From Brevibacterium sp. JSBI002 (GTDB taxonomy: Bacteria; Actinomycetota; Actinomycetes; Actinomycetales; Brevibacteriaceae): DNA of 64,000 nt. Shown in pieces: positions 1 through 64,000 of the stretch. The position numbers and the translations under genes are program-made. The stretch is taken from the NCBI RefSeq assembly GCF_026013965.1, contig NZ_CP110341.1, positions 2,914,001 to 2,978,000 on the forward strand. The letters are read 5' to 3'. The notes under the pieces are model-generated. The model was given only the letters and a program-made list of their open reading frames with translations, was not told the DNA's origin and searched no databases. Every line of letters starts with the position of its first letter. The first letter of the stretch is position 1.

Positions 1-1
1 T

Positions 2-424
2 CTCCTCAGCCAGGAAGTGATCGATGTCCTCCACAACTCCACCCACCTCAACCGACTGACGCAGGCACTCGGAAACGGGGCCGCCAAGTACGCGATCCCC
101 GATGACCTGCGCGCCTACCTCGATGACGTCACCGACCACCTCACCCGGGTTCTCGCCGAGGCGGGCGAACTCCGTGAGGCCCTGTCGCAGATCCTCAACG
201 TCAATTCCACCCTCGTCGCGCAGCGGCAGAACGAGGACATGAAGAAGATCTCCGGCTGGGCAGCGATCCTCTTCGCCCCCACCCTCGTCGGAGCGATCTA
301 CGGCATGAACTTCGACGATATGCCCGAACTCCACTGGGCTTTCGGCTATCCGATGGCGTTGGGGCTCATGCTTGGGTTGGGAGTCGTTCTCTACGTCGTC
401 TTCCGAGTCAAGAAGTGGATGTGA
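2..424 (+). CDS. corA: CorA-like Mg2+ channel, C-terminal part (partial)
   Basis: The frame is open from the window edge, so only the last ~140 residues are visible. A long helical stalk (HLTRVLAEAGELREAL, LNVNSTLVAQRQNEDMKK) leads into a first membrane helix ending in the family signature YGMNF. A short acidic loop (DDMPELHW), a second membrane helix and a basic tail (RVKKWM) follow. This is the stalk, pore and tail of CorA-family divalent cation channels, which are homopentamers in the cytoplasmic membrane. The family is certain; Mg2+ rather than Co2+, Ni2+ or Zn2+ as substrate is an assumption. Confidence 0.9.
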   Translation, partial: LLSQEVIDVLHNSTHLNRLTQALGNGAAKYAIPDDLRAYLDDVTDHLTRVLAEAGELREALSQILNVNSTLVAQRQNEDMKKISGWAAILFAPTLVGAIYGMNFDDMPELHWAFGYPMALGLMLGLGVVLYVVFRVKKWM

Positions 425-537
425 GTGGGGAAACCTGTGGGGATGGGACCACGGCCATGCCACCCACCCCACCCTTCTCCCACCGCAGCACAGGGCTAGG
501 CTGAAAGTAACCCAAAGACATGTCAGAAAGAGGAGTC

Positions 538-1143
538 ATGGCTACACCACAGAATCCCACGAACCCCACAGGCGCCGTCCGCTCCCTGATGACCGAGCTC
601 GGCAAAGGCGCCTTTTGGGCGGTGCTGATCCGCGGCATCCTCGCCGTCCTCTTCGGAATCCTCCTCCTCGCCGCACCCGCTGCAATGGCAGTGGCTCTGG
701 GAATCTGGGTGGGCGCTTGGCTCATCGTCGACGGCGCCCTCGAGATCACCCATGCACTGCACGCTCGCAGGCAGAACCTCTCGTGGGGTTGGGAGCTGGG
801 CGCAGGCATCGCCTACGTCATCGGCGGCGTCATCATCATGATCATGCCGCTGTCGTTCGCCGTCATGGGCGGCACCGTCATCCTGCTGATGATGGCGTCG
901 GGAATGCTCATCCGCGGCATCCTCAGCGTCGCGTCGAAATCATTCAAAGGATGGTCGAAGGCCGTCGGCGTCCTCGACATGATCTTCGCCGTCATCATGT
1001 TCATCGTCGTCTTCTCCAACCCGGGAGCTGCATTGCTCGCGCTGGTTTGGATCATCGCGATCTACACGATCATCTTGGGCATCTTCCTCATCATCATGGC
1101 CTCCGTCGGCCGCTCGCATACGAAGCAGGCCTTCGGAAACTGA
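538..1143 (+). CDS. HdeD/DUF308-family membrane protein
   Basis: About 201 residues with six hydrophobic helices in three pairs, beginning after a short polar N-terminus (ATPQNPTNPTG). Repeated small-residue helices (LIRGILAVLFGILLLAAPAA; LGIWVGAWLIVDGALEI) match the HdeD/DUF308 family of acid-stress-associated inner-membrane proteins, whose exact activity is not established. An ATG at 520 is also in frame, but AAAGAGGAG lies directly before the ATG at 538, so 538 is preferred. It stands alone between corA and the next gene. Confidence 0.75.
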   Translation: MATPQNPTNPTGAVRSLMTELGKGAFWAVLIRGILAVLFGILLLAAPAAMAVALGIWVGAWLIVDGALEITHALHARRQNLSWGWELGAGIAYVIGGVIIMIMPLSFAVMGGTVILLMMASGMLIRGILSVASKSFKGWSKAVGVLDMIFAVIMFIVVFSNPGAALLALVWIIAIYTIILGIFLIIMASVGRSHTKQAFGN

Positions 1144-1305
1144 CTAACCCACGGTTCGTGTCGGCCGTTCGATGAAGGGCCGACCGTACGGGCCCGGGCG
1201 GCCGCCTCGGCGAGGTCAATCATCTCCCAGCCGTTCGCCCACTCTGCGAAGAACGTTCACGGCGGCTTCGCCACAATATAACCTGTCCTCCATAGCGTCG
1301 GGGGC

Positions 1306-2181
1306 GTGAATACACAGAGAGCAACATCCCAGCGCACCCGTCCATTCACCATCCTCGCCACCGCGGTCCTCACTGCCTCGGCCACCTTCGGCGTCGGCCT
1401 CGCCCCCGCGGCAGCCGCCGGGCTCGGCTCCGCCGGCGACGCACCAGGACTCGGCTCCGCCAGCGATTTCACCGCCCCTGATAAGGTCGCCGACATCGAA
1501 TTCACGACCACGATCTCCCACCGAGGCGGCGCCGACGTCTATCCGGAAGAATCCATGGAAGGATTCACCGCCTCGGCGAAGGACGGATTCCTCCCCGAGA
1601 TGGACATCCAGTTCCTCGAAGACGGCACCCCCGTTCTCATCCACGACGACACCGCCGACCGCACCCTCAACGGCGTGACCGGACCCATCCGGGACCTCAG
1701 CCGGGAGGAATGGGACGCAGCCACGATCAAGCACCCGGCCGGCGGAGAAGAAGCCGCCACCGTCACCCTCGACGAACTCCTCGACGAGATGGGCGGCGAG
1801 GTCGTCCTCGTGCCCGAGATCAAACCCGGGGCCACCCCCGAGGAGGTCGACCGGGTTCTCGACGAATTCGACGAACGCGGGTTGAAGGACTCCCTCGTCG
1901 TCCAGTCCTTCGACTTCGAAGCGGCGAAGACGATCGCCGACCGCGGATACACCTCGCTCTACCTCATGGGCTCGACCATGCCGAAGGAATCACCGGCAGA
2001 GATCAAGGACGCCGGCATCGAATGGGTGGGACCGAGCAAGAACCTGCCGACGAACAAGATGCGCGAACTCGACAAGGCCGGCTTCCACGTCGCCCCGTAC
2101 ACACTGGCGACCGCGAAGGACGGTCACCGTCTGCCCGGGTTCATCGACGGCTATTTCACCGACGACGCTTGGACGGACTGA
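1306..2181 (+). CDS. Secreted glycerophosphodiester phosphodiesterase
   Basis: 291 residues from a GTG start. Residues ~1-37 form a signal peptide (polar RTRPF, hydrophobic core, alanine-rich cleavage region GLAPAAAAG). The GDPD fold follows: the HRGG motif near residue 72, PEES, then the metal/acid patch MDIQFLEDGTPVLIHDD, DRTLNG and later VPEIKP. The family hydrolyses glycerophosphodiesters to glycerol-3-phosphate and an alcohol; here it would act outside the membrane on lipid or teichoic-acid breakdown products. The usual ELD is MDI, but the acidic residues are kept. Confidence 0.85.
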   Translation: MNTQRATSQRTRPFTILATAVLTASATFGVGLAPAAAAGLGSAGDAPGLGSASDFTAPDKVADIEFTTTISHRGGADVYPEESMEGFTASAKDGFLPEMDIQFLEDGTPVLIHDDTADRTLNGVTGPIRDLSREEWDAATIKHPAGGEEAATVTLDELLDEMGGEVVLVPEIKPGATPEEVDRVLDEFDERGLKDSLVVQSFDFEAAKTIADRGYTSLYLMGSTMPKESPAEIKDAGIEWVGPSKNLPTNKMRELDKAGFHVAPYTLATAKDGHRLPGFIDGYFTDDAWTD

Positions 2182-2272
2182 CTTTCTCGCGTCAGTGAAC
2201 AGTCAGCGGGGTCCGGGTGATGGTCGGAAAGTCGTCGCCGCGAGTGCCTGCGAGGTTCAGTAGACTGCACAT

Positions 2273-3034
2273 ATGGAGCCACTCGGACGCGGTGCCCCGA
2301 TCCCGGATCCGCTGACACCCTATCTCGAGGTCGAACGCACCCAGCCGCGGCACGAATGCTGGGTGACCGGTCACATGGTCGCCGGTCTCGACGGAACCGC
2401 CGCCATTCACGGACGCGTCGGTGCTCTGTCGACAGAACCCGATCAGGACCTGTTCCGACGGATGCGACAGATCGCCGATGTCGTCATGGTCGGCGCGCAG
2501 ACAGTGCGCAGCGAAGGCTACGCGCCGATGCGGCTGAGCGAGTCCGCCCGAGCGCAGCGTCAAACACGGGGACAGTCCGAGATGCCACCCGTGGCGGTCG
2601 TCAGTCGCAGCCTCGACCTCGACTGGTCCTCACAGGTCTTCACCGCAGCACCCGAGCACGCGCGCACCATCGTCATCACGTGCGCAAAGGCCGATCCGGA
2701 GCGGCTGGCGGCCGCCGAACAGGCGGCCACGGTCATCATCGCCGGCGAGGAGCGGGTCGAACCAGCCGCCGCTCTGCAGGCCCTTGCCGGTCTCGGCTAC
2801 CAAGTCGTCCTGTGCGAAGGCGGACCCCGGTGGCTCGGGGAGCTCGTCGCCGCAGACCGCCTCGACGAGCTGTGCCTGTCGATCTCACCGATGATGGGCG
2901 GCGATGCGCTGCCCGTCAGCGTCGCGCCGCCGGGCGCCGGCATCGCACAGTTCTCGCTGAAGTCGACGATGGTCGCCGATGACACTCTCTTCCTCCGATA
3001 CGAAGCGAAGCCGGCGGCGGAGGGACGATCATGA
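2273..3034 (+). CDS. RibD C-terminal-domain (pyrimidine/dihydrofolate reductase-like) protein
   Basis: 253 residues with the RibD_C / DHFR-like Rossmann fold. The N-terminal strand MVAGLDGTAAIHGR corresponds to the substrate/NADPH pocket, then RMRQIADVVMVGAQTVRSEGY and a C-terminal LCEGGPRWLGELVAADRLDEL typical of these reductases. No deaminase domain is present, so this is a stand-alone NADPH-dependent reductase rather than a full RibD. Its stop overlaps the next gene's start (ATGA at 3031), so it is probably co-translated with the flavin reductase. The true substrate is unknown. Confidence 0.75.
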   Translation: MEPLGRGAPIPDPLTPYLEVERTQPRHECWVTGHMVAGLDGTAAIHGRVGALSTEPDQDLFRRMRQIADVVMVGAQTVRSEGYAPMRLSESARAQRQTRGQSEMPPVAVVSRSLDLDWSSQVFTAAPEHARTIVITCAKADPERLAAAEQAATVIIAGEERVEPAAALQALAGLGYQVVLCEGGPRWLGELVAADRLDELCLSISPMMGGDALPVSVAPPGAGIAQFSLKSTMVADDTLFLRYEAKPAAEGRS

Positions 3035-3540
3035 GCACCTCCGGGCTCGACGACCTCATGGGTTCGGTCGATTCCCCGCTCATCGTCGTCACCACCTCGG
3101 CGGAGGGCGAACGGGCCGGCTGTCTGGTCGGCTTCCATTCCCAGGCGAGCATCGATCCGGAGCACTACTGCTTCTGGCTGTCGAAGGCCAACCACACCTA
3201 CCGGGTGGCGCTGCGTTCCGAGCGCTTCGCGGTGCACTTCCTCACTGACGTCGACCGCGAGTCGGCACGGCACTTCGGATCACTTTCCGGAATGGAGACG
3301 GACAAGTTCGCCGGTCTTGACTTCACCGACACCGAGGACGGGGTGCCGCTGCTCGCGGACCTGCCCAACCGTCTCATCGTCGAACGCATCGCGATGCTCG
3401 ACGACGGGAGCGATCACGTCTGCCTCACTGCACGTGTGATCGCGACCGAGACCGGGCAAAGCTTCACTCCCCTACGGCCTTCTCAGCTGGGGGACCTCAA
3501 GCCCGGGCATGGCAGCGACGAACGGGCAATCCGCCCTTAA
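3031..3540 (+). CDS. Flavin reductase domain protein
   Basis: 169 residues of the split-barrel flavin-reductase-like family: PLIVVTTSAEGERAGCLVGF (flavin-binding N-terminus), SKANHTYRVALRSERFAVHFL, then a glycine-rich C-terminal part with PGHGSDER. Such proteins bind FMN/FAD and often hand reduced flavin to a partner oxidase. It is translationally coupled to the RibD_C-type reductase upstream, suggesting a joint redox function. Nothing in the sequence shows the electron acceptor. Confidence 0.75.
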   Translation: MSTSGLDDLMGSVDSPLIVVTTSAEGERAGCLVGFHSQASIDPEHYCFWLSKANHTYRVALRSERFAVHFLTDVDRESARHFGSLSGMETDKFAGLDFTDTEDGVPLLADLPNRLIVERIAMLDDGSDHVCLTARVIATETGQSFTPLRPSQLGDLKPGHGSDERAIRP

Positions 3541-3621
3541 GCCGGCCGGCAGGGCACGAGAGGCACCTCCAGCAGAGGACTTCGTTCTGGCGCGCAGTGC
3601 ACCGCCGGTCCCGCATCGCTC

Positions 3622-3690
3622 TCAGACGGCGACGACTTCGACCGGGATGTCGCCTCGGGCGGCCTTCGAGTACGGGCAGAGTTCGTGCGT
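3622..3690 (-). pseudogene. ohr: Remnant of organic hydroperoxide resistance gene ohr (last ~22 codons)
   Basis: On the minus strand the codons just before a TGA (3624-3622) read THELCPYSKAARGDIPVEVV followed by AV. This is the C-terminus of Ohr/OsmC-family peroxidases, including the resolving cysteine in its CPYSKAxRG setting. Upstream (above 3700) similarity stops at once and no start or first catalytic cysteine is found. It is a 3' fragment left after deletion, lying between two intact genes. Confidence 0.7.
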
Positions 3691-3881
3691 GCCACCGCAC
3701 GATAGCGCAGTTGCCCTGTGTTCGTAAGGGGGCGGACACAACGCTCCTGCTCAGTGGTAACGTGCCCAGCACACGCCGACCATGCCCCAGGTATGGTCTC
3801 GGGCCGAGGCGGTCCGACTCAGTTGGGCGACACCCAGAGGGTGCGACAACGCACCCGGTGACAGTCTGGAGGTTGAGAAAC

Positions 3882-5330
3882 TTGAGCGAGTCCTCGCGCG
3901 ACGAGAAGATTCCCACCCCGGACGGCATCGACATGAGCAGGATGCCGCCGGAGGACAAACGCACTCTCAAGCGCGCCATCGGAGGGTCCGCGTTGGGCAA
4001 CGCCGTCGAATGGTTCGACTACGGCGTGTACTCCTACGTGTCGGTCTACATCGCCAATGCGTTCTTCCCCGGCGAATGGGGTGTGGCGCTGACCTTCGCC
4101 ACTCTCGCGCTGTCTTTCGTCTTCCGGCCTCTCGGCGGATTCGTCCTCGGGCCCTTGGGCGACAAGATCGGACGTCAGCACGTCATGGTCCTGACGATCA
4201 TCATGATGACGATTCCGACGACGCTGATCGGCGTCCTGCCCACCTATGCCACCCTCGGCGCCTTGGCGCCGATCCTGCTGCTCCTGTGCCGGATGGTCCA
4301 AGGCTTCTCCACGGGCGGGGAGTACGGCGGCGCGGCCGTGTACATGGCGGAATCGGCACCCGACAAGCGGCGCGGGTTCTGCGGTTCGTTCCTCGAGCTC
4401 GGCACCGTCGCCGGGACCGCCACGGCAGCTCTGGTCTGCACTATCCTCCTCGTGCTCGTCGGCAGCGATGGGATGGACGCCGGCTGGTGGCGCCTTCCGT
4501 TCCTCCTCACCCTGCCGCTGGGCGCGGTGGCGCTGTGGCTGCGCATGAAGCTCGATGAACCGGAGGCTTTCTCCGCAGCGACGTCACGGCAGAAGACGAC
4601 GAAGAAGCCTTTCCGGGAACTGTTCCGCGGATACTCGAAGCAGATCACCATGCTCATGGCGTTCGTCGTTCTGCTCAACATCGGCCAGTACATGGTGCTG
4701 ACGTACATGCCGACCTATCTGGCCGAAACGCTGGGGCATTCGGAGGTCGAGAGCAACTTCATGCTCATCGGCCTGCTCGCGGCGATGATGATCGTCATCA
4801 CGCCGTTGGGGCGGCTGACGGATTCCATCGGGCGCAAACCGGTTCTCTACACCTCGGCGATCGGCTTCATCCTCCTCTCCGTGCCGGCGTTCATGCTCAT
4901 GCACGCCGAGGCAGCCGGCTGGCAGATCGTGGGCCTGGCCATCATCGCCCTGCTGCAGGTCATGCTCCAGTCCTGCGTCTCGGCGACGCTGCCGGCCATC
5001 TTCCCCACGCAGGTGCGGTTCTCCGGCTTCGCCATCGGCTACAACATCTCCACGGCTATCTTCGGCGGCACGACCGCAGCGGTGAACACCTTCGTCATCC
5101 AGAAGACCGGTTTCGAACTCTTCCCCGCAATCTACTTGGTCGCGGCCGGAGTCATCGGGCTCATCGGCATCCACTTCTTCAACGAGACTGCCGGCCGGCC
5201 CATCGACGGTACGACACCACCCGGTTCCGAGGACGAGAAACTCGCCGAGATGGGCTATGACCTCATCGGCTTCAATGCCAACTCCACCGACGGCCGCTCC
5301 GGCATCGGTGGCAAGCACACCTCAGGCTGA
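3882..5330 (+). CDS. MFS transporter, metabolite:H+ symporter (ProP-like)
   Basis: 482 residues from a TTG at 3882, chosen because GGAGG sits nine bases upstream (3868-3872). Longer starts would run into the intergenic ohr remnant. Twelve membrane helices; hallmark motifs ALGNAVEWFDYGVYSY near the start, FRPLGGFVLGPLGDKIGR (loop 2-3), GFSTGGEYGGAAVYMAESAP and a matching LTDSIGRKP in the second half. These define the MHS subgroup (ProP, ShiA, KgtP relatives), proton symporters for osmolytes or organic acids. Substrate cannot be read from the sequence; a betaine/proline-type osmolyte is plausible. Confidence 0.85.
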   Translation: MSESSRDEKIPTPDGIDMSRMPPEDKRTLKRAIGGSALGNAVEWFDYGVYSYVSVYIANAFFPGEWGVALTFATLALSFVFRPLGGFVLGPLGDKIGRQHVMVLTIIMMTIPTTLIGVLPTYATLGALAPILLLLCRMVQGFSTGGEYGGAAVYMAESAPDKRRGFCGSFLELGTVAGTATAALVCTILLVLVGSDGMDAGWWRLPFLLTLPLGAVALWLRMKLDEPEAFSAATSRQKTTKKPFRELFRGYSKQITMLMAFVVLLNIGQYMVLTYMPTYLAETLGHSEVESNFMLIGLLAAMMIVITPLGRLTDSIGRKPVLYTSAIGFILLSVPAFMLMHAEAAGWQIVGLAIIALLQVMLQSCVSATLPAIFPTQVRFSGFAIGYNISTAIFGGTTAAVNTFVIQKTGFELFPAIYLVAAGVIGLIGIHFFNETAGRPIDGTTPPGSEDEKLAEMGYDLIGFNANSTDGRSGIGGKHTSG

Positions 5331-5399
5331 GGTACCCCTCGATTCCCGAACGCCGAAGAAAGGTCCTTGAGGATCGGAGCAGAATCAGCGTCGATTGGT

Positions 5400-7940
5400 T
5401 CAGACTCGGACGTCCTCTGCGTCGATGTCGGAGCGCAGGCCGCGCCAGACCGGGTGCCGCAGGCGTCCGGCCTCGGTCAGGCCAGAGAACCGGACCTCCC
5501 CGACGAGGTCGGGTCGCACCCAGTGGGCATCTCGCGACTCGTCGGCCGGCACGGTGAGCGCCGGCGTCTTCCGCGACCGGCGATCGAGGCTGGAGCGCAG
5601 ACTCCGCAGGGCCGCCTCGTCGAACCCGGTGCCCACGCGACCGAGGTAGTGGAGCCCTTCGTCGTCATGGGCGGCGACCAATAGCGAGGCGAAGCTGGAT
5701 GAGCGTTCTCCTTCGCCGGTCCGCCAGCCGACGATGATGACATCGCGGGTCGAGGCGTGCTTGAGCTTGGTCCAGGTGCGGGTGCGCTTTCCGGGCAGAT
5801 AGACGCTGTCGGTCCGCTTCGCCAGCACTCCTTCGAGTCGAAGCTTCCGGCTGGACTCGAAGGCGGCGTCGACGCTTCCTTCGAAGGCCTCGGGCACATG
5901 GATGTGCTCGCTCTCGGTCACGAGTTCGAACAGACGTTCGCGCCGTTCCGTATAGGGGGTGCGCAGCAACGACGATCCGTCCGCGTGGAGGACATCGAAG
6001 AGCATGAGGTAGACAGGGGTGCGTCGCTGTTCCCGTTCGATATCGCTGTCCCGGCTCAGCCCCATTCTGCGCTGGAGGCGTCCGAAGTCCGGTCGGCTGC
6101 CCTGCCCGAGGGCGACGATCTCACCGTCGAGGATGCAGTCGACATCGATACACTCGACCAGTTCGTGAAGCTCCGGGTACGTGTTCGTCATGTCATGGCC
6201 GTTGCGGCTGGTCAGCTCGATGCTGCCGGTGCGCTCCCCGTCACCGGGCTCCACCCTCGCCAGCGCACGGATGCCGTCCCATTTCATCTCGAAGGCCCAG
6301 TCCTCGGCCTCCCGCCGGAGGGAGCCGATGTCGCCGATGCTCGCGAGCATCGGGGACAGATCCGCCGGCAGAGCCTCTTTCTTCGCAGCTCGCTTCTTGG
6401 AGGTACGCCCGGTCGGCGTGCCCTTCTTCGATGAGTCGTCCGCTGCCGCCGACTGCTTCTTCGGCTCGTCCTCCATGAGGTGGATCATCCAGTTCTTCTC
6501 GCGCTCCTTGTTCGGTCCGTGGTCACCGGTGTTGAACAGGGCGAACCGCCGCACTCCCCCGAGACCGCCGTCCTCGCGCCCGTGGAGGACCGCGATGATC
6601 TCCTTGCCTTCTTGCCACTTCTCGACCTCGATGGTGCCTGCGTCCCAGATCTCGACGTCGCCGGCCCCGTACTCCCCTTTCGGAATCGTGCCTTCGAAAC
6701 TGCCGTATTCGAGGGGGTGATCCTCGGTCTGGACCGCCAGGTGGTTCTTCCCGGGGTAGGTCGGCGGTCCCTTCGGCAACGCCCAGGACACCAATACCCC
6801 ATCGTGTTCGAGTCGGAAGTCCCAGTGGAGGCTCCTCGCATGGTGTTCCTGGATGACGAAGGTCAGCTCGTCCCCGCTCGTTCCCTGTTTCCCTGGCACG
6901 GGTTCGCTCGTGCGCTTCGGATCCCGTTTGGACCGGTAGGCCTCCAGTCGGTCGCGCTCGGCTTTCGGGGCATCGTCCGACTTCGGGTCGGCTTGGGACT
7001 CCGGGGCCGAAGCGGTTCCTCCGACCGCCTCGGCGAGGGGCTCGAGGAGGTCCCCGACCTCATCGACCCGGTCGAGGACCTCTTCGAAGCGCACCTGCTC
7101 GACGGCGGCCGGGTCGTCGAATTCGTCCCACCTGCGCGGTGCGGCGACCAACGGGGTGAAGCGTCCGCGCAGCGAATACGGGGCGACCGTGGTCTTCGAC
7201 GCCGAATTCTGCGACCAGTCGATGAGTACCTTGTTCTCCCGCAGCGTCTTCTTCATCGCAGAGACGATGAGGTTCGTGTGGTCGGCCTCCAGGCTGCGGG
7301 CGAGCTCATGGGCGACATCGGAGACCTGCTGCGAGCTCACCGACCCGTCCAGCGGCGCATAGAGGTGGACGCCTTTCGATCCGCTGGTTACCGGGTAGAC
7401 CTCCAGGTCCATGCCCTCGAGAAGTTCGCGCACGAGCTGGGCCACCTCGATGCAGTCGGCGAGGCCGCGTCCGGGGCCCGGGTCCAGGTCGAAGACCATG
7501 CGGTCGGGGCAGCGGGTCTCCGCGTCGATTGTGCCGGGGTCCTTCGCTCCGGCGCTCACCCTCCACTGGGGCACATGGATCTCGAGCGCGGCCATCTGCG
7601 TGAGATAGGTCAGGGTCGCGAGATCGTTGACCAGGGGATAGCGTTTGGTGCCGGTGGAGTGCCGAATCGCCCGTGTTCGGATCCACGACGGTGCGGATTC
7701 CGGGAGGTTCTTCTCGAAGAACACGTCCCCGGGGTCATCGGCAGTGCCGACGCCGTCGACCCAGCGTTTTCGGGTGGCGATCCGGTCCCGGGCATGGCGG
7801 ATGAGGTGCGGGGCGATCCTGGCGCAGTAGTCGAGGATCTCCCCCTTCGTCGTGCCGGTCTCCGGGTAGAGAACCTTGTCCAGATTGCTCAATGTCAGTC
7901 GATGACCCTCCACCGTGACCTTCTGCTCATGACCTGCCAC
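5400..7940 (-). CDS. ligD: Multifunctional DNA ligase D (polymerase - phosphoesterase - ligase)
   Basis: 846 residues from a GTG at 7940, supported by GAGGAGG just upstream. Domains in order: primase-polymerase (about 1-290; MVFDLDPGPG and VTSGSKGVHLY carry its catalytic region), 3'-phosphoesterase (about 365-500; HHARSLHWDFRLEHDG and PKGEYGAGDVEIWD), ATP-dependent ligase (about 545-846; motif I EMKWDGIRA with the AMP-accepting lysine, then LDGEIVAL and WTKLKH). The order is that of mycobacterial LigD. It repairs double-strand breaks by end joining with Ku, whose gene is at 22.6 kb. Linkers rich in K, S and D separate the domains. Confidence 0.95.
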   Translation of the reverse strand: MAGHEQKVTVEGHRLTLSNLDKVLYPETGTTKGEILDYCARIAPHLIRHARDRIATRKRWVDGVGTADDPGDVFFEKNLPESAPSWIRTRAIRHSTGTKRYPLVNDLATLTYLTQMAALEIHVPQWRVSAGAKDPGTIDAETRCPDRMVFDLDPGPGRGLADCIEVAQLVRELLEGMDLEVYPVTSGSKGVHLYAPLDGSVSSQQVSDVAHELARSLEADHTNLIVSAMKKTLRENKVLIDWSQNSASKTTVAPYSLRGRFTPLVAAPRRWDEFDDPAAVEQVRFEEVLDRVDEVGDLLEPLAEAVGGTASAPESQADPKSDDAPKAERDRLEAYRSKRDPKRTSEPVPGKQGTSGDELTFVIQEHHARSLHWDFRLEHDGVLVSWALPKGPPTYPGKNHLAVQTEDHPLEYGSFEGTIPKGEYGAGDVEIWDAGTIEVEKWQEGKEIIAVLHGREDGGLGGVRRFALFNTGDHGPNKEREKNWMIHLMEDEPKKQSAAADDSSKKGTPTGRTSKKRAAKKEALPADLSPMLASIGDIGSLRREAEDWAFEMKWDGIRALARVEPGDGERTGSIELTSRNGHDMTNTYPELHELVECIDVDCILDGEIVALGQGSRPDFGRLQRRMGLSRDSDIEREQRRTPVYLMLFDVLHADGSSLLRTPYTERRERLFELVTESEHIHVPEAFEGSVDAAFESSRKLRLEGVLAKRTDSVYLPGKRTRTWTKLKHASTRDVIIVGWRTGEGERSSSFASLLVAAHDDEGLHYLGRVGTGFDEAALRSLRSSLDRRSRKTPALTVPADESRDAHWVRPDLVGEVRFSGLTEAGRLRHPVWRGLRSDIDAEDVRV

Positions 7941-8123
7941 TGAGCACCTCCTCGCGTGCACCGTTCGTGCTGGATAGTCCTTTCACCGTACTTCGCGCCG
8001 ATCACGTGCAACAGGGGGTGCGGGACCGGCCGAACGCCCTCGGCGCCGGTGAACCCCCTTGTCGCGGCTTCCGAACGGGGTTAGGTTTGACGGACGTCGA
8101 CAATGCTGTCTGGAGGCTCTCAC

Positions 8124-8636
8124 ATGGGACATTCGCTGCACCTCACCGTCGACGGCCAGGAGCACACTCTGGTCGTGGATTCCAGAACCACTCTTCTCGA
8201 TGCGCTGCGGGACCGGCTGGGGGTGATGTCCGCGAAGAAGGGCTGCGACCACGGCCAATGCGGGGCCTGCACCGTCCTCGTCGACGGTCGTCGGCTCAAC
8301 TCCTGCCTGGCGCTCGCGCTCACCCACGACGGTGCCGAGGTCATGACCGCCGACGGTCTGGCCCCCGAGGGTGAACTCTCTACCCTGCATCGGGCATTTC
8401 TCGCCCACGACGCGTTCCAGTGCGGGTACTGCACACCGGGCCAAGTCTGTTCGGCCGCAGGCATGCTGGCCGAAGCCGCCGACAACGCACCGAGCGTGGT
8501 CACCGAAGACCTCGAGGGACCGGTGGAGCTGTCCGAGGAGGAGATCCGCGAGCGAATGAGCGGCAACCTCTGCCGCTGCGGAGCCTATGTCAACATCGTC
8601 GCGGCCGTGCGCCGAGCCGCAGAGGAGTCACGATGA
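8124..8636 (+). CDS. paoA: Aldehyde oxidoreductase 2Fe-2S subunit (PaoA/YagT type)
   Basis: 170 residues. The N-terminal plant-type ferredoxin domain carries [15 protein letters not shown] and an upstream cysteine; the C-terminal helical domain carries CGYCTPGQ and NLCRCGAY, binding the second 2Fe-2S cluster. Start at the ATG 8124 because TGGAGG lies seven bases before it. No Tat signal is visible, unlike the periplasmic E. coli PaoA, so a cytoplasmic enzyme is likely. It overlaps the FAD subunit gene by four bases (ATGA) and passes electrons from the Mo centre to FAD. Confidence 0.9.
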
Positions 8637-9667
8637 ATCCCTTCGACTACGAACGCGCCGCCGATGCCGCCGGAGCCGTCACGACTGTCACCGATCGTCC
8701 CGATGCGGTGTTCCTGGCCGGAGGTACGAACCTCGTCGATCATCTCAAACTGGGCGTCGCAGAACCAGGTCTCGTCGTCGACATCAATCGTCTCGAGCTC
8801 ACGGAGGTCGAGGCACTCGACGACGGGGGCCTGCGGATCGGTGCGATGGTGCGCAACAGCGACGCCGCCGCCGACCCGCGCATCCGACGCGACTACCCGA
8901 TGCTTGCACGTGCCCTGCTCTCCGGTGCCTCCGGTCAGCTGCGCAACGCGGCCACGATGGGCGGGAATCTGCTGCAGCGCACCCGGTGCGTGTACTTCCA
9001 GGACACCTCGACCCCCTGCAACAAACGCGAACCCGGTGCCGGCTGCTCGGCCATCGGCGGCTACACCCGCTACCACGCGATCCTCGGTGCCTCAGCGGAC
9101 TGCGTGGCCACGCATCCCTCCGATATGGCCGTCGCTCTGGCCGCACTCGATGCCACGGTCGTCGTCCTCGGTGCGACCGGTGAGCGCCGGATCCCGGTCA
9201 CCGAGCTTCACCGGCTGCCCGGGGATCGCCCTGAGCAGGACACCGTCCTCGAGCATGGCGAACTCATCACGGCGCTCGAGCTCCCTCCCCCGCGGCCCGG
9301 CGCCTCGACGTACCGGAAGATCCGCGACCGCGCCTCCTACGCCTTCGCTCTCGTCTCCGTCGCGGCCCGAGTCGACGTCGACACCGCAGGGCGAGCGCCG
9401 GTCATCCGTGAAGCCGCGATCGCCCTCGGCGGCGTCGCCCACAAACCCTGGCGTGCCCGCGCCGCCGAGGCGGTGCTTCGGGGGGCGGAACCGACTGCCG
9501 AGACGTTCCTGGCAGCAGCCGACGCCGAGCTCGAGGCGGCGGAACCCCTCGACGGCAACCGTTTCAAGGTCCAGATGACTCGCGGCGCCATCTGCACCCT
9601 GCTCGCCGAGCTCACCGGAGTCCCGGAAGCTCTGCCGGAATCGACCACGGAGGACACCCATGAGTGA
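8633..9667 (+). CDS. paoB: Aldehyde oxidoreductase FAD subunit (PaoB/YagS type)
   Basis: 344 residues of the molybdopterin-dehydrogenase FAD-binding family: [16 protein letters not shown] near residue 25 binds FAD, followed by [16 protein letters not shown]. The segment with Cys residues in [15 protein letters not shown] and GAGCSAIGG matches the insertion that in E. coli PaoB binds a 4Fe-4S cluster, absent from ordinary xanthine dehydrogenases. That places the complex in the PaoABC aldehyde-oxidising group. Stop overlaps the next start (9660-9667). Confidence 0.88.
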
Positions 9668-11732
9668 CCTGTTCACGACCACAGCCGTCGGTACCCATCA
9701 GGTCCGCCTCGACGGCCCGGCCAAGGTCCGCGGCCTCGCCCCCTACGCCTACGAACACCCCCTCGACGATCCGCTCTTCCTCTACCCCCTGCAGGCGCAG
9801 ATCGCCCGTGGGCGGGCAACGCACATCGACCCTTCCGCAGCCGAATCCGCGGAGGGAGTCGTGCATGTGCTCACCCACGACAACGCCCCCAAGCTGGCGG
9901 ACACGGATGACGGTGAGCTCGCGATCCTGCGCTCTGCCGAGATCGGATTCCGAGGCCAGTACCTCGGTGCCGTCATCGCCACCACCCCCGAGCAGGCCCG
10001 CCACGCGGCGAGCCTCATCGAGATCACCTATGTGCAGGACGATCACGACGTCGAGCTGCGCGAGGACCACCCGGCCGCCCGGGAACCGGAGTCGGGCGGC
10101 GGGGATGTGCGCACAGGCGATGTCGACACAACCCTCGCTGAGGCGGCCGTATCCATCGATGAGCGCTACAGCACCCCCATGGAGCACAACAATCCCATGG
10201 AACCGCATACCACCGTCGCCCTCTGGGACGGAGACGAACTGACCCTGTGGACCTCGACGCAGGGCGTGCACCCCGCACGCGCGACATTGGCGCCGATCCT
10301 CGGGGTGGAGCAGGAGAAGATCCGCATCATCTCACCGCACGTCGGCGGCGGCTTCGGCTCCAAGGGCCTCCCTCACGCGGATATGATGCTCACTGCCCTC
10401 GCGGCACAGGCGGTGCCGGGGCGACCCGTGAAATATGCCGTGACCCGGCAGCAGATGTTCTCGATCACCGGCTATCGAGCTCCGACCCTGCAGCACATCC
10501 GTCTGGGCGCGAGAGCCGACGGCACGCTCACGGCCTTCGCTTATGATGCGATCTCCATGTCCTCGCAGACCAAGGAGTTCCCCGAGGAGTCGACGAAGCC
10601 GGGCCGCATGATGTACGCAGGCGACAACCGCCGCCTCACCCAGCGAGTGGTTCCGCTCGACGTGCCGGTGCCCTCCTGGATGCGTGCTCCCGGCGAGGCT
10701 TCAGGCATGGTCGGACTCGAAATCGCCATGGACGAACTCGCAGTGGCCGCCGGCCTCGACCCCATCGAGCTGCGGGTGCGCAATGACCCGACCACGGACC
10801 CGGACACCGGGCTGCCGTTCAACCAGCGCCGCCTCGTCGACTGTCTGCGAGAAGGAGCAGACCGTTTCGGCTGGGAGAAGCGGAATCCGCAGCCGCGCGC
10901 CCGGCGGGAGAACGGCTGGTTCATCGGCATGGGCGTGGCCTCTGCGACCTACCCGGCAGGCAGGCAGCCGGGCTCTGTCGCGCGGATCCGCCGCACTCCC
11001 GAAGGCTTTGAGGTCTCGATCGGTGCCGCCGATCTGGGCACCGGGACGTGGACCGTCCTGTCTCAGACTGCCGCGGACGCTCTCGGCGTTCCCATCGGGC
11101 AAGTAGATCTGCGAATCGGCGACACCGCGCTGCCGAACGCGACCGTGGCCGGCGGATCCACGGGTTTGGCGAGTTGGAGCACCGCGATCGTCTCCGCAGC
11201 CCAGGAGCTCCGTTCCGAGCACGGAGCCGATCCTGCCGTCGGAGCCGAGGCCCACGGTGAGGCCGAGGCCAATCCCGCGGCGGAGAAGTTCGCTCTGCAC
11301 TCTTTCGGCGCCCATTTCGCCGAGGTCCGCATCCAGCCGACCACCGGTGAGATCCGACTCGACCGCATGTTCGGCATGTTCTCCGCCGGGCGGATCGTCA
11401 ACCCGAGCACCGCACGCTCACAGCTCATCGGCGGCATGACCATGGGCGTCGGGATGGCTCTGCATGAGAAGGGCGAGCTCGACCCGCGCTTCGGTCACGT
11501 AGTCAACCACGACCTCGCGGAGTATCACGTTCCCGTCAACGCAGACATCACCGACATCGAGGCAGATTGGCTCGACGAGAAGGACCCGCAGGCCGGTCCC
11601 CTCGGCGCGCGCGGCGTCGGTGAGATCGGCATCGTCGGTGCCGCAGCCGCGGTCGCGAACGCCGCCTTCAACGCCACCGGAGTCCGAGTCCGCGATCTGC
11701 CGATCTTCGGCGACGCGTTCCTGCCGGCGTGA
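9660..11732 (+). CDS. paoC: Aldehyde oxidoreductase molybdopterin subunit (PaoC/YagR type)
   Basis: 690 residues, normal length for the large subunit. Visible features: [11 protein letters not shown] (Mo-cofactor loop), [13 protein letters not shown], and near the end [20 protein letters not shown], whose Glu in VGEIG is the expected catalytic base. It holds the molybdopterin-cytosine-dinucleotide cofactor and hydroxylates aldehydes or N-heterocycles; the PaoB-like partner favours aldehydes. It is the third gene of a tight operon and overlaps the cofactor nucleotidyltransferase gene by four bases. Confidence 0.9.
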
Positions 11733-12388
11733 GCGGCGAGACCGGGTCGACTCCTCCCAAACGACCCGTCCCCGGTCCCCCGAGAGGACTCATCCTCGCC
11801 GCCGGAGCCGGACGACGCCTCGGCCGAGGGCCGAAGGCACTGCTGACGCGGGAGGACGGGCTCACCCTGGTGGAGTCGATGGTCCTCGCCCTGCTCGACG
11901 GTGGCTGCCGGGACGTCACAGTCGTCACCGGAGCCTGCAGCGAGCAGGTCGCGAGCCTGCTGGCCGGGTGTGACCGCGTGTCCGTCGCGTTCAACCCTGA
12001 CTGGTCTTCGGGTATGGGTTCCTCGCTGCGCCGCGGCCTGCAGGCGATCGGCCCCGGACCCGACGTCATGGTCACACCTGTGGACCGTCCCGGAATCTGT
12101 GCGGCGGAAGTCGCTCGTCTCATCGCCGCCCATCGTCCCCGTGCGATCACTGCTGCGGGCCACTGTGATGCGAATGGGTCGCTGCACCGCGGTCACCCTG
12201 TGCTCTTCGATGAGAACTGGACGAGCCAGGCGGCGGCTGCCGCGCACGGCGACGTCGGTGCCCGCGACCTGCTCGAGACGCGCAGAGCTGTCGTCGACCT
12301 CGTCGACTGCTCCGACCTCGACGACGGGGCCGATGTCGATGTGCCCGAGGATCTGCACAGGCTGACAGTCGTCAGTTCTCGCGATTAG
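11729..12388 (+). CDS. mocA: MobA/MocA-like molybdenum cofactor nucleotidyltransferase
   Basis: 219 residues. The N-terminal LILAAGAGRRLGRGPKALL is the nucleotide-binding signature of MobA-like transferases; VTPVDRPGICAAEVARL carries the metal-binding PxD-type motif and GHPVLFDE the substrate loop. By position at the end of a Mo-hydroxylase operon it should be the CTP:molybdopterin cytidylyltransferase (MocA type) rather than the guanylyl enzyme MobA. The N-terminal ~15 residues are a proline-rich extension. Confidence 0.82.
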   Translation: MSGETGSTPPKRPVPGPPRGLILAAGAGRRLGRGPKALLTREDGLTLVESMVLALLDGGCRDVTVVTGACSEQVASLLAGCDRVSVAFNPDWSSGMGSSLRRGLQAIGPGPDVMVTPVDRPGICAAEVARLIAAHRPRAITAAGHCDANGSLHRGHPVLFDENWTSQAAAAAHGDVGARDLLETRRAVVDLVDCSDLDDGADVDVPEDLHRLTVVSSRD

Positions 12389-12394
12389 CTTGGG

Positions 12395-12409
12395 GTTGTC
12401 GGGAACAAC
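12395..12409. terminator. Short hairpin between convergent genes
   Basis: GTTGT (12395-12399) pairs with ACAAC (12405-12409) around CGGGA, in the 63-base gap between convergent mocA and the glycosyltransferase gene. There is no T-tract, so it is only a weak terminator candidate for either strand. Confidence 0.3.
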
Positions 12410-12451
12410 TCGGCCTGAGCCGCCCTGAAGTGCTGTGAGCAGAGTCGGGTC

Positions 12452-13162
12452 TCAAAGAAGGCTCTGCATAAAGCTGCTGAAGCCTCCCTCCGCGCGTCCC
12501 TCCAGACGGGCCGAGGTGAGAACCCGGCAGGTATCTGTGCGTCTCACGTTTCCTCCGGCGGCGAGCACTGCAGCAACGGTTGCGGCATCTTCGCCAAGTG
12601 GCAGCTGAGGCATGCCGCCGATGATGTTGAGATACGAGCCTCGAATGCCCAGGTTCGCGCCGAACACGTGGGGATGGTCCTCTAGTAACGTGTGGTGAGA
12701 GTGCCATTTCGCGATCAGCGCTGCCGACCCGGTATCAGGTCGAGGCGACACTGTGCCGACCAGGCAGTCGCTTCCGGCTTCCGCCATGGCAAGATGCGTC
12801 GTCAGCCAGTGGGTGGGAACTCTGCTGTCCGCATCGGTGAACGCAATCCATGTCAGGTCGAAGTTGACATCACGATCAGCTTCAGCCATCTGCTTGAAGT
12901 GATTCCAGGCGACATTCCGGGCACTGCCCACGTTCTTGAACGACGTCTCAAGTATCGTGACTTGTGGATGCTGTTCGGCGAAGTCTGCGACGCGGCACAC
13001 CGTTTCGTCGGTACAGGCGTCGGCCACGACGAGGATTCGAGTGGACAATGGCACGAGCCCATCAGGGACCTGAGCACACGCTTGGGCCACCGAGTCGAGA
13101 CAGCCGAGGATCTCGTCTTGTTCATTGTGAGCCGGGATGACGATGCCCAAGTGCGTGATCAC
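12452..13162 (-). CDS. Family 2 glycosyltransferase
   Basis: 236 residues. The N-terminus LGIVIPAHNEQDEILGCLDS is the GT-A nucleotide-sugar-binding start; RILVVADACTDET and TWIAFTDADSRVPTHWL (DAD, the metal-binding DxD) follow. No membrane helices, so a cytosolic enzyme. The GTG start overlaps the stop of the deacetylase-methyltransferase gene upstream (GTGA at 13162-13159). Last gene of a leftward cassette after acyl-CoA dehydrogenase and PIG-L/methyltransferase, so it probably builds one glycosylated metabolite with them. Sugar and acceptor unknown. Confidence 0.82.
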   Translation of the reverse strand: MITHLGIVIPAHNEQDEILGCLDSVAQACAQVPDGLVPLSTRILVVADACTDETVCRVADFAEQHPQVTILETSFKNVGSARNVAWNHFKQMAEADRDVNFDLTWIAFTDADSRVPTHWLTTHLAMAEAGSDCLVGTVSPRPDTGSAALIAKWHSHHTLLEDHPHVFGANLGIRGSYLNIIGGMPQLPLGEDAATVAAVLAAGGNVRRTDTCRVLTSARLEGRAEGGFSSFMQSLL

Positions 13163-14577
13163 TCAACGGCTTCCGCAGGGAGGAAATCGTCAGTTTTGTC
13201 CACCGTCACGATATCGAGACGATACTCGGCCTCGGAGCGAAAATCGGTCCGCAGTCGGGGCCAGTAGTCCAGGCACGCGTCATGGACTTCATCGGCGGTC
13301 AGAGGCCAATCTTCGATGTCACCCTTCCAATGACAGAGAACGAGCACAAAGCGCGATGGGGTTGATTCATCAATGCGTTCCAACGTTCGTTGCAGCTGTG
13401 CACGTGTCAGATAGAAGCCGGTCTCTGAGAGGACGACGCAGTCGAAATGCCCTTCGGGCCACTCGTATGGGACAGTGGCGTGCAGGAAGGCTATTTCGGT
13501 TGCGGTGGTCGTGTGCAGACGTTTCGCTGTTTTCAGCGCCTCGCAGCTGGCATCGACAGCTGTCACTCTGACGCTGTAAGCGGCAAGCTCTCGAGTCAAA
13601 GCGCCGACTGAACAACCGATCTCGAGAATGTGGGAGAACGAGGTCGACGGGAGGTGGGACACAAGGGTCTCGCGTTTGGCGATTTCGTATTCGGACTCCC
13701 ACACCGTCCACGGATCGCTCCGTTCTCTGTGCACATCATCGAACACCGCCGACGCAGTGGACGCATCATTGATCCGCGAGCCTATTCCCTCCTGACCAGA
13801 GCTCGGCGATGCCTCACCGGATCTGAAATCCGTGATCACGAAGGTATCGTGGCTCCGGATGAAGTGTTCCAAATGGGCGCTGGTGAGGATCGCTTCGTCC
13901 CCGTGCTGATCCGACAGCGCTTCTGTCTGCGACGGGTAACACGCGAGCAGAGCGTTTCGATCAAGACCTTGAGGGTCAGGTAAGACTGCCCAGGACTGCC
14001 ACCGAGGGTCTGTGGGAGCAGCCCAGTGCCAGAACCAAATGGGATATTCGAGCACTACGGCATGATGTGATCGCCCGATGTCCAGCGCCGCGGCGCCCAC
14101 CGCCTCGTGATCACAGTGCCCATCCCGGCTGTAAGGGGCAACGAGTGTCACCGGCCCATCTGCTCGTGCGATCTCCTGTCGGATCACGTCTCGGATCTGG
14201 CTTGCATATTCGGGCAGCTGCCCGTCGGGCAGATCGAGAAAACGACTGGAGTGCGCCTTGTCGAAGGTGCTCAGCGCACGATCGAACTCCGCCAGACGGA
14301 TGCTTTTGAGCTGATCGCCGGTATACGTCGGCGACTCAGGGTGCGATTTCTCGCCTGCGCTGAAGAGTAGGACTTTCAGCTGGCAGCTCCACTCATCGGC
14401 ACGTGCGAGCAGCGCAGCGGCTCCCAGCGCTTCATCGTCCGGGTGTGCGGCAAGGACGATGATGGTTCCGCCTGTGGCGATTGTGCTCTCCGGAACCGCC
14501 GGAAGGTCAAGGGCACCCGCCTGCACCCAGGCATCTTCTCCGGTGCTGCGGTCCTGGTGGCTAAACCTCATCGACAT
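13159..14577 (-). CDS. PIG-L deacetylase fused to SAM-dependent (NodS-like) methyltransferase
   Basis: About 472 residues. The N-terminal half is a PIG-L/LmbE zinc deacetylase: IIVLAAHPDDEALGAAALL near residue 43 (zinc ligands H and D of AHPDDE) and YSRDGHCDHEAVG (HxxEH-like site). The C-terminal half, from about residue 300, is a class I methyltransferase: HILEIGCSVGALTREL binds SAM, VTAVDAS is motif II, FDCVVLSET follows, and the organisation resembles NodS. The start (ATG 14577, or 14571) lies inside the end of the acyl-CoA dehydrogenase gene. PIG-L enzymes remove N-acetyl groups from GlcNAc-like sugars. Confidence 0.85.
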   Translation of the reverse strand: MSMRFSHQDRSTGEDAWVQAGALDLPAVPESTIATGGTIIVLAAHPDDEALGAAALLARADEWSCQLKVLLFSAGEKSHPESPTYTGDQLKSIRLAEFDRALSTFDKAHSSRFLDLPDGQLPEYASQIRDVIRQEIARADGPVTLVAPYSRDGHCDHEAVGAAALDIGRSHHAVVLEYPIWFWHWAAPTDPRWQSWAVLPDPQGLDRNALLACYPSQTEALSDQHGDEAILTSAHLEHFIRSHDTFVITDFRSGEASPSSGQEGIGSRINDASTASAVFDDVHRERSDPWTVWESEYEIAKRETLVSHLPSTSFSHILEIGCSVGALTRELAAYSVRVTAVDASCEALKTAKRLHTTTATEIAFLHATVPYEWPEGHFDCVVLSETGFYLTRAQLQRTLERIDESTPSRFVLVLCHWKGDIEDWPLTADEVHDACLDYWPRLRTDFRSEAEYRLDIVTVDKTDDFLPAEAVE

Positions 14578-15619
14578 CTGACTCTGCACCGATATTCTCG
14601 CCCAAAGCAGCTTCGTCCCGAGGCCCGTGATGCTGACTGAGGTAGACGGTGAGATCAGCGTCAGCTTTGGCAAATGCCGCATCACTCGTCAGAACCGCGG
14701 GACCGGCCAGCTCCCTGCTCAGAAGCTGGATCCGTTGGGCACTGCGATATATGTTGTTGCGAACTCTCAGAGCCAGTCTCCACGCGTGTTCTCGCGAGAA
14801 CTTCTCATCCCCATCCGCTGCAGCAGCAGTTTGCGCCAACATGGTGCGGACCGCGAAGATCTCAGCATCAAGCTGCCCGAGCTGCATCTCTCCCATCGGC
14901 GAGCGCCCAGCCCTGTTCAGGTGGGTTTGGGCTGCACGCCGGGCCAGTCCCAGAGCTCCACCGAACCAGCAGGCTGCCACGCGAATCCCGCCCCAAGCGA
15001 AAGAGGGGCGGTCAAGGTACCAATTCGGGGGGCCGACACTCGTCGCCGGTGCTCCGTCGAAGACGACTGAGCCGCTCGGGATTTCTCTGAGACCCAGACT
15101 CGGCCAAGCACCTGTCTGAGGTCGTACACGAGGGTGCCGAAGATTCACCGCGTAGGCTCGGTTCCCGTCGCTGCCGCTGGCGATGACGATCGCGTCGGTG
15201 AGTTCCGCGGCCAAAGAGCACCACGCTTTCGTGCCGGTGAGAAGGTTTTCCGCACCGGCATCGATCACGTTCACGCGATGTGTGGGCAGGTCAGCCGCGT
15301 ACACGCCCCAGGCCGAATCGGGGTCAGGTGGTTCGTGTCCGGCCTCGGCGAGGATGCCCAGAGCGTCGACGTGGGGTTCAAGCATACGAGCGACGCCGAT
15401 GTCGATCGCAGCCAGTTGAAGCAGCCTTTCCCATTGATCGATCTGAGGTGAACACCCTGTGAGCTGCAGAAGACGGGCAAGGGCGGTGATCTTGTCGACA
15501 ATGGACGCACTGCTCGTGACGACCTCGGAGAGATCATCCCTGAAGTCTGGAGTCTCCCACCACGGTTCGAACGGTGTGGCGATGATCCGAGACGAGGTTG
15601 AGTCGAACAGGGTTTCCAT
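14561..15619 (-). CDS. Acyl-CoA dehydrogenase family protein
   Basis: 352 residues from ATG 15619, preferred because GAAGGA lies six bases before it; a TTG at 15679 overlapping the upstream stop is the alternative. The fold is seen in NLLTGTKAWCSLAAELTDAI (FAD region, where the family has GxKxWxSxA), VNLRHPRV, VFDGAPA and the helical C-terminal part with RRAAQTHLNRAGR. The usual catalytic-base region is poorly conserved, so dehydrogenation of an acyl-CoA cannot be assumed. It heads the deacetylase-methyltransferase/glycosyltransferase cassette. Confidence 0.75.
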   Translation of the reverse strand: METLFDSTSSRIIATPFEPWWETPDFRDDLSEVVTSSASIVDKITALARLLQLTGCSPQIDQWERLLQLAAIDIGVARMLEPHVDALGILAEAGHEPPDPDSAWGVYAADLPTHRVNVIDAGAENLLTGTKAWCSLAAELTDAIVIASGSDGNRAYAVNLRHPRVRPQTGAWPSLGLREIPSGSVVFDGAPATSVGPPNWYLDRPSFAWGGIRVAACWFGGALGLARRAAQTHLNRAGRSPMGEMQLGQLDAEIFAVRTMLAQTAAAADGDEKFSREHAWRLALRVRNNIYRSAQRIQLLSRELAGPAVLTSDAAFAKADADLTVYLSQHHGPRDEAALGENIGAESDVDEV

Positions 15620-15675
15620 TTCACGTCCTTCAGGCAGAACATCTTGTCGGAACTCGGATGCTTGGCAGATCTCAG

Positions 15676-16764
15676 TCAACTGCTCTCCACCGTGTCGTCG
15701 GTATCTGTGCTGTTGTCTGTATAGACTCGTTGCCGCATCCGCTGACCATGAGTCACTTTCTGCACGTCGGCATCAGTGTCGAAACTGGCACCGATGCCGC
15801 CGGCGACCACACCCATGGCTGCGCTGAGCCACGCGATATCGAGGTAGTTGGTGAACGACGCCTCTTGCTGAATCTGTTGGGTCATAAATGCCGGATCGAT
15901 AACGACGAGGCCGCCCAGGAGAATGAGGACGACCAGCGTCACGTAGAGAGCGATCACAGTGATCAGCAGTGTGAGGACCGTGGAGAGGTTGTAGTACATG
16001 ACCACCGTGGCCAGACGTTCGGTGACCGGTCGATCCCAGAGTTTGTGACTGGCGATCAACCAGGCGACCATCACTACGATAGCGAGCGCGCCGATTGAGA
16101 GCAGCCGGAGGGTGGACAGGTAGGTCGACATCTGCCAGATCGAACTGTAGAAGATGCCGAAAGCTCCGGTTGCCGAGGCTGCTGCGAGGGCTCCTGAGAG
16201 TTTCGGAGCCGTGCGCCAAGGTTCGTTGGCAATCGTCATCCCCATAATCAGGCGTGGGCCTCCGGTGATGGTGTGGGCATGCAGAGACTGATGGCTGGAG
16301 TCTTCGTTGTTCGACCAGTTCGACCATCCGAGCAGAAATTTGCGCGTCGTGTCTTCGGGGTCCCACGGGACCAACTTGTTCACTGAGCTCATCATGACTT
16401 TGATGATGCGGCGCTTGGTGGCCCACGCGCCGAGTGTGGGGCATGAGATGACCGCAAGGTTGCGGTCCGAGTAGACTTCGGCGATCAGAGGGTCGCCCTG
16501 GGTGTGCCGTGGGATCTCTGTGAGGATGAGGATGATGTCGACGTCGGGGTAATCAGCGCGGAGGTCTTCGACTGCGTCTAGAGCCAGCTCGCGCTCGGGT
16601 GTCAGATAGATCGTGTCGGTGTGAGTGTGCAGCGTCGTTGTCACCCCATACGCCTCACGCAGATACCGCTCTAACGAGGAGTGGATGGAAGCCGCTCGCC
16701 TGCTGGGCAGACCTGGGTCGGCTACGACCAGCACTTGGAGAGCCTGGGATGAGGTGGTGGGCAT
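15676..16764 (-). CDS. Membrane protein of unknown function
   Basis: 362 residues, no family recognised. Residues 1-~175 look like a cytoplasmic alpha/beta domain (LQVLVVADPGLPSRRAAS, DVDIILILTEIPR, NLAVISCPTLGAWA). The rest holds about five membrane helices (GALAAASATGAFGIFYS; ALAIVVMVAWLIA; LLITVIALYVTLVVLILLGG; WLSAAMGVVAGGIGASFD) and a polar, Asp/Thr-rich tail. ATG at 16764 with GAGGAC upstream. It sits 56 bases upstream of the acyl-CoA dehydrogenase gene on the same strand and may share its transcript. Confidence 0.65.
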   Translation of the reverse strand: MPTTSSQALQVLVVADPGLPSRRAASIHSSLERYLREAYGVTTTLHTHTDTIYLTPERELALDAVEDLRADYPDVDIILILTEIPRHTQGDPLIAEVYSDRNLAVISCPTLGAWATKRRIIKVMMSSVNKLVPWDPEDTTRKFLLGWSNWSNNEDSSHQSLHAHTITGGPRLIMGMTIANEPWRTAPKLSGALAAASATGAFGIFYSSIWQMSTYLSTLRLLSIGALAIVVMVAWLIASHKLWDRPVTERLATVVMYYNLSTVLTLLITVIALYVTLVVLILLGGLVVIDPAFMTQQIQQEASFTNYLDIAWLSAAMGVVAGGIGASFDTDADVQKVTHGQRMRQRVYTDNSTDTDDTVESS

Positions 16765-16957
16765 AAAGTCCTCCGCTACTCGACCAGCGAGTTGTATAGA
16801 AGATTGTTCTGGTTCCGAAGTCTAGTGAGCGTAATCACTATGGGGTAGTCCTACACGTCGGCTTCGCTGTCTGAAGTTTTATCGCCAGCGCAGCCGCGGA
16901 CAACTGCGTCGGACTGGCCGGCGAGCGGTCCCCCTGAATCGAGGTGACCAAGACAGA

Positions 16958-17287
16958 GTGAGCAGCGACATACGCGGTGTCGAATTCTGCTGTGTCACAA
17001 TGGTCTCCATGGTCCCCGGCACTGTGCACGAACTGTCCGAGCATGATCGGTTGATCCTCGACTTCGAGAAGACTGCGTCTACTGCGGCGGGGCGACACGA
17101 GTTGTGCCAGCGAATCGAACTTCCAGCAGAGAGGTACGCCATCGTGCTCGAGGGGATCGTGGATACGGACGCCGCATACGGTTACGCCCCGGACGTTGTG
17201 GAGCGGGTGAGGCGGTTGCGAGCGGAACGGTTCGCATTCGAACGCCGGCAAGGCCGATGGAAGAAGCACAGCAGCTTCCCCCTATAG
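16958..17287 (+). CDS. DUF3263-like small protein
   Basis: Up to 109 residues; internal starts at 17000 or 17009 (ATG) are possible and no clear ribosome site decides. The core LSEHDRLILDFEKT, RIELPAERYAIVLEGIVDT, APDVVERVRRLRAER matches the helical DUF3263 family common in actinobacteria. These look like small DNA-binding proteins, but no function is proven. Stands alone between two leftward gene groups. Confidence 0.6.
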   Translation: MSSDIRGVEFCCVTMVSMVPGTVHELSEHDRLILDFEKTASTAAGRHELCQRIELPAERYAIVLEGIVDTDAAYGYAPDVVERVRRLRAERFAFERRQGRWKKHSSFPL

Positions 17288-17320
17288 CCCGATATGCCGC
17301 CATCAGAGCAGCGCGGCTTA

Positions 17321-17515
17321 TCACCCGTCTTCATCATCAACCGCTACAACGATGGATTGATCGGCAACATCACCCACATCCGCTTCGCGGATTGCTCCCC
17401 AGTGAGGCTCAGCCTCCTCGTAACCGTCGTCGATATGCGTTGCGGCGTCGACGAGCTGTTCGTTCCAATCCGGCCCGGGCACTTCGACGCCAGGGCGGAC
17501 ACTGTCTGCCATCAT
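17321..17515 (-). CDS. Small acidic protein coupled to the MerR regulator
   Basis: 64 residues, strongly acidic (about a quarter D/E), no membrane segment and no family recognised. The start overlaps the stop of the MerR gene (ATGA-type overlap at 17512-17515), which is the best evidence that it is translated. It may modulate the regulator, but this is only inferred from coupling. Confidence 0.5.
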   Translation of the reverse strand: MMADSVRPGVEVPGPDWNEQLVDAATHIDDGYEEAEPHWGAIREADVGDVADQSIVVAVDDEDG

Positions 17516-17808
17516 TGCATCCTCCTCAATTCGTACCGAAGCGAGGTGTTCTCATCCTGGAGATCGAGAATGATTCCGATGCTAGCGAGATTCGCGCCCA
17601 CGTCAACCAGCTCCCGCACACGCCGCAGACGAGCAATATCCTCGCGACTGAACCGCCGCGTCCCGCCTTCACTTCGCATAGGCGTCACGAGGCCGCGAGC
17701 CTCGTACTGCCGCAATGACTGCACCCCAACACCGGTCAACTCCGCAACACGCGAAATCGAGAACAAGCGCCCCCCAGACTCTGAAGTCGCCGTCTCCCCA
17801 TGTCCCAA
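17512..17808 (-). CDS. MerR-family regulator (HspR-like) diverging from hsp20
   Basis: 98 residues from a TTG at 17808 with AGGAGG six bases upstream. A winged HTH of the MerR family: FSISRVAELTGVGVQSLRQY, EARGLVTPMRSEGGTRRFS, EDIARLRRV, then a short helix (GIILDLQDENTSLRYELRR). Size and layout resemble HspR, the heat-shock repressor. Head-to-head with an hsp20 gene 118 bases away, so it probably controls it. The classic HAIR sequence is not visible; a different inverted repeat is (17867-17891). Confidence 0.82.
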   Translation of the reverse strand: MGHGETATSESGGRLFSISRVAELTGVGVQSLRQYEARGLVTPMRSEGGTRRFSREDIARLRRVRELVDVGANLASIGIILDLQDENTSLRYELRRMQ

Positions 17809-17866
17809 AATTCCTCCTGAAACAGTGTTGACATTCGCACTCTGATCGACTAAATCATATGTCTAT

Positions 17867-17891
17867 CAGATGATGTAGATCCTATCATCTG
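17867..17891. promoter_or_regulatory. Perfect inverted repeat between merR and hsp20, probable operator
   Basis: CAGATGAT (17867-17874) and ATCATCTG (17884-17891) are exact reverse complements with a nine-base spacer, in the divergent merR-hsp20 gap. A TTGACA at 17828-17833, followed 17 bases later by TAAATC, could be the rightward promoter; the repeat would then lie around the transcription start of hsp20. This fits repression by the adjacent MerR protein. Binding is inferred, not shown. Confidence 0.6.
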
Positions 17892-17926
17892 CACGAGTTC
17901 ACCATCCAGCAAAGGAGGTTTCACCA

Positions 17927-18361
17927 ATGATCATGATGCGCACAGACCCATTCCGCGAAGTCGAACGCCTGAGCAGAGAAATCTTCGGAGCCACCGGCAC
18001 AACGGCTCGCCCCGTGATGATGCCGATGGACGCCTGGCGCGACGGCGATACTTTCCGCGTCGAACTCGACCTGCCAGGAATTGATCCTGACAACATCGAC
18101 CTCGACGTCGAGAACAACGTCGTCACCGTCAAAGCTGAACGGCCCGCCCTCGACCACGGGGAGTCTTCGGTCGCGGCAGAGCGGCCCCGCGGGACCTTCA
18201 GCCGACAACTCGTCCTCGGCGACAACCTCGACACCAGCAACATCACGGCGAACTACGACGCCGGTGTGCTCACACTCAGCATCCCGGTCGCGGAATCAGC
18301 GAAACCCCGCAAGATCGCCATCAACTCAGGCTCTGCTGAACCGGCAGCCATCAGCGCCTGA
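17927..18361 (+). CDS. hsp20: Small heat-shock protein, Hsp20/alpha-crystallin family
   Basis: 144 residues with AAAGGAGG ahead of the ATG. N-terminal [15 protein letters not shown] is typical of actinobacterial Hsp18-like proteins. The alpha-crystallin domain runs about residues 35-125: [32 protein letters not shown], then [12 protein letters not shown], the conserved A-x-x-x-G-V-L-T-L-x-I-P motif. It is an ATP-independent holdase forming oligomers in the cytosol. Control by the divergent MerR protein is likely. Confidence 0.93.
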
Positions 18362-18383
18362 CCACAACTGGTGGGGTGTTCCC

Positions 18384-18647
18384 ATGCAGACGTGTGCAAC
18401 AGACGTCCAGCTGGGTATCGATGCTGCGTTCTGGGCGATCATCCTCAGCGACCGTGAACTGCGCGACCTCGTCACGAGTCACCACACAGATGATGAACCG
18501 CGAGCTTTGAATCACTGCGAGTGCCGGACCTTCAGGCACTCCTCACCGTGGCTGCTGTTCCGGTCTCCCGGTCTCTCGGCAACCCAGGTTATCGCCCACC
18601 GAATCCTCGCTTGTCAGCGCTCTCCTCCCCGGTTCAAACGGCGCTGA
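18384..18647 (+). CDS. Possible small ORF after hsp20
   Basis: An 87-codon frame from ATG 18384. The N-terminal part (QLGIDAAFWAIILSDREL) looks protein-like, while the C-terminal half is Arg/Ser/Pro-rich and unconvincing. No clear ribosome site. It may be a decayed gene; listed because otherwise 300 bases after hsp20 hold nothing. Confidence 0.2.
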   Translation: MQTCATDVQLGIDAAFWAIILSDRELRDLVTSHHTDDEPRALNHCECRTFRHSSPWLLFRSPGLSATQVIAHRILACQRSPPRFKRR

Positions 18648-18665
18648 CATCTTCGATGAAAGGAG

Positions 18666-18773
18666 GTGAGACGTTTCCGCACCCAGGATGAGCTACACAG
18701 CCGTGTGGTCGCGTCCGCAATTCTTTCTACCAGTGTGCTCGACGCAAGATGCGCGGCAGTGACGTCACAATGA
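18666..18773 (+). CDS. Candidate 35-residue peptide ORF
   Basis: GTG at 18666 opens a frame reading RRFRTQDELHSRVVASAIL and ending AAVTSQ. The sequence is helix-like with balanced charge. The strong AGGAGG (18661-18666) overlaps the start codon itself, which is too close for normal initiation, so either the start is misjudged or AGGAGG serves another purpose. A hairpin and a second tiny ORF follow. Confidence 0.3.
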   Translation: MRRFRTQDELHSRVVASAILSTSVLDARCAAVTSQ

Positions 18774-18811
18774 CGACTAAGTGATGCGGGCCCGTCCACG
18801 GCTTCCCCTCC

Positions 18812-18837
18812 TGGCCCCGGGCTATCCCCCGGGGCCA
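18812..18837. terminator. Strong GC hairpin between two tiny ORFs
   Basis: TGGCCCCGGG (18812-18821) pairs perfectly with CCCGGGGCCA (18828-18837) around CTATCC: ten base pairs, nearly all G-C. No T-run follows. It could terminate or attenuate transcription between the ORFs at 18666 and 18873. Confidence 0.5.
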
Positions 18838-18872
18838 GACCATGTTCGGTTGAGATCAGAAACGAGGAGAAC

Positions 18873-18980
18873 ATGTTCGTCAGCTTCTTGGAGAAACTTT
18901 TGATTGTCTGGCCCTGGCACGCTCGAGCACTCGCTCGCGCACTTATCGGCAAGACTGCCACAGTCCGCCAACGCCCATGA
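18873..18980 (+). CDS. Candidate 35-residue basic peptide
   Basis: ATG at 18873 is preceded by GAGGAGAAC, a good ribosome site. The product begins MFVSFLEKLLIVWPWHARAL and ends TATVRQRP: an amphipathic hydrophobic/aromatic start and a basic end. No family recognised. The site quality and hairpin upstream make it a better candidate than most frames of this size. Confidence 0.4.
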   Translation: MFVSFLEKLLIVWPWHARALARALIGKTATVRQRP

Positions 18981-19140
18981 CTGCGCGATCATCGCATATG
19001 AATGCTTCCTAGCGCTCGTCATGAGTTGTAGTCCTGAAGGTGAGGTCGTATCGCACGGCAGGGGCAGGCACTACGAGGAACAACAGAATGCTATGACTGA
19101 CATATCGAAGTCGAATGCGAAGATGCAGCCAGCGACTGGC

Positions 19141-19182
19141 GACTCCTTTCGCCTCAGTGAAGACTCCTTTCGCCTCAGTGAA
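19141..19182. repeat. Exact 21-base tandem duplication with hairpin
   Basis: A 21-base unit beginning GACTCCTTTCGCC occupies 19141-19161 and again 19162-19182 without mismatch. TTCGCCTC (19169-19176) and GAGGCGAA (19183-19190) also form an eight-base stem around AGTGAA. The xdhC stop codon (19177-19175) lies within this hairpin. It may be a terminator for xdhC or a slippage product; the unit is 21 bases, so it stays in frame. Confidence 0.8.
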
Positions 19183-20314
19183 GAGGCGAATCTTCCCGTT
19201 CGTCGCTGAGGGGAACGACCTGCCGGCGGCCACCGCGTACAGCGAGGATCTCTGCGAGGATCGACACAGCCACCTCGGCGGGGGTGAACGTCTCCAGATG
19301 GAGACCGATCGGCGAATGCAACCGTGCCAGTGCTGGGCTCGCCACTCCCGCTTCGCGCAGCGCGGCGCGGCGGTCGCGGTCGCTGCGCCGCGAGCCCATC
19401 GCCCCGACGTAGGCCACGTCGAGGTCGAGTGCGACGGCCAGGGTGGGGATGTCGACCTTCGGGTCGTGGCTGAGGACGCAGATCATGCTCCGGGTGTCGA
19501 ACTCACCGGTGGCGGCCGCTTCGGTGAGAAATCGGTGCGGCCAGGCCCGAACCACCTCGGCGCCGGGAAACGATGTCTGGTCGGCGAAGGACGGACGGGG
19601 GTCGCAGACGGTAATGCGCAGTCCCAAGGGTCTGGCCGCTTCGACGAGGGCGAGACTGAAGGCGTTGGCTCCGACGACCAGCAGATGGGCCGGCTCGATG
19701 CGGGTCTCGACGAAGAGCTCGATCGGCTCGCTCCCGCCCTCCGGGGGCGCAAGGCGGATGCTGCCGGTGCGGCCGCTGCGGATAAAGGCCCCGACGCGCT
19801 GCGCGGCGGTCTCGACCACGGCTTCGGGCACCAGAGGATCGAGGCTGACAGCCAGAGCGTCGGTGCTCGGCCCCGTGCTCTCATCCACAGCGCTGGCCGA
19901 GACAGCTGCCGCTGGGGCACAGTCGTCATCGGCGGAAGGCAGGCGCATCACCACGGCTGTCGGTCCACTGTCCGATCGCAGACTGGGACAGCCTGAGCGG
20001 AAGGGCTGGATGAGCACGTCGATGCGGCCACCGCACATGAGTCCGACGGAAAAAGCATCCTCGTCGCTGTAGCCGAACTCCTGCACCGAGGCCTCGCCGG
20101 TGGCGAGCGCGTCCTGACACGCCTCGAGTACGGCTCCTTCCACACATCCCCCGGTGAGAGAGCCGACGATCCCTCCGGCGGCATCCACGAGCATCGATGT
20201 GCCGGCTGGGCGCGGAACCGATCCTTCGGTCGCGATGATCGTCGCGACGGCGACGTCCTGCGGCTCCTGCGAATCGAAGAGCCGCGTCACGGCAGCGGGA
20301 AGGACATCAAGCAT
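19175..20314 (-). CDS. xdhC: XdhC-family molybdenum-hydroxylase maturation factor
   Basis: 379 residues. The N-terminal XdhC/CoxI domain has VAVATIIATEGSVPRPAGTS and GGIVGSLTGGCVEGAV with its Cys. The C-terminal Rossmann domain has LLVVGANAFSLALVEAARPL, LSHDPKVDIPTLAVAL and YVGAMGSRRSDRDRR. These proteins (PaoD in E. coli) carry the MCD cofactor, take part in its sulfuration and insert it into the apoenzyme. Its client is presumably PaoABC 7.5 kb away. Confidence 0.88.
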   Translation of the reverse strand: MLDVLPAAVTRLFDSQEPQDVAVATIIATEGSVPRPAGTSMLVDAAGGIVGSLTGGCVEGAVLEACQDALATGEASVQEFGYSDEDAFSVGLMCGGRIDVLIQPFRSGCPSLRSDSGPTAVVMRLPSADDDCAPAAAVSASAVDESTGPSTDALAVSLDPLVPEAVVETAAQRVGAFIRSGRTGSIRLAPPEGGSEPIELFVETRIEPAHLLVVGANAFSLALVEAARPLGLRITVCDPRPSFADQTSFPGAEVVRAWPHRFLTEAAATGEFDTRSMICVLSHDPKVDIPTLAVALDLDVAYVGAMGSRRSDRDRRAALREAGVASPALARLHSPIGLHLETFTPAEVAVSILAEILAVRGGRRQVVPLSDEREDSPLH

Positions 20315-20368
20315 GGACCGAGACTATACCGTCGGGAACGTCAGCGACAGAGCCTTGACGCGAACGGA

Positions 20369-20779
20369 CTATTCCGGCAGTTCGTACGTCAGCCAGACAC
20401 GATGGGTGCCGTCGGCTTCGTTCCTCAGTCCGCCGGTCCCAGTGATCCCGGCCAGGTCTCCGGTGCCGCTCGACGGGATGATGACGAACGATTCGTTGTC
20501 CCGGTCCTCACCGGTGGTCGTCGCCGAATGGGTGAAGTTGAAGGTGCCCGTGCGTTCGTGCAGCTTCCCTGCGAACGACTCCATGGCGACATAGCCGCCG
20601 ACGTCGGTCGAATGGTCCACAGCGAAGGTGAACAACGTCGTCGAGTGCCCGCTGACTTCGCCGGTGAAATGCTTCTCCATCCGCGCGAGGCCGACCGGAG
20701 TGGCCGTGGTCGGCGTCTCCTCTCGCGGAAGACCGACGGGGGTGAACGTTTCGACGGTGAATTCTCCTGATGCGTCCAT
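20369..20779 (-). CDS. DUF3224-family protein
   Basis: 136 residues from ATG 20779. A beta-barrel-type single-domain protein: GEFTVETFTPV, RMEKHFTGEVSGHS, GGYVAMESFAGKLHERTGTF and a glycine-rich end (SGTGDLAGITGTGGL, HRVWLTYELPE), as in DUF3224 proteins. Function unknown for the family. Located between xdhC and the PLD gene, all leftward, with gaps too large to prove an operon. Confidence 0.8.
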   Translation of the reverse strand: MDASGEFTVETFTPVGLPREETPTTATPVGLARMEKHFTGEVSGHSTTLFTFAVDHSTDVGGYVAMESFAGKLHERTGTFNFTHSATTTGEDRDNESFVIIPSSGTGDLAGITGTGGLRNEADGTHRVWLTYELPE

Positions 20780-20882
20780 GCATCGGCCCTCTCTGCTGGC
20801 AGGTCCTCTCGTCCACGCTACCCTGAAAGTGATCGGGATGGGAGCGCACACGAAGACAGGTGCGAAGAGCGAGGAAATCTTC

Positions 20883-22139
20883 TCAGAGCCAGGGACGCAT
20901 CGGCACCAGGGCACGTTCGGCGAGTTTCGTCAGGCGACGACGGTTGAGCCAGTCCGAACCGAGTTCGACACAGTGTGTGGAGTCGCTGTCGAACACCTTC
21001 TCCATCTCGGCGGCGAACGCCCGGTCGATGACTTCGACATTCGTCTCGTAGTTGTAGGACAGTGACAGTCGATCGATGTTCGCCGTGCCCACCGTCGACC
21101 ATTCGCCGTCGACCGTCGCGACCTTCGAATGGATCATGCTCGCGGTGTAGAGCAGAACCGTGACCTTCGAATTGATCATCTGCTCGAAGAATCCTCGGGA
21201 GAGCCAATCGCCTAGGATGTGGTTCGACTCCTGCGGGACCATAACGCGCACATCCACGCCGCGCTCGGCCGCCTCGATGAGAGAGCGCAGCAGCTGTTGA
21301 TCGGGGATGAAATAGGGAGTGGTCAGCCAGATCCGCTTCCGCGCACGGGCGAAGGCGTTGAGATACATGCTGCGAATCGGATAGACGAGGTGGATCGGGA
21401 GGTTCGCTGAGACCCGCAGCTTCGACTCCCAAGCGGCGGGCGGAACCCAGGCGATCTGTTCGCCGGTGTCGTGGAATTCGTTCCACCCTTCCGCGATGGT
21501 CTGTCGCAGGCCCCAGGTCCCGGGACCGACCGATCGCAGATGGGTATCGCGCCAGTGCCGGGCGTAGAGAGAGCCGATGTTGAACCCGCCGACGAAGGCC
21601 ACATCGTCATCGATGACGAGGATCTTCGAATGGTTGAATCCCGAATGACGCAGAGGTCCTCTCCAGAACTTACGCCTCAGAGTCGGCATCCGGAGCACGT
21701 GGATGTCCGCCGAGAGCTGACGGTAGAAGGAGATGGGCACCGACAGGTTGGCGAAGCCGTCGTAGATGAGATGGATCTCCACACCGCGGGCAGAGGCGGC
21801 GTTGAACGCGTTGATGAATCGCTGCCCCACCTCGTCGTTCTTCCAGATGAACGTCTCCATGAGGATCGATTCACGTGCAGAACCGATCGCATCGAGCATG
21901 TCCTCGTAGAGAGTGGCGCCATCGGTGTAGATGTCGAGTTGTGACTGTTCGACCGTCGAACTGAACGTTCCCGGTCGCGGCGCGGGGCGCGACTTCCGCC
22001 CTCGTTTCTGGACGAGGTCGACAGCCATCGAGACGGCGACGGTCGCCGGCACCGCACTGACGAGGCCGGCGACCGCCCAGGGCACGATTCGCCGCAGACT
22101 GTCGGCTTGGCGGAGGGCAGGATTTCTCAGAGGAGACAT
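20883..22139 (-). CDS. Cardiolipin synthase-like phospholipase D enzyme
   Basis: 418 residues. An N-terminal membrane anchor (IVPWAVAGLVSAVPATVAVS) precedes two PLD domains, each with an HKD motif: HSKILVIDDDVAFVGGFN around residue 178 and HSKVATVDGEWSTVGTAN around residue 336. This two-HKD layout is that of cardiolipin synthases, which join two phosphatidylglycerols at the membrane. Only one anchor helix is seen, so a related PLD phosphotransferase cannot be excluded. No good ribosome site precedes the ATG. Confidence 0.85.
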   Translation of the reverse strand: MSPLRNPALRQADSLRRIVPWAVAGLVSAVPATVAVSMAVDLVQKRGRKSRPAPRPGTFSSTVEQSQLDIYTDGATLYEDMLDAIGSARESILMETFIWKNDEVGQRFINAFNAASARGVEIHLIYDGFANLSVPISFYRQLSADIHVLRMPTLRRKFWRGPLRHSGFNHSKILVIDDDVAFVGGFNIGSLYARHWRDTHLRSVGPGTWGLRQTIAEGWNEFHDTGEQIAWVPPAAWESKLRVSANLPIHLVYPIRSMYLNAFARARKRIWLTTPYFIPDQQLLRSLIEAAERGVDVRVMVPQESNHILGDWLSRGFFEQMINSKVTVLLYTASMIHSKVATVDGEWSTVGTANIDRLSLSYNYETNVEVIDRAFAAEMEKVFDSDSTHCVELGSDWLNRRRLTKLAERALVPMRPWL

Positions 22140-22175
22140 CCGCTCACTCTATCTTGTCCGTCCTCTCCGCCTGTC

Positions 22176-22319
22176 TCAGCCGAAGATGCTCACTCCCCCG
22201 GGCCCGACGAGGCAACCGACGACGATGAGTACGACTCCCCAGAGAATCTGTTTCCTGAAGATGGCGAAGATTCCTGAGATGACGAGGATCGCTGCGAGGA
22301 TCCAGAGAATGACTGCCAT
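22176..22319 (-). CDS. Tiny two-helix membrane protein
   Basis: 47 residues: two hydrophobic helices (AVILWILAAILVISGIFAIF and WGVVLIVVGCLVG) ending GPGGVSIFG. GGAG lies eight bases before the ATG. The GPGG-ended form is a common small membrane protein type in actinobacteria; function unknown. It sits upstream of the PLD gene on the same strand. Confidence 0.65.
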   Translation of the reverse strand: MAVILWILAAILVISGIFAIFRKQILWGVVLIVVGCLVGPGGVSIFG

Positions 22320-22585
22320 GGGTAGTACTCCTTCATTCGGTGATTGCGAAAGCTGCTTACCGGCAACCGGTTCGCCTTCGAACCGCCAATCTAACACCGC
22401 TGCGCTGCACTGACGGAATCGGTAGCCGGACGGTGGTGCCTCACCAGTAGGTCCGGAGGTGATCACTACGGGTGACGTCCAACGCGAATCAACTGAGTGC
22501 CTCCGGCGGCCGAAAGTCGCCCCCGACCCGCTGCAGATCGCCAAGGGGTCTAGCCAGTGTTCGAAACCTGCGTTTCAATGGGGTC

Positions 22586-23461
22586 ATGAGAGCTATCTGG
22601 ACCGGATCCATCGCCTTCGGCCTCGTGAATGTGCCCGTGAAGCTGTATTCGGCCACGGAGAACCACGACGTGAGAATGCACCAGGTCCACGCGAAGGACG
22701 GCGGGCGGATCCGCAATCAGCATCGGTGCGAGAACTGCGGGAAGACCGTCGAGTACGACGACATCGACAAGGCCCATGACGACGGCGAGCATCGCGTCGT
22801 CCTCACCGACGAAGACCTCGAGGCCCTTCCCGCAGAGGACAACGACGACATCGACGTCCTCCAGTTCGTGCCCAGTGACGAAATCGACCCCATCATGCTG
22901 GAGAAGTCCTATTTCCTCGAGCCGACGTCGAAGACGCCGAAAGCCTACCTTTTGCTGCGCCAGACGCTTGAGGACACGGAGCGGACCGCGATCGTCAAAC
23001 TCACCCTGCGCACCAGGACGCGCCTGGCCGTGTTGCGAGTGTGCGGAAAAGTCCTCATGATTCAGACCCTGCGCTGGGCCGATGAGATCCGTGACGTCGA
23101 CTTCAAGGGCGTGAACTCGAAGGCGAAGATTTCGGACAAAGAGCTCGAGATGTCAAAGAAGCTCGTGGAATCGTATTCCGAGGACTTCACCCCCGAGGAG
23201 TTCAGCGACGACTACCAGGTCGAACTGCGCAAACTCATCGACGCGAAGATCGAATCGGGAGAGAGTTTCGATGTGGAGAAGACCTTCGCCGAGGACGACG
23301 CCGAGGAGGACTCCGGAGGCGACGTCATCGACCTTATGGAGGCCCTGCGGAAGTCCGTGGACAGTTCTCGATCATCGAAGCAGGGAACCTCAGGCAAGAA
23401 GTCGAGCGCAAAGAAGACCTCATCGAAGAAGTCGTCAGCCGCGAAGAAACGCACCGGATGA
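22586..23461 (+). CDS. ku: Ku protein for non-homologous end joining
   Basis: 291 residues from ATG 22586. The N-terminus MRAIWTGSIAFGLVNVPVKL is diagnostic, followed by CENCGKTVEYDDIDK-type residues (RCENCGKTVEYDD), FLEPTSKTPKAYLLLRQTL and the basic tail of lysine/serine repeats (KSSAKKTSSKKSSAAKKR). It forms a homodimeric ring on DNA ends and recruits LigD; the lysine tail probably threads or slides on DNA. The ribosome site is weak. Confidence 0.95.
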   Translation: MRAIWTGSIAFGLVNVPVKLYSATENHDVRMHQVHAKDGGRIRNQHRCENCGKTVEYDDIDKAHDDGEHRVVLTDEDLEALPAEDNDDIDVLQFVPSDEIDPIMLEKSYFLEPTSKTPKAYLLLRQTLEDTERTAIVKLTLRTRTRLAVLRVCGKVLMIQTLRWADEIRDVDFKGVNSKAKISDKELEMSKKLVESYSEDFTPEEFSDDYQVELRKLIDAKIESGESFDVEKTFAEDDAEEDSGGDVIDLMEALRKSVDSSRSSKQGTSGKKSSAKKTSSKKSSAAKKRTG

Positions 23462-23579
23462 GGAGACTCTCACGAGGAAGCTGCAGGAGGATACCCCGTG
23501 CATCCGTCCAGAGACTCCCCGCAGAGACACCACCAGTCTGACCGAAACTGCGAACCGACCACGAAGGAGCTGTTCCACT

Positions 23580-23996
23580 GTGCCGAAGACGACGAAGACA
23601 GGAAAGCCGAAGGAGAGCGAGCTGCCCTCGACGCTGGAGAAGTCGAGCAAGAAGGCACAGCGGACCTTCGCGAAGGCCTACGACTCGGCCATCGACGAAT
23701 ACGGGGACGAGAAGCGCGCCCACCAGGTCGCCTACGCCGCCCTCAAACACAGCTATGAGAAGGTCGGCGACAAGTGGGAGGCGAAGGACTCCTCCGGCCC
23801 GTCAGATACTCAAAGCTCCGGCGGCAAGAACACCGACCGCCCGACCGCGGGCGGAGTCGACGCGAACGCCTCGAAGGATCACCTTTACGAACAGGCGAAG
23901 AAGCTCGACATCTCGGGACGCTCGTCGATGACGAAGAAGGAACTGATCGACGCGCTCGAGAAGGAGAGCAAGCGGAAGACGAAGCAGAATTCCTGA
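23580..23996 (+). CDS. ChaB-domain protein with Rho-N/SAP-like tail
   Basis: 138 residues from a GTG at 23580 with AAGGAG upstream. The N-terminal half matches ChaB: LPSTLEKSSKKAQRTFAKAY, DEKRAHQVAYAALKHSYEKV. The C-terminal 45 residues (LYEQAKKLDISGRSSMTKKE, LIDALEKE) are a Rho_N/SAP-like helical module that can bind nucleic acid. A Ser/Gly/Thr linker joins them. It directly follows ku, so a DNA-end or nucleoid role is plausible but not shown. Confidence 0.8.
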   Translation: MPKTTKTGKPKESELPSTLEKSSKKAQRTFAKAYDSAIDEYGDEKRAHQVAYAALKHSYEKVGDKWEAKDSSGPSDTQSSGGKNTDRPTAGGVDANASKDHLYEQAKKLDISGRSSMTKKELIDALEKESKRKTKQNS

Positions 23997-24057
23997 CACC
24001 GCCCCGAAGCGGCGAAACCGAAGCGGAAACGACCGCCAACGATAAAGGAGGAAGACG

Positions 24058-24951
24058 ATGAGCGACCAGCTGACCTTCCAGGACCCCACCACCCGCTTTC
24101 CCGACATCACGCCGCCGAAGCAGGATCAACCCGAACCGGGCCTCGACGCGGAACTCATCCCCGGCACAGATCGCGGTGAGGACAGCTACACCGGCACAGG
24201 CAGGCTCCGCGGCCGCAGGGCACTCATCACCGGCTCGGACTCCGGCATCGGAGCCGCGGTTGCGATCGCCTTCGCCCGAGAGGGAGCCGACGTCGCCCTG
24301 TCCTATCTGCCCGCCGAGGACGAAGACGCCCAGCACGTATGCGAGATCATCCGAGGCGCCGGCCGCAAGGCCGTGCCTCTCCCGGGAGACCTGTCCGATC
24401 CCGAGTACTGCCGCGAAGTGGTCCGCCGGGCGGCAGAAGAACTGGGCGGACTCGACGCTCTGGTCAACAACGCCGGCCGACAGATCGCCGTCGAAGACAT
24501 CGCCGACCTCACGGACGAGCAGTGGGAGAACACGTTCCGGACGAACATCCACGCAATGTTCCGGGTCTCCCAAGCCGCGCTCGAGTACCTCGAGCCCGGA
24601 TCGACGATCGTCAACAGCACCTCCGTGCAAGCGTATTCGCCGTCCGCCCACCTCATCGACTATGCGTCGACGAAAGCGGCAATCAACAACTTCACGAAGG
24701 GGCTGGCAACTCAGCTGGCACCGAAGGGCATCCGAGTGAATTCCGTGGCACCGGGGCCGATCTGGACCCCGCTGCAGGTCTCGGACGGGCAGCCGAAGGA
24801 CGCCCTGCCGTACTTCGGCAAGAACACTCCGCTGGGACGGGCAGGGCAGCCGACCGAGCTCGCACCCGCGTACGTCTTCCTGACCTCGTCGGAGTCGAGC
24901 TATGTCATCGGTGAGACCCTCAATGTCAACGGCGGCCAGCCCACCCCGTGA
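24058..24951 (+). CDS. SDR oxidoreductase (glucose/ribitol dehydrogenase-like)
   Basis: 297 residues, ribosome site AAAGGAGGAAGACG before the ATG. NAD(P)-binding ALITGSDSGIGAAVAIAFAR, LVNNAG, catalytic Ser in NSTSVQAYSPS and Y-x-x-x-K in YASTKAAI. The ~45-residue N-terminal extension (TRFPDITPPKQDQPEPGLD) is typical of the YghA/YhdF/GspA stress-induced subgroup. Substrate unknown. Confidence 0.88.
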   Translation: MSDQLTFQDPTTRFPDITPPKQDQPEPGLDAELIPGTDRGEDSYTGTGRLRGRRALITGSDSGIGAAVAIAFAREGADVALSYLPAEDEDAQHVCEIIRGAGRKAVPLPGDLSDPEYCREVVRRAAEELGGLDALVNNAGRQIAVEDIADLTDEQWENTFRTNIHAMFRVSQAALEYLEPGSTIVNSTSVQAYSPSAHLIDYASTKAAINNFTKGLATQLAPKGIRVNSVAPGPIWTPLQVSDGQPKDALPYFGKNTPLGRAGQPTELAPAYVFLTSSESSYVIGETLNVNGGQPTP

Positions 24952-25016
24952 GCAATCGCTCCAGGGACGATCGTCGAAACGGTGGGACCGGAGGCGAGAG
25001 GAGCGCCGTCTTGATC

Positions 25017-25592
25017 CTAGGCCCTGTCCTGACCCGGTCGGCTGAACCCGTCATCAGCCAGCACGCCCTGCGGGCGGTCGGCTTCGGTCATGGCAGAGAG
25101 GAACCGCAGCACAGTCGCACGCTCCCGGCTGTTCAGGGCCGCGATCGCCTCGAAGCGACGGGCATGCTGGCGACCCACCGACTCGTGCGCTGCCTGCGCG
25201 GTCTCCTCTGTCACCTCGATGCTGGTGGTGCGCCTGTCGTGGGGGTGGGGAACCCGGATCAGGTGCCCACCGGCGACGAGGCGATCGACGAGCTTCGTCG
25301 TCGAGGCGCTGGAGATTCCGACGGCAGCAGCGATGTCCTTGGGAGTGACGACGAGCCCCTGCCGCTGCGCGCGGACGAGCAGGCGGATGGTGCGCATATC
25401 ACTGTCGTTGAGCTGCATATACCGCCGCGACGCCTCGGCGAGGACGCGTTCGGCCTCATGCCACTGCCGCAGGGCCTCCATCAGCGCGGTGCACTCCGCG
25501 ATCTCGGATTCGGACAGGGCCGAACGATCGGAGAACTCCGATTCGGTCGAGAAGTAGGTCAGCCCAGCTGCCTTCGAGTCTGCGGACGGCAC
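25017..25592 (-). CDS. MarR-family regulator next to carotenoid genes (CrtR-like)
   Basis: 191 residues from GTG 25592. The winged HTH reads LVVTPKDIAAAVGISSASTT, KLVDRLVAGGHLIRVPHP, HDRRTTSIEVTEE. It diverges from crtE with 53 bases between. In Corynebacterium a MarR-type repressor, CrtR, is likewise divergent from crtE and controls carotenoid synthesis, so the same role is likely. A 25-residue N-terminal extension is unlike short MarR proteins. Confidence 0.82.
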   Translation of the reverse strand: MPSADSKAAGLTYFSTESEFSDRSALSESEIAECTALMEALRQWHEAERVLAEASRRYMQLNDSDMRTIRLLVRAQRQGLVVTPKDIAAAVGISSASTTKLVDRLVAGGHLIRVPHPHDRRTTSIEVTEETAQAAHESVGRQHARRFEAIAALNSRERATVLRFLSAMTEADRPQGVLADDGFSRPGQDRA

Positions 25593-25645
25593 GCTGACAG
25601 CATACCGCTGACGTGTTAGATTGAACTCTCGCCTGGCTAAAGAAA

Positions 25646-26686
25646 TTGGAGAGCGTCCTGACCGTCGAATCCCGCCTCGTCGAAGTCCTCGCCGCTGCTC
25701 GGCGACGCTCTCGAATCCGCACTCAGCAGTATGCGCAGCTCTGGGAAGCGCTGTCGAGGATGGCGTTGGGCGGAAAGATGATCAGGCCCCGCCTGCTCAT
25801 CGATGCCCATGAGGATCTCGCAGGGACGGCGACGTCGGCCGCGATCGACGCCGCCGGCGCGATGCAGCTGCTGCACATCGGCCTGATCATCCACGATGAT
25901 GTCATCGACAACGACACCGTGCGTCGAGGGGAGATGAACATCACCGGTCAGTTCTCCTCCGAGGCCATGCTCCTCGGTGCCACGAGCGCCGCAGCGCAGA
26001 CCTGGGGAACCTCCTCGTCCCTGCTCGCTGGTGACCTCATGCTCAACGAGGCCCAGTCCCTCCTGGCGCGCCTCGACCTCGACGCCCCGCGTCGGCTCGC
26101 CGTGCTCGACATCTACGATGAGACGATCGCGGAGAGCGTCGCCGGAGAACAGTCCGACGTGTGGCTGAGCCTCCACCTCGACGAGGCCGACTCCGGTGAC
26201 GTGCTCACGATGATCGGATGCAAGACCGCCGCCTACTCGTTCGAAGCCCCGCTGGCCATCGCCGCTGTCCTCGCCGGAAGCGATGCCAGCCTGGTCGAGC
26301 GGCTGCGCGCCATCGGCCGCCGCATCGGCATCGTCTACCAGCTCAGAGACGATGTCCTCGGAGTCTTCGGCGATGAGCAGGAGACCGGCAAATCCGTACT
26401 CGGCGACCTCCGCGAAGGCAAGGAGACCCTGCTCGTCAACACGGCTCGAGCCCATTCGGCCTGGTCCCAGGTCGCCCATCTCTTCGGCGACCGGGGCCTC
26501 GACGCCGAGGGTGGCCTCCGGCTGCGGCAGGTCATCGAGGAGACCGGGGCGAGGGCGTACGTCGAATCGATGATCGCCGAGCACTGCGAGACCATCGCCG
26601 GGCTCATCGCCGAGGCGGAGCTTCCGCAGGCGCTTGCGGGCAGACTCGCGGACCTCACGTCCGCCTGCAGTCTGAGGTGCGCATGA
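25646..26686 (+). CDS. crtE: Geranylgeranyl diphosphate synthase
   Basis: 346 residues. First aspartate-rich motif in LIIHDDVIDNDTVRRGEMN, second in YQLRDDVLGVFGD; GGKMIRPRLLID carries the substrate-binding K/R region. All-alpha trans-prenyltransferase, making the C20 precursor of phytoene. The only nearby start is TTG 25646 with a poor ribosome site; a start slightly downstream is possible. First gene of crtE-P450-crtYc-crtYd-crtU, each overlapping the next by four bases. Confidence 0.9.
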   Translation: MESVLTVESRLVEVLAAARRRSRIRTQQYAQLWEALSRMALGGKMIRPRLLIDAHEDLAGTATSAAIDAAGAMQLLHIGLIIHDDVIDNDTVRRGEMNITGQFSSEAMLLGATSAAAQTWGTSSSLLAGDLMLNEAQSLLARLDLDAPRRLAVLDIYDETIAESVAGEQSDVWLSLHLDEADSGDVLTMIGCKTAAYSFEAPLAIAAVLAGSDASLVERLRAIGRRIGIVYQLRDDVLGVFGDEQETGKSVLGDLREGKETLLVNTARAHSAWSQVAHLFGDRGLDAEGGLRLRQVIEETGARAYVESMIAEHCETIAGLIAEAELPQALAGRLADLTSACSLRCA

Positions 26687-27933
26687 GCGGGGCCGATCGG
26701 TGCCGGCCGAGCCGACGGGCGGTGCCCGGCGATGAGCCGGCCGGTCCCCCGGTCGAGCAGGTGCTTCTCGATCACGGTCCCGACCTTTGGCGCATCCGCT
26801 CCTTCGACGCCGCCCGCCAGGTGCTGCGGGCCCGACACCTTACGAAGCAGGCCGGATTCACCGCAGAGCGGATCCCACGCGGCGTCTTCCGCCGACACCC
26901 GATCCTCATATCCGACGGGGAGCCCCATGACTTGCAGCGCCGAGAGCTCGCCCGCTTCTTCGCCCCCGCTGTGATCGCCGACAGGTACGGCGAGCGCATC
27001 GATGCTCTCGCGCAGGACACGGTCGACCGGATTGCCGCGGCCGGCCGGTGCCGTCTCGACGAGGTGGCTCTGCACTTCTCCGTGGCCGTGACCTCCGAAG
27101 TCGTGGGACTGACCGAATCCCCCATCGTGGGCATGTCGCGGCGGCTCGAGGGATTCTTCACCCAGCCGCCGGTCGACCTCACCGCCCCCGGTTGGGGACG
27201 GACCCGGAAGCAGTGGCTGCAGGCTGCGATCAACGGTCTTGTCCCGATCGCTCGGTTCTATCTCGCCGACGTTCGTCCGGCGATCCGGGCCCGGCGCCGC
27301 AGGCAGCGCGATGACGTCCTGTCCCATCTCATCGGGACCGGACACAGCACGTCGGACATGCTCGTTGAGTGCGTCACCTACGGCACAGCCGGGATGGTCA
27401 CCACCCGCGAATTCATCACTATGGCGTGCTGGCATCTGCTCTCAGATGACGAACTCGGGGCGGAGTACCTCGCAGCCGACCAGTCGCGGCGGTTGGAGAT
27501 CCTCGAGGAGATCATTCGTCTCGAACCCGTCGTCGGCCACCTGTTCCGACGCGCGCAGACCGACATCGAGGTGACGGCACCGGATCGCACCGTGACGATC
27601 CCTGCCGGGGACCTCATCGACGTCTGCGTCCGCGCGACTAACACCGATGAAGAGGCGATGGGGCCCGAGGGGCATTCCCTGTGCCCCATGCGACACACCA
27701 CCGGAGCCGTCCCGGCCGTCGGCATGAGCTTCAGCGACGGGGCGCACAAGTGCCCGGGGCAGTCGCTGGCGCTGTTCGAGACCGATGCGCTCGTCCACCG
27801 CCTGCTTCGCCGCGGACCGCGACTGGTTGCCGAACCGGAGATCGGCTGGGACAGCGTCATCTCTGGCTATCGGCTGCGCGGATTCCAACTGGCCTTCGAC
27901 GAGGGCTCCTGCCCGGAGAGGAGACTGTCGTGA
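26683..27933 (+). CDS. Cytochrome P450, probable carotenoid ring hydroxylase
   Basis: 416 residues, starting at ATG 26683 over the crtE stop. The haem-binding FSDGAHKCPGQSLALFE holds the axial Cys, EEIIRLEP the ExxR, and GMVTTREFITMACWHLL is the I helix with the TT pair. A P450 in the same position in the Brevibacterium carotenoid locus is associated with hydroxylated isorenieratene (3,3'-dihydroxyisorenieratene); that role is inferred from position and class. Soluble, no membrane anchor. Confidence 0.88.
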   Translation: MSGADRCRPSRRAVPGDEPAGPPVEQVLLDHGPDLWRIRSFDAARQVLRARHLTKQAGFTAERIPRGVFRRHPILISDGEPHDLQRRELARFFAPAVIADRYGERIDALAQDTVDRIAAAGRCRLDEVALHFSVAVTSEVVGLTESPIVGMSRRLEGFFTQPPVDLTAPGWGRTRKQWLQAAINGLVPIARFYLADVRPAIRARRRRQRDDVLSHLIGTGHSTSDMLVECVTYGTAGMVTTREFITMACWHLLSDDELGAEYLAADQSRRLEILEEIIRLEPVVGHLFRRAQTDIEVTAPDRTVTIPAGDLIDVCVRATNTDEEAMGPEGHSLCPMRHTTGAVPAVGMSFSDGAHKCPGQSLALFETDALVHRLLRRGPRLVAEPEIGWDSVISGYRLRGFQLAFDEGSCPERRLS

Positions 27934-28361
27934 GCGCCTTCGAGTATCTGCTCCTCATGGGTGCCTGCGTCCTCATCACCCTGCCCCTGGAGCTGTTCTT
28001 CCGGGCTCGGGTGTACCGCCGGTGGAGAACCGTGCTGTGGGCGCTCGTGCCCGTCATCGTCGTCTTCTGTCTCTGGGACGTCGTGGCCATCGCCCGCGAC
28101 CATTGGGTGTATAACCCGCGGTTCGTCACCGGCATCCACCTCGGCAATCTGCCGCTCGAGGAGCTCGTGTTCTTCATCGTCATCCCTCTGTGCGCCCTGC
28201 TCAGCTATGAGGCGGTCGGCACCGTGCTCACAGCTGTACGCAAGCGCGTCAGGCCCGAAAGTCCGCCCCGCCCAGACAGTTCGCCCCGGCCCGCCGGACA
28301 GCCCCGGCCACAGGAGCACGCTGACAGGCGCTCCGAGTCCGGAGGAGGTGACGAACGATGA
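27930..28361 (+). CDS. crtYc: Lycopene beta-cyclase subunit c
   Basis: 143 residues from GTG 27930 (overlap GTGA). Three membrane helices and the cyclase motif LPLEELVFFIVIPL with the catalytic-region PLEE acids. Heterodimeric CrtYc/CrtYd cyclases form both beta-ionone rings of beta-carotene, the substrate for CrtU. The C-terminal ~45 residues are Pro/Arg-rich and unrelated to the membrane domain. Confidence 0.9.
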   Translation: MSAFEYLLLMGACVLITLPLELFFRARVYRRWRTVLWALVPVIVVFCLWDVVAIARDHWVYNPRFVTGIHLGNLPLEELVFFIVIPLCALLSYEAVGTVLTAVRKRVRPESPPRPDSSPRPAGQPRPQEHADRRSESGGGDER

Positions 28362-28705
28362 GTATCCCCGAATACACGATCATGACCGTCGCCGGAATGA
28401 TCCTCATCGTCGGCCTCGAGCTGTTCGTCTTCCGCTCAGGCATATTCCGCCGGGCGAAGTACTGGGCGGCGCTGAGCATCTGCCTGGTCTTCCAGTGCTT
28501 CGTCGACGGCTGGCTGACGAAGCTTTCGGATCCCATCGTCATCTACAATCCGGAGGGGCTGAGCGGCATCCGGTTCCCGTGGGACATCCCGATCGAGGAC
28601 TTCGGCTTCGGCTTCGCCATGATCACTGCCGTCCTCATGCTCTGGCAGTGGCGCCTCAACCGACAGACTGTTTCAATGTCGGCCACCGGAGAGGAGAACA
28701 CATGA
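28358..28705 (+). CDS. crtYd: Lycopene beta-cyclase subunit d
   Basis: 115 residues, three membrane helices, starting over the crtYc stop (ATGA). FVDGWLTKLSDPIVIYNPEG and the P-I-E-D motif in WDIPIEDFGFGFAMI are typical of the d half of actinobacterial lycopene cyclases. Partner of CrtYc in the membrane. Confidence 0.9.
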   Translation: MSIPEYTIMTVAGMILIVGLELFVFRSGIFRRAKYWAALSICLVFQCFVDGWLTKLSDPIVIYNPEGLSGIRFPWDIPIEDFGFGFAMITAVLMLWQWRLNRQTVSMSATGEENT

Positions 28706-30372
28706 GCCGTCCTGCCTCCCAGCCGCGCCCCCGCGACCGGCACGCGATCCTCACGCCCTCCCACCCGGGGCGTCCGCGACTGCTGCGGCCCAAGCGAGTG
28801 ACCGTCGTCGGCGGAGGCATCGCCGGACTGGCCGCGGCCACGGTCCTCGCCGAGCACGGGGCCACTGTGCACCTGGTCGAAGCCGAGTCCAGCCTCGGCG
28901 GACGAGTCCGGGCCTGGAGCCTCGACGGGGGCCGGACTATGAGCCGCGGATTCCATGCCTTCTTCCGTCAGTACTACAACCTCCGCAGCCTGCTCGCACG
29001 CACCGACCCCAGCCTCGACCGGCTGGTCCCGGTCACGGACTATCCGCTCGTGGGTCGGGACGGTCTGCGCGACTCCTTCGCCCGGATTCCGCGGACTCCC
29101 CCGCTCAGTCTCGCGGGATTCGCGCTCACCAGCCCGTCCTTCCCGCTGCGCGGTCTGGCCGACGTCGACCTGACGACGGCGTTCGAACTCATCGACGTCG
29201 ACTTCCCGGACTCCTATCGACGCTACGACGGAGAGTCGGCCGAGCAGTTCCTCGACCGACTGCGGTTCCCGGTCGGGGCGCGGCATCTCGCGCTCGAGGT
29301 CTTCGCCCGCTCGTTCTTCGCCCACCCCGCGGACTTCTCCGCCGGGGAGCTCGTCGCGATGTTCCACACATACTTCACTGGCTCCGCCGAAGGGCTGCTC
29401 TTCGACGTCCCCGACGACGACTACGACACCGCACTGTGGTCTCCCCTGAGCGAATACCTCGCCGAGGCGGGGGTGCGGATCGAGACCGATACCGCGGTCA
29501 CCGCGCTCCGCTCTCCGGGCAGAGCGGGCCGCACCGGGTGGCGCGTCGAGACGACGAGCGGGACGCTCGAGAGCGATGCTCTCGTGCTCGCCACCGATCC
29601 GCGGAGCACTCGAACGCTGCTGGCCGGACTCGAGGACTCGGTCGACACCGACGCGCTCGGACACGCGCCCGGCTCACCGGCCGCAGGCACGGGAGCTCGC
29701 GAGCGGTGGCTGAACAGCGTCACCTCGCAGCGGAACGCCCCGCCGTTCGCGGTGCTCAGACTGTGGCTGGAAGACGAGGTGGATCCGAGCCGACCGGCTT
29801 TCCTCGGCACGACCGGCTATGCGCTGCTCGACAACATCTCGGTCCTCGAACGCTTCGAGGCCGGGGCGGAGAGGTGGCGGCATACGCACAGCGGCTCTGT
29901 CGTCGAACTCCACGCCTATGCGCTCGGCACCGCTCATCGGGGCGGCGCGCGAGCGATGTTCGAGTCCGAAGACGTCGACCGGGAAGCCGTGACACGCCAA
30001 CTGCTGGCCGACCTCCAGGCTGTCTACCCAGAGACAGCCGACATCGCCATCACCGCCCAGGAGCTGCTCATCGCCGACGACTGCGCTCTCGCCGACACGC
30101 GGGCGTACAGCGACCGCCCCGGCGTCACCACCGCGTTTCCGGGACTGGTGCTCGCCGGCGACGCCGTCGCCTGCGAGGCGCCCGTGGCGCTCATGGAACG
30201 CGCGGCGACGACGGGGTTCATGGCCGCGAACGAACTGCTCGCCGGTTGGCGGGTGGAGGGAACCGAGATCTGGTCACCGCCTCGGCGCGGTCTGCTCCGG
30301 CGGGGTCTCCTCGGCGCACTGCGCGGACGCAGGGCAACGAGGCACAGGCGTGGAGCACCGGCCGAGGGCTGA
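28702..30372 (+). CDS. crtU: Isorenieratene synthase (carotene desaturase/methyltransferase)
   Basis: 556 residues, overlapping crtYd by four bases. The Rossmann FAD motif VTVVGGGIAGLAAATVLAEH is followed by LVEAESSLGGRVRAWSLDGG and SRGFHAFFRQYYNLRSLL, distinctive for CrtU. The C-terminus has the second FAD segment (GLVLAGDAVACEAPVALMER). It converts beta-ionone rings to aromatic phi-rings by desaturation and methyl shift, giving isorenieratene. The last ~30 residues are Arg-rich. Confidence 0.92.
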   Translation: MSRPASQPRPRDRHAILTPSHPGRPRLLRPKRVTVVGGGIAGLAAATVLAEHGATVHLVEAESSLGGRVRAWSLDGGRTMSRGFHAFFRQYYNLRSLLARTDPSLDRLVPVTDYPLVGRDGLRDSFARIPRTPPLSLAGFALTSPSFPLRGLADVDLTTAFELIDVDFPDSYRRYDGESAEQFLDRLRFPVGARHLALEVFARSFFAHPADFSAGELVAMFHTYFTGSAEGLLFDVPDDDYDTALWSPLSEYLAEAGVRIETDTAVTALRSPGRAGRTGWRVETTSGTLESDALVLATDPRSTRTLLAGLEDSVDTDALGHAPGSPAAGTGARERWLNSVTSQRNAPPFAVLRLWLEDEVDPSRPAFLGTTGYALLDNISVLERFEAGAERWRHTHSGSVVELHAYALGTAHRGGARAMFESEDVDREAVTRQLLADLQAVYPETADIAITAQELLIADDCALADTRAYSDRPGVTTAFPGLVLAGDAVACEAPVALMERAATTGFMAANELLAGWRVEGTEIWSPPRRGLLRRGLLGALRGRRATRHRRGAPAEG

Positions 30373-30374
30373 CT

Positions 30375-30400
30375 GCCGGTCGCGAAGCCCCGTCACCGGC
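30375..30400. terminator. Hairpin between convergent crtU and crtI
   Basis: GCCGGT (30375-30380) pairs with ACCGGC (30395-30400) around a 14-base loop and fills the gap between the two stop codons exactly. It could end transcription from both sides, though there is no T-tract. Confidence 0.45.
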
Positions 30401-32059
30401 TCAGGTCGGCAGCGGTCCCGGGCTGGAGTCTCCGCGGAGGCGTTTGAGGACGAGCTCGGCGCTGATGAGGCACATCGGCACACCGACGCCGGGCGTCGTG
30501 GTGGCGCCGGCATAGAACAGCCCGTCGACAGTCTTCGAGGCGTTCTGCCGTCGGAACATCGCGCTCTGTCGCAGTGTGTGCGCAGGTCCGAGCATTCCGC
30601 CGAGCCAGGAGTTGAATCCTTCGGCGAAGTCTGTCGGGCCCTGGGTTCTGCGCACTCTGATCCGTCGGCGCAGGTCTGGGATGTCGGCCCACCGGGCGAT
30701 CTGGTCGATCGCACGGTCGGCGGCCGTCTCGATCCGCGGGTCGCCTCCACCGTCGTCTCCCCCGGCCCCGAGTCCAGCATCGGCGGGGACGGGGATGAGG
30801 AGGAAGAGGTTCTCGTGCCCGGGCGGAGCGACAGTGGGATCGGTGGCGCTGGGACGACAGACATAGATCGATGCCGGTGAGGGGATCTTCTGCCTGGACC
30901 CGAAGATCGCGTCGAAGTTCGCCGCCCAGTCCTCGGTGAAGAACAGCGAATGGTGCGGCAGCGCCTCGAGTTCGCCTTCGATGCCGAGGAAGACGAGCAC
31001 CGCGCCGGGACCGCTCGTCACCGACGTCCAGGTGCGTTCAGGGAAGCTCTGGTCCTCGGGAGAGAGCAGTCTCGTCTCCGTGTGGTGGAGGTCGGCGGCG
31101 GAGACGACGACATCGGCAGAATGCGTGTGTGCGCGTCCGTCCTCGTCGGTCCAGTTCAGGCCGGTGACTCGACGTCTGGTTCGGCCGCGCCCGGCTGGTC
31201 CGCGCTCGGCTCGGCCGCGCCCTGCTGCCTCGGTGTCGATGTGCGTGACATCGGCTCCCGTGTGCAGACGCACCCCGGAGCGTTCGGCCAACCGGACCAG
31301 GGCGTCGATGATCGTATGGAACCCTCCCATGGGGTAACTGACACCTTGGGCGAGGTCGAGCGTGCTCATGAGGTGGTAGATCGCCGGTGCCCGCCTCGGG
31401 TCGGCGCCGAGGAAGATCGCGGGGTACTGGAGGATCTGGCGCAGCACCGGGTCGCTGAACGAGGATTCAGAGAAGCCGGCCAGCGACGTCCCCATCTGCC
31501 GGACCAGTTTCGGGAGGCCGCCGAGGATGTCCTGATGGAGCAGGGACCGCGGCGAGGTGAAGGGGTTGTAGAGGAAGTGAGCGAGCGCGAGCTCCTTCGT
31601 GTGCTCGGCCGAGACGAGATAGTCGTCGAGCGCGCCTCCCGCGCCTCGCTCGACGCTTTCGAAGGTCGCCCGCACCCGGGACCTGCCCTGCGGGATCGTC
31701 AGTTCTCGCGTGCGCCCCGGGCCTCCCGTGCTCTCATCGACCGGCCCCGGTGGGCTGAATACGGTGTAGCCGGGATCGAGCGTGCGGAGGTCGAGTTCGG
31801 CCTCGGCGCTGGTGCCGGCGAGAGCGAAGAAGTGTTCGAAGACCTCGGGCATGAGATACCAGGAGGGCCCGGTGTCGAAACGGAAGCCCTCACGCTCGAA
31901 CACGCCGATGCGCCCACCGAGTTCGGTGTTCTTCTCGAACAGGTCGACCGAGTGCCCTTCGCGGGCGAGGAGGATAGCTGTGGCCAGCCCGGCGGCTCCC
32001 CCGCCGATGATGCCGGTGCGCGGGCTGCTGACGGCACCGGAGCCGCTCCGCCGGTTCAC
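30401..32059 (-). CDS. crtI: Phytoene desaturase
   Basis: 552 residues from GTG 32059, overlapping the crtB stop (GTGA). FAD motif GIIGGGAAGLATAILLAREG, then VDLFEKNTELGGRIG and FRFDTGPSWYLMPEVFEHFF, the signature of CrtI; the C-terminal GLFYAGATTTPGVGVPMCLI is the second. It turns phytoene into lycopene at the membrane surface. An internal run of Arg/Gly/Ala-rich residues (AAGRGRAERGPAGRGRTRRR, around 300) is an insertion compared with ordinary CrtI. Confidence 0.92.
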   Translation of the reverse strand: MNRRSGSGAVSSPRTGIIGGGAAGLATAILLAREGHSVDLFEKNTELGGRIGVFEREGFRFDTGPSWYLMPEVFEHFFALAGTSAEAELDLRTLDPGYTVFSPPGPVDESTGGPGRTRELTIPQGRSRVRATFESVERGAGGALDDYLVSAEHTKELALAHFLYNPFTSPRSLLHQDILGGLPKLVRQMGTSLAGFSESSFSDPVLRQILQYPAIFLGADPRRAPAIYHLMSTLDLAQGVSYPMGGFHTIIDALVRLAERSGVRLHTGADVTHIDTEAAGRGRAERGPAGRGRTRRRVTGLNWTDEDGRAHTHSADVVVSAADLHHTETRLLSPEDQSFPERTWTSVTSGPGAVLVFLGIEGELEALPHHSLFFTEDWAANFDAIFGSRQKIPSPASIYVCRPSATDPTVAPPGHENLFLLIPVPADAGLGAGGDDGGGDPRIETAADRAIDQIARWADIPDLRRRIRVRRTQGPTDFAEGFNSWLGGMLGPAHTLRQSAMFRRQNASKTVDGLFYAGATTTPGVGVPMCLISAELVLKRLRGDSSPGPLPT

Positions 32060-32988
32060 TTCCGACCTTCGCGGGCTGAAGTCATGACTGCGTGGGCTGT
32101 CAGTCGAGCCTTCACGGCGCTCGGGACCCGCACCCGCTGGCGGTAGAGCTCGGCGACGGGAGTAGAGGCGATCCTCTCGGTGAGCGCGGTGAAGAGCGCG
32201 CAGGCGCAGCGGACCGCAGTGCGCGCGTCCTTCGGCAGTCCGGTGATGGCATCCTGGGCGGCGTCGAGCTGCTCCCGGATCGTGTTCACCCATTCGGCTT
32301 TCTCAGCCTCGGTGAGTCGGTGTCCGGAGGTGAGGTAGCTGCGGCCGAGGCGCTGATCATCATCGGCCAGGTCGCGCAGGAAGTTGACATTCTGGAACGC
32401 CGCTCCCAGCTGCCGTGCGCCGTACTCGAGCCGGGCGACCTCGGCGGGGGTGCGGTCGAGATCGATGAGGAAGACCTTGAGGCACATGAGTCCGACGACC
32501 TCGGCGGACCCGAAGACGTACTCGGCATGTTCGTTCGCATTGAAGCCGCGGACCGGCGTCGTCATCCCCGCATCGGTCGCAAGACCGGAACCAGTATCCG
32601 CGGGATCGAGGTCTGCTCGCATCGAGGCGAAGAACGGGTCGATGAGCTCGGCGTCGATGCCTGCTGCGCGAGCGGTCCGGGCGAAGGCATGGATGACGAG
32701 GTTGTCACTGATGCCGGTGCGCAAAGCCGCGTGGGTGGCGGATGCGAATCGGTCCAGCATCTCCCGCTGCTCGGCCTCGTCAAGCCCTGCTTCGAGGGCC
32801 AGGCCATCGACAATCTCATCGGCAATGCGGACCAGGGCGTAGATATTGCGGATATGGTGCCGGTTTCTGGCTCCGAGCAGTCTGACCGCAAGACCGAAAG
32901 AGGTCGAATAGCTCGCGATCACGGCCCTGGACGCATCCTCGGCGGTGCGCGTGTAGAGCTCATCGATGGTGCTGCTTCGCCTCGTCAT
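32056..32988 (-). CDS. crtB: Phytoene synthase
   Basis: 310 residues from ATG 32988. The squalene/phytoene synthase fold shows SYSTSFGLAVRLLG, the first Asp-rich motif YALVRIADEIVDG, and the second in NFLRDLADDDQRLGRSYL. It condenses two GGPP molecules to phytoene. First gene of the leftward crtB-crtI pair facing crtE-U; a 13-base palindrome lies six bases before the start. Confidence 0.92.
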   Translation of the reverse strand: MTRRSSTIDELYTRTAEDASRAVIASYSTSFGLAVRLLGARNRHHIRNIYALVRIADEIVDGLALEAGLDEAEQREMLDRFASATHAALRTGISDNLVIHAFARTARAAGIDAELIDPFFASMRADLDPADTGSGLATDAGMTTPVRGFNANEHAEYVFGSAEVVGLMCLKVFLIDLDRTPAEVARLEYGARQLGAAFQNVNFLRDLADDDQRLGRSYLTSGHRLTEAEKAEWVNTIREQLDAAQDAITGLPKDARTAVRCACALFTALTERIASTPVAELYRQRVRVPSAVKARLTAHAVMTSAREGRK

Positions 32989-32993
32989 GTTCG

Positions 32994-33006
32994 TTAGCTT
33001 AGCTAA
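32994..33006. promoter_or_regulatory. Palindrome upstream of crtB, probable operator
   Basis: TTAGC-TTA-GCTAA is a perfect inverted repeat five bases upstream of the crtB ATG (32988), so it would overlap the promoter or transcript start. The crtE upstream region holds TTAG and CTAA half-sites (25615-25640 region) at wider spacing. Size and symmetry suit a MarR-type dimer, the likely candidate being the regulator at 25017-25592. Confidence 0.5.
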
Positions 33007-33211
33007 TGAAATACCCGAGGGGCGAATCTCCCTACAGAACCGCGCCTGGCGGTTGCGGTGCGAGAGGAAGAGGGCCTCGGAGGTCAAGGCAACCCAATAG
33101 ACGAACCCTGCGGATCTGTAAAGACCCTTCCGCACGAACTTTGCCCTCAATAGCGTGATTGCCAGCACGGGAACCCCTGCGGCTCCTCGAACCGATTCGG
33201 AGGAAGACGTC

Positions 33212-34348
33212 ATGACTTCACCCATCCAACTCGCCCGCACCTACGCGCGCTCCTATGAGGCGTCGTCGCGCACGGACAAGGGCACGATCCTCGACACGCT
33301 CACCGAGGCGACCGGCTGGACTCGCGATCACGCGCGCCACCAGCTGCGCAGCCAGTTCAATCAGATCAGGGCCGGAGTCTCTCTCGACGCCGTCGTCGAC
33401 CGCCGTCGTCTCAAGCCGAAGAAGTTCTCCCCCCGCGCCCAGCTAGCTCTCGAACTGGTGTGGAAATCCGTCGGCCGCCCCTGCGGTAAGTACCTTGAGG
33501 CGGGGATGTCCGCCTGTCTGGACTCCCTGGAGAGGCACGGCCACCTCTGCGAGGAACGGGACGGCTATTCGTCCTCGGTCCGAAAGGAACTCCTCAATAT
33601 CTCCGCGGCGACGATCGATCGGTACCTTCGCGGTGCCAAGGCCGGCGACCACGACGATTCGTGGCTGACCGGCACCGGGGCGGGGATGCGCGCTTCGTTC
33701 CCGCGGCAGCGCATGCGTTCGCTTCTCGAGCCCGAGCCCGGCTATTTCCTCGTCGAACTGCTGACGATCAAGACACCGACGGGCGAGGACTGCGTCACAG
33801 TAACATTCACCGACGTCGAGATCGGGTGGGTACAGACGAAGACCTTCGCTCCCGGCACGCAGGTCGTCGACATGCTCGCGCAGATGGCCCGCGGGGTGCC
33901 TTTCGTCGTCACCGGAGTCCTGCTGCCGCCAGCGGTTCGGGACAGCGCCATCACTACATGGGCGGAGGCGAACCTCATCGAGATCCACTGCACAAGCGAT
34001 CTCCGACAGGGGCCCCGCGTGCCCGATCGGACGTTCAGCGGCCTTGACCTTGCGCTCGGCACACCGCACGCCACCGATGCCGCGATCATCAGAGTCAACG
34101 GTCTGTGGTCGGCCTTGGCCGACCGGCTCAATTACTTCATGCCCGTGAAGAACCCGGTGGGCTGGCGCCTCACGCCTTCAGGAGTGCGTCGACGCGAATA
34201 TGACAAACCGCGCACACCGGTCTCCCGCCTCATCGCATCCGGCATCCTCTGTCCCGAGCAGACTCGTGAACTGCATGAGAAGAGTCGGGGCCTTGACATC
34301 GCCGGGCTCACCGCACGCATCGCAGAGCTGAAGTCGACTCTGCAGTGA
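33212..34348 (+). CDS. Integrase/transposase-like protein, probably inactive
   Basis: 378 residues from ATG 33212, ribosome site CGGAGGAAG. The N-terminal HTH (GTILDTLTEATGWTRDHARH) and linker (KPKKFSPRAQLALELVWKSV) resemble integrase-type transposases. In the RNase H-like core the expected first Asp in a GF-x-x-x-D-x-V setting is replaced (PGYFLVELLTIK), although VTFTDVEIGW and the later region remain. No terminal inverted repeats were found around it. It looks like a stranded or repurposed element gene, coupled by a GTGA overlap to the ANTAR gene. Confidence 0.6.
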   Translation: MTSPIQLARTYARSYEASSRTDKGTILDTLTEATGWTRDHARHQLRSQFNQIRAGVSLDAVVDRRRLKPKKFSPRAQLALELVWKSVGRPCGKYLEAGMSACLDSLERHGHLCEERDGYSSSVRKELLNISAATIDRYLRGAKAGDHDDSWLTGTGAGMRASFPRQRMRSLLEPEPGYFLVELLTIKTPTGEDCVTVTFTDVEIGWVQTKTFAPGTQVVDMLAQMARGVPFVVTGVLLPPAVRDSAITTWAEANLIEIHCTSDLRQGPRVPDRTFSGLDLALGTPHATDAAIIRVNGLWSALADRLNYFMPVKNPVGWRLTPSGVRRREYDKPRTPVSRLIASGILCPEQTRELHEKSRGLDIAGLTARIAELKSTLQ

Positions 34349-34908
34349 AGAGAAAGTTCACCGCGGGGCCCGGCGGGCAACGACGGAAAACCACCGTCGG
34401 GAGCCATTGGCGGGCCCTGGCGCGGACCAATATTGAAGACAGCAAGCCCAGGGTCGGCACCTGGGACACGATTGGAGCGGCATCTCCGGTGGACGGGACC
34501 TCAGCAGTATCGACCGATGACATACCCCGCGACGCGGCTGCTGTTCCCGCGCCCACCGTTACCGATGACGAACGGCATCGACTTACTGCGCAGATCGGCG
34601 CGCTCAACTTGTGCTCGAAGACGCCCCGCCCCGTCGACCAGGAATCGGAGGACATCGGAAGCGGGGTGGCCGCCTATGACTCTCTGGCTCTGGCGAATGC
34701 GCAGAAGCAGGGTCAGCTCTACGAAGCAGTGGCCTCGCGGGATCTCATCGGCCAGGCCAAAGGAATTCACCTGGAACGGGACAAGATCAGCGGACACGAG
34801 GCGTTCCTGCTGCTCACGAAGGTGAGCGCGAAGACGAACACGAATCTTCGTGAGGTCGCCGAGGGCTTTGTCCGCACCGGTGTGCTGCCGAGCACGATCA
34901 CCGACTGA
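34345..34908 (+). pseudogene. ANTAR-domain protein with damaged GAF domain
   Basis: Frame of 187 codons. The C-terminal ~60 residues are a good ANTAR domain (SRDLIGQAKGIHLERDKISG, FLLLTKVSAKTNTNLREVAE), an RNA-binding antiterminator module. Before it, ALNLCSKTPRPVDQES and YDSLALANAQK match the end of the GAF domain that normally precedes ANTAR, but the first ~65 residues match no GAF sequence. The gene appears 5'-truncated or frameshifted, or possibly survives as a short ANTAR protein. Confidence 0.6.
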
Positions 34909-35281
34909 TCGTCCACGTCCGTCTTCTCACTCTCTTCGACCTGCCACTTGTTGTCCCGTGCGGCACTGGGTCAATCTGAGAATCGGTCAAGCAGATGGCC
35001 TCCGTCCTGGACTCAAGGGCACCACTGTGTCGCCGGATCCCCATCACCGTCTCGTGTCCGATCGCGCGCAAGCATATCGACAGCGACCCGGTCATCGGTG
35101 CCCACATGCAGACTCTGCCCAAGAACGTGGGGCATAAGCACGAGAACTCCGTCGAATAAGACAGCGACCGCATCTGTCACACCTCTTGCGCCTCGGCATC
35201 GGTCTCGACATCCTGGGGCGACGAGAAACATCGTGCTCGTCGATCTCAGCGGTGAGGAAATTCTGAGGAAGGGCGCCAACA
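34909..35281. other. Gene-poor decayed stretch
   Basis: 373 bases between the ANTAR frame and the topoisomerase remnant. Frames on both strands are short and low in recognisable motifs; I see no promoter, RNA gene or repeat. Most likely decayed sequence. Confidence 0.5.
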
Positions 35282-35416
35282 GAGGATCAGCTGTCCGCCG
35301 TCGCCGGCAACGACAACATCCGAGACGTCGCCGGACACGACATCAGCGCGAAGGACCTGCGCATGTGGCGGGCGACCGTCGTCGCCGCTCACGAGCTGCC
35401 ATGGGCCGAGGCGCGG
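35282..35416 (+). pseudogene. Remnant of bacterial DNA topoisomerase IB
   Basis: In one forward frame the codons read NDNIRDVAGHDISAKDLRMW and then RATVVAAHELP. This is the C-terminal part of bacterial topoisomerase IB, where the family has a F/I-R/K-E-x-x-G-x-x-x-(S/T)-A-K-D-F-R-T-W-x-A-T motif. Neither the upstream half nor the catalytic tyrosine region downstream continues in frame. A fragment only. Confidence 0.6.
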
Positions 35417-35756
35417 TTCGTGCCCGCCGATGTGCTGTCGTCATCTTCATCGTCTCCTCGTGGCAGTGTGCGTGTCGTCTGCTCCCCCGCAGCGGGAACG
35501 GTCGGATGACCCGCTCTCCGGGTGCGGGACGCTCATCATGCTGAGTGCTCCCGAGCACTGTCCAGGGGGCCGCCGCCCCCGGCGGGTGCCTCAGACACCG
35601 TTGCCGTTCCATGCCGCAGATGGAGCCGGAGTCTTGGTTGGGGCGCTGCGCAACCCCTCAGCGGCGATGAAATGTGAGTCTCGTACAGCCGCTGACATCG
35701 GCGCTGCACTTTGTCACGCTGTCAGTTCAGCCACCACGACGACAAGGAAACAGCGG
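35417..35756. other. Non-coding stretch with two adjacent hairpins
   Basis: No gene seen in these 340 bases. AGTGCTC (35544-35550) pairs with GAGCACT (35553-35559) with a two-base loop, and GGGGGC (35565-35570) pairs with GCCCCC (35575-35580). They lie about 180 bases upstream of the iron redox enzyme gene and may be a terminator of lost genes or part of its leader. Confidence 0.4.
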
Positions 35757-36860
35757 ATGACACAGACAGGTGCGATCGACGAACTGAACAGCCCTGCACC
35801 GCTCACTGCGCCGGAGCGCGGGCTAGCGCCTCGACCGAGGGGCGAGGTCACCTCACTGCTGCTCAGCGTGCTCACATCTGACGGCGCAGAAGCTGCTGAG
35901 CTGCTGCCCGAACTCACCTCGGCGGTATCATCTGCGCTGGTGTCGAGCGAGGACATGTTCTGCGACGAGGATCTGCAGCTGGCGCTCCACCTTCTTTACA
36001 CTCTGCACACCGGCCCTGCCGATTACGCGCTCGGAGACTGGGAATGGGACCCCTCGCTGATCGGGATCCGCGGCTTGATCGAGCGCCGCTTCGAGGCCGC
36101 ACTGCGAGCATTCGCGTCAGTGCCGGACCTCATTCCGCGCTCCGGCGCAGAGCTCGCCGAGACGCTGTTCTCCATGACGAGCGAGGTGGCGCAGCCGGAA
36201 CTGGCCACGTGGGCGGCGCGGCACGCCTCAGTCGATCAGCTCCGAGAATTCCTCATCCACAAGTCGATCTACACCCTCCGCGAAGCAGATCCCCATTCCT
36301 GGGCGATCCCCCGATTCCGCGGGCGGGCGAAGGCAGCTCTCGTCGAGATCCAGGCCGACGAGTACGGAGGCGGCAGACCCGACCACGTCCACGCCGAGAT
36401 CTTCGCCGGAACGCTGCGCGGGTTCGGCCTCGACGACAGGCCTGACCATTACCTCGACGACGTCCCCGCGATCACTCTCGCTTCCGTGAACGCGATGAAT
36501 CTCTTCGGCCTCAACCGGCGCCTGCGAGGTGCCGCGATCGGGCATCTGGCCGCATTCGAGATGACCTCGTCCATTCCCAACGGCCTCTACTCCCGCGCTT
36601 TCAGCAGAAGCGGCTTCGGCCGGGACGTCACATGGTACTTCGATGAGCATGTCGAGGCCGATGCCGTGCACGAGCAGATCGCGGCGCACGACCTCGCGGG
36701 AGGAGCGGCAGATGATGAGCCCGGCCTCATCCCCGACATCCTCTTCGGTGCCGCCTCCTGCCTCCGCCTCGACGACATCAGCGGTTCCCACATGCTCCAA
36801 GCCTGGTCAGCAGGAGAGACCTCGCTGAGGAAGACCCCGAAGGAGGCTGTCTGTGGATAG
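35757..36860 (+). CDS. Haem-oxygenase-like iron-containing redox enzyme
   Basis: 367 residues from ATG 35757, with AAGGA upstream. Helical HDO-type fold: RAKAALVEIQADEYGGGRP, HVHAEIFAGTLRGFGLD and YFDEHVEADAVHEQIAAHDL hold the Glu, Asp and His residues expected to bind a di-iron centre. Members of this superfamily do oxidative chemistry (fatty-acid decarboxylation, N-oxygenation), but this branch is uncharacterised. It overlaps the CDGSH gene by eight bases, a pairing seen in other actinobacteria; the Fe-S protein may feed it electrons. Confidence 0.8.
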   Translation: MTQTGAIDELNSPAPLTAPERGLAPRPRGEVTSLLLSVLTSDGAEAAELLPELTSAVSSALVSSEDMFCDEDLQLALHLLYTLHTGPADYALGDWEWDPSLIGIRGLIERRFEAALRAFASVPDLIPRSGAELAETLFSMTSEVAQPELATWAARHASVDQLREFLIHKSIYTLREADPHSWAIPRFRGRAKAALVEIQADEYGGGRPDHVHAEIFAGTLRGFGLDDRPDHYLDDVPAITLASVNAMNLFGLNRRLRGAAIGHLAAFEMTSSIPNGLYSRAFSRSGFGRDVTWYFDEHVEADAVHEQIAAHDLAGGAADDEPGLIPDILFGAASCLRLDDISGSHMLQAWSAGETSLRKTPKEAVCG

Positions 36861-37083
36861 CGAGCCGGTCACCATTACCCCCTGCCCCGACGGGCCCCTG
36901 CTCGTCCGCGGGGACTTCACCGTCCTCACGGCGCCGGGGCGGGAGGAGACGGCAACCGATCGCCGGGTGGTTGCCCTGTGCCGGTGCGGCAAGACCGGCA
37001 TTCCTCCGTTGTGCGACGGTTCCCACCGCGCAGTCGGATTCCGTGCCCCCGCACCGTCGCCGGCGGAACCTTCGGAGGACTGA
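36853..37083 (+). CDS. CDGSH iron-sulfur domain protein
   Basis: 76 residues. The single cluster motif CRCGKTGIPPLCDGSH supplies the three Cys and one His ligands of the mitoNEET-type 2Fe-2S cluster. GPLLVRGDFTVL precedes it. Its start lies within the end of the haem-oxygenase-like gene, which makes it the likely electron donor for that enzyme. Confidence 0.9.
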   Translation: MDSEPVTITPCPDGPLLVRGDFTVLTAPGREETATDRRVVALCRCGKTGIPPLCDGSHRAVGFRAPAPSPAEPSED

Positions 37084-37128
37084 TAGCCCGAGCGAACGAA
37101 CACACTGTCGTTTGAGAAGGAGAGAGCA

Positions 37129-38313
37129 ATGCGAGCAGTCACCTGGCAAGGCAAACGAAACATCTCGGTGGAGACGGTCGCCGACCCGATCCGCCATAAG
37201 CCCAATGACGCGATCATCGAAGTCACTTCCACCGCCATCTGCGGGTCCGACCTCCACCTCTACGAGGTGTTGGGACCATTCATGGACCGCGGAGACATCG
37301 TCGGGCACGAGACGATGGGTAGAGTCGTCGAGGCGGGCCCCGAATCCGGTTTGTCGACCGACGATCGGGTGGTCGTGCCGTTTCCCATCTCCTGCGGCCG
37401 CTGCTGGATGTGCGAACAGGGGCTGTATTCCCAATGCGAGACCACACAGGTGAGGCAGTACGGGTCCGGGGCACAGCTGTTCGGCTACTCTCGTCTCTAC
37501 GGGTCCGTGCCAGGCGGGCAGGCAGAATATCTCCGTGTCCCCTATGCCGACGTCGGACCGATCAAGGTCGGTGCCGATCTTCCCGACCACCGCTACCTCT
37601 TCCTCAGCGACATCCTCCCCACGGCCTGGCAGGCAGTGAAATACGCGGGGATCAGAGAAGGAGACTCGCTGGCCGTCTACGGCCTGGGTCCTGTCGGCCA
37701 GTTCGCCGCCCGCATCGGCAGACACCTCGGCGCGCAGGTCTTCGCTCTCGACCCGGTCCCCGAACGTCGTGACATGGCCGCTCGCCACGGGATCGAGGTC
37801 TTCGACTTCGACGAGGACGCACATTCGGCCATCAGGGAGGCCACCTCCGGGCGTGGGCCCGACGCGGTTGTCGACGCCGTGGGGATGGAAGCACATGGGT
37901 CCCCGCTGGCCTCGGCCGCACAGCAGGCGATCGGTCTGCTCCCGCCCCCGGCCGCGCGGAAGCTCATGGAGACAGGCGGCATCGACAGAACAGCGGTTCT
38001 CCACGCGGCGATCGATCTGGTTCGCCGGGGCGGGACTCTCTCGCTCAGCGGAGTCTATGGAGGGATGCAGTCCCCCATGCCGATGCTCACCCTCTTCGAC
38101 AAGCAGATCCAGATGCGGATGGGACAGTGCAATGTTCGCACCTGGACCGACGACCTTCTGCCACTGGTCGAGGACTCCGCAGATCCGCTGGGGGTCGACG
38201 ACCTCGTCACCCACCGGCTGCCCCTCGAGTCCGCTCCCGAGGCCTATGAGATGTTCCAGCAGAAGAAGGACGGCTGCATCAAGGTCGTCCTCGACCCGAA
38301 CGCGGAATCATAA
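37129..38313 (+). CDS. Zinc-dependent alcohol dehydrogenase (formaldehyde dehydrogenase-like)
   Basis: 394 residues, ribosome site AGAAGGAGAG before the ATG. Catalytic zinc ligands in AICGSDLHLYEV and GHETMGRVVEAG, structural-zinc cysteines in CGRCWMCEQGLYSQC, and the NAD Rossmann motif YGLGPVGQFAARIGRHLGAQ. The long insertion and ICGSDLHLY are typical of the glutathione-independent formaldehyde dehydrogenase-like class. Substrate not determinable. The adjacent redox and catalase genes suggest a stress setting. Confidence 0.88.
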   Translation: MRAVTWQGKRNISVETVADPIRHKPNDAIIEVTSTAICGSDLHLYEVLGPFMDRGDIVGHETMGRVVEAGPESGLSTDDRVVVPFPISCGRCWMCEQGLYSQCETTQVRQYGSGAQLFGYSRLYGSVPGGQAEYLRVPYADVGPIKVGADLPDHRYLFLSDILPTAWQAVKYAGIREGDSLAVYGLGPVGQFAARIGRHLGAQVFALDPVPERRDMAARHGIEVFDFDEDAHSAIREATSGRGPDAVVDAVGMEAHGSPLASAAQQAIGLLPPPAARKLMETGGIDRTAVLHAAIDLVRRGGTLSLSGVYGGMQSPMPMLTLFDKQIQMRMGQCNVRTWTDDLLPLVEDSADPLGVDDLVTHRLPLESAPEAYEMFQQKKDGCIKVVLDPNAES

Positions 38314-38419
38314 AGCGGTCCCGCTTCAGCACACGGAGCTCTACGAGTGCGCGGATCGCCTCTACCGTCAGAACATTCCAACGCAGGAATGAGAGTCCTG
38401 TCATCAGTGAGGAGACATC

Positions 38420-40567
38420 ATGAGAGAACGTCCAACAATTCCCGGCAAACCCGGTGCGCGCACTCCGGACTTCGAAGAACCGACGACACCGCGTGAACCG
38501 CTGCCGCCGAAGCAGGACCAGGGCGGACCGCGTCCCACGACGCCGACCGGGGCACCCAGCAACGACTCTCGGGAAGATCAGGCCCAGCAGGGCAGCTGGC
38601 TGACCACGGCTCAGGGCGCCCGGCTCTATGACACGGACCATTCGCTCAAGGCAGGATCGCGGGGACCGACCCTCCTCCAAGATCATCACCTGCGAGAGAA
38701 GATCACTCACTTCGATCACGAGCGCATCCCTGAACGAGTCGTCCACGCCCGCGGATCGGCTGCCCACGGCACCTTCGTATCCTACGGTTCCGCCTCGGGG
38801 ATCACGAAGGCCGCCTTCCTCGCCCCCGAGGTGGAAACGGAGGTATTCACACGCTTCTCCTCCGTTGTCGGCTCGCGAGGGTCTGCAGATTCCGTTCGCG
38901 ATACCAGGGGCTTTGCGACGAAGTTCTATACGAGGGACGGGGTGTTGGACCTCGTCGGCAACAACATCCCGGTCTTCTTCATCCAGGATGCGGTCAAGTT
39001 CCCCGACATCGTCCATGCGGCCAAACCCCACCCGGACCGTGAGATCCCGCAGGCGCAGAGCGCCCATGACACCTTCTGGGACTTCGTATCCCTGCACACC
39101 GAGGCGACCCACCACACGATGTGGCAGATGTCCGACCGCGGTATCCCACGCTCCTTCCGAATGATGGAGGGCTTCGGAGTCCACACCTTCAGGGTCGAAA
39201 ATGCCGCTGGTAAGACCTCCCTGGTGAAATTCCATTGGAAGCCGAAGGCCGGAGTCCACTCGCTCATCTGGGAAGAGGCGCAGATGGTCAACGGTGTCGA
39301 CCCCGACTTTCATCGCCGAGACCTCGCAGACGCCATCGAAGCCGGAGCATGCCCGCAGTGGGAACTCGGCGTCCAGGTCTTCCCCGACGACCCCGGTGAG
39401 ACCTTCGAGGGAATCGATCTGCTCGACCCCACAAAGATCGTGCCCGAGGAGCTCGCACCCGTGCAGCCGCTGGGAATGCTCACACTCGACCGGAACCCCA
39501 GCAACTTCTTCGACGAGACCGAGCAGGTGGCGTTCCACCCCGGCCACCTCGTGCCCGGCATCGACATCACCAATGACCCGCTGCTGCAAGGGCGGCTGTT
39601 CTCCTATCTCGACACTCAGCTCACCCGACTGGGCGGACCGAACTTCTCGCAGCTGCCGATCAACCGTCCGCGCTGCCCGGTCAATGACATGTTCCGCGAC
39701 GGCATGCACCAGACTGCCGACCATCGCGGCACCGCACCGTACAAGCCGAATTCGCTCGACGGCGGCAACCCCTTCCCTGCTGAGCAGACCGACGATCATA
39801 CGTTCGTCGAAATCGCCCACGAGATTCCGGCGTCGAAGAAGGAGCGCCGTTCGCCGGAGTCCTTCGACGACCACTATTCCCAGCCGCGCATGTTCTGGCT
39901 CAGCCTCACCCCCGTCGAACAGCAGCACCTCGCCGATGCCTTCACCTTCGAGCTCGGCAAATGCTACGAGGAGACGATCCGGGAGCGCGAGGTCGCTGTG
40001 CTCGCCTCCGTGGACTCGGAGCTTGCCCGCATGGTCGCCGAGGGGCTGGGCCTCGAGGCCCCAGTGGCTCAGACGCCGCCGCGCACCGATATCGAACCGA
40101 GCCCGGCACTGTCCCAGGTGGGGAAGCGCTGGCCGGTCGACGGGCGCAAGATCGGCATCGTCACCGGCAGGGGGACCGACGCCGAGCAGGTCATCCGCGC
40201 CTACGACCGCATCGCCGAGGCGGGAATGGTCCCCATCACGATCGCTCCGGTGGGCGGACGCATCACCTCCGGCGAGCGGAGCGTCGCCGTCGAACGGACA
40301 TACCTGACCGTGGCCTCGAGCGAACTCGACGCCTTCTTCTTCGCCGATGGTGCCGGACTGACCACCGAGATCGAGCTCCTGATCACGGAAGCGTGGCGTC
40401 ATCTCAAGTTCATCGCCGCCAGCGGAGACTCCTGCACCATGATGGAGAAGTACGGCATCACGGCCGACGACCCCGGAGTCTACTGCAAAGATGACCTCGA
40501 AACGGCGCTCTCGCAGCTGCAGGAGGGTCTGAGCGAGCACCGAGCTTGGGCCCGGGTCGAGGCCTGA
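38420..40567 (+). CDS. katE: Large-subunit catalase (KatE/HPII clade)
   Basis: 715 residues, the size of clade 2 catalases. Distal His in RVVHARGSAAHGTF, the NNIPVFFIQDAVKFPDIVHA stretch with the haem-pocket Asn side, and proximal Tyr in RLFSYLDTQLTRLGGPNF. The C-terminal ~150 residues (KIGIVTGRGTDAEQVIRAYD; FFFADGAGLTTEIELL) form the DJ-1/GATase-like flavodoxin-fold domain of this clade. Decomposes hydrogen peroxide; cytosolic tetramer. Confidence 0.95.
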   Translation: MRERPTIPGKPGARTPDFEEPTTPREPLPPKQDQGGPRPTTPTGAPSNDSREDQAQQGSWLTTAQGARLYDTDHSLKAGSRGPTLLQDHHLREKITHFDHERIPERVVHARGSAAHGTFVSYGSASGITKAAFLAPEVETEVFTRFSSVVGSRGSADSVRDTRGFATKFYTRDGVLDLVGNNIPVFFIQDAVKFPDIVHAAKPHPDREIPQAQSAHDTFWDFVSLHTEATHHTMWQMSDRGIPRSFRMMEGFGVHTFRVENAAGKTSLVKFHWKPKAGVHSLIWEEAQMVNGVDPDFHRRDLADAIEAGACPQWELGVQVFPDDPGETFEGIDLLDPTKIVPEELAPVQPLGMLTLDRNPSNFFDETEQVAFHPGHLVPGIDITNDPLLQGRLFSYLDTQLTRLGGPNFSQLPINRPRCPVNDMFRDGMHQTADHRGTAPYKPNSLDGGNPFPAEQTDDHTFVEIAHEIPASKKERRSPESFDDHYSQPRMFWLSLTPVEQQHLADAFTFELGKCYEETIREREVAVLASVDSELARMVAEGLGLEAPVAQTPPRTDIEPSPALSQVGKRWPVDGRKIGIVTGRGTDAEQVIRAYDRIAEAGMVPITIAPVGGRITSGERSVAVERTYLTVASSELDAFFFADGAGLTTEIELLITEAWRHLKFIAASGDSCTMMEKYGITADDPGVYCKDDLETALSQLQEGLSEHRAWARVEA

Positions 40568-40687
40568 GACACTGCATGTGCCATTGCCGAAGAAAGGTGA
40601 CGTCGCCGGCAGCGGAAGCCCGGGAAGCCGGCTCACAGCTCGTCGATGCGCCCGGAGGCATCGAGGACCGGAGCAGGATACGGTGTC

Positions 40688-42334
40688 TCAGTCGCCCCGC
40701 ACAGGGCTGACTCCCGAGGCCTGATCGTAGACAGCCCGATCCCGGCGGAACGCGCGGCTCCGAGCATAGCTGTGTACAGTGTCGAGCACTTCGCGTTGGT
40801 GTTCTGCCTTCTGCGCTAACCCACGGAACTGTTCGGCATCCAGGCCGAGTGCCTCGGCGTTGCCCTCAAGCGTCTGCCACATTCCCAGCTTGCCGATGAC
40901 CGCGCTGCGCATCAGCTCGGCTTCGAGCACGAGGGTCATGGGCGAGCGCTTGAGCAGCGAGCCGTTGCTCTTGAGCCTGCCGACCCGTTCGCCGACCCAC
41001 GACAACGCCTCGGCGACGGGACGGCGCCGGAGACCGAGCTCGCCGATGAGGTGCCGAACGTAAAGATGCTCTCCGCGGATCTCCGCGGCCAACTCGGACA
41101 GAGCCGCGAAGACGGGCGTATCGACGAAGTCGGCCGCCATCCGTTCGATCCTCTCCGCCCCGGCGGTGGCCCCGGTGAGATGGTCGCTGAGATAGAGACC
41201 CAGGAGGTCCATGTCGACCTCGCTGTGCTCCCCGCCCGCATCCGATGCTTCGTGTCCGGTGCTCGTGTCGTCGGTCGTCCGCAGCTGCGGCTGCTCGGGA
41301 TCGCGCGGACGCAGCGGGACGGAGGCGGCACCCTCGCCGTCAGCCATGCCCTTGAGCAGTTCGCGCGCGGAGTCCATGGCGCTGTACTCGGGCTCCCAGC
41401 CGAGTTCTCGGCGCGCGCGGCTGTTGTCCATCAGCGGCACGTTGAGGCCCATGTCCAGCCATCCTTCATCGGCGGCGACCAGTGAGCTGCTGTGGCCCAT
41501 GCTCAGTGCCGCGCGCACTGCGCCGTTCGGCACCGGGATGTGCCTGCCGTGGTCGAGCAGTTCGGCCAGATCCTTCGGATGGAGGACATCATCGGCGCAG
41601 ATGTTGAAGGCTCCCGAACGGCGACGGAGGACACTGGCGACATAGGCACGGGCGACATCGGTCGAGTGGACGGCTTGGACGCCGCGCAGTCCCGCAGGCA
41701 GCGGAAGGAACGGCAGTCGGCCCGCGCGCAGCAGCTGGACGGGCATCCAGGTTCCCAGGAAATAGCGCTGGATCTCCGAGGCGGCAGGGGCACCGAAGAT
41801 GAGCGCGGGACGCAGTCGAGTCACGGTGATCTCGGGGTGGTCGGCGCAGAAGTCGTCGAGCACGCGTTCCTGGGCGGCTTTGTCCACACTGTAGTGGGAA
41901 GAGCGGATCCCGTCGGTCGGCCATGCCTCATCGCGCTTGTCCATGCTGTCGTCGGGAGAGTAGGCGCCGACCGAGGACGCCACGACGAGATGCGGAATGC
42001 CGGCCGCCGCGACGGCTGCGGCCACACGGGCCGTGCCGTCGACGTTGACCCGTCGGAGCAGGCCCCGGTCGCTGTTGGGCTGGATCAGCCAGGCCAGATG
42101 GATGACGGCGTCGGCACCGGTCAGCGCTTCTGTGAGATCCCGGTGCGCCGTGTCCTGGCTGCTCGCGGCGGCGATGTCGATCGATCTCCATTCGCATCCG
42201 GAATACGGTTCGGCCTCGGTGTCGGGCATCCGTCTGGAGATTCCCAGCACCGAGGTGATGTCGGACGTGCGCCCGAGCACGTCGAGGACCGCTGTGCCGA
42301 CGTTGCCGGTGGCTCCGATGACTGCGACTCTCAT
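40688..42334 (-). CDS. NAD-dependent epimerase fused to a helical-bundle domain
   Basis: 548 residues, start overlapping the GvpL stop (ATGA at 42334). Residues 1-~340 are an SDR/epimerase: VAVIGATGNVGTAVLDVLGR, AVIHLAWLIQPNSD, VASSVGAYSPD and the Y-x-x-x-K in HYSVDKAAQER. After a charged linker, residues ~390-545 are all-helical (LLGLYLSDHLTGATAGAERI, RGEHLYVRHLIGELGLRR, RLKSNGSLLKRSP) like a ferritin-like actinobacterial family usually found as a separate small protein. Last gene of the gas-vesicle operon; its role there is unknown. Confidence 0.8.
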   Translation of the reverse strand: MRVAVIGATGNVGTAVLDVLGRTSDITSVLGISRRMPDTEAEPYSGCEWRSIDIAAASSQDTAHRDLTEALTGADAVIHLAWLIQPNSDRGLLRRVNVDGTARVAAAVAAAGIPHLVVASSVGAYSPDDSMDKRDEAWPTDGIRSSHYSVDKAAQERVLDDFCADHPEITVTRLRPALIFGAPAASEIQRYFLGTWMPVQLLRAGRLPFLPLPAGLRGVQAVHSTDVARAYVASVLRRRSGAFNICADDVLHPKDLAELLDHGRHIPVPNGAVRAALSMGHSSSLVAADEGWLDMGLNVPLMDNSRARRELGWEPEYSAMDSARELLKGMADGEGAASVPLRPRDPEQPQLRTTDDTSTGHEASDAGGEHSEVDMDLLGLYLSDHLTGATAGAERIERMAADFVDTPVFAALSELAAEIRGEHLYVRHLIGELGLRRRPVAEALSWVGERVGRLKSNGSLLKRSPMTLVLEAELMRSAVIGKLGMWQTLEGNAEALGLDAEQFRGLAQKAEHQREVLDTVHSYARSRAFRRDRAVYDQASGVSPVRGD

Positions 42335-43179
42335 GTTCGCTCCCCCTGCGGGTTCGGCGTCGGTGCGTCCGGTGCAGAGCCGTTCGGGTTTCCCTCCTTG
42401 CCGATGGAGACGTCGGCGAAGGAATACGGCGGCCACGGGCCGAGGAAGCGGATGGACAGAGCAGGCTGAGCCTTCTTGAGCGCGGTGAGCTCGGCTCCAA
42501 GCGCCGTGATCTCTGTGCCTCTCACCAGGCACGAGGCCATGATCACCGGTGTCAATCCACTCTCGCGGCTCGTGGAGCGGTGTTCCTCGATGTCGAGGCA
42601 GTGGGCGGCGATCCTGGCCCTGATCTCCGGATAGATCCTGTCGGCCGCTCGATCGATGATCTCCTTCTCCGTCTTCTCCAGTCGCTTCTCGAGCAGTCGG
42701 CGCACTCCTGCAGGACGGCTCTCCATCTCCGTCCTCATGTCGCCGACTTCTGCGTAGACCTCCTCGAGCAGGCTTCCGTCCAGGGACAGTTCGACGCGCA
42801 GCTCGGAGGTGTCGCGCAGCTCCTCGAGCCGTCTCGACAGCGTCTCCGCGGAGTCGTCGAGCCAATGTTCGAGCTGTTGGGTCGCCGTCGCCTCGGTCTC
42901 CGGGTCCGAGCGGACGATGACGTTGAAGGAGACCGGGAGGAGGGCCGGTGAGTTCTGCCAAGCATCATCGATGACTTCGCTGTGTTCGAGCACCCACCGA
43001 CGTACGGAATCGTCCGGCCCGTCGAAGGGGCCTCGGGTGTGGCGGTGGACCACGGCCCTCGGTCCCGTGTCGCGTCCGACCATGTGGAGCGCGGAACCCT
43101 CGATGCCCGTGACGGCAGGAGTGTAATCGCCGCCGGCGACGACGGCGTAGACGTAGAGCATGTCACCCTCGGCGTTCAT
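42331..43179 (-). CDS. gvpL: Gas vesicle protein GvpL/GvpF family (second copy)
   Basis: 282 residues from ATG 43179, overlapping the gvpK stop. MLYVYAVVAGGDYTP, SEVIDDAWQNSPALLPVSFN and PDDSVRRWVLEHSEVI match the GvpL/F family; the C-terminus RFLGPWPPYSFADV is diagnostic. These accessory proteins are minor shell or assembly factors. The last ~25 residues are Pro/Asn-rich and variable. Confidence 0.9.
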   Translation of the reverse strand: MNAEGDMLYVYAVVAGGDYTPAVTGIEGSALHMVGRDTGPRAVVHRHTRGPFDGPDDSVRRWVLEHSEVIDDAWQNSPALLPVSFNVIVRSDPETEATATQQLEHWLDDSAETLSRRLEELRDTSELRVELSLDGSLLEEVYAEVGDMRTEMESRPAGVRRLLEKRLEKTEKEIIDRAADRIYPEIRARIAAHCLDIEEHRSTSRESGLTPVIMASCLVRGTEITALGAELTALKKAQPALSIRFLGPWPPYSFADVSIGKEGNPNGSAPDAPTPNPQGERT

Positions 43180-43499
43180 TCGACTCCCTTTCCGTTCTCC
43201 TCGGCCCATCTTGCCGGATTGATGAGCTTGTCGACGACTTCATCGACGACGTCGTCGAGACCCCGATGCAGATCGTCGACGGAGCCGGTGATTCCGTGCT
43301 GGTCCTTGATCTGGTCCATCGCCTCATCGAGTTCGAGGAGGGCCTCGCCGAGGCGGTTCTGCTCGTCCTCGGTGAGGTCCCCGCCTTCCATCCGGCGCAC
43401 GGCTTGGGTCTCGAGGGCCTCTTGGATCACCTCGACGAGCGTGACGACGAGGGTGAGCACTCCGTGTTTGAGGCTCTCCTCATTGACGTTCAGCGCCAT
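43176..43499 (-). CDS. gvpK: Gas vesicle protein GvpK
   Basis: 107 residues. NVNEESLKHGVLTLVVTLVE and VIQEALETQAVRRMEGG are the conserved GvpK start; a helical C-terminus follows. The start lies ten bases inside the end of the upstream PH/GRAM-fused gene. Essential accessory protein in gas-vesicle assembly in other bacteria. Confidence 0.93.
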   Translation of the reverse strand: MALNVNEESLKHGVLTLVVTLVEVIQEALETQAVRRMEGGDLTEDEQNRLGEALLELDEAMDQIKDQHGITGSVDDLHRGLDDVVDEVVDKLINPARWAEENGKGVE

Positions 43500-44491
43500 G
43501 GTGCTGCTCCTTCTCCGACACGGTCGTCGGGGTTGCGGCCTGGTGACATGGTGGCCTCGAGCGGCGCGGAACGCCTGTCACCGGGCCCGGTCCGCCACTT
43601 GTCGAGTCCGGCGAACCACGCGCCGGCGTCGTCTGCGGCCAGGGTGATGGTCGAGTCCGCGGTCTCGAGGATGAGGACCCGCCGTTCGTCGGTCGGGTTG
43701 CTGCGCTCCTCGCGGCGGATGTCTAGCAGCTGCTCGGGTGAGATCCTCACTCGTGCGCGCCCGTCCATCGGCGACCTCCAGGTCAGTTCCGTGTTCGAAA
43801 GCTGCGCCTGCCCGCCGCGCCACGTGCTCCCGGTCGACAGAGTCTCGAGAAACCACATCCGACCCTCTCGCAGAGGCCGATCCTCCGCCGTCGCCTCCGG
43901 AGTCGAGGATGAGGCGCCCTCGGCCCGGCCGAGCCGAGCCTGGACCAGGGAGATGAGGCGATCGGGCTCGAGGGCCGAAAGGACCGCCTCGCTGCCGTCC
44001 TTGAGCCCGACGAGGATGCGCGTGCGCTCTTCGCCTCCGATGGAGGACTCGCGAAGCGGGGAGACCGAGGCGATCGCGTCCAGGCGCGTCTGCCACAGTG
44101 TCTCCGCAGGGTCACGTCGATGGATGATGAGACGCTGGGTGGTGAGATAGGCGCTGCCGGGCCGCCACGTTCGATAGAAGTTGTCCTGATAGTGCCCTCC
44201 GGCCATCTTGGCGAGGATCTCCTCGTCCGCGGCCAGCGGCAGATGTGTGCGGACCGCTCTCTGCACCCACTCCCTGGTGTCGCGGTCCCACTGTTGCATC
44301 ATCCCGTACTCGATCATCGTCTCGATTCCCGCGATCGTGGCGCGCAGGTTGACTCCGATGAGCGGGATGTCCGCGACCGAGATGATGAGGTCGAGGTTGA
44401 GATGGACCCCCTTGTTGAGGAGCACTTCGATGAGATCGGGCAAGGTTGCCCGCGGGTCCCGGGTGGGCTGCATGCTCGCGTCTCCGGTCAT
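43490..44491 (-). CDS. GvpA-family (GvpJ/S-like) protein fused to two PH/GRAM-like domains
   Basis: 333 residues, ribosome site GAGGCG before ATG 44491. Residues ~15-70 are a GvpA-type shell domain: LPDLIEVLLNKGVHLNLDLI, ADIPLIGVNLRATIAGIETM. Then come two similar beta-rich modules: ~90-190 (AADEEILAKMAGGHY, GSAYLTTQRLIIHRRD, ILVGLKDGSEAVLSAL) and ~210-305 (GRMWFLETLSTGSTWRGG, AQLSNTELTWRSPMDG, TITLAADDAGAWFAGL), each like GRAM/PH lipid- or protein-binding folds. Ordinary GvpJ/GvpS lack these. They may tether the vesicle shell to another surface; inferred from fold only. Confidence 0.8.
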   Translation of the reverse strand: MTGDASMQPTRDPRATLPDLIEVLLNKGVHLNLDLIISVADIPLIGVNLRATIAGIETMIEYGMMQQWDRDTREWVQRAVRTHLPLAADEEILAKMAGGHYQDNFYRTWRPGSAYLTTQRLIIHRRDPAETLWQTRLDAIASVSPLRESSIGGEERTRILVGLKDGSEAVLSALEPDRLISLVQARLGRAEGASSSTPEATAEDRPLREGRMWFLETLSTGSTWRGGQAQLSNTELTWRSPMDGRARVRISPEQLLDIRREERSNPTDERRVLILETADSTITLAADDAGAWFAGLDKWRTGPGDRRSAPLEATMSPGRNPDDRVGEGAAPWR

Positions 44492-44498
44492 GGTCGCC

Positions 44499-44906
44499 TC
44501 AGCTGTCGTCGTCGGAGTCCAACTGGGCCGGCTCCCCGGCCTCGATCCGCTTCGACCGCGCGCTCTGCCAACCGCACCAGGGGCAGTAGTCGTTCATCAG
44601 CTGTGCGAGCTCGGAGCGCTTCCCGCACTCCGGACAGGTGTCCTTCTGCTCGACCGCTTCCTTCCACGCGACGGTCTCCCGATCCGTGCCCGCTGGGAAG
44701 TCCAGTCCATAGCGGGCCGCGGTTTCGAAGGAGGCGAGGGCGGCTCTGATCCGGATGCCCAGCAGCTCGACACCGGCCACGGAGACCATGATGTCCGCGT
44801 TGAGGACCAGACCTTTGTCCAGCAGCGTCTCCACGACGTGCAGCAGCGTGCCCTCCTGGCTGCGCTGCGGCTGCATCGCATCGTTCGGCTGATTCATGAT
44901 GCTCAT
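44499..44906 (-). CDS. gvpJ: GvpA-family (GvpJ/S-like) protein with C-terminal zinc ribbon
   Basis: 135 residues from ATG 44906. The GvpA-type core is LLHVVETLLDKGLVLNADIM, VSVAGVELLGIRIRAALASF. After it, CPECGKRSELAQLMNDYCPWC (21 residues apart in two CxxC pairs, here cut to CPECG and CPWCG) forms a likely zinc ribbon. Zinc ribbons are not part of standard GvpJ/GvpS. It could be a minor shell or tip protein with a binding module. Confidence 0.82.
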   Translation of the reverse strand: MSIMNQPNDAMQPQRSQEGTLLHVVETLLDKGLVLNADIMVSVAGVELLGIRIRAALASFETAARYGLDFPAGTDRETVAWKEAVEQKDTCPECGKRSELAQLMNDYCPWCGWQSARSKRIEAGEPAQLDSDDDS

Positions 44907-44919
44907 ATCGCCCTTTCGG

Positions 44920-45432
44920 TCACTCGCTCGGCCGGCCGCGGACGTAGCGATCCTTCCTGTCATAGGCCATGAGCTCGCCATCCGCATCGAGCTCGACCTC
45001 GTATTCGGCCAGCAGATCCGCGCTGTCGGGAATCCGTCGCGATTCCACGACCTCCAGACGCACGGACCAGTGGTCGTCCTTCCACCTCGTGCCGACCACG
45101 GACTCGGGAGGCCTGCCCGTGAGGGTGCCGAACTGCTCGATCGCCTTCTTCACCGCTCTGACCGCAGAGATCCTCTTGCCGGTCGCGCCCTGAGAGCCGC
45201 TCTCCGAGCGCGAGGACGCCTTCGGCCTCTCCCGTGCCGATGACGCCGACTTCTCGTGCGATGACGATGTCGGCTTCTCGTGTGATGACGATGCCGACTT
45301 CTCACGTGCCGCTGATGTCGAGGCGGACGAGCGGCGGGACGACCCCTCCGTCACGTTCTCGCTCGATTTCCGGTCACGCTTCTCGCTCGCGTCTGTCGCA
45401 GATTTCCCATCTGCTCTGGGTTCTTCGCTCAT
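44920..45432 (-). CDS. gvpO: Gas vesicle protein GvpO
   Basis: 170 residues. The C-terminal ~85 residues are the GvpO domain (AVRAVKKAIEQFGTLTGRPP, WKDDHWSVRLEVVESRRIPD, LLAEYEVELDADGEL). The N-terminal half is a low-complexity Ser/Glu/Lys/Arg tail with HEK-containing repeats (SSSHEKP, SSSHEKS). Start overlaps the gvpG stop. Assembly/regulatory accessory protein. Confidence 0.88.
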   Translation of the reverse strand: MSEEPRADGKSATDASEKRDRKSSENVTEGSSRRSSASTSAAREKSASSSHEKPTSSSHEKSASSARERPKASSRSESGSQGATGKRISAVRAVKKAIEQFGTLTGRPPESVVGTRWKDDHWSVRLEVVESRRIPDSADLLAEYEVELDADGELMAYDRKDRYVRGRPSE

Positions 45433-45680
45433 CGGTCCTCCTCGGTTCTGCGCCGACGGCCCTCGAGCAGTCGTCCGACGAGCTCACGCTCGAGGGCATC
45501 GGCTTCGTCATCACTGATCGATCCGCGTTCACGTGCCCCAGCGACCTCTTCCAGCTGGCGCCGGATGGCACCGGGATCGAAATAGCGCTTCTCGGCTTCT
45601 CCTCTGACCTGCTCGGCGACCCATACGGTTCCCTTGAGCGGTGCCAAGGGAGCACCGAAGACTGCTGACAGAAGTCCCAT
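45429..45680 (-). CDS. gvpG: Gas vesicle protein GvpG
   Basis: 83 residues: GLLSAVFGAPLAPLKGTVWV is the hydrophobic GvpG start, then VAEQVRGEAEKRYFDPGAIR and a charged helical end (LEEVAGARERGSISDDEADA). Eight bases after gvpF. Accessory protein thought to act with GvpF/GvpL in assembly. Confidence 0.92.
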   Translation of the reverse strand: MGLLSAVFGAPLAPLKGTVWVAEQVRGEAEKRYFDPGAIRRQLEEVAGARERGSISDDEADALERELVGRLLEGRRRRTEEDR

Positions 45681-45688
45681 GACGTCAC

Positions 45689-46441
45689 CTACATCTCGGG
45701 GACGAAGTCGTAGGGTGCCTGCGGTCCGATCAGCCGGAATCTCATCCGCTCCCGGTTCGCCTCCGCCAACTCCTCGATGACGGAGTCGAATTCGTCGATG
45801 GCGTCCCTGCGAACCAGCACCGCCACCTCGGCGACGTCCTCGGCCTGGCCGACTTCCCGCATCGCCGTCTCGACTGTCGCGGAGCGGATCTGCTCGAGTA
45901 TCGGAGGAGCTTCGGTCCTTCTCCAGCTCTCCATCGTCGTGACCACGATCTCTCCGAGCCGGATACGTTCGTTCCTCGTCTCGTCTTCGCTCGTGCCGCT
46001 GATCCTCTCCCTCAGCTCGGCGACCTCGGGGTTACCGCTGACGATCTCCCGCAGTATCGCGTCTCGATCGAAGGTGATCCTCAGGGTGAACTGCGTGCAT
46101 CCGGACAGCTGTTCGAGCGCCTCGGCGAAGGCCTCCGCCTGCGGAGCGAGAACCTCCTCGGCGATATCGGTGTCTCCCGGCACCACGGTGCCGAATGCGA
46201 GCGGCAACACCGGTTGCTTCTCGGCCAGCTCGTCGAGGACGACGCTGTGGTTCTGCAGAGCTTCGGGAGTGCCCAGCATCCCACTGTCCGCGAGTTCCGT
46301 GACCACGGCCGCAACTGCCCCGGACTCGACGATAGCGAGGGCATTGCCCTGCACCCCGTCGGGCCCGGTCGGCAGCTCGGCACCGGCGCGTACGATCCCG
46401 TACAGATACCGATCTGCCGAGGGTGCGCCTTCTTCACTCAT
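45689..46441 (-). CDS. gvpF: Gas vesicle protein GvpF
   Basis: 250 residues, start overlapping the gvpA stop (ATGA). [40 protein letters not shown] and the family end [16 protein letters not shown]. GvpF is a minor component on the gas-facing side of the shell and binds GvpA during assembly. This copy is next to gvpA, the second (42331-43179) is at the end of the operon. Confidence 0.92.
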
Positions 46442-46872
46442 TCGGACTCCGAGGAGCTGCGCGCCGGGCGTTTGGTCCGGCGACGTGATTTCTCCTGACT
46501 CGAACTCTCGCCCGAGTCGTCATCGGAGTCGTCCGAGGTGAGGGCGTCCTTGATGCCTTCCACAGCTCCCTGGGTCTTGCCCTTAGAGCCGTTCTCCATC
46601 ATTCCGCCCATCATCTCCGGTAGGTCGCGTCCGCCCTGCTGTGTCAGATCGAGCCGGTTCGTCGCCTCGGCGAAGCGCAGATAGGTGTCCACGCTGGCGA
46701 TGACGATGCGTGCGTCGATCGTGAGGACCTCGATCCCCACCAGGGAGACGCGTACGTATGCATCGATGACCAGGCCCTTGTCGAGGATGATCTCGATGAC
46801 GTCTGCAAGCGAACTCGACGACGGACGGTCGACGTAGCTGCCGCGTGATCGTTCAACAGTGCTGGTGCTCAT
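46438..46872 (-). CDS. gvpA: Major gas vesicle shell protein GvpA
   Basis: 144 residues. The shell core [55 protein letters not shown] is nearly the textbook GvpA sequence. The C-terminal ~75 residues are polar and end in Ser/Arg/Lys-rich sequence, an extension also seen in Streptomyces GvpA. Forms the amphipathic ribs of the hollow gas-permeable shell. Confidence 0.93.
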
Positions 46873-46903
46873 TGTCCTTGCCTACTTCCCAATCGGAGGA
46901 CGC

Positions 46904-48004
46904 TCAGCGGCGTTCCTCGTCTTCTGGTTCTTCGGATTCCTCGTATTCCACGGGCTCGTCAGCGGCTTCCGGTTCCTCCTCGTAGTCCTCTGCGGGCTCC
47001 GCGTCGTCTGCCTCGGCCGGTTCCTCGTCCTCGTAGTCCTCTGCCGGTTCCTCCTCATACTCCTCTTCGGCTTCGCCCTCGGCGGGCTCGAGATCGGACT
47101 CCTCCGCCTCCGAATCGTCGGGATCTGTCTCGTCCGCACCGGAGTCGACATCCGCGTCCTGATCCTCGGCGGACTCATCCTCGCTGCCTTCAGCTTGCTC
47201 CTGCTCCTCCTCGAGGCCGTCCTCGTGGGAGGTGACGAGCTCACCGTCGCGGATCTCTCCGCGCCAGCCCTCGACGCTGTCGGGATCGAGCATGATCTGA
47301 CGCATCACGTGGTGGACGAAGAACTTCAGTTCGAGGCGGAAACGGCGGGGAACGGTGAACCACAGGGCACCGACGCCTTCCACGAAGCCCTGCTTGTGGT
47401 ACTCGCCCACCGCAATGATCCGGGTCAGCCTGGGTGCGACTTCGTGGAAGGAGATGCTGCCGCTGATGTAGCCCTTCTCGCCGGTCGATTCCCATACGAT
47501 ATGGGAGTCGGGAACCTGCTCGGTGATCGTGGCTTCCCAGGTTCGATGCGACCAGACCGCCTGGCCCTTGATGCTGAGGGTGACATCATCGGTGCGTTCG
47601 ACGTTCTCGACCTTCTTCATGAAATCGGGCCAGTCCTCGAACATCGTGAACGCGTTGTAGGCCACGTTCAGCGGGACACCGACCTCTGCGGTCTCCACGA
47701 TGTTGGAGAACTTGAAATCACCGGAGCCGCCCGAACCGCTCGAGCCGCCTCCGAACAGACCCTTGACTTTCTCCTTGACGCCGGTCGTCGCCGCAGACAG
47801 TGCCGCTTTCGCCGGTGACTCGCCCTCAGCGATCTCCTCCGCACCAGCCTGGGCCGCAGGCGCTGCACCATCGCCCATACCGTCGAGACGGTCTGCGAAC
47901 TTCTCGACCCTGTCCCCGACGGAGTTGACCGCCTTGCGTCCGAGGGTCTTGGCGAAGTCTCCGGCCTGCTGCCTGAGGCCGCTGAAGATCGAATCATCAC
48001 TCAT
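46904..48004 (-). CDS. SRPBCC-domain gas-vesicle-cluster protein (GvpZ-like)
   Basis: 366 residues. Central SRPBCC/polyketide-cyclase fold: VETAEVGVPLNVAYNAFTMF, EDWPDFMKKVENVERTDD, AVWSHRTWEATITEQVPDSH, RIIAVGEYHKQGFVEGVG. N-terminal helical stretch with a Gly/Ser linker; the last ~120 residues are extremely acidic (repeats of EEPAEDYE-type). Streptomyces gas-vesicle clusters carry an SRPBCC gene, gvpZ, in a similar context. It overlaps the upstream gene by eight bases. Function unknown. Confidence 0.75.
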   Translation of the reverse strand: MSDDSIFSGLRQQAGDFAKTLGRKAVNSVGDRVEKFADRLDGMGDGAAPAAQAGAEEIAEGESPAKAALSAATTGVKEKVKGLFGGGSSGSGGSGDFKFSNIVETAEVGVPLNVAYNAFTMFEDWPDFMKKVENVERTDDVTLSIKGQAVWSHRTWEATITEQVPDSHIVWESTGEKGYISGSISFHEVAPRLTRIIAVGEYHKQGFVEGVGALWFTVPRRFRLELKFFVHHVMRQIMLDPDSVEGWRGEIRDGELVTSHEDGLEEEQEQAEGSEDESAEDQDADVDSGADETDPDDSEAEESDLEPAEGEAEEEYEEEPAEDYEDEEPAEADDAEPAEDYEEEPEAADEPVEYEESEEPEDEERR

Positions 48005-48677
48005 CTTCGGCCTCCTCGGGCTTGGCAGCGGCGCGAGATGAGGTCTTCTTCGCAGTCGTCGATCGCTTGGAGCCCGACTTCGTGCGCGAGCCGCGCGAAC
48101 TGGTCGAAGACTTCGACGAACGCGTGCCCTTCGCGGAGCGGTTCGCTGTCGAGGAGCGCTTGGCTGCCGGCTTCTTCGGAGCTTCCTCCTCAGCCTGCGG
48201 CTCTTCGTCGATCTCCTGCGGCTCGTCGGCCGTCTCCGCCTCGCCGGTCTCGGAACCCTCCGACGGCTCGGGAGCGTTCTCGGCCTCCGACTCGGGCGCG
48301 TTCTCTTCGTCGTCCGCGCCTTCGCTGTCATCGACGCTGGGATCGATCGCGTCGGCGGTGTCATCGAGAGTCGCCTTCATCTTCTCGGTCTGCTCCTGAA
48401 GCTTGGCGCTGAGCTGATCGACTCCCTTCGCTGCCACGGCCTTGGCGGCGTTCTTGCCGGAGTCGGCCAGACGGCCGGTGATCTTCTCCTGGAGATTCTT
48501 GAGCTCGGGGGAAGAATCAGCGAAATCCTTGAGTCCGCCCAGAAGCTGGTCGCGATTCTTCGCGGCGGTCGTCCCGGCGACAGCCGAGGCGACCGTGAGC
48601 GCCAGGCCGAACTTCTTGGTTCTGCCGAGCATGTAGCCCGCCAGTATCAGGCCGGTGATTTTCATCTTGTTGTTCAT
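47997..48677 (-). CDS. Gas-vesicle-cluster protein with acidic and basic tails (GvpY-like)
   Basis: 226 residues from ATG 48677, ribosome site GGAGG. A short membrane-like start (ITGLILAGYMLGRTKKFGLA, LTVASAVAGTTAAKN), then a helical segment, an acidic middle (DDSEGADDEENAPESEAENA) and a basic Ser/Arg/Lys tail (RGSRTKSGSKRSTTAKKTSS) resembling histone-like tails. Matches in position the GvpY of Streptomyces clusters, but sequence support is weak because most of it is low complexity. First gene of the operon. Confidence 0.65.
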   Translation of the reverse strand: MNNKMKITGLILAGYMLGRTKKFGLALTVASAVAGTTAAKNRDQLLGGLKDFADSSPELKNLQEKITGRLADSGKNAAKAVAAKGVDQLSAKLQEQTEKMKATLDDTADAIDPSVDDSEGADDEENAPESEAENAPEPSEGSETGEAETADEPQEIDEEPQAEEEAPKKPAAKRSSTANRSAKGTRSSKSSTSSRGSRTKSGSKRSTTAKKTSSRAAAKPEEAEDE

Positions 48678-48917
48678 GATTGCCTCCGTCTCCGCGCTGA
48701 TGGGCACGGACCGAGATGGGAATTCGAAGACTGTCCCCTGGCCGGGATTGCCGTTCCACGGGGTACAGCTCCACTGTGCTGATCAATGATTCGAGGGTCA
48801 CCGCCTCATGACAACGACGGCGGGAATCGTCTCCGCCCGGCGTCCGAGGCTGTCGCAGATTCCTGACCGCATCTGCGGGCTTCCTGCGTCCCGGAAGCCA
48901 AGAGCACTCTGCCCTTT

Positions 48918-48953
48918 TCACTATCATCTGTTCAACCACCCCTGATCCGTCAA
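48918..48953 (-). promoter_or_regulatory. Possible promoter of the gas vesicle operon
   Basis: On the minus strand TTGACG (48953-48948) is followed by GATGAT (48928-48923) at a long 19-base spacing. The segment lies 250 bases upstream of the first operon gene and also overlaps the end region of the ybdK gene's downstream side. Weak candidate only. Confidence 0.2.
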
Positions 48954-48970
48954 GGGGGGTCAGAAACGCC

Positions 48971-50089
48971 TCAGGGGGCCATTGGCGATTGCTCGAATAC
49001 ATCCTGAGAACTGTCTGTCAATCTGTGTGCGGCGTATTCCAACAGGCCTCCTACCCCCTTTCTCGCTGCGATCCGGCGCTGCTTCTCGGAACCGGTGCCC
49101 TGGTTGACCAGACGGCGGAGTCCTTGGTGAACATGGGGAATGTCCTGGGTTCGTGTGAGGGCCGGTCGTGCGCGTTGGAACGCCTTTCGGACTACCTTTG
49201 CAGCCGGGACACTCGTATGTGTGTCGGGGTCCATGAGCATTCCCGTCAGTCCGAAGCGTGCAGCCTGCCAATGAGCGATGTTCAGCAGATTCGCAGGGAC
49301 CGCGTCCGTGTCCGGGTCGTCCATCGCGACATCCGCGAGCGCACGAATGAGCAGTGCGATGGTCACAGTGGCCGCGGTGTCCAGCTGCACGTCACAGGTC
49401 CGGACTTCGACGGTCCTGTGCGTGGGTGAGAGCCGGACCAGCCAACCCAGAGTCGCCTCGTCGAACACCACGTCCGATCGCAGCGCAGCAGCGATCTGCG
49501 CATCGTAGTCGTCGAGGTCGTGGAAGTGAGGCGGAATGCCGAAGACGACCCACCGCCGGTAGTGGATGGAACGCCAGCTGGCGAAGCCGCTGTCGGCTCC
49601 GCGCCAGAGAGGAGAATTCGCGCTCAACGCGGTGAGCACGGGAATCCATCTGCGCAGGCCGTTGAGTGCCCTCAGTCCTGCTTCCCGGTCGGGGATGTCG
49701 ACATGGACATGCATGCCGTTGACGTACTGATCGGCTGCGATCCCGGGCGCCAGGTCCGCGAACTCACGGTAGCGACTGCCATCACTGACGCCTGCCGGGG
49801 CGCCCGAGATCTGAGGCGCTGTGCCGAGGCCGACAGCGAACAGATCGCGCACCCGAGACGCTGTCGAGAGGCTGCGGCGAAAAGCGTGCAGCGATTCGAC
49901 CGCCTCGTCAGCCGTGGTCAGGACGGGAGTGGCGAACTCGATCTGCCCGGGCAGCCATTCGGCACAGGCTTCTCCGCTGTTCGGGCTCACCGCGTCCTCT
50001 ACCTCCTGCAAGCTGCTCTTCGATCGAGCAGGCAGAAGTGAATGTCGATCGACGAGGAGGAATTCCTCCTCGATGCCGAATTCGCTCAT
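48971..50089 (-). CDS. ybdK: Carboxylate-amine ligase, YbdK family
   Basis: 372 residues from ATG 50089, preferred over GTG 50095 because GAGGTGA precedes it. FGIEEEFLLVD at the start (Mg-ATP site), YVNGMHVHVDIPDREAGL, LSANSPLWRGADSGFASWRS and VEVRTCDVQLDTAATVTI mark the glutamate-cysteine ligase 2 family. YbdK-type enzymes have weak gamma-glutamylcysteine ligase activity; actinobacteria usually use mycothiol, so the true substrate is uncertain. Confidence 0.88.
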   Translation of the reverse strand: MSEFGIEEEFLLVDRHSLLPARSKSSLQEVEDAVSPNSGEACAEWLPGQIEFATPVLTTADEAVESLHAFRRSLSTASRVRDLFAVGLGTAPQISGAPAGVSDGSRYREFADLAPGIAADQYVNGMHVHVDIPDREAGLRALNGLRRWIPVLTALSANSPLWRGADSGFASWRSIHYRRWVVFGIPPHFHDLDDYDAQIAAALRSDVVFDEATLGWLVRLSPTHRTVEVRTCDVQLDTAATVTIALLIRALADVAMDDPDTDAVPANLLNIAHWQAARFGLTGMLMDPDTHTSVPAAKVVRKAFQRARPALTRTQDIPHVHQGLRRLVNQGTGSEKQRRIAARKGVGGLLEYAAHRLTDSSQDVFEQSPMAP

Positions 50090-50396
50090 CGTCACCTCAT
50101 TCCGTTTCTGACCCGCTCACGCTATTGGACCGGCCGCGGATGCGACAGCAGATGTGGGACCTCACTGAAATACCTGCGTAGAGGCTCCTTCGGCAGGTGC
50201 AGGCGGTGGGCGCTCGCGGCGATTTAGAAGCGGCAGACGGATCGCCCACAGCCCCTAGCACTGCTCGAGAAGCAGAACGTACACTGCGGGAAGATTCGAG
50301 ACACACATAAGCGAGCAGGACTGGGTCCCGAATCGCTGGCACACCGGGCAGGACAGATCTCCTGCTGCGAAAGTCACGAGGCGAATCAGCAGACGT
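50090..50396. other. Intergenic stretch without recognised gene
   Basis: Divergent gap between ybdK and the small protein at 50397. I see no clear promoter or repeat. A Cys-rich 40-codon minus-strand frame (50255-50377) is present but unsupported. Confidence 0.4.
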
Positions 50397-50705
50397 ATGG
50401 ATGACCAGAACCCGAAGCGCATCGACACCAACTCCGGCGGCTCGTTCTCGGACGAGCGCGCAATCATCAGGCGGAGGCAGCTCATTGAGGCCGTTGACTT
50501 CTGGAACATATCGGTTGCCGGAGCGTGGCTCCACTACGCCAGCCTGGGCGGTGAGCTCACCGAATACGAGCTCGATGCCTACCTCCACGAGGCCTACTTC
50601 CTGGAGCCCTATCAGCACGACACCCTGGCCGCGGCCGTCAATGAGCTCATCGATATGCTCCCTCCGCCCCCGCGAGCCCCGCTGACCGACGGACCCGGTC
50701 TATGA
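50397..50705 (+). CDS. Small conserved-type protein of unknown function
   Basis: 102 residues: an N-terminal basic-acidic stretch, then a helical core (RRQLIEAVDFWNISVAGAWL, GGELTEYELDAYLHEAYFLE, PYQHDTLAAAVNELIDMLPP). No family recognised with confidence, though the layout resembles short actinobacterial hypothetical proteins. Its stop overlaps by six bases the stop region of the convergent MFS gene. Confidence 0.55.
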   Translation: MDDQNPKRIDTNSGGSFSDERAIIRRRQLIEAVDFWNISVAGAWLHYASLGGELTEYELDAYLHEAYFLEPYQHDTLAAAVNELIDMLPPPPRAPLTDGPGL

Positions 50706-52523
50706 CCGGTCACCTCGGTATTCCAGCCTCCCGCGACGGTTGCGATGGACGGCTCCCTGCCGAATCGCTTCTCGCACCGCCGCACGGAAGCGCCCCGGGC
50801 CCCATCGCCGAGCCCCGATCGCACGGTAGAGTTCCACCTCTCCGACGGGTTCCATGTCGCGGACGAAATCGATGATGCCGTTGACCTCGTTGGCCGAGAC
50901 CTCGGGCGGGACCTCGCGTGAGGACACCGAAGGCCACGGCGCATAGACGCCGGCCGATCCCGGGCCCGGACGCAGACGGCGGCGCCCAGGGCCTGCCTCG
51001 GCCCCCATCGTTGTCTCTCTTGCGCTGGCGGGCTCAGTCTGCTCGGGACCGCTTTCCGCAGCGCTTTCGGCACCCTCAGCGTCCTCGGCCGTCAGGGGGC
51101 GGGCGATGTCTTCGAGGTCGGCACCTTCCGCCTTGACTCCGAAGAGCAGTTCGGCGACTCCGCCGAGCGCCATGACCGCTGCCCCGATGCAGAACGCCCA
51201 GGCCACTTGGGAGCGGTCACCGGACTCGATCATGCCGCCGAAGAGCAGCGGACCGGCGATGCCTCCGGCGGCCGTACCGACGGCGTAGAAGAACGCGATG
51301 GCCAGTGCTCGAGTCTCCATCGGAAAGATCTCGCTGACCGTGAGATAGGCTGCGCTGGCACCGGACGACGCGAGGAAGAAGCACACGACGAGGATCAGGA
51401 GAAAGAGCCATTCGCCGCCGACTTCACCATTGAAGACGAAGGCGAGGACGACTGCGACGACCGCCGATCCAAGGTAGCTGAACGAGATCATCGGCTTCCG
51501 ACCGATCGTGTCGAAGAGCCTGCCGAGGACGACGGGGCCGGCGAAGTTGCTCAGCGACCACAGAATGATGAAGATCGGCACCGAGGCTGCGGCGACTCCG
51601 TAGAAACCGCTGAAGATCGTGCCGAGGTTGAAGGTGATGCCGTTGTAGAGGAACGCCTGACCGACGAAGAGGACGAGGCAGAGGATCGCGCGTTTGGGAT
51701 AGATCGTGAAAGCGACCTTCATGATCTCGACGAACGAGATCGTCTTCCGCTGCCGGACGGTGATGGTCTTCTTCGGCGCCGGCAGAGTCTGCGAGGTCTC
51801 CGCTTCGATGCCGTCTTCGATCTCGCCGACGATGCGTTCGGCCTCGTCGTTCCGACCGTGGATGAACAGCCACCTCGGACTCTCCGGAACGTTCTTGCGC
51901 ACGACGAAGACGAAGATCGCCAGCAGCATGCCGACGGCGAAGGCCAGGCGCCAGCCGATCATCTTCGGCAGGATATCGGTGTTGAGGAAGAGCAGCGTCG
52001 TCGCCGCCCCACCGGCGGCACCGAGCCAGTAGGAGCCGTTGATGATGAGGTCGATGCGGCCCCGCATGCGGGCGGGGATGAGTTCGTCGATGGCCGAGTT
52101 GACGGCCGCGTATTCCCCGCCGATGCCGGCACCGGTGAGAAAGCGGACGAGGAAGAAGTACCAGGCGGAGAACGAGAACGCCGTGGCGACGGTGGCGACG
52201 AGATAGAGCACGAGAGTGATGAGGAAGAGCTTGCGTCGGCCGAATCGGTCCGTGAGCTGGCCGAAGACGATCGCACCGACGCAAGCACCGAGCACGTAGA
52301 TTGCTCCGGCCGTGCCGATCTGCCCTGCAGTCATGTCGATGCCGCTGCCCTCTTCGGTCATCCGAGCCGCGACATTGCCGACCATCGTGACCTCGAGACC
52401 ATCGAGGATCCACACACTGCCGAGCCCGACGACGACCATCCAGTGGAACCGGGCCCACGGCAGCCGATCCAACCGTGCCGGCACGTCGGTCTTGACCGTC
52501 CCGAGTTCAACTTTCTCACTCAT
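50700..52523 (-). CDS. MFS transporter with extra C-terminal winged-helix-like domain
   Basis: 607 residues from ATG 52523 with AGGAGG upstream. Twelve membrane helices: LGSVWILDGLEVTMVGNVAA, FGQLTDRFGRRKLF (loop 2-3), GAGIGGEYAAVNSAIDELIP, PESPRWLFIHGRN and LFDTIGRKP place it in the sugar-porter/SV2-like metabolite transporters. Residues after ~475 are not part of the family: an acidic linker, then a segment (VSANEVNGIIDFVRDMEPVG, EVELYRAIGARRWGPGRFRA, AVREAIRQGAVHRNRRGRLE) that looks like a small winged helix. Substrate unknown. Confidence 0.8.
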   Translation of the reverse strand: MSEKVELGTVKTDVPARLDRLPWARFHWMVVVGLGSVWILDGLEVTMVGNVAARMTEEGSGIDMTAGQIGTAGAIYVLGACVGAIVFGQLTDRFGRRKLFLITLVLYLVATVATAFSFSAWYFFLVRFLTGAGIGGEYAAVNSAIDELIPARMRGRIDLIINGSYWLGAAGGAATTLLFLNTDILPKMIGWRLAFAVGMLLAIFVFVVRKNVPESPRWLFIHGRNDEAERIVGEIEDGIEAETSQTLPAPKKTITVRQRKTISFVEIMKVAFTIYPKRAILCLVLFVGQAFLYNGITFNLGTIFSGFYGVAAASVPIFIILWSLSNFAGPVVLGRLFDTIGRKPMISFSYLGSAVVAVVLAFVFNGEVGGEWLFLLILVVCFFLASSGASAAYLTVSEIFPMETRALAIAFFYAVGTAAGGIAGPLLFGGMIESGDRSQVAWAFCIGAAVMALGGVAELLFGVKAEGADLEDIARPLTAEDAEGAESAAESGPEQTEPASARETTMGAEAGPGRRRLRPGPGSAGVYAPWPSVSSREVPPEVSANEVNGIIDFVRDMEPVGEVELYRAIGARRWGPGRFRAAVREAIRQGAVHRNRRGRLEYRGDRS

Positions 52524-52605
52524 CACACGCCTCCTGGACAATTCCTGGACAGAGTCTTCTGATTGCCAGGAAGTCTAAGCACACGCTGCGGGGCCGACAA
52601 GGTAT

Positions 52606-53092
52606 GGCGCGAAATCTCTCGTCCGCGATGATCGTCTGGCTCTGATCATTGGCGGCGAAGACGTTGCGATAGCAGTCGGACGGCAGCACCGCATCGTTCA
52701 TGACCTGTTCGAAGGCCAGAGCCGACTGCGGACAGTTCGATGCGTGCTTGACCTATGAGCTCGTACTTCATCACCGCGCTGCCTCCGCTGGACGATGCGA
52801 GCACTTCGTCGGAGAGCAGCAGGGGCCCCTCTTCGGCGTAGCAGCGCAGAATCCTCGCTGCCAGTTCGACCTCTGCTTCGGCCTCGGCGCGCAGTCTGCC
52901 CATTTCGGGTGTGAGGAGATCAGCGAGGTCCCACCTGCGCTCGTCCATGAGATCCGCCGCTCGGGCGAGCGGTGCAGAACGCTCCCGCTCGGTCAGGAGC
53001 TCTCCGAGGCCTTTCAGGGTTCCGCCGGTGCCGACCACTTCGTCGGTGCTCTCCGCATCGTGAGCGAAGACGTGCTGGGCCGTCATCGGCAC
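52606..53092 (-). pseudogene. Decayed aldehyde dehydrogenase gene
   Basis: The first frame reads RAADLMDERRWDLADLLTPE, MGRLRAEAEAEVELAARILR and ends ALDH similarity at KYELIG near 52755. Directly after, another frame resumes with VKHASNCPQSALAFEQVMND and LPSDCYRNVFAANDQSQTII to about 52606. The missing part corresponds to the ~35 residues around EPWNFP, so there is an internal out-of-frame deletion. The whole C-terminal two thirds, with the catalytic Cys and Glu, are absent. Resembles succinate-semialdehyde dehydrogenases. Confidence 0.75.
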
Positions 53093-53120
53093 GGCGGGTG
53101 ATGTCAGGCCGGAAGGCGAC

Positions 53121-53207
53121 TCAGGCAGGCACGCCGCCCAGCATGGTGGCGATCAGCCCCAGTACCGCCAAGGCCGCGATGACGATCACGATCACACGTT
53201 TGCGCAT
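53121..53207 (-). CDS. Possible 28-residue single-helix membrane peptide
   Basis: MRKRVIVIVIAALAVLGLIA followed by TMLGGVPA: a basic start and one hydrophobic helix. The ribosome site is poor (GGA only). Similar one-helix peptides are frequent in actinobacteria. Could be a real small protein or chance. Confidence 0.35.
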   Translation of the reverse strand: MRKRVIVIVIAALAVLGLIATMLGGVPA

Positions 53208-53286
53208 GTTCCGAATTCTACTGCGACCCACCCGCCGGATGTCCAAGGCGCCCGACTGCGGGCCATCGTCACCACAGAGTCGTCCG

Positions 53287-53646
53287 TCACCACGGGTTGG
53301 CCTCCAGCCAGCGGGTGAACCAATAACGGTCGCCCTGGTAGTGCGACTTCTCCGGCTTGCACCCTTTGAGATCCGAATGCTCGCCCAGCCACGTCCGCAC
53401 CAGCGGCATGACCTCGTCCAGACGATCGACCCAGTCATCGAGTGGCAGCAGCAGAACCGAACCGTCATCGGAGTCCAGTCGGCATGAATAGTTCGGCAGT
53501 CCCTCGGTGATCTGCGAATGCGTATACCTGATCTGATCGCAGCCGGTGGTGAGATAGAAGCGGATGAACTCACCGCAGACGTAGGAGCACAGCGTTTTGA
53601 AGTTCCGGTAGCGGATCATCCACGCCGGAGGATCATATTCAGACAT
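53287..53646 (-). CDS. Protein of unknown function
   Basis: 119 residues, rich in Trp, Tyr and acidic residues: PPAWMIRYRNFKTLCSYVCG, TTGCDQIRYTHSQITEG, DDWVDRLDEVMPLVRTWLGE, YQGDRYWFTRWLEANPW. Composition is that of a real globular protein, with four Cys and no membrane segment. No family recognised. Monocistronic between a pseudogene region and an MFS gene. Confidence 0.55.
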   Translation of the reverse strand: MSEYDPPAWMIRYRNFKTLCSYVCGEFIRFYLTTGCDQIRYTHSQITEGLPNYSCRLDSDDGSVLLLPLDDWVDRLDEVMPLVRTWLGEHSDLKGCKPEKSHYQGDRYWFTRWLEANPW

Positions 53647-53780
53647 GAGTTCTATTGTAGGCGCACGTCGCCCCGATCGTCGGTCCCGATCTCACACGGG
53701 CCGCCTCGGCGCCGGGAAGGCACTGGGGACGAGACCCCTCGCTCTGGCTGAACGGTGGGTCAACTGTGGTCGACGGCTTC

Positions 53781-55076
53781 TCAGCTGCGGCGGGAGCTTG
53801 AGCGGATGAGGATGATCGCGAGAATCACGCACAGCAGATAGGTGGTACCTACGGCGATCCAGCCGAGTTCGAACCCGCCGGGCGAGCCGACGATGACACC
53901 CATGAGCAGTGGCCCGAGCGCGAAGCCGAAGAACATTCCGGCCGTCACCACCCCGCTGGCCGAGGCCATCGAAGCAGCGGGAATAGCCCGCATGAGTGCG
54001 GCCATGAGCACCACCGAGACGCCGAGAGCCGAGATCCCGTGGAAGGCCACGGCGACCCAGACGAGCAGTCCCCACCCGGCCGTGTCGGCGATGAGGAACA
54101 GCACCGCTCCAGCCAGGGCGATGAGGGCGAGGACCAGCAGCAGGTGCGGCCCCGAGGCGCCTTTGGCCATGCGTCTGGCCCAGGTGACGCGGGCGATGAC
54201 GCCGATGACGCCGGCCAGTGCGGCCGTGGCGCCGCCGAGGACGAGGCTGAAGCTCATCTCGCGCACGGCGAAGAGGGGCATGTACACGTTCGTCGCCTGC
54301 ACGCCGATGCCGTTGATCAGCCCGAACAGTGCCAGGGCCCACACCATGCCGGGGTGCCTGGCCGGACGGGTGGGTGACGGTCCCGGGTCGGGTCGGGCCG
54401 CCTCGGCGGGAGTGTCGGTCTCGGCGATGTCAGGGTTGAGGTCGGCCGCCTCGGCGGGGGTATCGCTTGAGGTTTTCGGAGCGGTCAGCAGCGGGGTGGT
54501 GCGCAGGGAATACCAGGTCATCGCAAGCAGGATGAGCGGGATGATCGTGACGGTCAGGGCTGCGCCGCGCCAGCCGATGCCGAGCGCGAGGACGGGGAAG
54601 GCAAGGCTGGCGACGAGCTGGCTGACCTGGACCCCGGACTGCTTGATGCCGACCCAGCCGATGCGTTTGATGTCGGGGACGCGTTCGAGCAGGATCCGGT
54701 TGGTCACCCCGTTGGGGAAGGACTGGGCGATGCCGGACAGGCCGGCGGCGAGCAGCAGCATCCCGAACCCGTCCGGCACGGCCACCAGAAGCAGTGCGAG
54801 CGCGGAGAGAACGAAGATGAACGCCATGAGCGAGAGGTCGGAGTGCCTGTCGGCGAGCCTGCCCAGGGTGGCGCTGCCGACGGCTGCGGCACCGAAGCAG
54901 GTGGTGGCCAGCAGTCCGAAGTGGGCTTCGGAGATGCCGAGCTCGGCGATGATCGAATCGCTCGTGGCACTGAGCCCGTAGAGCAGGATGGGCCCGGCGG
55001 CGACGGCACCGAGGAGAACAGTGAGCAGACCGATGCCAGGGGGCTTCTGGTCCAGTTTCCGGCCGTGGTCGGCCAT
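53781..55076 (-). CDS. MFS transporter
   Basis: 431 residues from ATG 55076 with AGGAGGTGAG upstream. Twelve membrane helices: LTVLLGAVAAGPILLYGLSA, GSATLGRLADRHSDLSLMAF (motif A), and in the second half MVWALALFGLINGIGVQATN. The centre has a duplicated acidic, proline-rich loop (SSDTPAEAADLNPD, ETDTPAEAARPDPG). Lies downstream of mogA-fdhD on the same strand with a 97-base gap. Substrate unknown; an anion or drug exporter is possible. Confidence 0.8.
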   Translation of the reverse strand: MADHGRKLDQKPPGIGLLTVLLGAVAAGPILLYGLSATSDSIIAELGISEAHFGLLATTCFGAAAVGSATLGRLADRHSDLSLMAFIFVLSALALLLVAVPDGFGMLLLAAGLSGIAQSFPNGVTNRILLERVPDIKRIGWVGIKQSGVQVSQLVASLAFPVLALGIGWRGAALTVTIIPLILLAMTWYSLRTTPLLTAPKTSSDTPAEAADLNPDIAETDTPAEAARPDPGPSPTRPARHPGMVWALALFGLINGIGVQATNVYMPLFAVREMSFSLVLGGATAALAGVIGVIARVTWARRMAKGASGPHLLLVLALIALAGAVLFLIADTAGWGLLVWVAVAFHGISALGVSVVLMAALMRAIPAASMASASGVVTAGMFFGFALGPLLMGVIVGSPGGFELGWIAVGTTYLLCVILAIILIRSSSRRS

Positions 55077-55173
55077 CACTCACCTCCTGTCGAGGGCATA
55101 CTTCAACTCAGCATGCTAGCCGGAGGCCGACGGCAAGTGTGGAGATGTCTCAGGCGCGGCTGCAGCGTCGAAG

Positions 55174-56055
55174 TCACGCCACGCGTTCGGGGTACGAGTA
55201 CGCGTTGAACTTGCCCCTGCGGTTGAAGCCGATGACGCTCACGCCGACGTCCTTGCCGTAGTCGACGGCCATCGCCGAGGGGGCGCTGACGGCGGACATC
55301 ATCGGGATGCCGGCCATCGCGCACTTCTGGACGAGTTCGAACGATGCCCGCGCGGACACCTGCAGGACGGTCGATCGCAGCGGCAGGCCACGGTTGGCCA
55401 TGGCCCAGCCGATGACCTTGTCGACGGCATTGTGCCGGCCGACGTCCTCGCGACCGACGAGCAGTTCGGGTTCTGCGTTCGGATCGTCTCCGACAGCGAA
55501 GAGCGCCGCGGCATGGACCCCGCCGGTCTTGTCGAAGATCTCCTGCGTCTGCCGCAGTCGATCGGGCAGCTCACCGATCCGAGCGGCGGAGAGCAGCCGC
55601 GGGAACTCGTACTCCCCCTGGTCCTCGACATGAAAAGCGGCAGGAATGAGAGGGAATGCGGAGGTCTTCGTCACCGCATCGGCGGCCGCGGTTCCGCAGA
55701 TTCCACACGACGATGAGGTGTAGACGTTGCGGGCCGGCGCCGTCTCGGGATTCCAGATCCCAGGAGCCAGTCGCACTTGGGCGACGTTGTAGTTCCGGCT
55801 GCCATCGGGGGCGAGCCCGGCGGAGAAGTTGACCTCTTCGATGTCGTCCATCGAGGTCACGACAGCCTCGGAGAGCAGGTATCCGGCGATGAGTTCGACG
55901 TCGTGTCCGGCGGTGCGCATGGTCACGGTGTACTGCTCACCGTCGAGCTGGATCTCCAGCGGCTCCTCCCCTGCCAGGGAATCCGGACCGGCCGAGATCT
56001 CACCAGTGGCGTCGAACTTATAGACCCGGGCTCGCACGGCCTTGCGCATCTGCAT
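55174..56055 (-). CDS. fdhD: Formate dehydrogenase accessory sulfurtransferase FdhD
   Basis: 293 residues. SSSCGICGTAAADAV holds the active CxxC pair; VGREDVGRHNAVDKVIGWAM and SARASFELVQKCAMAGIPMM are further signatures. FdhD delivers sulfur from IscS to the Mo-bis-MGD cofactor of formate dehydrogenases. No formate dehydrogenase gene is in the window. Preceded on the same strand by mogA, 15 bases away. Confidence 0.92.
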   Translation of the reverse strand: MQMRKAVRARVYKFDATGEISAGPDSLAGEEPLEIQLDGEQYTVTMRTAGHDVELIAGYLLSEAVVTSMDDIEEVNFSAGLAPDGSRNYNVAQVRLAPGIWNPETAPARNVYTSSSCGICGTAAADAVTKTSAFPLIPAAFHVEDQGEYEFPRLLSAARIGELPDRLRQTQEIFDKTGGVHAAALFAVGDDPNAEPELLVGREDVGRHNAVDKVIGWAMANRGLPLRSTVLQVSARASFELVQKCAMAGIPMMSAVSAPSAMAVDYGKDVGVSVIGFNRRGKFNAYSYPERVA

Positions 56056-56070
56056 GGTCTCGTTCCTCTC

Positions 56071-56604
56071 TCAGGCCCGGGGTCCGTGGTCGGTGGTGTC
56101 CTCGACGGAGGTCTGAATGTGCTCGAGGAGGTCATCGATGACGGTGATTCCGTCCTTGACCCCTCCCTTCGAGCCGGGGAAGTTGATGACGAAGCTGCGT
56201 CCGCGCACTCCCGCGACCCCGCGGCTCATCACCGCCGAGGATGTTGATTCGAGACCCTTGCGCCACATCGCATAGATGAGGCCCGGCGACTGGCGTTCGA
56301 GGAGTTCGGCAGTGAACTCCGGAGTGCGATCATCGGGAGCGAGCCCGGTGCCGCCGCTGGTGACGATGATCCGAGGACGGCCGGCTTCCGGAGTGTCGAC
56401 GAGAAGAGTCCTCAAGGCCTCACCGACAGGTTCGCCGTCACGGACGACGACGGCATCGGGAGTCTCATAACCGCGGCCGCGCAGCCAATCGACGAGGATC
56501 GGACCCGTCGTGTCCGCGGCCTCTCCCCGAGCCGCCGAGGTGGAGGCGATGATGACCGCAGCCTTGCGTCCCGCTCCGAGGAGCTCGCTGTTCTCTTCGC
56601 TCAC
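56071..56604 (-). CDS. mogA: Molybdopterin adenylyltransferase/MoaB-MogA family protein
   Basis: 177 residues from GTG 56604. AAVIIASTSAARGEAADTTG, IVTSGGTGLAPDDRTPE (the nucleotide/MPT-binding loop), GLESTSSAVMSRGVAGVRGR, FVINFPGSKGGVKDGITVID define the MogA/MoaB fold. It adenylylates molybdopterin before metal insertion. Co-directional with fdhD, so a Mo-cofactor operon. Confidence 0.88.
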   Translation of the reverse strand: MSEENSELLGAGRKAAVIIASTSAARGEAADTTGPILVDWLRGRGYETPDAVVVRDGEPVGEALRTLLVDTPEAGRPRIIVTSGGTGLAPDDRTPEFTAELLERQSPGLIYAMWRKGLESTSSAVMSRGVAGVRGRSFVINFPGSKGGVKDGITVIDDLLEHIQTSVEDTTDHGPRA

Positions 56605-56935
56605 CTATCTGCCCTCTTCCCACATCAGTTTCAATCGCACCCGCAGGCAGCGCGTCTGGCACGTGCGCCTGCTCGCGACCCCTGCGCTCACCTACGAGGC
56701 ACGGTCTTTGTCACCATTGTCCCACTCCGGTCGGGGAAGACCAGAGACGGCACGACCCCGGGCGGCTTTCCGAGACGACCTCCGTTTCACCCGTCTGGTG
56801 CCACTTGTTCAACCACCACAGACATTCACCTTCAAGACTGCCCACATCTCACCCCGTGCAGCCCAGGTAATGTGAGGGCGAAACACGTCGCCCACAACGT
56901 CAGCGGCCACTACGCAGTCAGGAGAAGGAGAAGCC
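56605..56935. other. Divergent promoter region between mogA and marR
   Basis: 331 bases with no gene. It must carry promoters for both mogA-fdhD and the MarR gene, but I cannot place convincing -35/-10 pairs. No hairpin resembling a Moco riboswitch was recognised. Confidence 0.4.
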
Positions 56936-57382
56936 GTGGAAGATCTGAGCCTGAGCACGCTTATCTGGCTGCGCATGGCCCGCTTCGTCCAGAACAGCAA
57001 CCAACTCTCCAATGAGCACCTGCGCCGATTCGGGCTCACCGTCGCCCAGTTCGAAGCCCTTGCCCATATCCGCAATTTCGAACCGATCACGCAGTCCGCT
57101 CTCGCCGAGGGCCTGACCGTCAGCGGCGGCGGGATCTCCCGCATGCTCGCTCGACTCGAGTCCGAGGGCCTGATCTCCCGCGAACAGGACTGGAAGACCA
57201 AACATATCTCGCTGACGCCCAAGGGCCGCGAACTCCTCGAGCGCGCGTTTCCCTCGCAGCAGAGACAGCAGGCGTCTCTGTTCGACGATTCCTTGAGCGA
57301 GGACGAGAAAGTGCAGCTGCACGCACTGATGAAGAAGCTCTACGACACCAGCAGGGAGCGCGGCCAGAACTCGCGGGAATAA
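56936..57382 (+). CDS. MarR-family regulator of the LLM oxidoreductase group
   Basis: 148 residues from GTG 56936, ribosome site AGAAGGAG. Winged HTH: EPITQSALAEGLTVSGGGIS, RMLARLESEGLISREQDWKT, KHISLTPKGRELLERAFPSQ. It is directly upstream of and co-directional with the flavin-dependent oxidoreductase genes. A near-palindrome (57400-57411) lies between them, so local control is likely; the ligand is unknown. Confidence 0.85.
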   Translation: MEDLSLSTLIWLRMARFVQNSNQLSNEHLRRFGLTVAQFEALAHIRNFEPITQSALAEGLTVSGGGISRMLARLESEGLISREQDWKTKHISLTPKGRELLERAFPSQQRQQASLFDDSLSEDEKVQLHALMKKLYDTSRERGQNSRE

Positions 57383-57389
57383 TCCCGCG
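57372..57389. terminator. Hairpin containing the marR stop codon
   Basis: CGCGGGA (57372-57378) pairs perfectly with TCCCGCG (57383-57389) around ATAA, the last bases including the TAA stop. No T-run, so a weak terminator or leader hairpin for the following gene. Confidence 0.4.
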
Positions 57390-57399
57390 GCCGTATCAG

Positions 57400-57411
57400 T
57401 TGACATGGCAA
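57400..57411. promoter_or_regulatory. Near-palindrome ahead of the LLM oxidoreductase gene
   Basis: TTGACATGGCAA differs from its reverse complement at only one symmetric pair. TGACAT recurs at 57413-57418. TTGACA could also be a -35 element. It lies 34 bases before the TTG start at 57445, a suitable place for MarR repression. Confidence 0.45.
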
Positions 57412-57444
57412 ATGACATTTTCGTCGCCGTCACGAGGAGAGACC

Positions 57445-58671
57445 TTGAGCGAGTCCGCGCAGCCGCACACCACCCCGGAGCAGCATTCCGAAACGACTGA
57501 TCCCCAGCCGTCACAGCAGCCGAACTACATGCACGAATTCGGCCTCGACAAAGGCCAGGGACTGCAGTTCGGGATCTACAGCCTCGGCGATCATCTGCCT
57601 GACCCGCACGACGGATCACGCGTCGACGCAGGACAGCGCATCCACGAATTCATCGGCTATGCCCAAGCCGCCGAGGCAGCAGGACTCGACTTCTTCAGCC
57701 TCGGCGAGAGCCATCAGGAGTTCTTCGCCTCGCAGGCCCATGCCGTCATCCTCGGCGCGATCGCCCAGGCCACGGACACGATCCGCATCGGCAGCTCCTC
57801 GACGATCCTGTCGACCTCGGATCCGGTCCGCGTGTTCGAGAACTTCGCGACCATCGACCTCATCTCCGGCGGCCGCGCCGAACTCGTCGCCGGTCGCGCC
57901 TCCCGGGTCGGCCTGTTCGAACTCCTCGGTTACGATCTGCGCGACTACGAAGAGCTGTATGAGGAGAAGCTCGATCTGCTGCTGACAATCAACCGTGACA
58001 AGCAGGTGACCTGGTCCGGTCAGTTCCGGGCACCGCTCAACGACGCCGAGGTCCTCCCCCGCCCCACCGGACAGGCGCTGCGCATCTGGCGTGCCGTCGG
58101 CGGAGCGCCGGCGAGCGCGGTGAAGGCGGGACTGGCCGGGGTTCCCATGGTCATGGCCCACCTCGGCGGGACCACCTCGGTGTTCAAGGGCACCGTCGAC
58201 GCCTACCGTCGCGCGGCTGCTCATGCCGGATTCGATCCGGCCACCCTGCCCATCGCCACGGCGGGATTCTTCCATGCCGCAGAGACCTCGCAGGAGGCGC
58301 TGCGGGCGATGTATCCGCACATCAACGAGGGGATGAAGCGCACGAACGGGCAGGGCATGCCCAAGCAGCACTTCGCGCAGAGCGTCCATCCGGCGTCGAT
58401 TGCGAACATCGGCAGCCCGCAGCAGATCATCGAGAAGATCCTCCACCAGCATGAGGTCTTCGGTCACCAGCGCTACCTCGCGCAGGTCGACTTCGGCGGG
58501 ATGGCCTATGCCGACGTGATGAACCAGATCGACATCATCGGCACCGAAATCCTGCCCGCCGTCAAGAAGTACACCGGTGCCACGCCCGCGGATTCTGTCT
58601 CCGAATCCGCCGGTCCCGCATCCGGCACTGCCGGCTCCGCGTTCGATTCCGCCGAGGAGGCCCTGTCATGA
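57445..58671 (+). CDS. LLM-class flavin-dependent oxidoreductase
   Basis: 408 residues from TTG 57445 with GAGGAGA upstream. Luciferase-like barrel: LQFGIYSLGDHLPDPHDG, AAGLDFFSLGESHQEFFASQ, TDTIRIGSSSTILSTSDPVR, ISGGRAELVAGRASRVGLFE, and RYLAQVDFGGMAYADVMNQI. The N-terminus (~35 residues) is a Pro/Gln-rich extension and the C-terminus is Ser/Ala-rich. Uses reduced FMN; the coupled FMN reductase supplies it. Substrate unknown. Confidence 0.88.
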   Translation: MSESAQPHTTPEQHSETTDPQPSQQPNYMHEFGLDKGQGLQFGIYSLGDHLPDPHDGSRVDAGQRIHEFIGYAQAAEAAGLDFFSLGESHQEFFASQAHAVILGAIAQATDTIRIGSSSTILSTSDPVRVFENFATIDLISGGRAELVAGRASRVGLFELLGYDLRDYEELYEEKLDLLLTINRDKQVTWSGQFRAPLNDAEVLPRPTGQALRIWRAVGGAPASAVKAGLAGVPMVMAHLGGTTSVFKGTVDAYRRAAAHAGFDPATLPIATAGFFHAAETSQEALRAMYPHINEGMKRTNGQGMPKQHFAQSVHPASIANIGSPQQIIEKILHQHEVFGHQRYLAQVDFGGMAYADVMNQIDIIGTEILPAVKKYTGATPADSVSESAGPASGTAGSAFDSAEEALS

Positions 58672-59234
58672 AGCTGATTCTGCTGTCAGGGTCGAACGTC
58701 GGTACGAAGACTCGGACCGTGATCGATCACCTCGCCGAGGCGGTCGCCGCCTACGACCCCACCATCGACGTGAGCGTCATCGACCTCGCCGAGGTGGACA
58801 TGATCTTCGCCGACGGTCGGAGCTTCACCGAGTACACCGGTGATACCGGTCGGGTGGCCCGGGAGCTCATGGACGCCGATGCGATCATCATCGGCACCCC
58901 GATCTTCCAGGCCTCGATCCCGGCGGCACTGAAGAACGTCTTCGACTTGCTGCCGATCAGCGCATTCCTCGACAAGGTCGTCGGCGTCATCGCCACGGCC
59001 GGTTCGTCGAAGCACTACCTCATTCCGGCCCAGCACCTGCTGCCGATACTGAGCTACATGAAGGCACAGGTAGTCCAGCCGTATGTGTTCGTCGAGGAAA
59101 GCGACCTGCACCGCGGCGAGATCGTCAGCCACGACGTCCTGCAGCGACTCGACCGCCTCGTCGAGGACACGATCGTGCTCACCCGCACGTTTGCCTCGAT
59201 CCGGGAGGAGCGGGACGCCGCCTACGGGTTCTGA
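58668..59234 (+). CDS. NAD(P)H-dependent FMN reductase
   Basis: 188 residues, ATGA overlap with the LLM gene. Flavodoxin-like fold: LILLSGSNVGTKTRTVIDHL, DADAIIIGTPIFQASIPAAL and KNVFDLLPISAFLDKVVGVI (the GTPIY-type FMN loop is GTPIF). Similar to SsuE/MsuE, which provide reduced FMN to a partner monooxygenase. With the LLM enzyme it makes a two-component monooxygenase. Confidence 0.9.
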   Translation: MKLILLSGSNVGTKTRTVIDHLAEAVAAYDPTIDVSVIDLAEVDMIFADGRSFTEYTGDTGRVARELMDADAIIIGTPIFQASIPAALKNVFDLLPISAFLDKVVGVIATAGSSKHYLIPAQHLLPILSYMKAQVVQPYVFVEESDLHRGEIVSHDVLQRLDRLVEDTIVLTRTFASIREERDAAYGF

Positions 59235-59276
59235 TTTCGGGTTCTGAAGCGCCAGCCCTTCTTGAAGTGACCGCAC

Positions 59277-59358
59277 CCGGCCAAAACGGCACTGGTTAAG
59301 TTGAATAGCACCGTTTCAAACATGGGCTATCCAACTCAAACTGTGCCGTTGCGGCCGG
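59277..59358. repeat. Large imperfect inverted repeat
   Basis: Arms 59277-59309 and 59326-59358 (33 bases each) are reverse complements at about 27 positions, around a 16-base loop (59310-59325). The conserved blocks include CCGGCC, AACGGCAC, AGTTG and ATAGC. Flanking GCAC on the left and GTGC on the right can extend the stem with one bulge. It lies in the 252-base gap before chaA. Confidence 0.85.
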
Positions 59359-59422
59359 TGCCCCAGATCACCCGATTTGCCGGGCCAGGCGGGCCTGGAT
59401 AGCCTGAAAGTGGAAGGAACCG

Positions 59423-59438
59423 GCCGGGACGGCCCGGC
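59423..59438. terminator. Short GC hairpin upstream of chaA
   Basis: GCCGGG (59423-59428) and CCCGGC (59433-59438) pair around ACGG, 48 bases upstream of the chaA start, so it would sit in the chaA leader rather than at a gene end. Confidence 0.4.
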
Positions 59439-59486
59439 TGAGTGAGATTCACAGTGAGGACGGCCTCAGAGACAGGAAGACCTTTC

Positions 59487-60716
59487 ATGACCGCCGCCCT
59501 CCGTTCAATCATCACGCCGACCGCAATCCTGCGACTCGTCCTCGGCTGGGGCGTGTTCATCGCCCTGCAATTCACGAGCTCCCTGCTCGCACCGCCTGTG
59601 CCCGCGCCGCTGCTTGTGACTGCACTTCTCGTCATCATCGCGGTCATTCTCATCTGCGCCTTCGGAGTCGTCACCGAAGCCGAACACTTAGCGAACCGCC
59701 TCGGCGATCCCTACGGCTCACTCGTGCTCACGATCTCGATCTGCCTCATCGAGGTCATCCTCATCGCCGCGGTCCTGCTCGGCCCCGGCGATCACGCGAC
59801 GATCGCCCGCGATTCGGTGATGGCGGTGTCGATGATCATCCTCAACGCCGTCATCGGCCTGTGCCTGCTGGTCGGCGGACTGCGCCACGGCGCACTCACC
59901 CACAATCGCACCGGCGTCTCGAACTACCTGGTCATGATCGTCGTCTTCGCCGCTCTCGCCTTCGCCGTGCCCGCCCTCATCGGCACCCCCGACGGCGCCT
60001 ACGAGATCTGGCAGGAGATCCCGATCATCGTCGTCACCGTCGGCGCCTACGCCTTCTTCCTCTATCGGCAGATGGGGCCCCAGGCCAACGAATTCACCGA
60101 GGTGGCCCCCGTCGGTGCGGTCTCCGTTGACGCCTCATCGACTGTCGGAAAGACACACCCCTCCCCCGCCGAGGCGGCCCACCAGGCCGAATCGCGCCGA
60201 CCAGAGGCGAGCGCCCACCCTGACGACGCACCTCAGGGTATCGTCGAGATCCTCTCATCCCACCGCGTGGAGATCGTCCTCCGGCTGATCCTCCTCGTTG
60301 CCACGGTGCTTCCGATCGTCCTGCTCTCCCACGATATGGCCACGCTGCTCGATGACGGCTTGGCCCGCCTCGGCGCTCCCGTTGCTTTATCCGGAGTGGT
60401 CATCGCGATGATCGTATTCCTGCCCGAGACCCTCACCTCGTTGCGAGCGGCGTGGAACGGGGAGATCCAACGCGTGAGCAACCTCTGCCACGGCGCTCAG
60501 GTGTCAACGGTCGGTCTGACGATTCCGACGGTGCTGGTCATCGGCATGCTCACCGATCAGCAGATCGTACTCGCCGAGTCGCCGATCAACCTCGCGCTGC
60601 TGGCGATCACGCTCCTGGTCTCTGTCATCGGTTTTTCCGCCAAGAAGGTCACGGCTGTCCAGGGGGCCGCTCATCTCATCATCTTCGTCGTGTTCGGTCT
60701 CGCGCTCTTCGCGTGA
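59487..60716 (+). CDS. chaA: Calcium:proton antiporter
   Basis: 409 residues from ATG 59487. Two halves each with an acidic helix: GVVTEAEHLANRLGDPYGSL, TISICLIEVILIAAVLLGPG, then AMIVFLPETLTSLRAAWNGE, as in Ca2+:cation antiporter family (CaCA, ChaA type). A ~70-residue polar loop (60110-60240 region, rich in Glu, Ala, His) separates the halves. Exports Ca2+ (and possibly Na+/K+) for protons. Confidence 0.88.
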   Translation: MTAALRSIITPTAILRLVLGWGVFIALQFTSSLLAPPVPAPLLVTALLVIIAVILICAFGVVTEAEHLANRLGDPYGSLVLTISICLIEVILIAAVLLGPGDHATIARDSVMAVSMIILNAVIGLCLLVGGLRHGALTHNRTGVSNYLVMIVVFAALAFAVPALIGTPDGAYEIWQEIPIIVVTVGAYAFFLYRQMGPQANEFTEVAPVGAVSVDASSTVGKTHPSPAEAAHQAESRRPEASAHPDDAPQGIVEILSSHRVEIVLRLILLVATVLPIVLLSHDMATLLDDGLARLGAPVALSGVVIAMIVFLPETLTSLRAAWNGEIQRVSNLCHGAQVSTVGLTIPTVLVIGMLTDQQIVLAESPINLALLAITLLVSVIGFSAKKVTAVQGAAHLIIFVVFGLALFA

Positions 60717-60720
60717 ACTG

Positions 60721-60735
60721 CCGGCACAACGCCGG
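60721..60735. terminator. Hairpin after chaA
   Basis: CCGGC (60721-60725) pairs with GCCGG (60731-60735) around ACAAC, just after the chaA stop and before the convergent acyl-CoA synthetase gene. Weak terminator candidate. Confidence 0.35.
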
Positions 60736-60872
60736 AGTGGGCCGGCGCGGACGGCGGGCACTGACGGGTAGGCTGAGCTCCGAACATTCGATCAGCTTCC
60801 GATTCCGCCCCGCACGAAGGAGATCCCGGTGGGCCTCACCGCCCACTTCGCGCACGGAGTCGGCAGAACGCC

Positions 60873-62474
60873 TCAACTCCCCGCCATCTCCCGCAGGGCG
60901 TTCTTGCGGATCTTGCCGGTCGAGGTCGTCGGCAGCTCATCGACGAACTCGATCCCGGCCGGTGCCTTGTAGGAGGCGATTCGGGTCTTGACGAATGCGA
61001 TGAGGTCGGCTTCGGTCACCTCAGTGCCGGGCTTGAGCACGACGTAGGCCAACGGCCGCTGTCCCCACTTCTCATCGGGCATTCCGACCACGGCCGCCTC
61101 GGCGACGGATTCGTAGGCGACGAGGGCCTGCTCGACCTCGATCGTGGAGATGTTCTCGCCGCCGGAGATGACGATGTCCTTGGCACGGTCGAGGATCTGG
61201 ACGTACCCGTCCTCGTGCATCACGGCAAGGTCGCCGGTATGGAACCAGCCGCCGCGGAATGCCTCGGCGGTGGCTTCGGGAGCGTTGAGGTAGCCCTTCA
61301 TGACGTTGTTGCCGCGCATGACGATCTCGCCCATCGTCACCCCGTCGCGGGGCACGTCGGTGAGCACATCATCGGCGCGCAGCTCGACCACGCGCATGAG
61401 TTCGGCGCTGATCATGCCGATTCCCTGCCGGGATTTCAGCTTCGCGCGCTCCTCCACCGGCAGGCCGGTCCATTCGGGCTGCGGTTCGCACGAGGAGTAC
61501 GGGCCGTAGGATTCGGTGAGTCCGTAGACGTGGATGACCTCGATGCCGAGGCCTTCGAGCAGGGCGATCGTCGTCGGCGACGGCGGGGCGCCGGCCGTGG
61601 TGATGGACAGCGAACCGCCCAGGTCGTGGGCTTCCTTGGCCCCGGCGATGGTGTTGAGCACGACGGGAGCACCGGCCATCCGCGTGACCTTCTCGTCGTC
61701 GATGAGCCGCCAGGCCTCTGGTCCGCGCACCGCTCGGATGCACACGTGCGTGCCCGACACCGCCGTCAGCGCCCAGGTCGTGCACCAGCCGTTGCAGTGG
61801 AACATCGGCAGCGTCCACAGGTACCGAGTCAGCGCCGCAAAATCCTGCGTGACGACCTCGCCGAGCGAGTTCAGATACGCCCCACGGTGGGTGTACATGA
61901 CGCCCTTCGGCCGCCCCGTCGTGCCCGAGGTGTAGTTGACGGTGATCGTCGCGGTCTCGTCCTCGACTTCGTAGGCTCGCGGTGATTCCGGTGCCGAGGC
62001 GGACCAGTCGGCATACGCTTCCACGTTGAGATCCGTCGCGGTGACCTTGCCAGGGGTTCCGTCTTCGTCGGGGTGGACGACGATGGTTTCGACCGTGTTC
62101 GCGGCTCCTGCGTCGATGACCGGCTGGAGGAGTCCGGCATCGCCGAAGAGGAACTTCACCTCGCTGTGGCCGAGGATGTATTCGACCTCGGGCGGCGCCA
62201 GTCGGGTGTTGAGCATGACGAGCACGCCGCCGGCCAACGGGACCGCGTAGTGGGCGATGAGCGCCTCGGCGCTGTTGGGGGCGAGCACCGCAACCGTGTC
62301 CCCGGGCTTCAGGCCATTGCGGACGAGTCCTTCGGCGAGGTTCTGCACGGTCTCGGCCATCTGCCTGTAGGTGAAGCGACGGGGGCCGTCGACGATCGCC
62401 TCCCGGTTCGGGTGAGCTTCGAGCGAGCGCTCGAGGAAGCGCAGCGGAGTCAGGGCGGTATCGAGTCCGGACAT
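60873..62474 (-). CDS. AMP-binding acyl-CoA synthetase
   Basis: 533 residues. ATP motif TVNYTSGTTGRPKGVMYTHR, VYGLTESYGPYSSCEP (motif A5), FHTGDLAVMHEDGYVQILDR and DIVISGGENISTIEVEQAL, ending with the catalytic-lysine region LPTTSTGKIRKNALRE. The ANL superfamily enzyme activates a carboxylic acid to its CoA ester, probably a medium- or short-chain fatty acid by similarity to the fatty-acid CoA ligases. Soluble. Confidence 0.9.
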   Translation of the reverse strand: MSGLDTALTPLRFLERSLEAHPNREAIVDGPRRFTYRQMAETVQNLAEGLVRNGLKPGDTVAVLAPNSAEALIAHYAVPLAGGVLVMLNTRLAPPEVEYILGHSEVKFLFGDAGLLQPVIDAGAANTVETIVVHPDEDGTPGKVTATDLNVEAYADWSASAPESPRAYEVEDETATITVNYTSGTTGRPKGVMYTHRGAYLNSLGEVVTQDFAALTRYLWTLPMFHCNGWCTTWALTAVSGTHVCIRAVRGPEAWRLIDDEKVTRMAGAPVVLNTIAGAKEAHDLGGSLSITTAGAPPSPTTIALLEGLGIEVIHVYGLTESYGPYSSCEPQPEWTGLPVEERAKLKSRQGIGMISAELMRVVELRADDVLTDVPRDGVTMGEIVMRGNNVMKGYLNAPEATAEAFRGGWFHTGDLAVMHEDGYVQILDRAKDIVISGGENISTIEVEQALVAYESVAEAAVVGMPDEKWGQRPLAYVVLKPGTEVTEADLIAFVKTRIASYKAPAGIEFVDELPTTSTGKIRKNALREMAGS

Positions 62475-62659
62475 GGGAATCTCCTCATCGTCGATGATCG
62501 TGGCGGCCGTCGCCAGTAACAGCTGCGACGGTGTTCGGCTTCAGACTACCGAGCGAGTGTGACCGCGTGCACACCGCCTCCGCCGAGGCGGCCGAACGTC
62601 AGGGCGACCGTTCCCTGTCCGCGCTTCGGCTCCATGCTCCGGTGAGCGCGACGTCACCG

Positions 62660-63757
62660 CTATTCGCAGGCGATTCCGTCACCGTCGCGGTCGAGGTGGG
62701 ACCCGTATCCGGGGTCGCCTCGGCGAACGGGTGCGGCACCTGCTTCGCGGGCGGCCGTGCAGTTCTCGAAGAACGTCGACGAGCCCGACGAGCTGCTGGA
62801 CGATCCGCTCGCTGTTCCGCTCGACGACGACCCCGACCCTGTCGATCCGGAGCTGGACGAACGCGAACTCGCAGACTTCTGACCAGCCGGGCGGGTCTCT
62901 TCCTTCGTGGTGACATTGTCACCCTCGCCTGGACCCGGCCAGTCGACATCCTCGGCGAAGGCGGGCTGATCGTCGCACTTCGCCAGCACGCGTTCCATGG
63001 CGGCCTTCTCGGCGGGGACCACCCACAGCTCGTATTTGTGCTTCACGGCGATCTGTCGGGCGACGTATTCGCAGCGAAAGCTCTTGTTCGGCGGCAGCCA
63101 GGTCGCGGCGTCGCCGTCGCCCTTCTGCCGGTTGAGGCTCGAGCTGACGGCGAGCAGGTTGAGCGGGTCGTTGCCGAACTCCTTCAGCGTCTCCTCGTCG
63201 AACTTGAAGGCCCCGGTCTGCCAGGCGTTCGACCGGGCGACGACGTGGTCGATATCGACGGCGTTCGCGCTCCGGTCGAAGTCGGAGGTCTCGCCGGCAT
63301 AGGGGTCGTCAAGCGTTCCGGCCAGCACGATGCATCCTTGGGTTCCGGCCTTGAGGGTGATGGTCGTGAGGTCGCGGCGGAGCACGTCGTTGCGGGTGTC
63401 GCAGCCGTTGTGGTCGGTGTCCGAACGCCATTTGAACAGGTCGCCGTCGTAGCCGGTCTTCGGTGCCCGGCCTTTGACCGTGAGTTCGTCCAACATCGCC
63501 GAGGCGGTCCCCGTCGCCGCGCTGCCCGCACGGCCTTCATCCTCTTCCCCGGCCGCGTCGGTGTCATCGCTCGTCGCCGATGCCGCAGGACCGGAGCTCG
63601 GCTCCGGGGCCTCACGAGTCGGCGTGGGGTCGGCGGTGCTGGAGGCGGCGGTGTCGACGGTCGGCTGGGCATCCTCGGCGCATCCGGAGAGGAGGCAGAG
63701 GGACAGGACTGCGGCAAGTGCCGCGAGTGTGAGGCGTGAGGAAGAGTGCAAGGGCAT
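62660..63757 (-). CDS. Lipoprotein HNH nuclease with Excalibur domain
   Basis: 365 residues. Lipobox LLSGCAED at the end of a signal peptide. After a Ser/Thr/Asp-rich linker the DUF1524/GmrSD-type HNH domain: AVDIDHVVARSNAWQTGA with catalytic His, NDPLNLLAVSSSLNRQKGDG and the RC-containing end. A Ser/Gly linker leads to an Excalibur calcium-binding domain (GDPGYGSHLDRDGDGIACE, two Cys). Would be a cell-surface calcium-dependent nuclease. Rare GC-rich low-complexity serine run near residues 300-325. Confidence 0.88.
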   Translation of the reverse strand: MPLHSSSRLTLAALAAVLSLCLLSGCAEDAQPTVDTAASSTADPTPTREAPEPSSGPAASATSDDTDAAGEEDEGRAGSAATGTASAMLDELTVKGRAPKTGYDGDLFKWRSDTDHNGCDTRNDVLRRDLTTITLKAGTQGCIVLAGTLDDPYAGETSDFDRSANAVDIDHVVARSNAWQTGAFKFDEETLKEFGNDPLNLLAVSSSLNRQKGDGDAATWLPPNKSFRCEYVARQIAVKHKYELWVVPAEKAAMERVLAKCDDQPAFAEDVDWPGPGEGDNVTTKEETRPAGQKSASSRSSSSGSTGSGSSSSGTASGSSSSSSGSSTFFENCTAAREAGAAPVRRGDPGYGSHLDRDGDGIACE

Positions 63758-64000
63758 GGGCTTTCGGACGTGCAGGCTCGCCAGTGGGGCGAGATGGTTC
63801 AGACGTGGTCGTGGACCGAGCCGGCACGAATGCCGCTGCTCGATCCACTCCGATCAGTGTAGGACGGGAGAGCGCCGGCGGCACTCGGTCGGCCGGAACG
63901 TATCCCATTCGTTAGATACGCGGACGACCTTGGTGAGATTCGAGGATAACCTGGTCGGAGGACCGCCAGATCGTGAGCGTGGAAACTGTCCAGACAGCAG
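63758..64000. other. Window end without recognised gene
   Basis: No supported gene or repeat in the last 243 bases; a promoter for a gene beyond the window could lie here. Confidence 0.4.

Follow-up and report, generated by a model that had tools for sequence, protein, structure and literature searches.

Organization of the gvp cluster

The window (the 64,000-nucleotide stretch of Brevibacterium sp. JSBI002 DNA analyzed here) carries a gas vesicle (gvp) gene cluster on the (-) strand. In their order along that strand, the genes code for a protein without an assigned fold (47997..48707), an SRPBCC-fold protein (46904..47923; Pfam Polyketide_cyc, E 1.9e-10, part of a longer ORF), the main shell protein GvpA (46438..46872), GvpF (45689..46441), GvpG (45429..45680), GvpO (44920..45432), a GvpJ-type protein (44499..44987), the fusion protein that is the subject of this study (43490..44491), GvpK (43176..43499) and GvpL (42331..43209). 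GvpA and GvpL were assigned through both Pfam and NCBIfam, and GvpF, GvpG and GvpO through Pfam; GvpF and GvpL belong to the GvpL/F family. A preliminary description of this DNA had called the operon otherwise normal, naming gvpA, F, G, O, K and L. All of these are present, but the GvpJ-type gene had been omitted.

That gene directly precedes the fusion gene. Its product scores 101.4 bits against GvpJ and ends in a zinc-ribbon-like CxxC...CxxC tail, which matches zinc-ribbon families below their cut-offs only; in loci L056, L077, L078, L079 and L080, the GvpJ-type protein carries this tail too. In 44 of the 55 loci L001-L055, the closest gvp gene preceding the fusion is of the GvpJ type, and the complete J-fusion-K-L order was read by script in 30. 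On the other side lies gvpK, whose subtype is the one that goes with the fusion. Its first 10 bases are shared with the end of the fusion gene (43490-43499), suggesting that translation of the two genes may be coupled.

Further features of the cluster include repeated SSHEK units within a serine-rich stretch at the N-terminus of GvpO and a long acidic tail on the SRPBCC protein, whose gene precedes gvpA in many fusion loci; the gene upstream of it, for the protein without an assigned fold, also recurs in many of them. No ArsA-like ATPase gene is found among the window's gvp genes (42331-48707). No GvpN match exceeds the cut-off in the window's genome, and the three weaker matches say little because 12 of 14 control genomes match too.

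The fusion protein occupies the GvpM/GvpS position

The fusion gene starts at ATG, has no internal stops and codes for 333 aa. It comprises a GvpM-type (Gas_vesicle) domain (residues 7-80, 44252..44473; Pfam and NCBIfam), PH module 1 (PH-GRAM/GLUE-like, residues 84-194, 43910..44242) and PH module 2 (residues 204-304, 43580..43882). The preliminary description had proposed a gas vesicle domain followed by two PH/GRAM-type modules, and Pfam, the AF2 model and the fold matches agree with this arrangement. Pfam Gas_vesicle (PF00741) is over its cut-off at residues 16-54 (E 4e-10, 40.1 bits vs 25). Among the NCBIfam models, haloarchaeal GvpM is best with 88.0 bits, followed by GvpJ (50.4) and GvpA (18.2). 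The GvpM score falls short of the cut-off of that model (109 bits), which is not decisive because the model was built for halophiles. Homologues carry the database names "gas vesicle protein" or "GvpJ", and the second name is contradicted by the M-domain scores of the window protein.

The window's genome contains three Gas_vesicle proteins only, namely A, J and the fusion, which is the sole M/S-type member of the gvp set and therefore fills the GvpM/GvpS slot instead of a short form. The lengths given in the accessible part of a published account (GvpJ 114 aa, GvpM 84 aa; PMC9501494) bear out the earlier statement that the known relatives are short. Compared with the 84 aa of GvpM, the window protein has ~250 more residues, made up of the two PH/GRAM modules and a tail, and is therefore a slot-filling variant rather than a standard GvpM/GvpS member. 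The earlier view of the fusion as an added part of the operon has to be given up, since the protein fills this slot and is the regular form in a whole cluster type, as described below; it is better worded as the usual minor shell protein bearing an extra tail.

Predicted fold and conservation of the PH/GRAM modules

The structure prediction and fold search that the preliminary description had proposed returned a predicted PH barrel. In the AF2 model, ten-residue blocks over residues 81-190 and 211-300 all have a mean pLDDT of at least 90, and each module shows seven strands and a helix. Both modules are thus predicted seven-strand barrels with a C-terminal helix cap, of the PH/GRAM superfamily. 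The fold searches bear on these modules and hardly cover the Gas_vesicle domain or the C-terminal tail; the GvpM-type part is poorly modelled (pLDDT <50 at residues 29-47). The two modules are related to each other (hhalign probability 92.7 for PH1 vs PH2, compared with at most 0.8 in 13 control pairs with a GvpM-type or Hsp20 domain). No Pfam PH-type or GRAM family is over its cut-off in the window protein, the best being Vps36 (17.8 vs 24.1). Among five M-PH proteins scanned with Pfam, the whole-architecture homologues of L078 and L077 pass GRAM (29.6 and 25.3 vs a cut-off of 23.6) and Vps36 (32.2 and 31.2 vs 24.1), that of L080 passes Vps36 only, and those of L056 and L079 pass neither. When compared to other members of the PH/GRAM/GLUE superfamily (MTMR2 PH-GRAM, Vps36 GLUE, TAPP1 PH and BBS5 tandem PH), the window modules differ in being attached to a gas vesicle shell-type domain and in lying below the Pfam cut-offs.

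Among the best fold matches are PH domains whose structures were solved with phosphoinositide or inositol phosphate or with lipid head groups, and this raises the question of whether the PH/GRAM pair anchors the forming vesicle, or the vesicle tip, by binding a lipid of the membrane. Phosphoinositides are frequent ligands of PH and GRAM domains, phosphatidylinositol is made by actinobacteria, and the SRPBCC fold, which is encoded in the same cluster, is often lipid-binding; these points all favor such an anchor. Nevertheless, both modules tend to be acidic or neutral (median net charge of -3 for PH1 and -2 for PH2), which speaks mildly against a phosphoinositide role, with a spread among homologues (-9 to +2 for PH1, -10 to +7 for PH2) that is wide enough to be compatible with a local basic patch. 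Together with the distribution of the architecture and the related modules on an Hsp20 protein, both described below, this leads us to regard a lipid anchor as unlikely.

Six pairwise comparisons gave dN/dS values of ~0.13-0.54 for the modules, with dS near or above 1, i.e. saturated, in several. By these comparisons, conservation is lower in module 2 than in module 1, and the linker and tail are clearly less conserved than the modules, with several of the values saturated or undefined. Residues invariant in 45 rows include W109, P111, G112, T117, R120, R125, W213, W224, R225 and G227. These data bear on the simpler idea that the modules merely keep the hydrophobic GvpM domain soluble prior to assembly, without a specific partner. 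GvpM in the absence of GvpH aggregates, according to the accessible part of PMC9501494, and the lower conservation of module 2 would also suit a solubility tail or spacer. But the invariant residues and the dN/dS values exceed the needs of a bulky tail, although much of this conservation could serve to keep the fold, and we consider this explanation rather improbable.

Homologues and their distribution

The three parts M, PH1 and PH2 occur together in 119 of the 120 homologues listed (of 240 matches). The fusion is therefore not a product of chance or of assembly. Given also the dN/dS of the modules, decay is rejected as well, in line with the preliminary description, which had held that the extended protein is not decayed. 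The closest of the listed homologues is 98% identical and named Brevibacterium linens, and further ones come from other Brevibacterium species. A query with the PH pair only gave 345 matches, with 95 newly listed, among which all three parts are present in 91, M + PH1 in 3 and the PH pair alone in 1; among the matches listed in both searches, whose candidates were length-limited, none joins the PH pair to a partner other than M. A query with the M domain only matched 2194 proteins up to 129 aa in length, and GvpJ and GvpA will be among them. The best 120 of these (77-123 aa) comprise 117 with M only and 3 that also match PH1. Short GvpM-like proteins are therefore widespread, and the fusion represents a lengthened version, although some of the short entries may be the ends of truncated genes.

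A scan of named genomes gave 56 loci with a fusion-type protein, in Brevibacterium, Brachybacterium, Kocuria, Nesterenkonia, Georgenia, Micromonospora, Streptomyces, Isoptericola and other genera, along with one Gemmatimonadetes MAG and one Desulfobacteraceae MAG (the latter with one PH module), the phylum assignment being that of the MAG name. The architecture is also present in a MAG named Atribacterota. Phosphoinositides are not expected in Desulfobacteraceae or Atribacterota, and the occurrence in MAGs so named thus counts against the lipid anchor.

The fusion is the regular form in a distinct cluster type

Of 57 Brevibacterium genomes, 14 have GvpK, and exactly these 14 also have the fusion. 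In a wider phylum sample (396 genomes), 26 genomes have GvpK and 8 of these 26 have the fusion; in a class sample (394 genomes, with at most 28 candidate stretches scored per genome in the fusion search), the fusion is found in 3 (G000, G246 and G690) of 90 genomes with GvpK. A1 matches over the first ~80 residues only (short M, J and A proteins) were not counted as fusions, and such partial matches make up the remainder of the tallies 15/26 and 48/78. From these counts, the fusion type is a minority among actinobacterial gvp clusters.

The accompanying GvpK is of a separate subtype. In a GvpK tree of 83 rows (96 columns, long branches), the 62 rows from fusion loci and the 21 from loci without it separate with support of 100/100, although the labels are not independent of the bait because most of the 62 fusion rows were fetched by searching with the fusion. 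Nine clusters that were baited with GvpK (G000, G051, G191, G201, G246, G251, G275, G305 and G690) fall on the fusion side and all have the fusion, and none of the 21 rows on the other side does, in a tree that took in 5 of the 18 genomes of family f95 and left out most other GvpK-baited clusters. Among 31 GvpK places in the 26 genomes, 8 score 67.9-78.7 bits and the full fusion is present in all 8 genomes (in G201, it sits on a different contig from gvpK), and 22 score at least 112.9 bits, with the full fusion on the same contig in none; the GvpK of G148 (22.4 bits) contains a stop, and this genome is without the full fusion. The fusion is thus the regular form in one distinct gvp cluster type.

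We also considered whether a weak GvpK score by itself marks the fusion and rejected this. The 18 f95 genomes have GvpK at 66.4-81.4 bits and the full fusion in none, so the score alone cannot separate cluster types. These genomes (e.g., L103-L107) carry a further kind of GvpK, scoring 66-81 bits in open frames of 132-365 aa, and no fusion was found in them.

A PH-Hsp20 companion protein in related clusters

Some clusters of phylum-mates outside the class encode a companion protein near the fusion (L078:4381-5616, L077:14123-15082, L056:5117-6163 and L080:10853-11740), in which one or two PH modules are joined to an Hsp20 domain through a helical part. These modules are related to those of the fusion by hhalign. 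Module 2 of the window type is weakly tied to the companion modules (84.9 and 14.0) and scores 6.8 against module 1 of the relatives. In the companion model, the helical middle (~239-299) is barely covered by the fold search. A companion search gave matches in 20 of 36 genomes, 17 of the 20 over the Hsp20 part only. The companion was not seen among the window's gvp neighbours, and its Hsp20 profile has no match in stretches L001-L055, a result that suits the solubility tail.

The clusters of L056, L077, L078, L079 and L080 also encode ArsA/Get3-like ATPases, which are double where complete, and several of them encode a DnaK-like protein and a separate Hsp20 protein (the ATPases and DnaK were read from translations). 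In L077, a 143-aa protein (2830-3258) with a lone PH1-profile match and no Pfam match adjoins the gene for the double ATPase.

Related clusters encode PH modules in more than one protein, which could also be taken to mean that PH-PH pairing clusters vesicles with each other or tip to tip, or serves a role other than buoyancy. The remaining genes of the operon form an ordinary set for vesicle assembly, which argues against such a role, and we hold it to be very unlikely. Related PH modules on an Hsp20 protein speak for a chaperone link, even though no such companion is seen in the window's own cluster. They count against the lipid anchor and, together with the acidic-to-neutral character of the modules, favor a protein partner.

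Proposed role of the fusion protein

Our reading, to which we give about an even chance, is that the fusion is a minor shell protein of a distinct cluster type whose PH pair serves as a protein-docking platform at the vesicle seed. Both the docking and the position at the seed or tip are inferred from the computed domains, predicted fold, operon slot, spread and companion modules. The N-terminal GvpM domain would insert into the nucleus or tip of the vesicle, in keeping with what has been proposed for GvpS/GvpM, and the PH/GRAM pair would hang from its C-terminus, presumably on the cytoplasmic side. There it may hold assembly factors at the seed, i.e. GvpL, GvpK and, in some lineages, the PH-Hsp20 chaperone.

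Several published observations on M-type proteins are relevant here. In the accessible text of PMC9501494, Bacillus GvpS is described as a relative of GvpM, and Serratia GvpA2 as the counterpart of GvpM; GvpM has a role in an early step and binds GvpL, and GvpH prevents its aggregation. Similarly, the accessible text of PMC11445434 has GvpS, K and J proposed as vesicle seeds, with GvpS/J possibly at the tips. The likeness of the window protein to haloarchaeal GvpM, Bacillus GvpS and Serratia GvpA2 (A-J-M family) lies in the N-terminal domain, the operon with J, K and L and the single copy per genome. GvpM-GFP aggregates in Haloferax (PMC9501494, in part), so a tail on GvpM is not always harmless, and vesicles formed with all GvpS fusions in the Bacillus system (PMC11445434, in part). 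By analogy to the accessory protein GvpH of halophiles, the PH-Hsp20 companion could serve GvpM; it differs from GvpH in having one or two PH modules and in not being seen in the window's cluster. Gas vesicle clusters with ArsA and Hsp20 have been reported (PMC2963123), and some of the relatives found here likewise combine double ArsA-like ATPases, as read from the sequences, with Hsp20; the accessible part of that report does not mention PH/GRAM modules.

The individual parts of the fusion are known. The widespread combination is without a published description that we could find in the open-access literature, nor is a GvpM-PH/GRAM architecture described there as the standard form of a named Gvp protein, and the related module on a chaperone is an unexplained second use. 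A bolder interpretation, which we think doubtful, is that vesicle birth relies on a private recognition code made up of PH/GRAM modules, with related modules on the seed GvpM and on a dedicated Hsp20 chaperone. If true, the chaperone and the seed would meet through PH-PH or shared-partner docking, and this would amount to an address-tag system within a gas organelle of bacteria, found across several phyla.

Vesicle initiation and the role of GvpM/GvpS are called unclear in the accessible parts of PMC4982088 and PMC11445434. The fusion tail is a large, conserved and predicted-soluble handle on a GvpM/S protein that can be tagged, pulled down or deleted, and therefore opens both the seeding step and GvpM/S localization to direct tests. 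Overall, the fusion marks a second gvp cluster type, of which we found no description, in actinobacteria and beyond, and for the engineering of acoustic reporters it may provide a naturally occurring docking site on vesicles.
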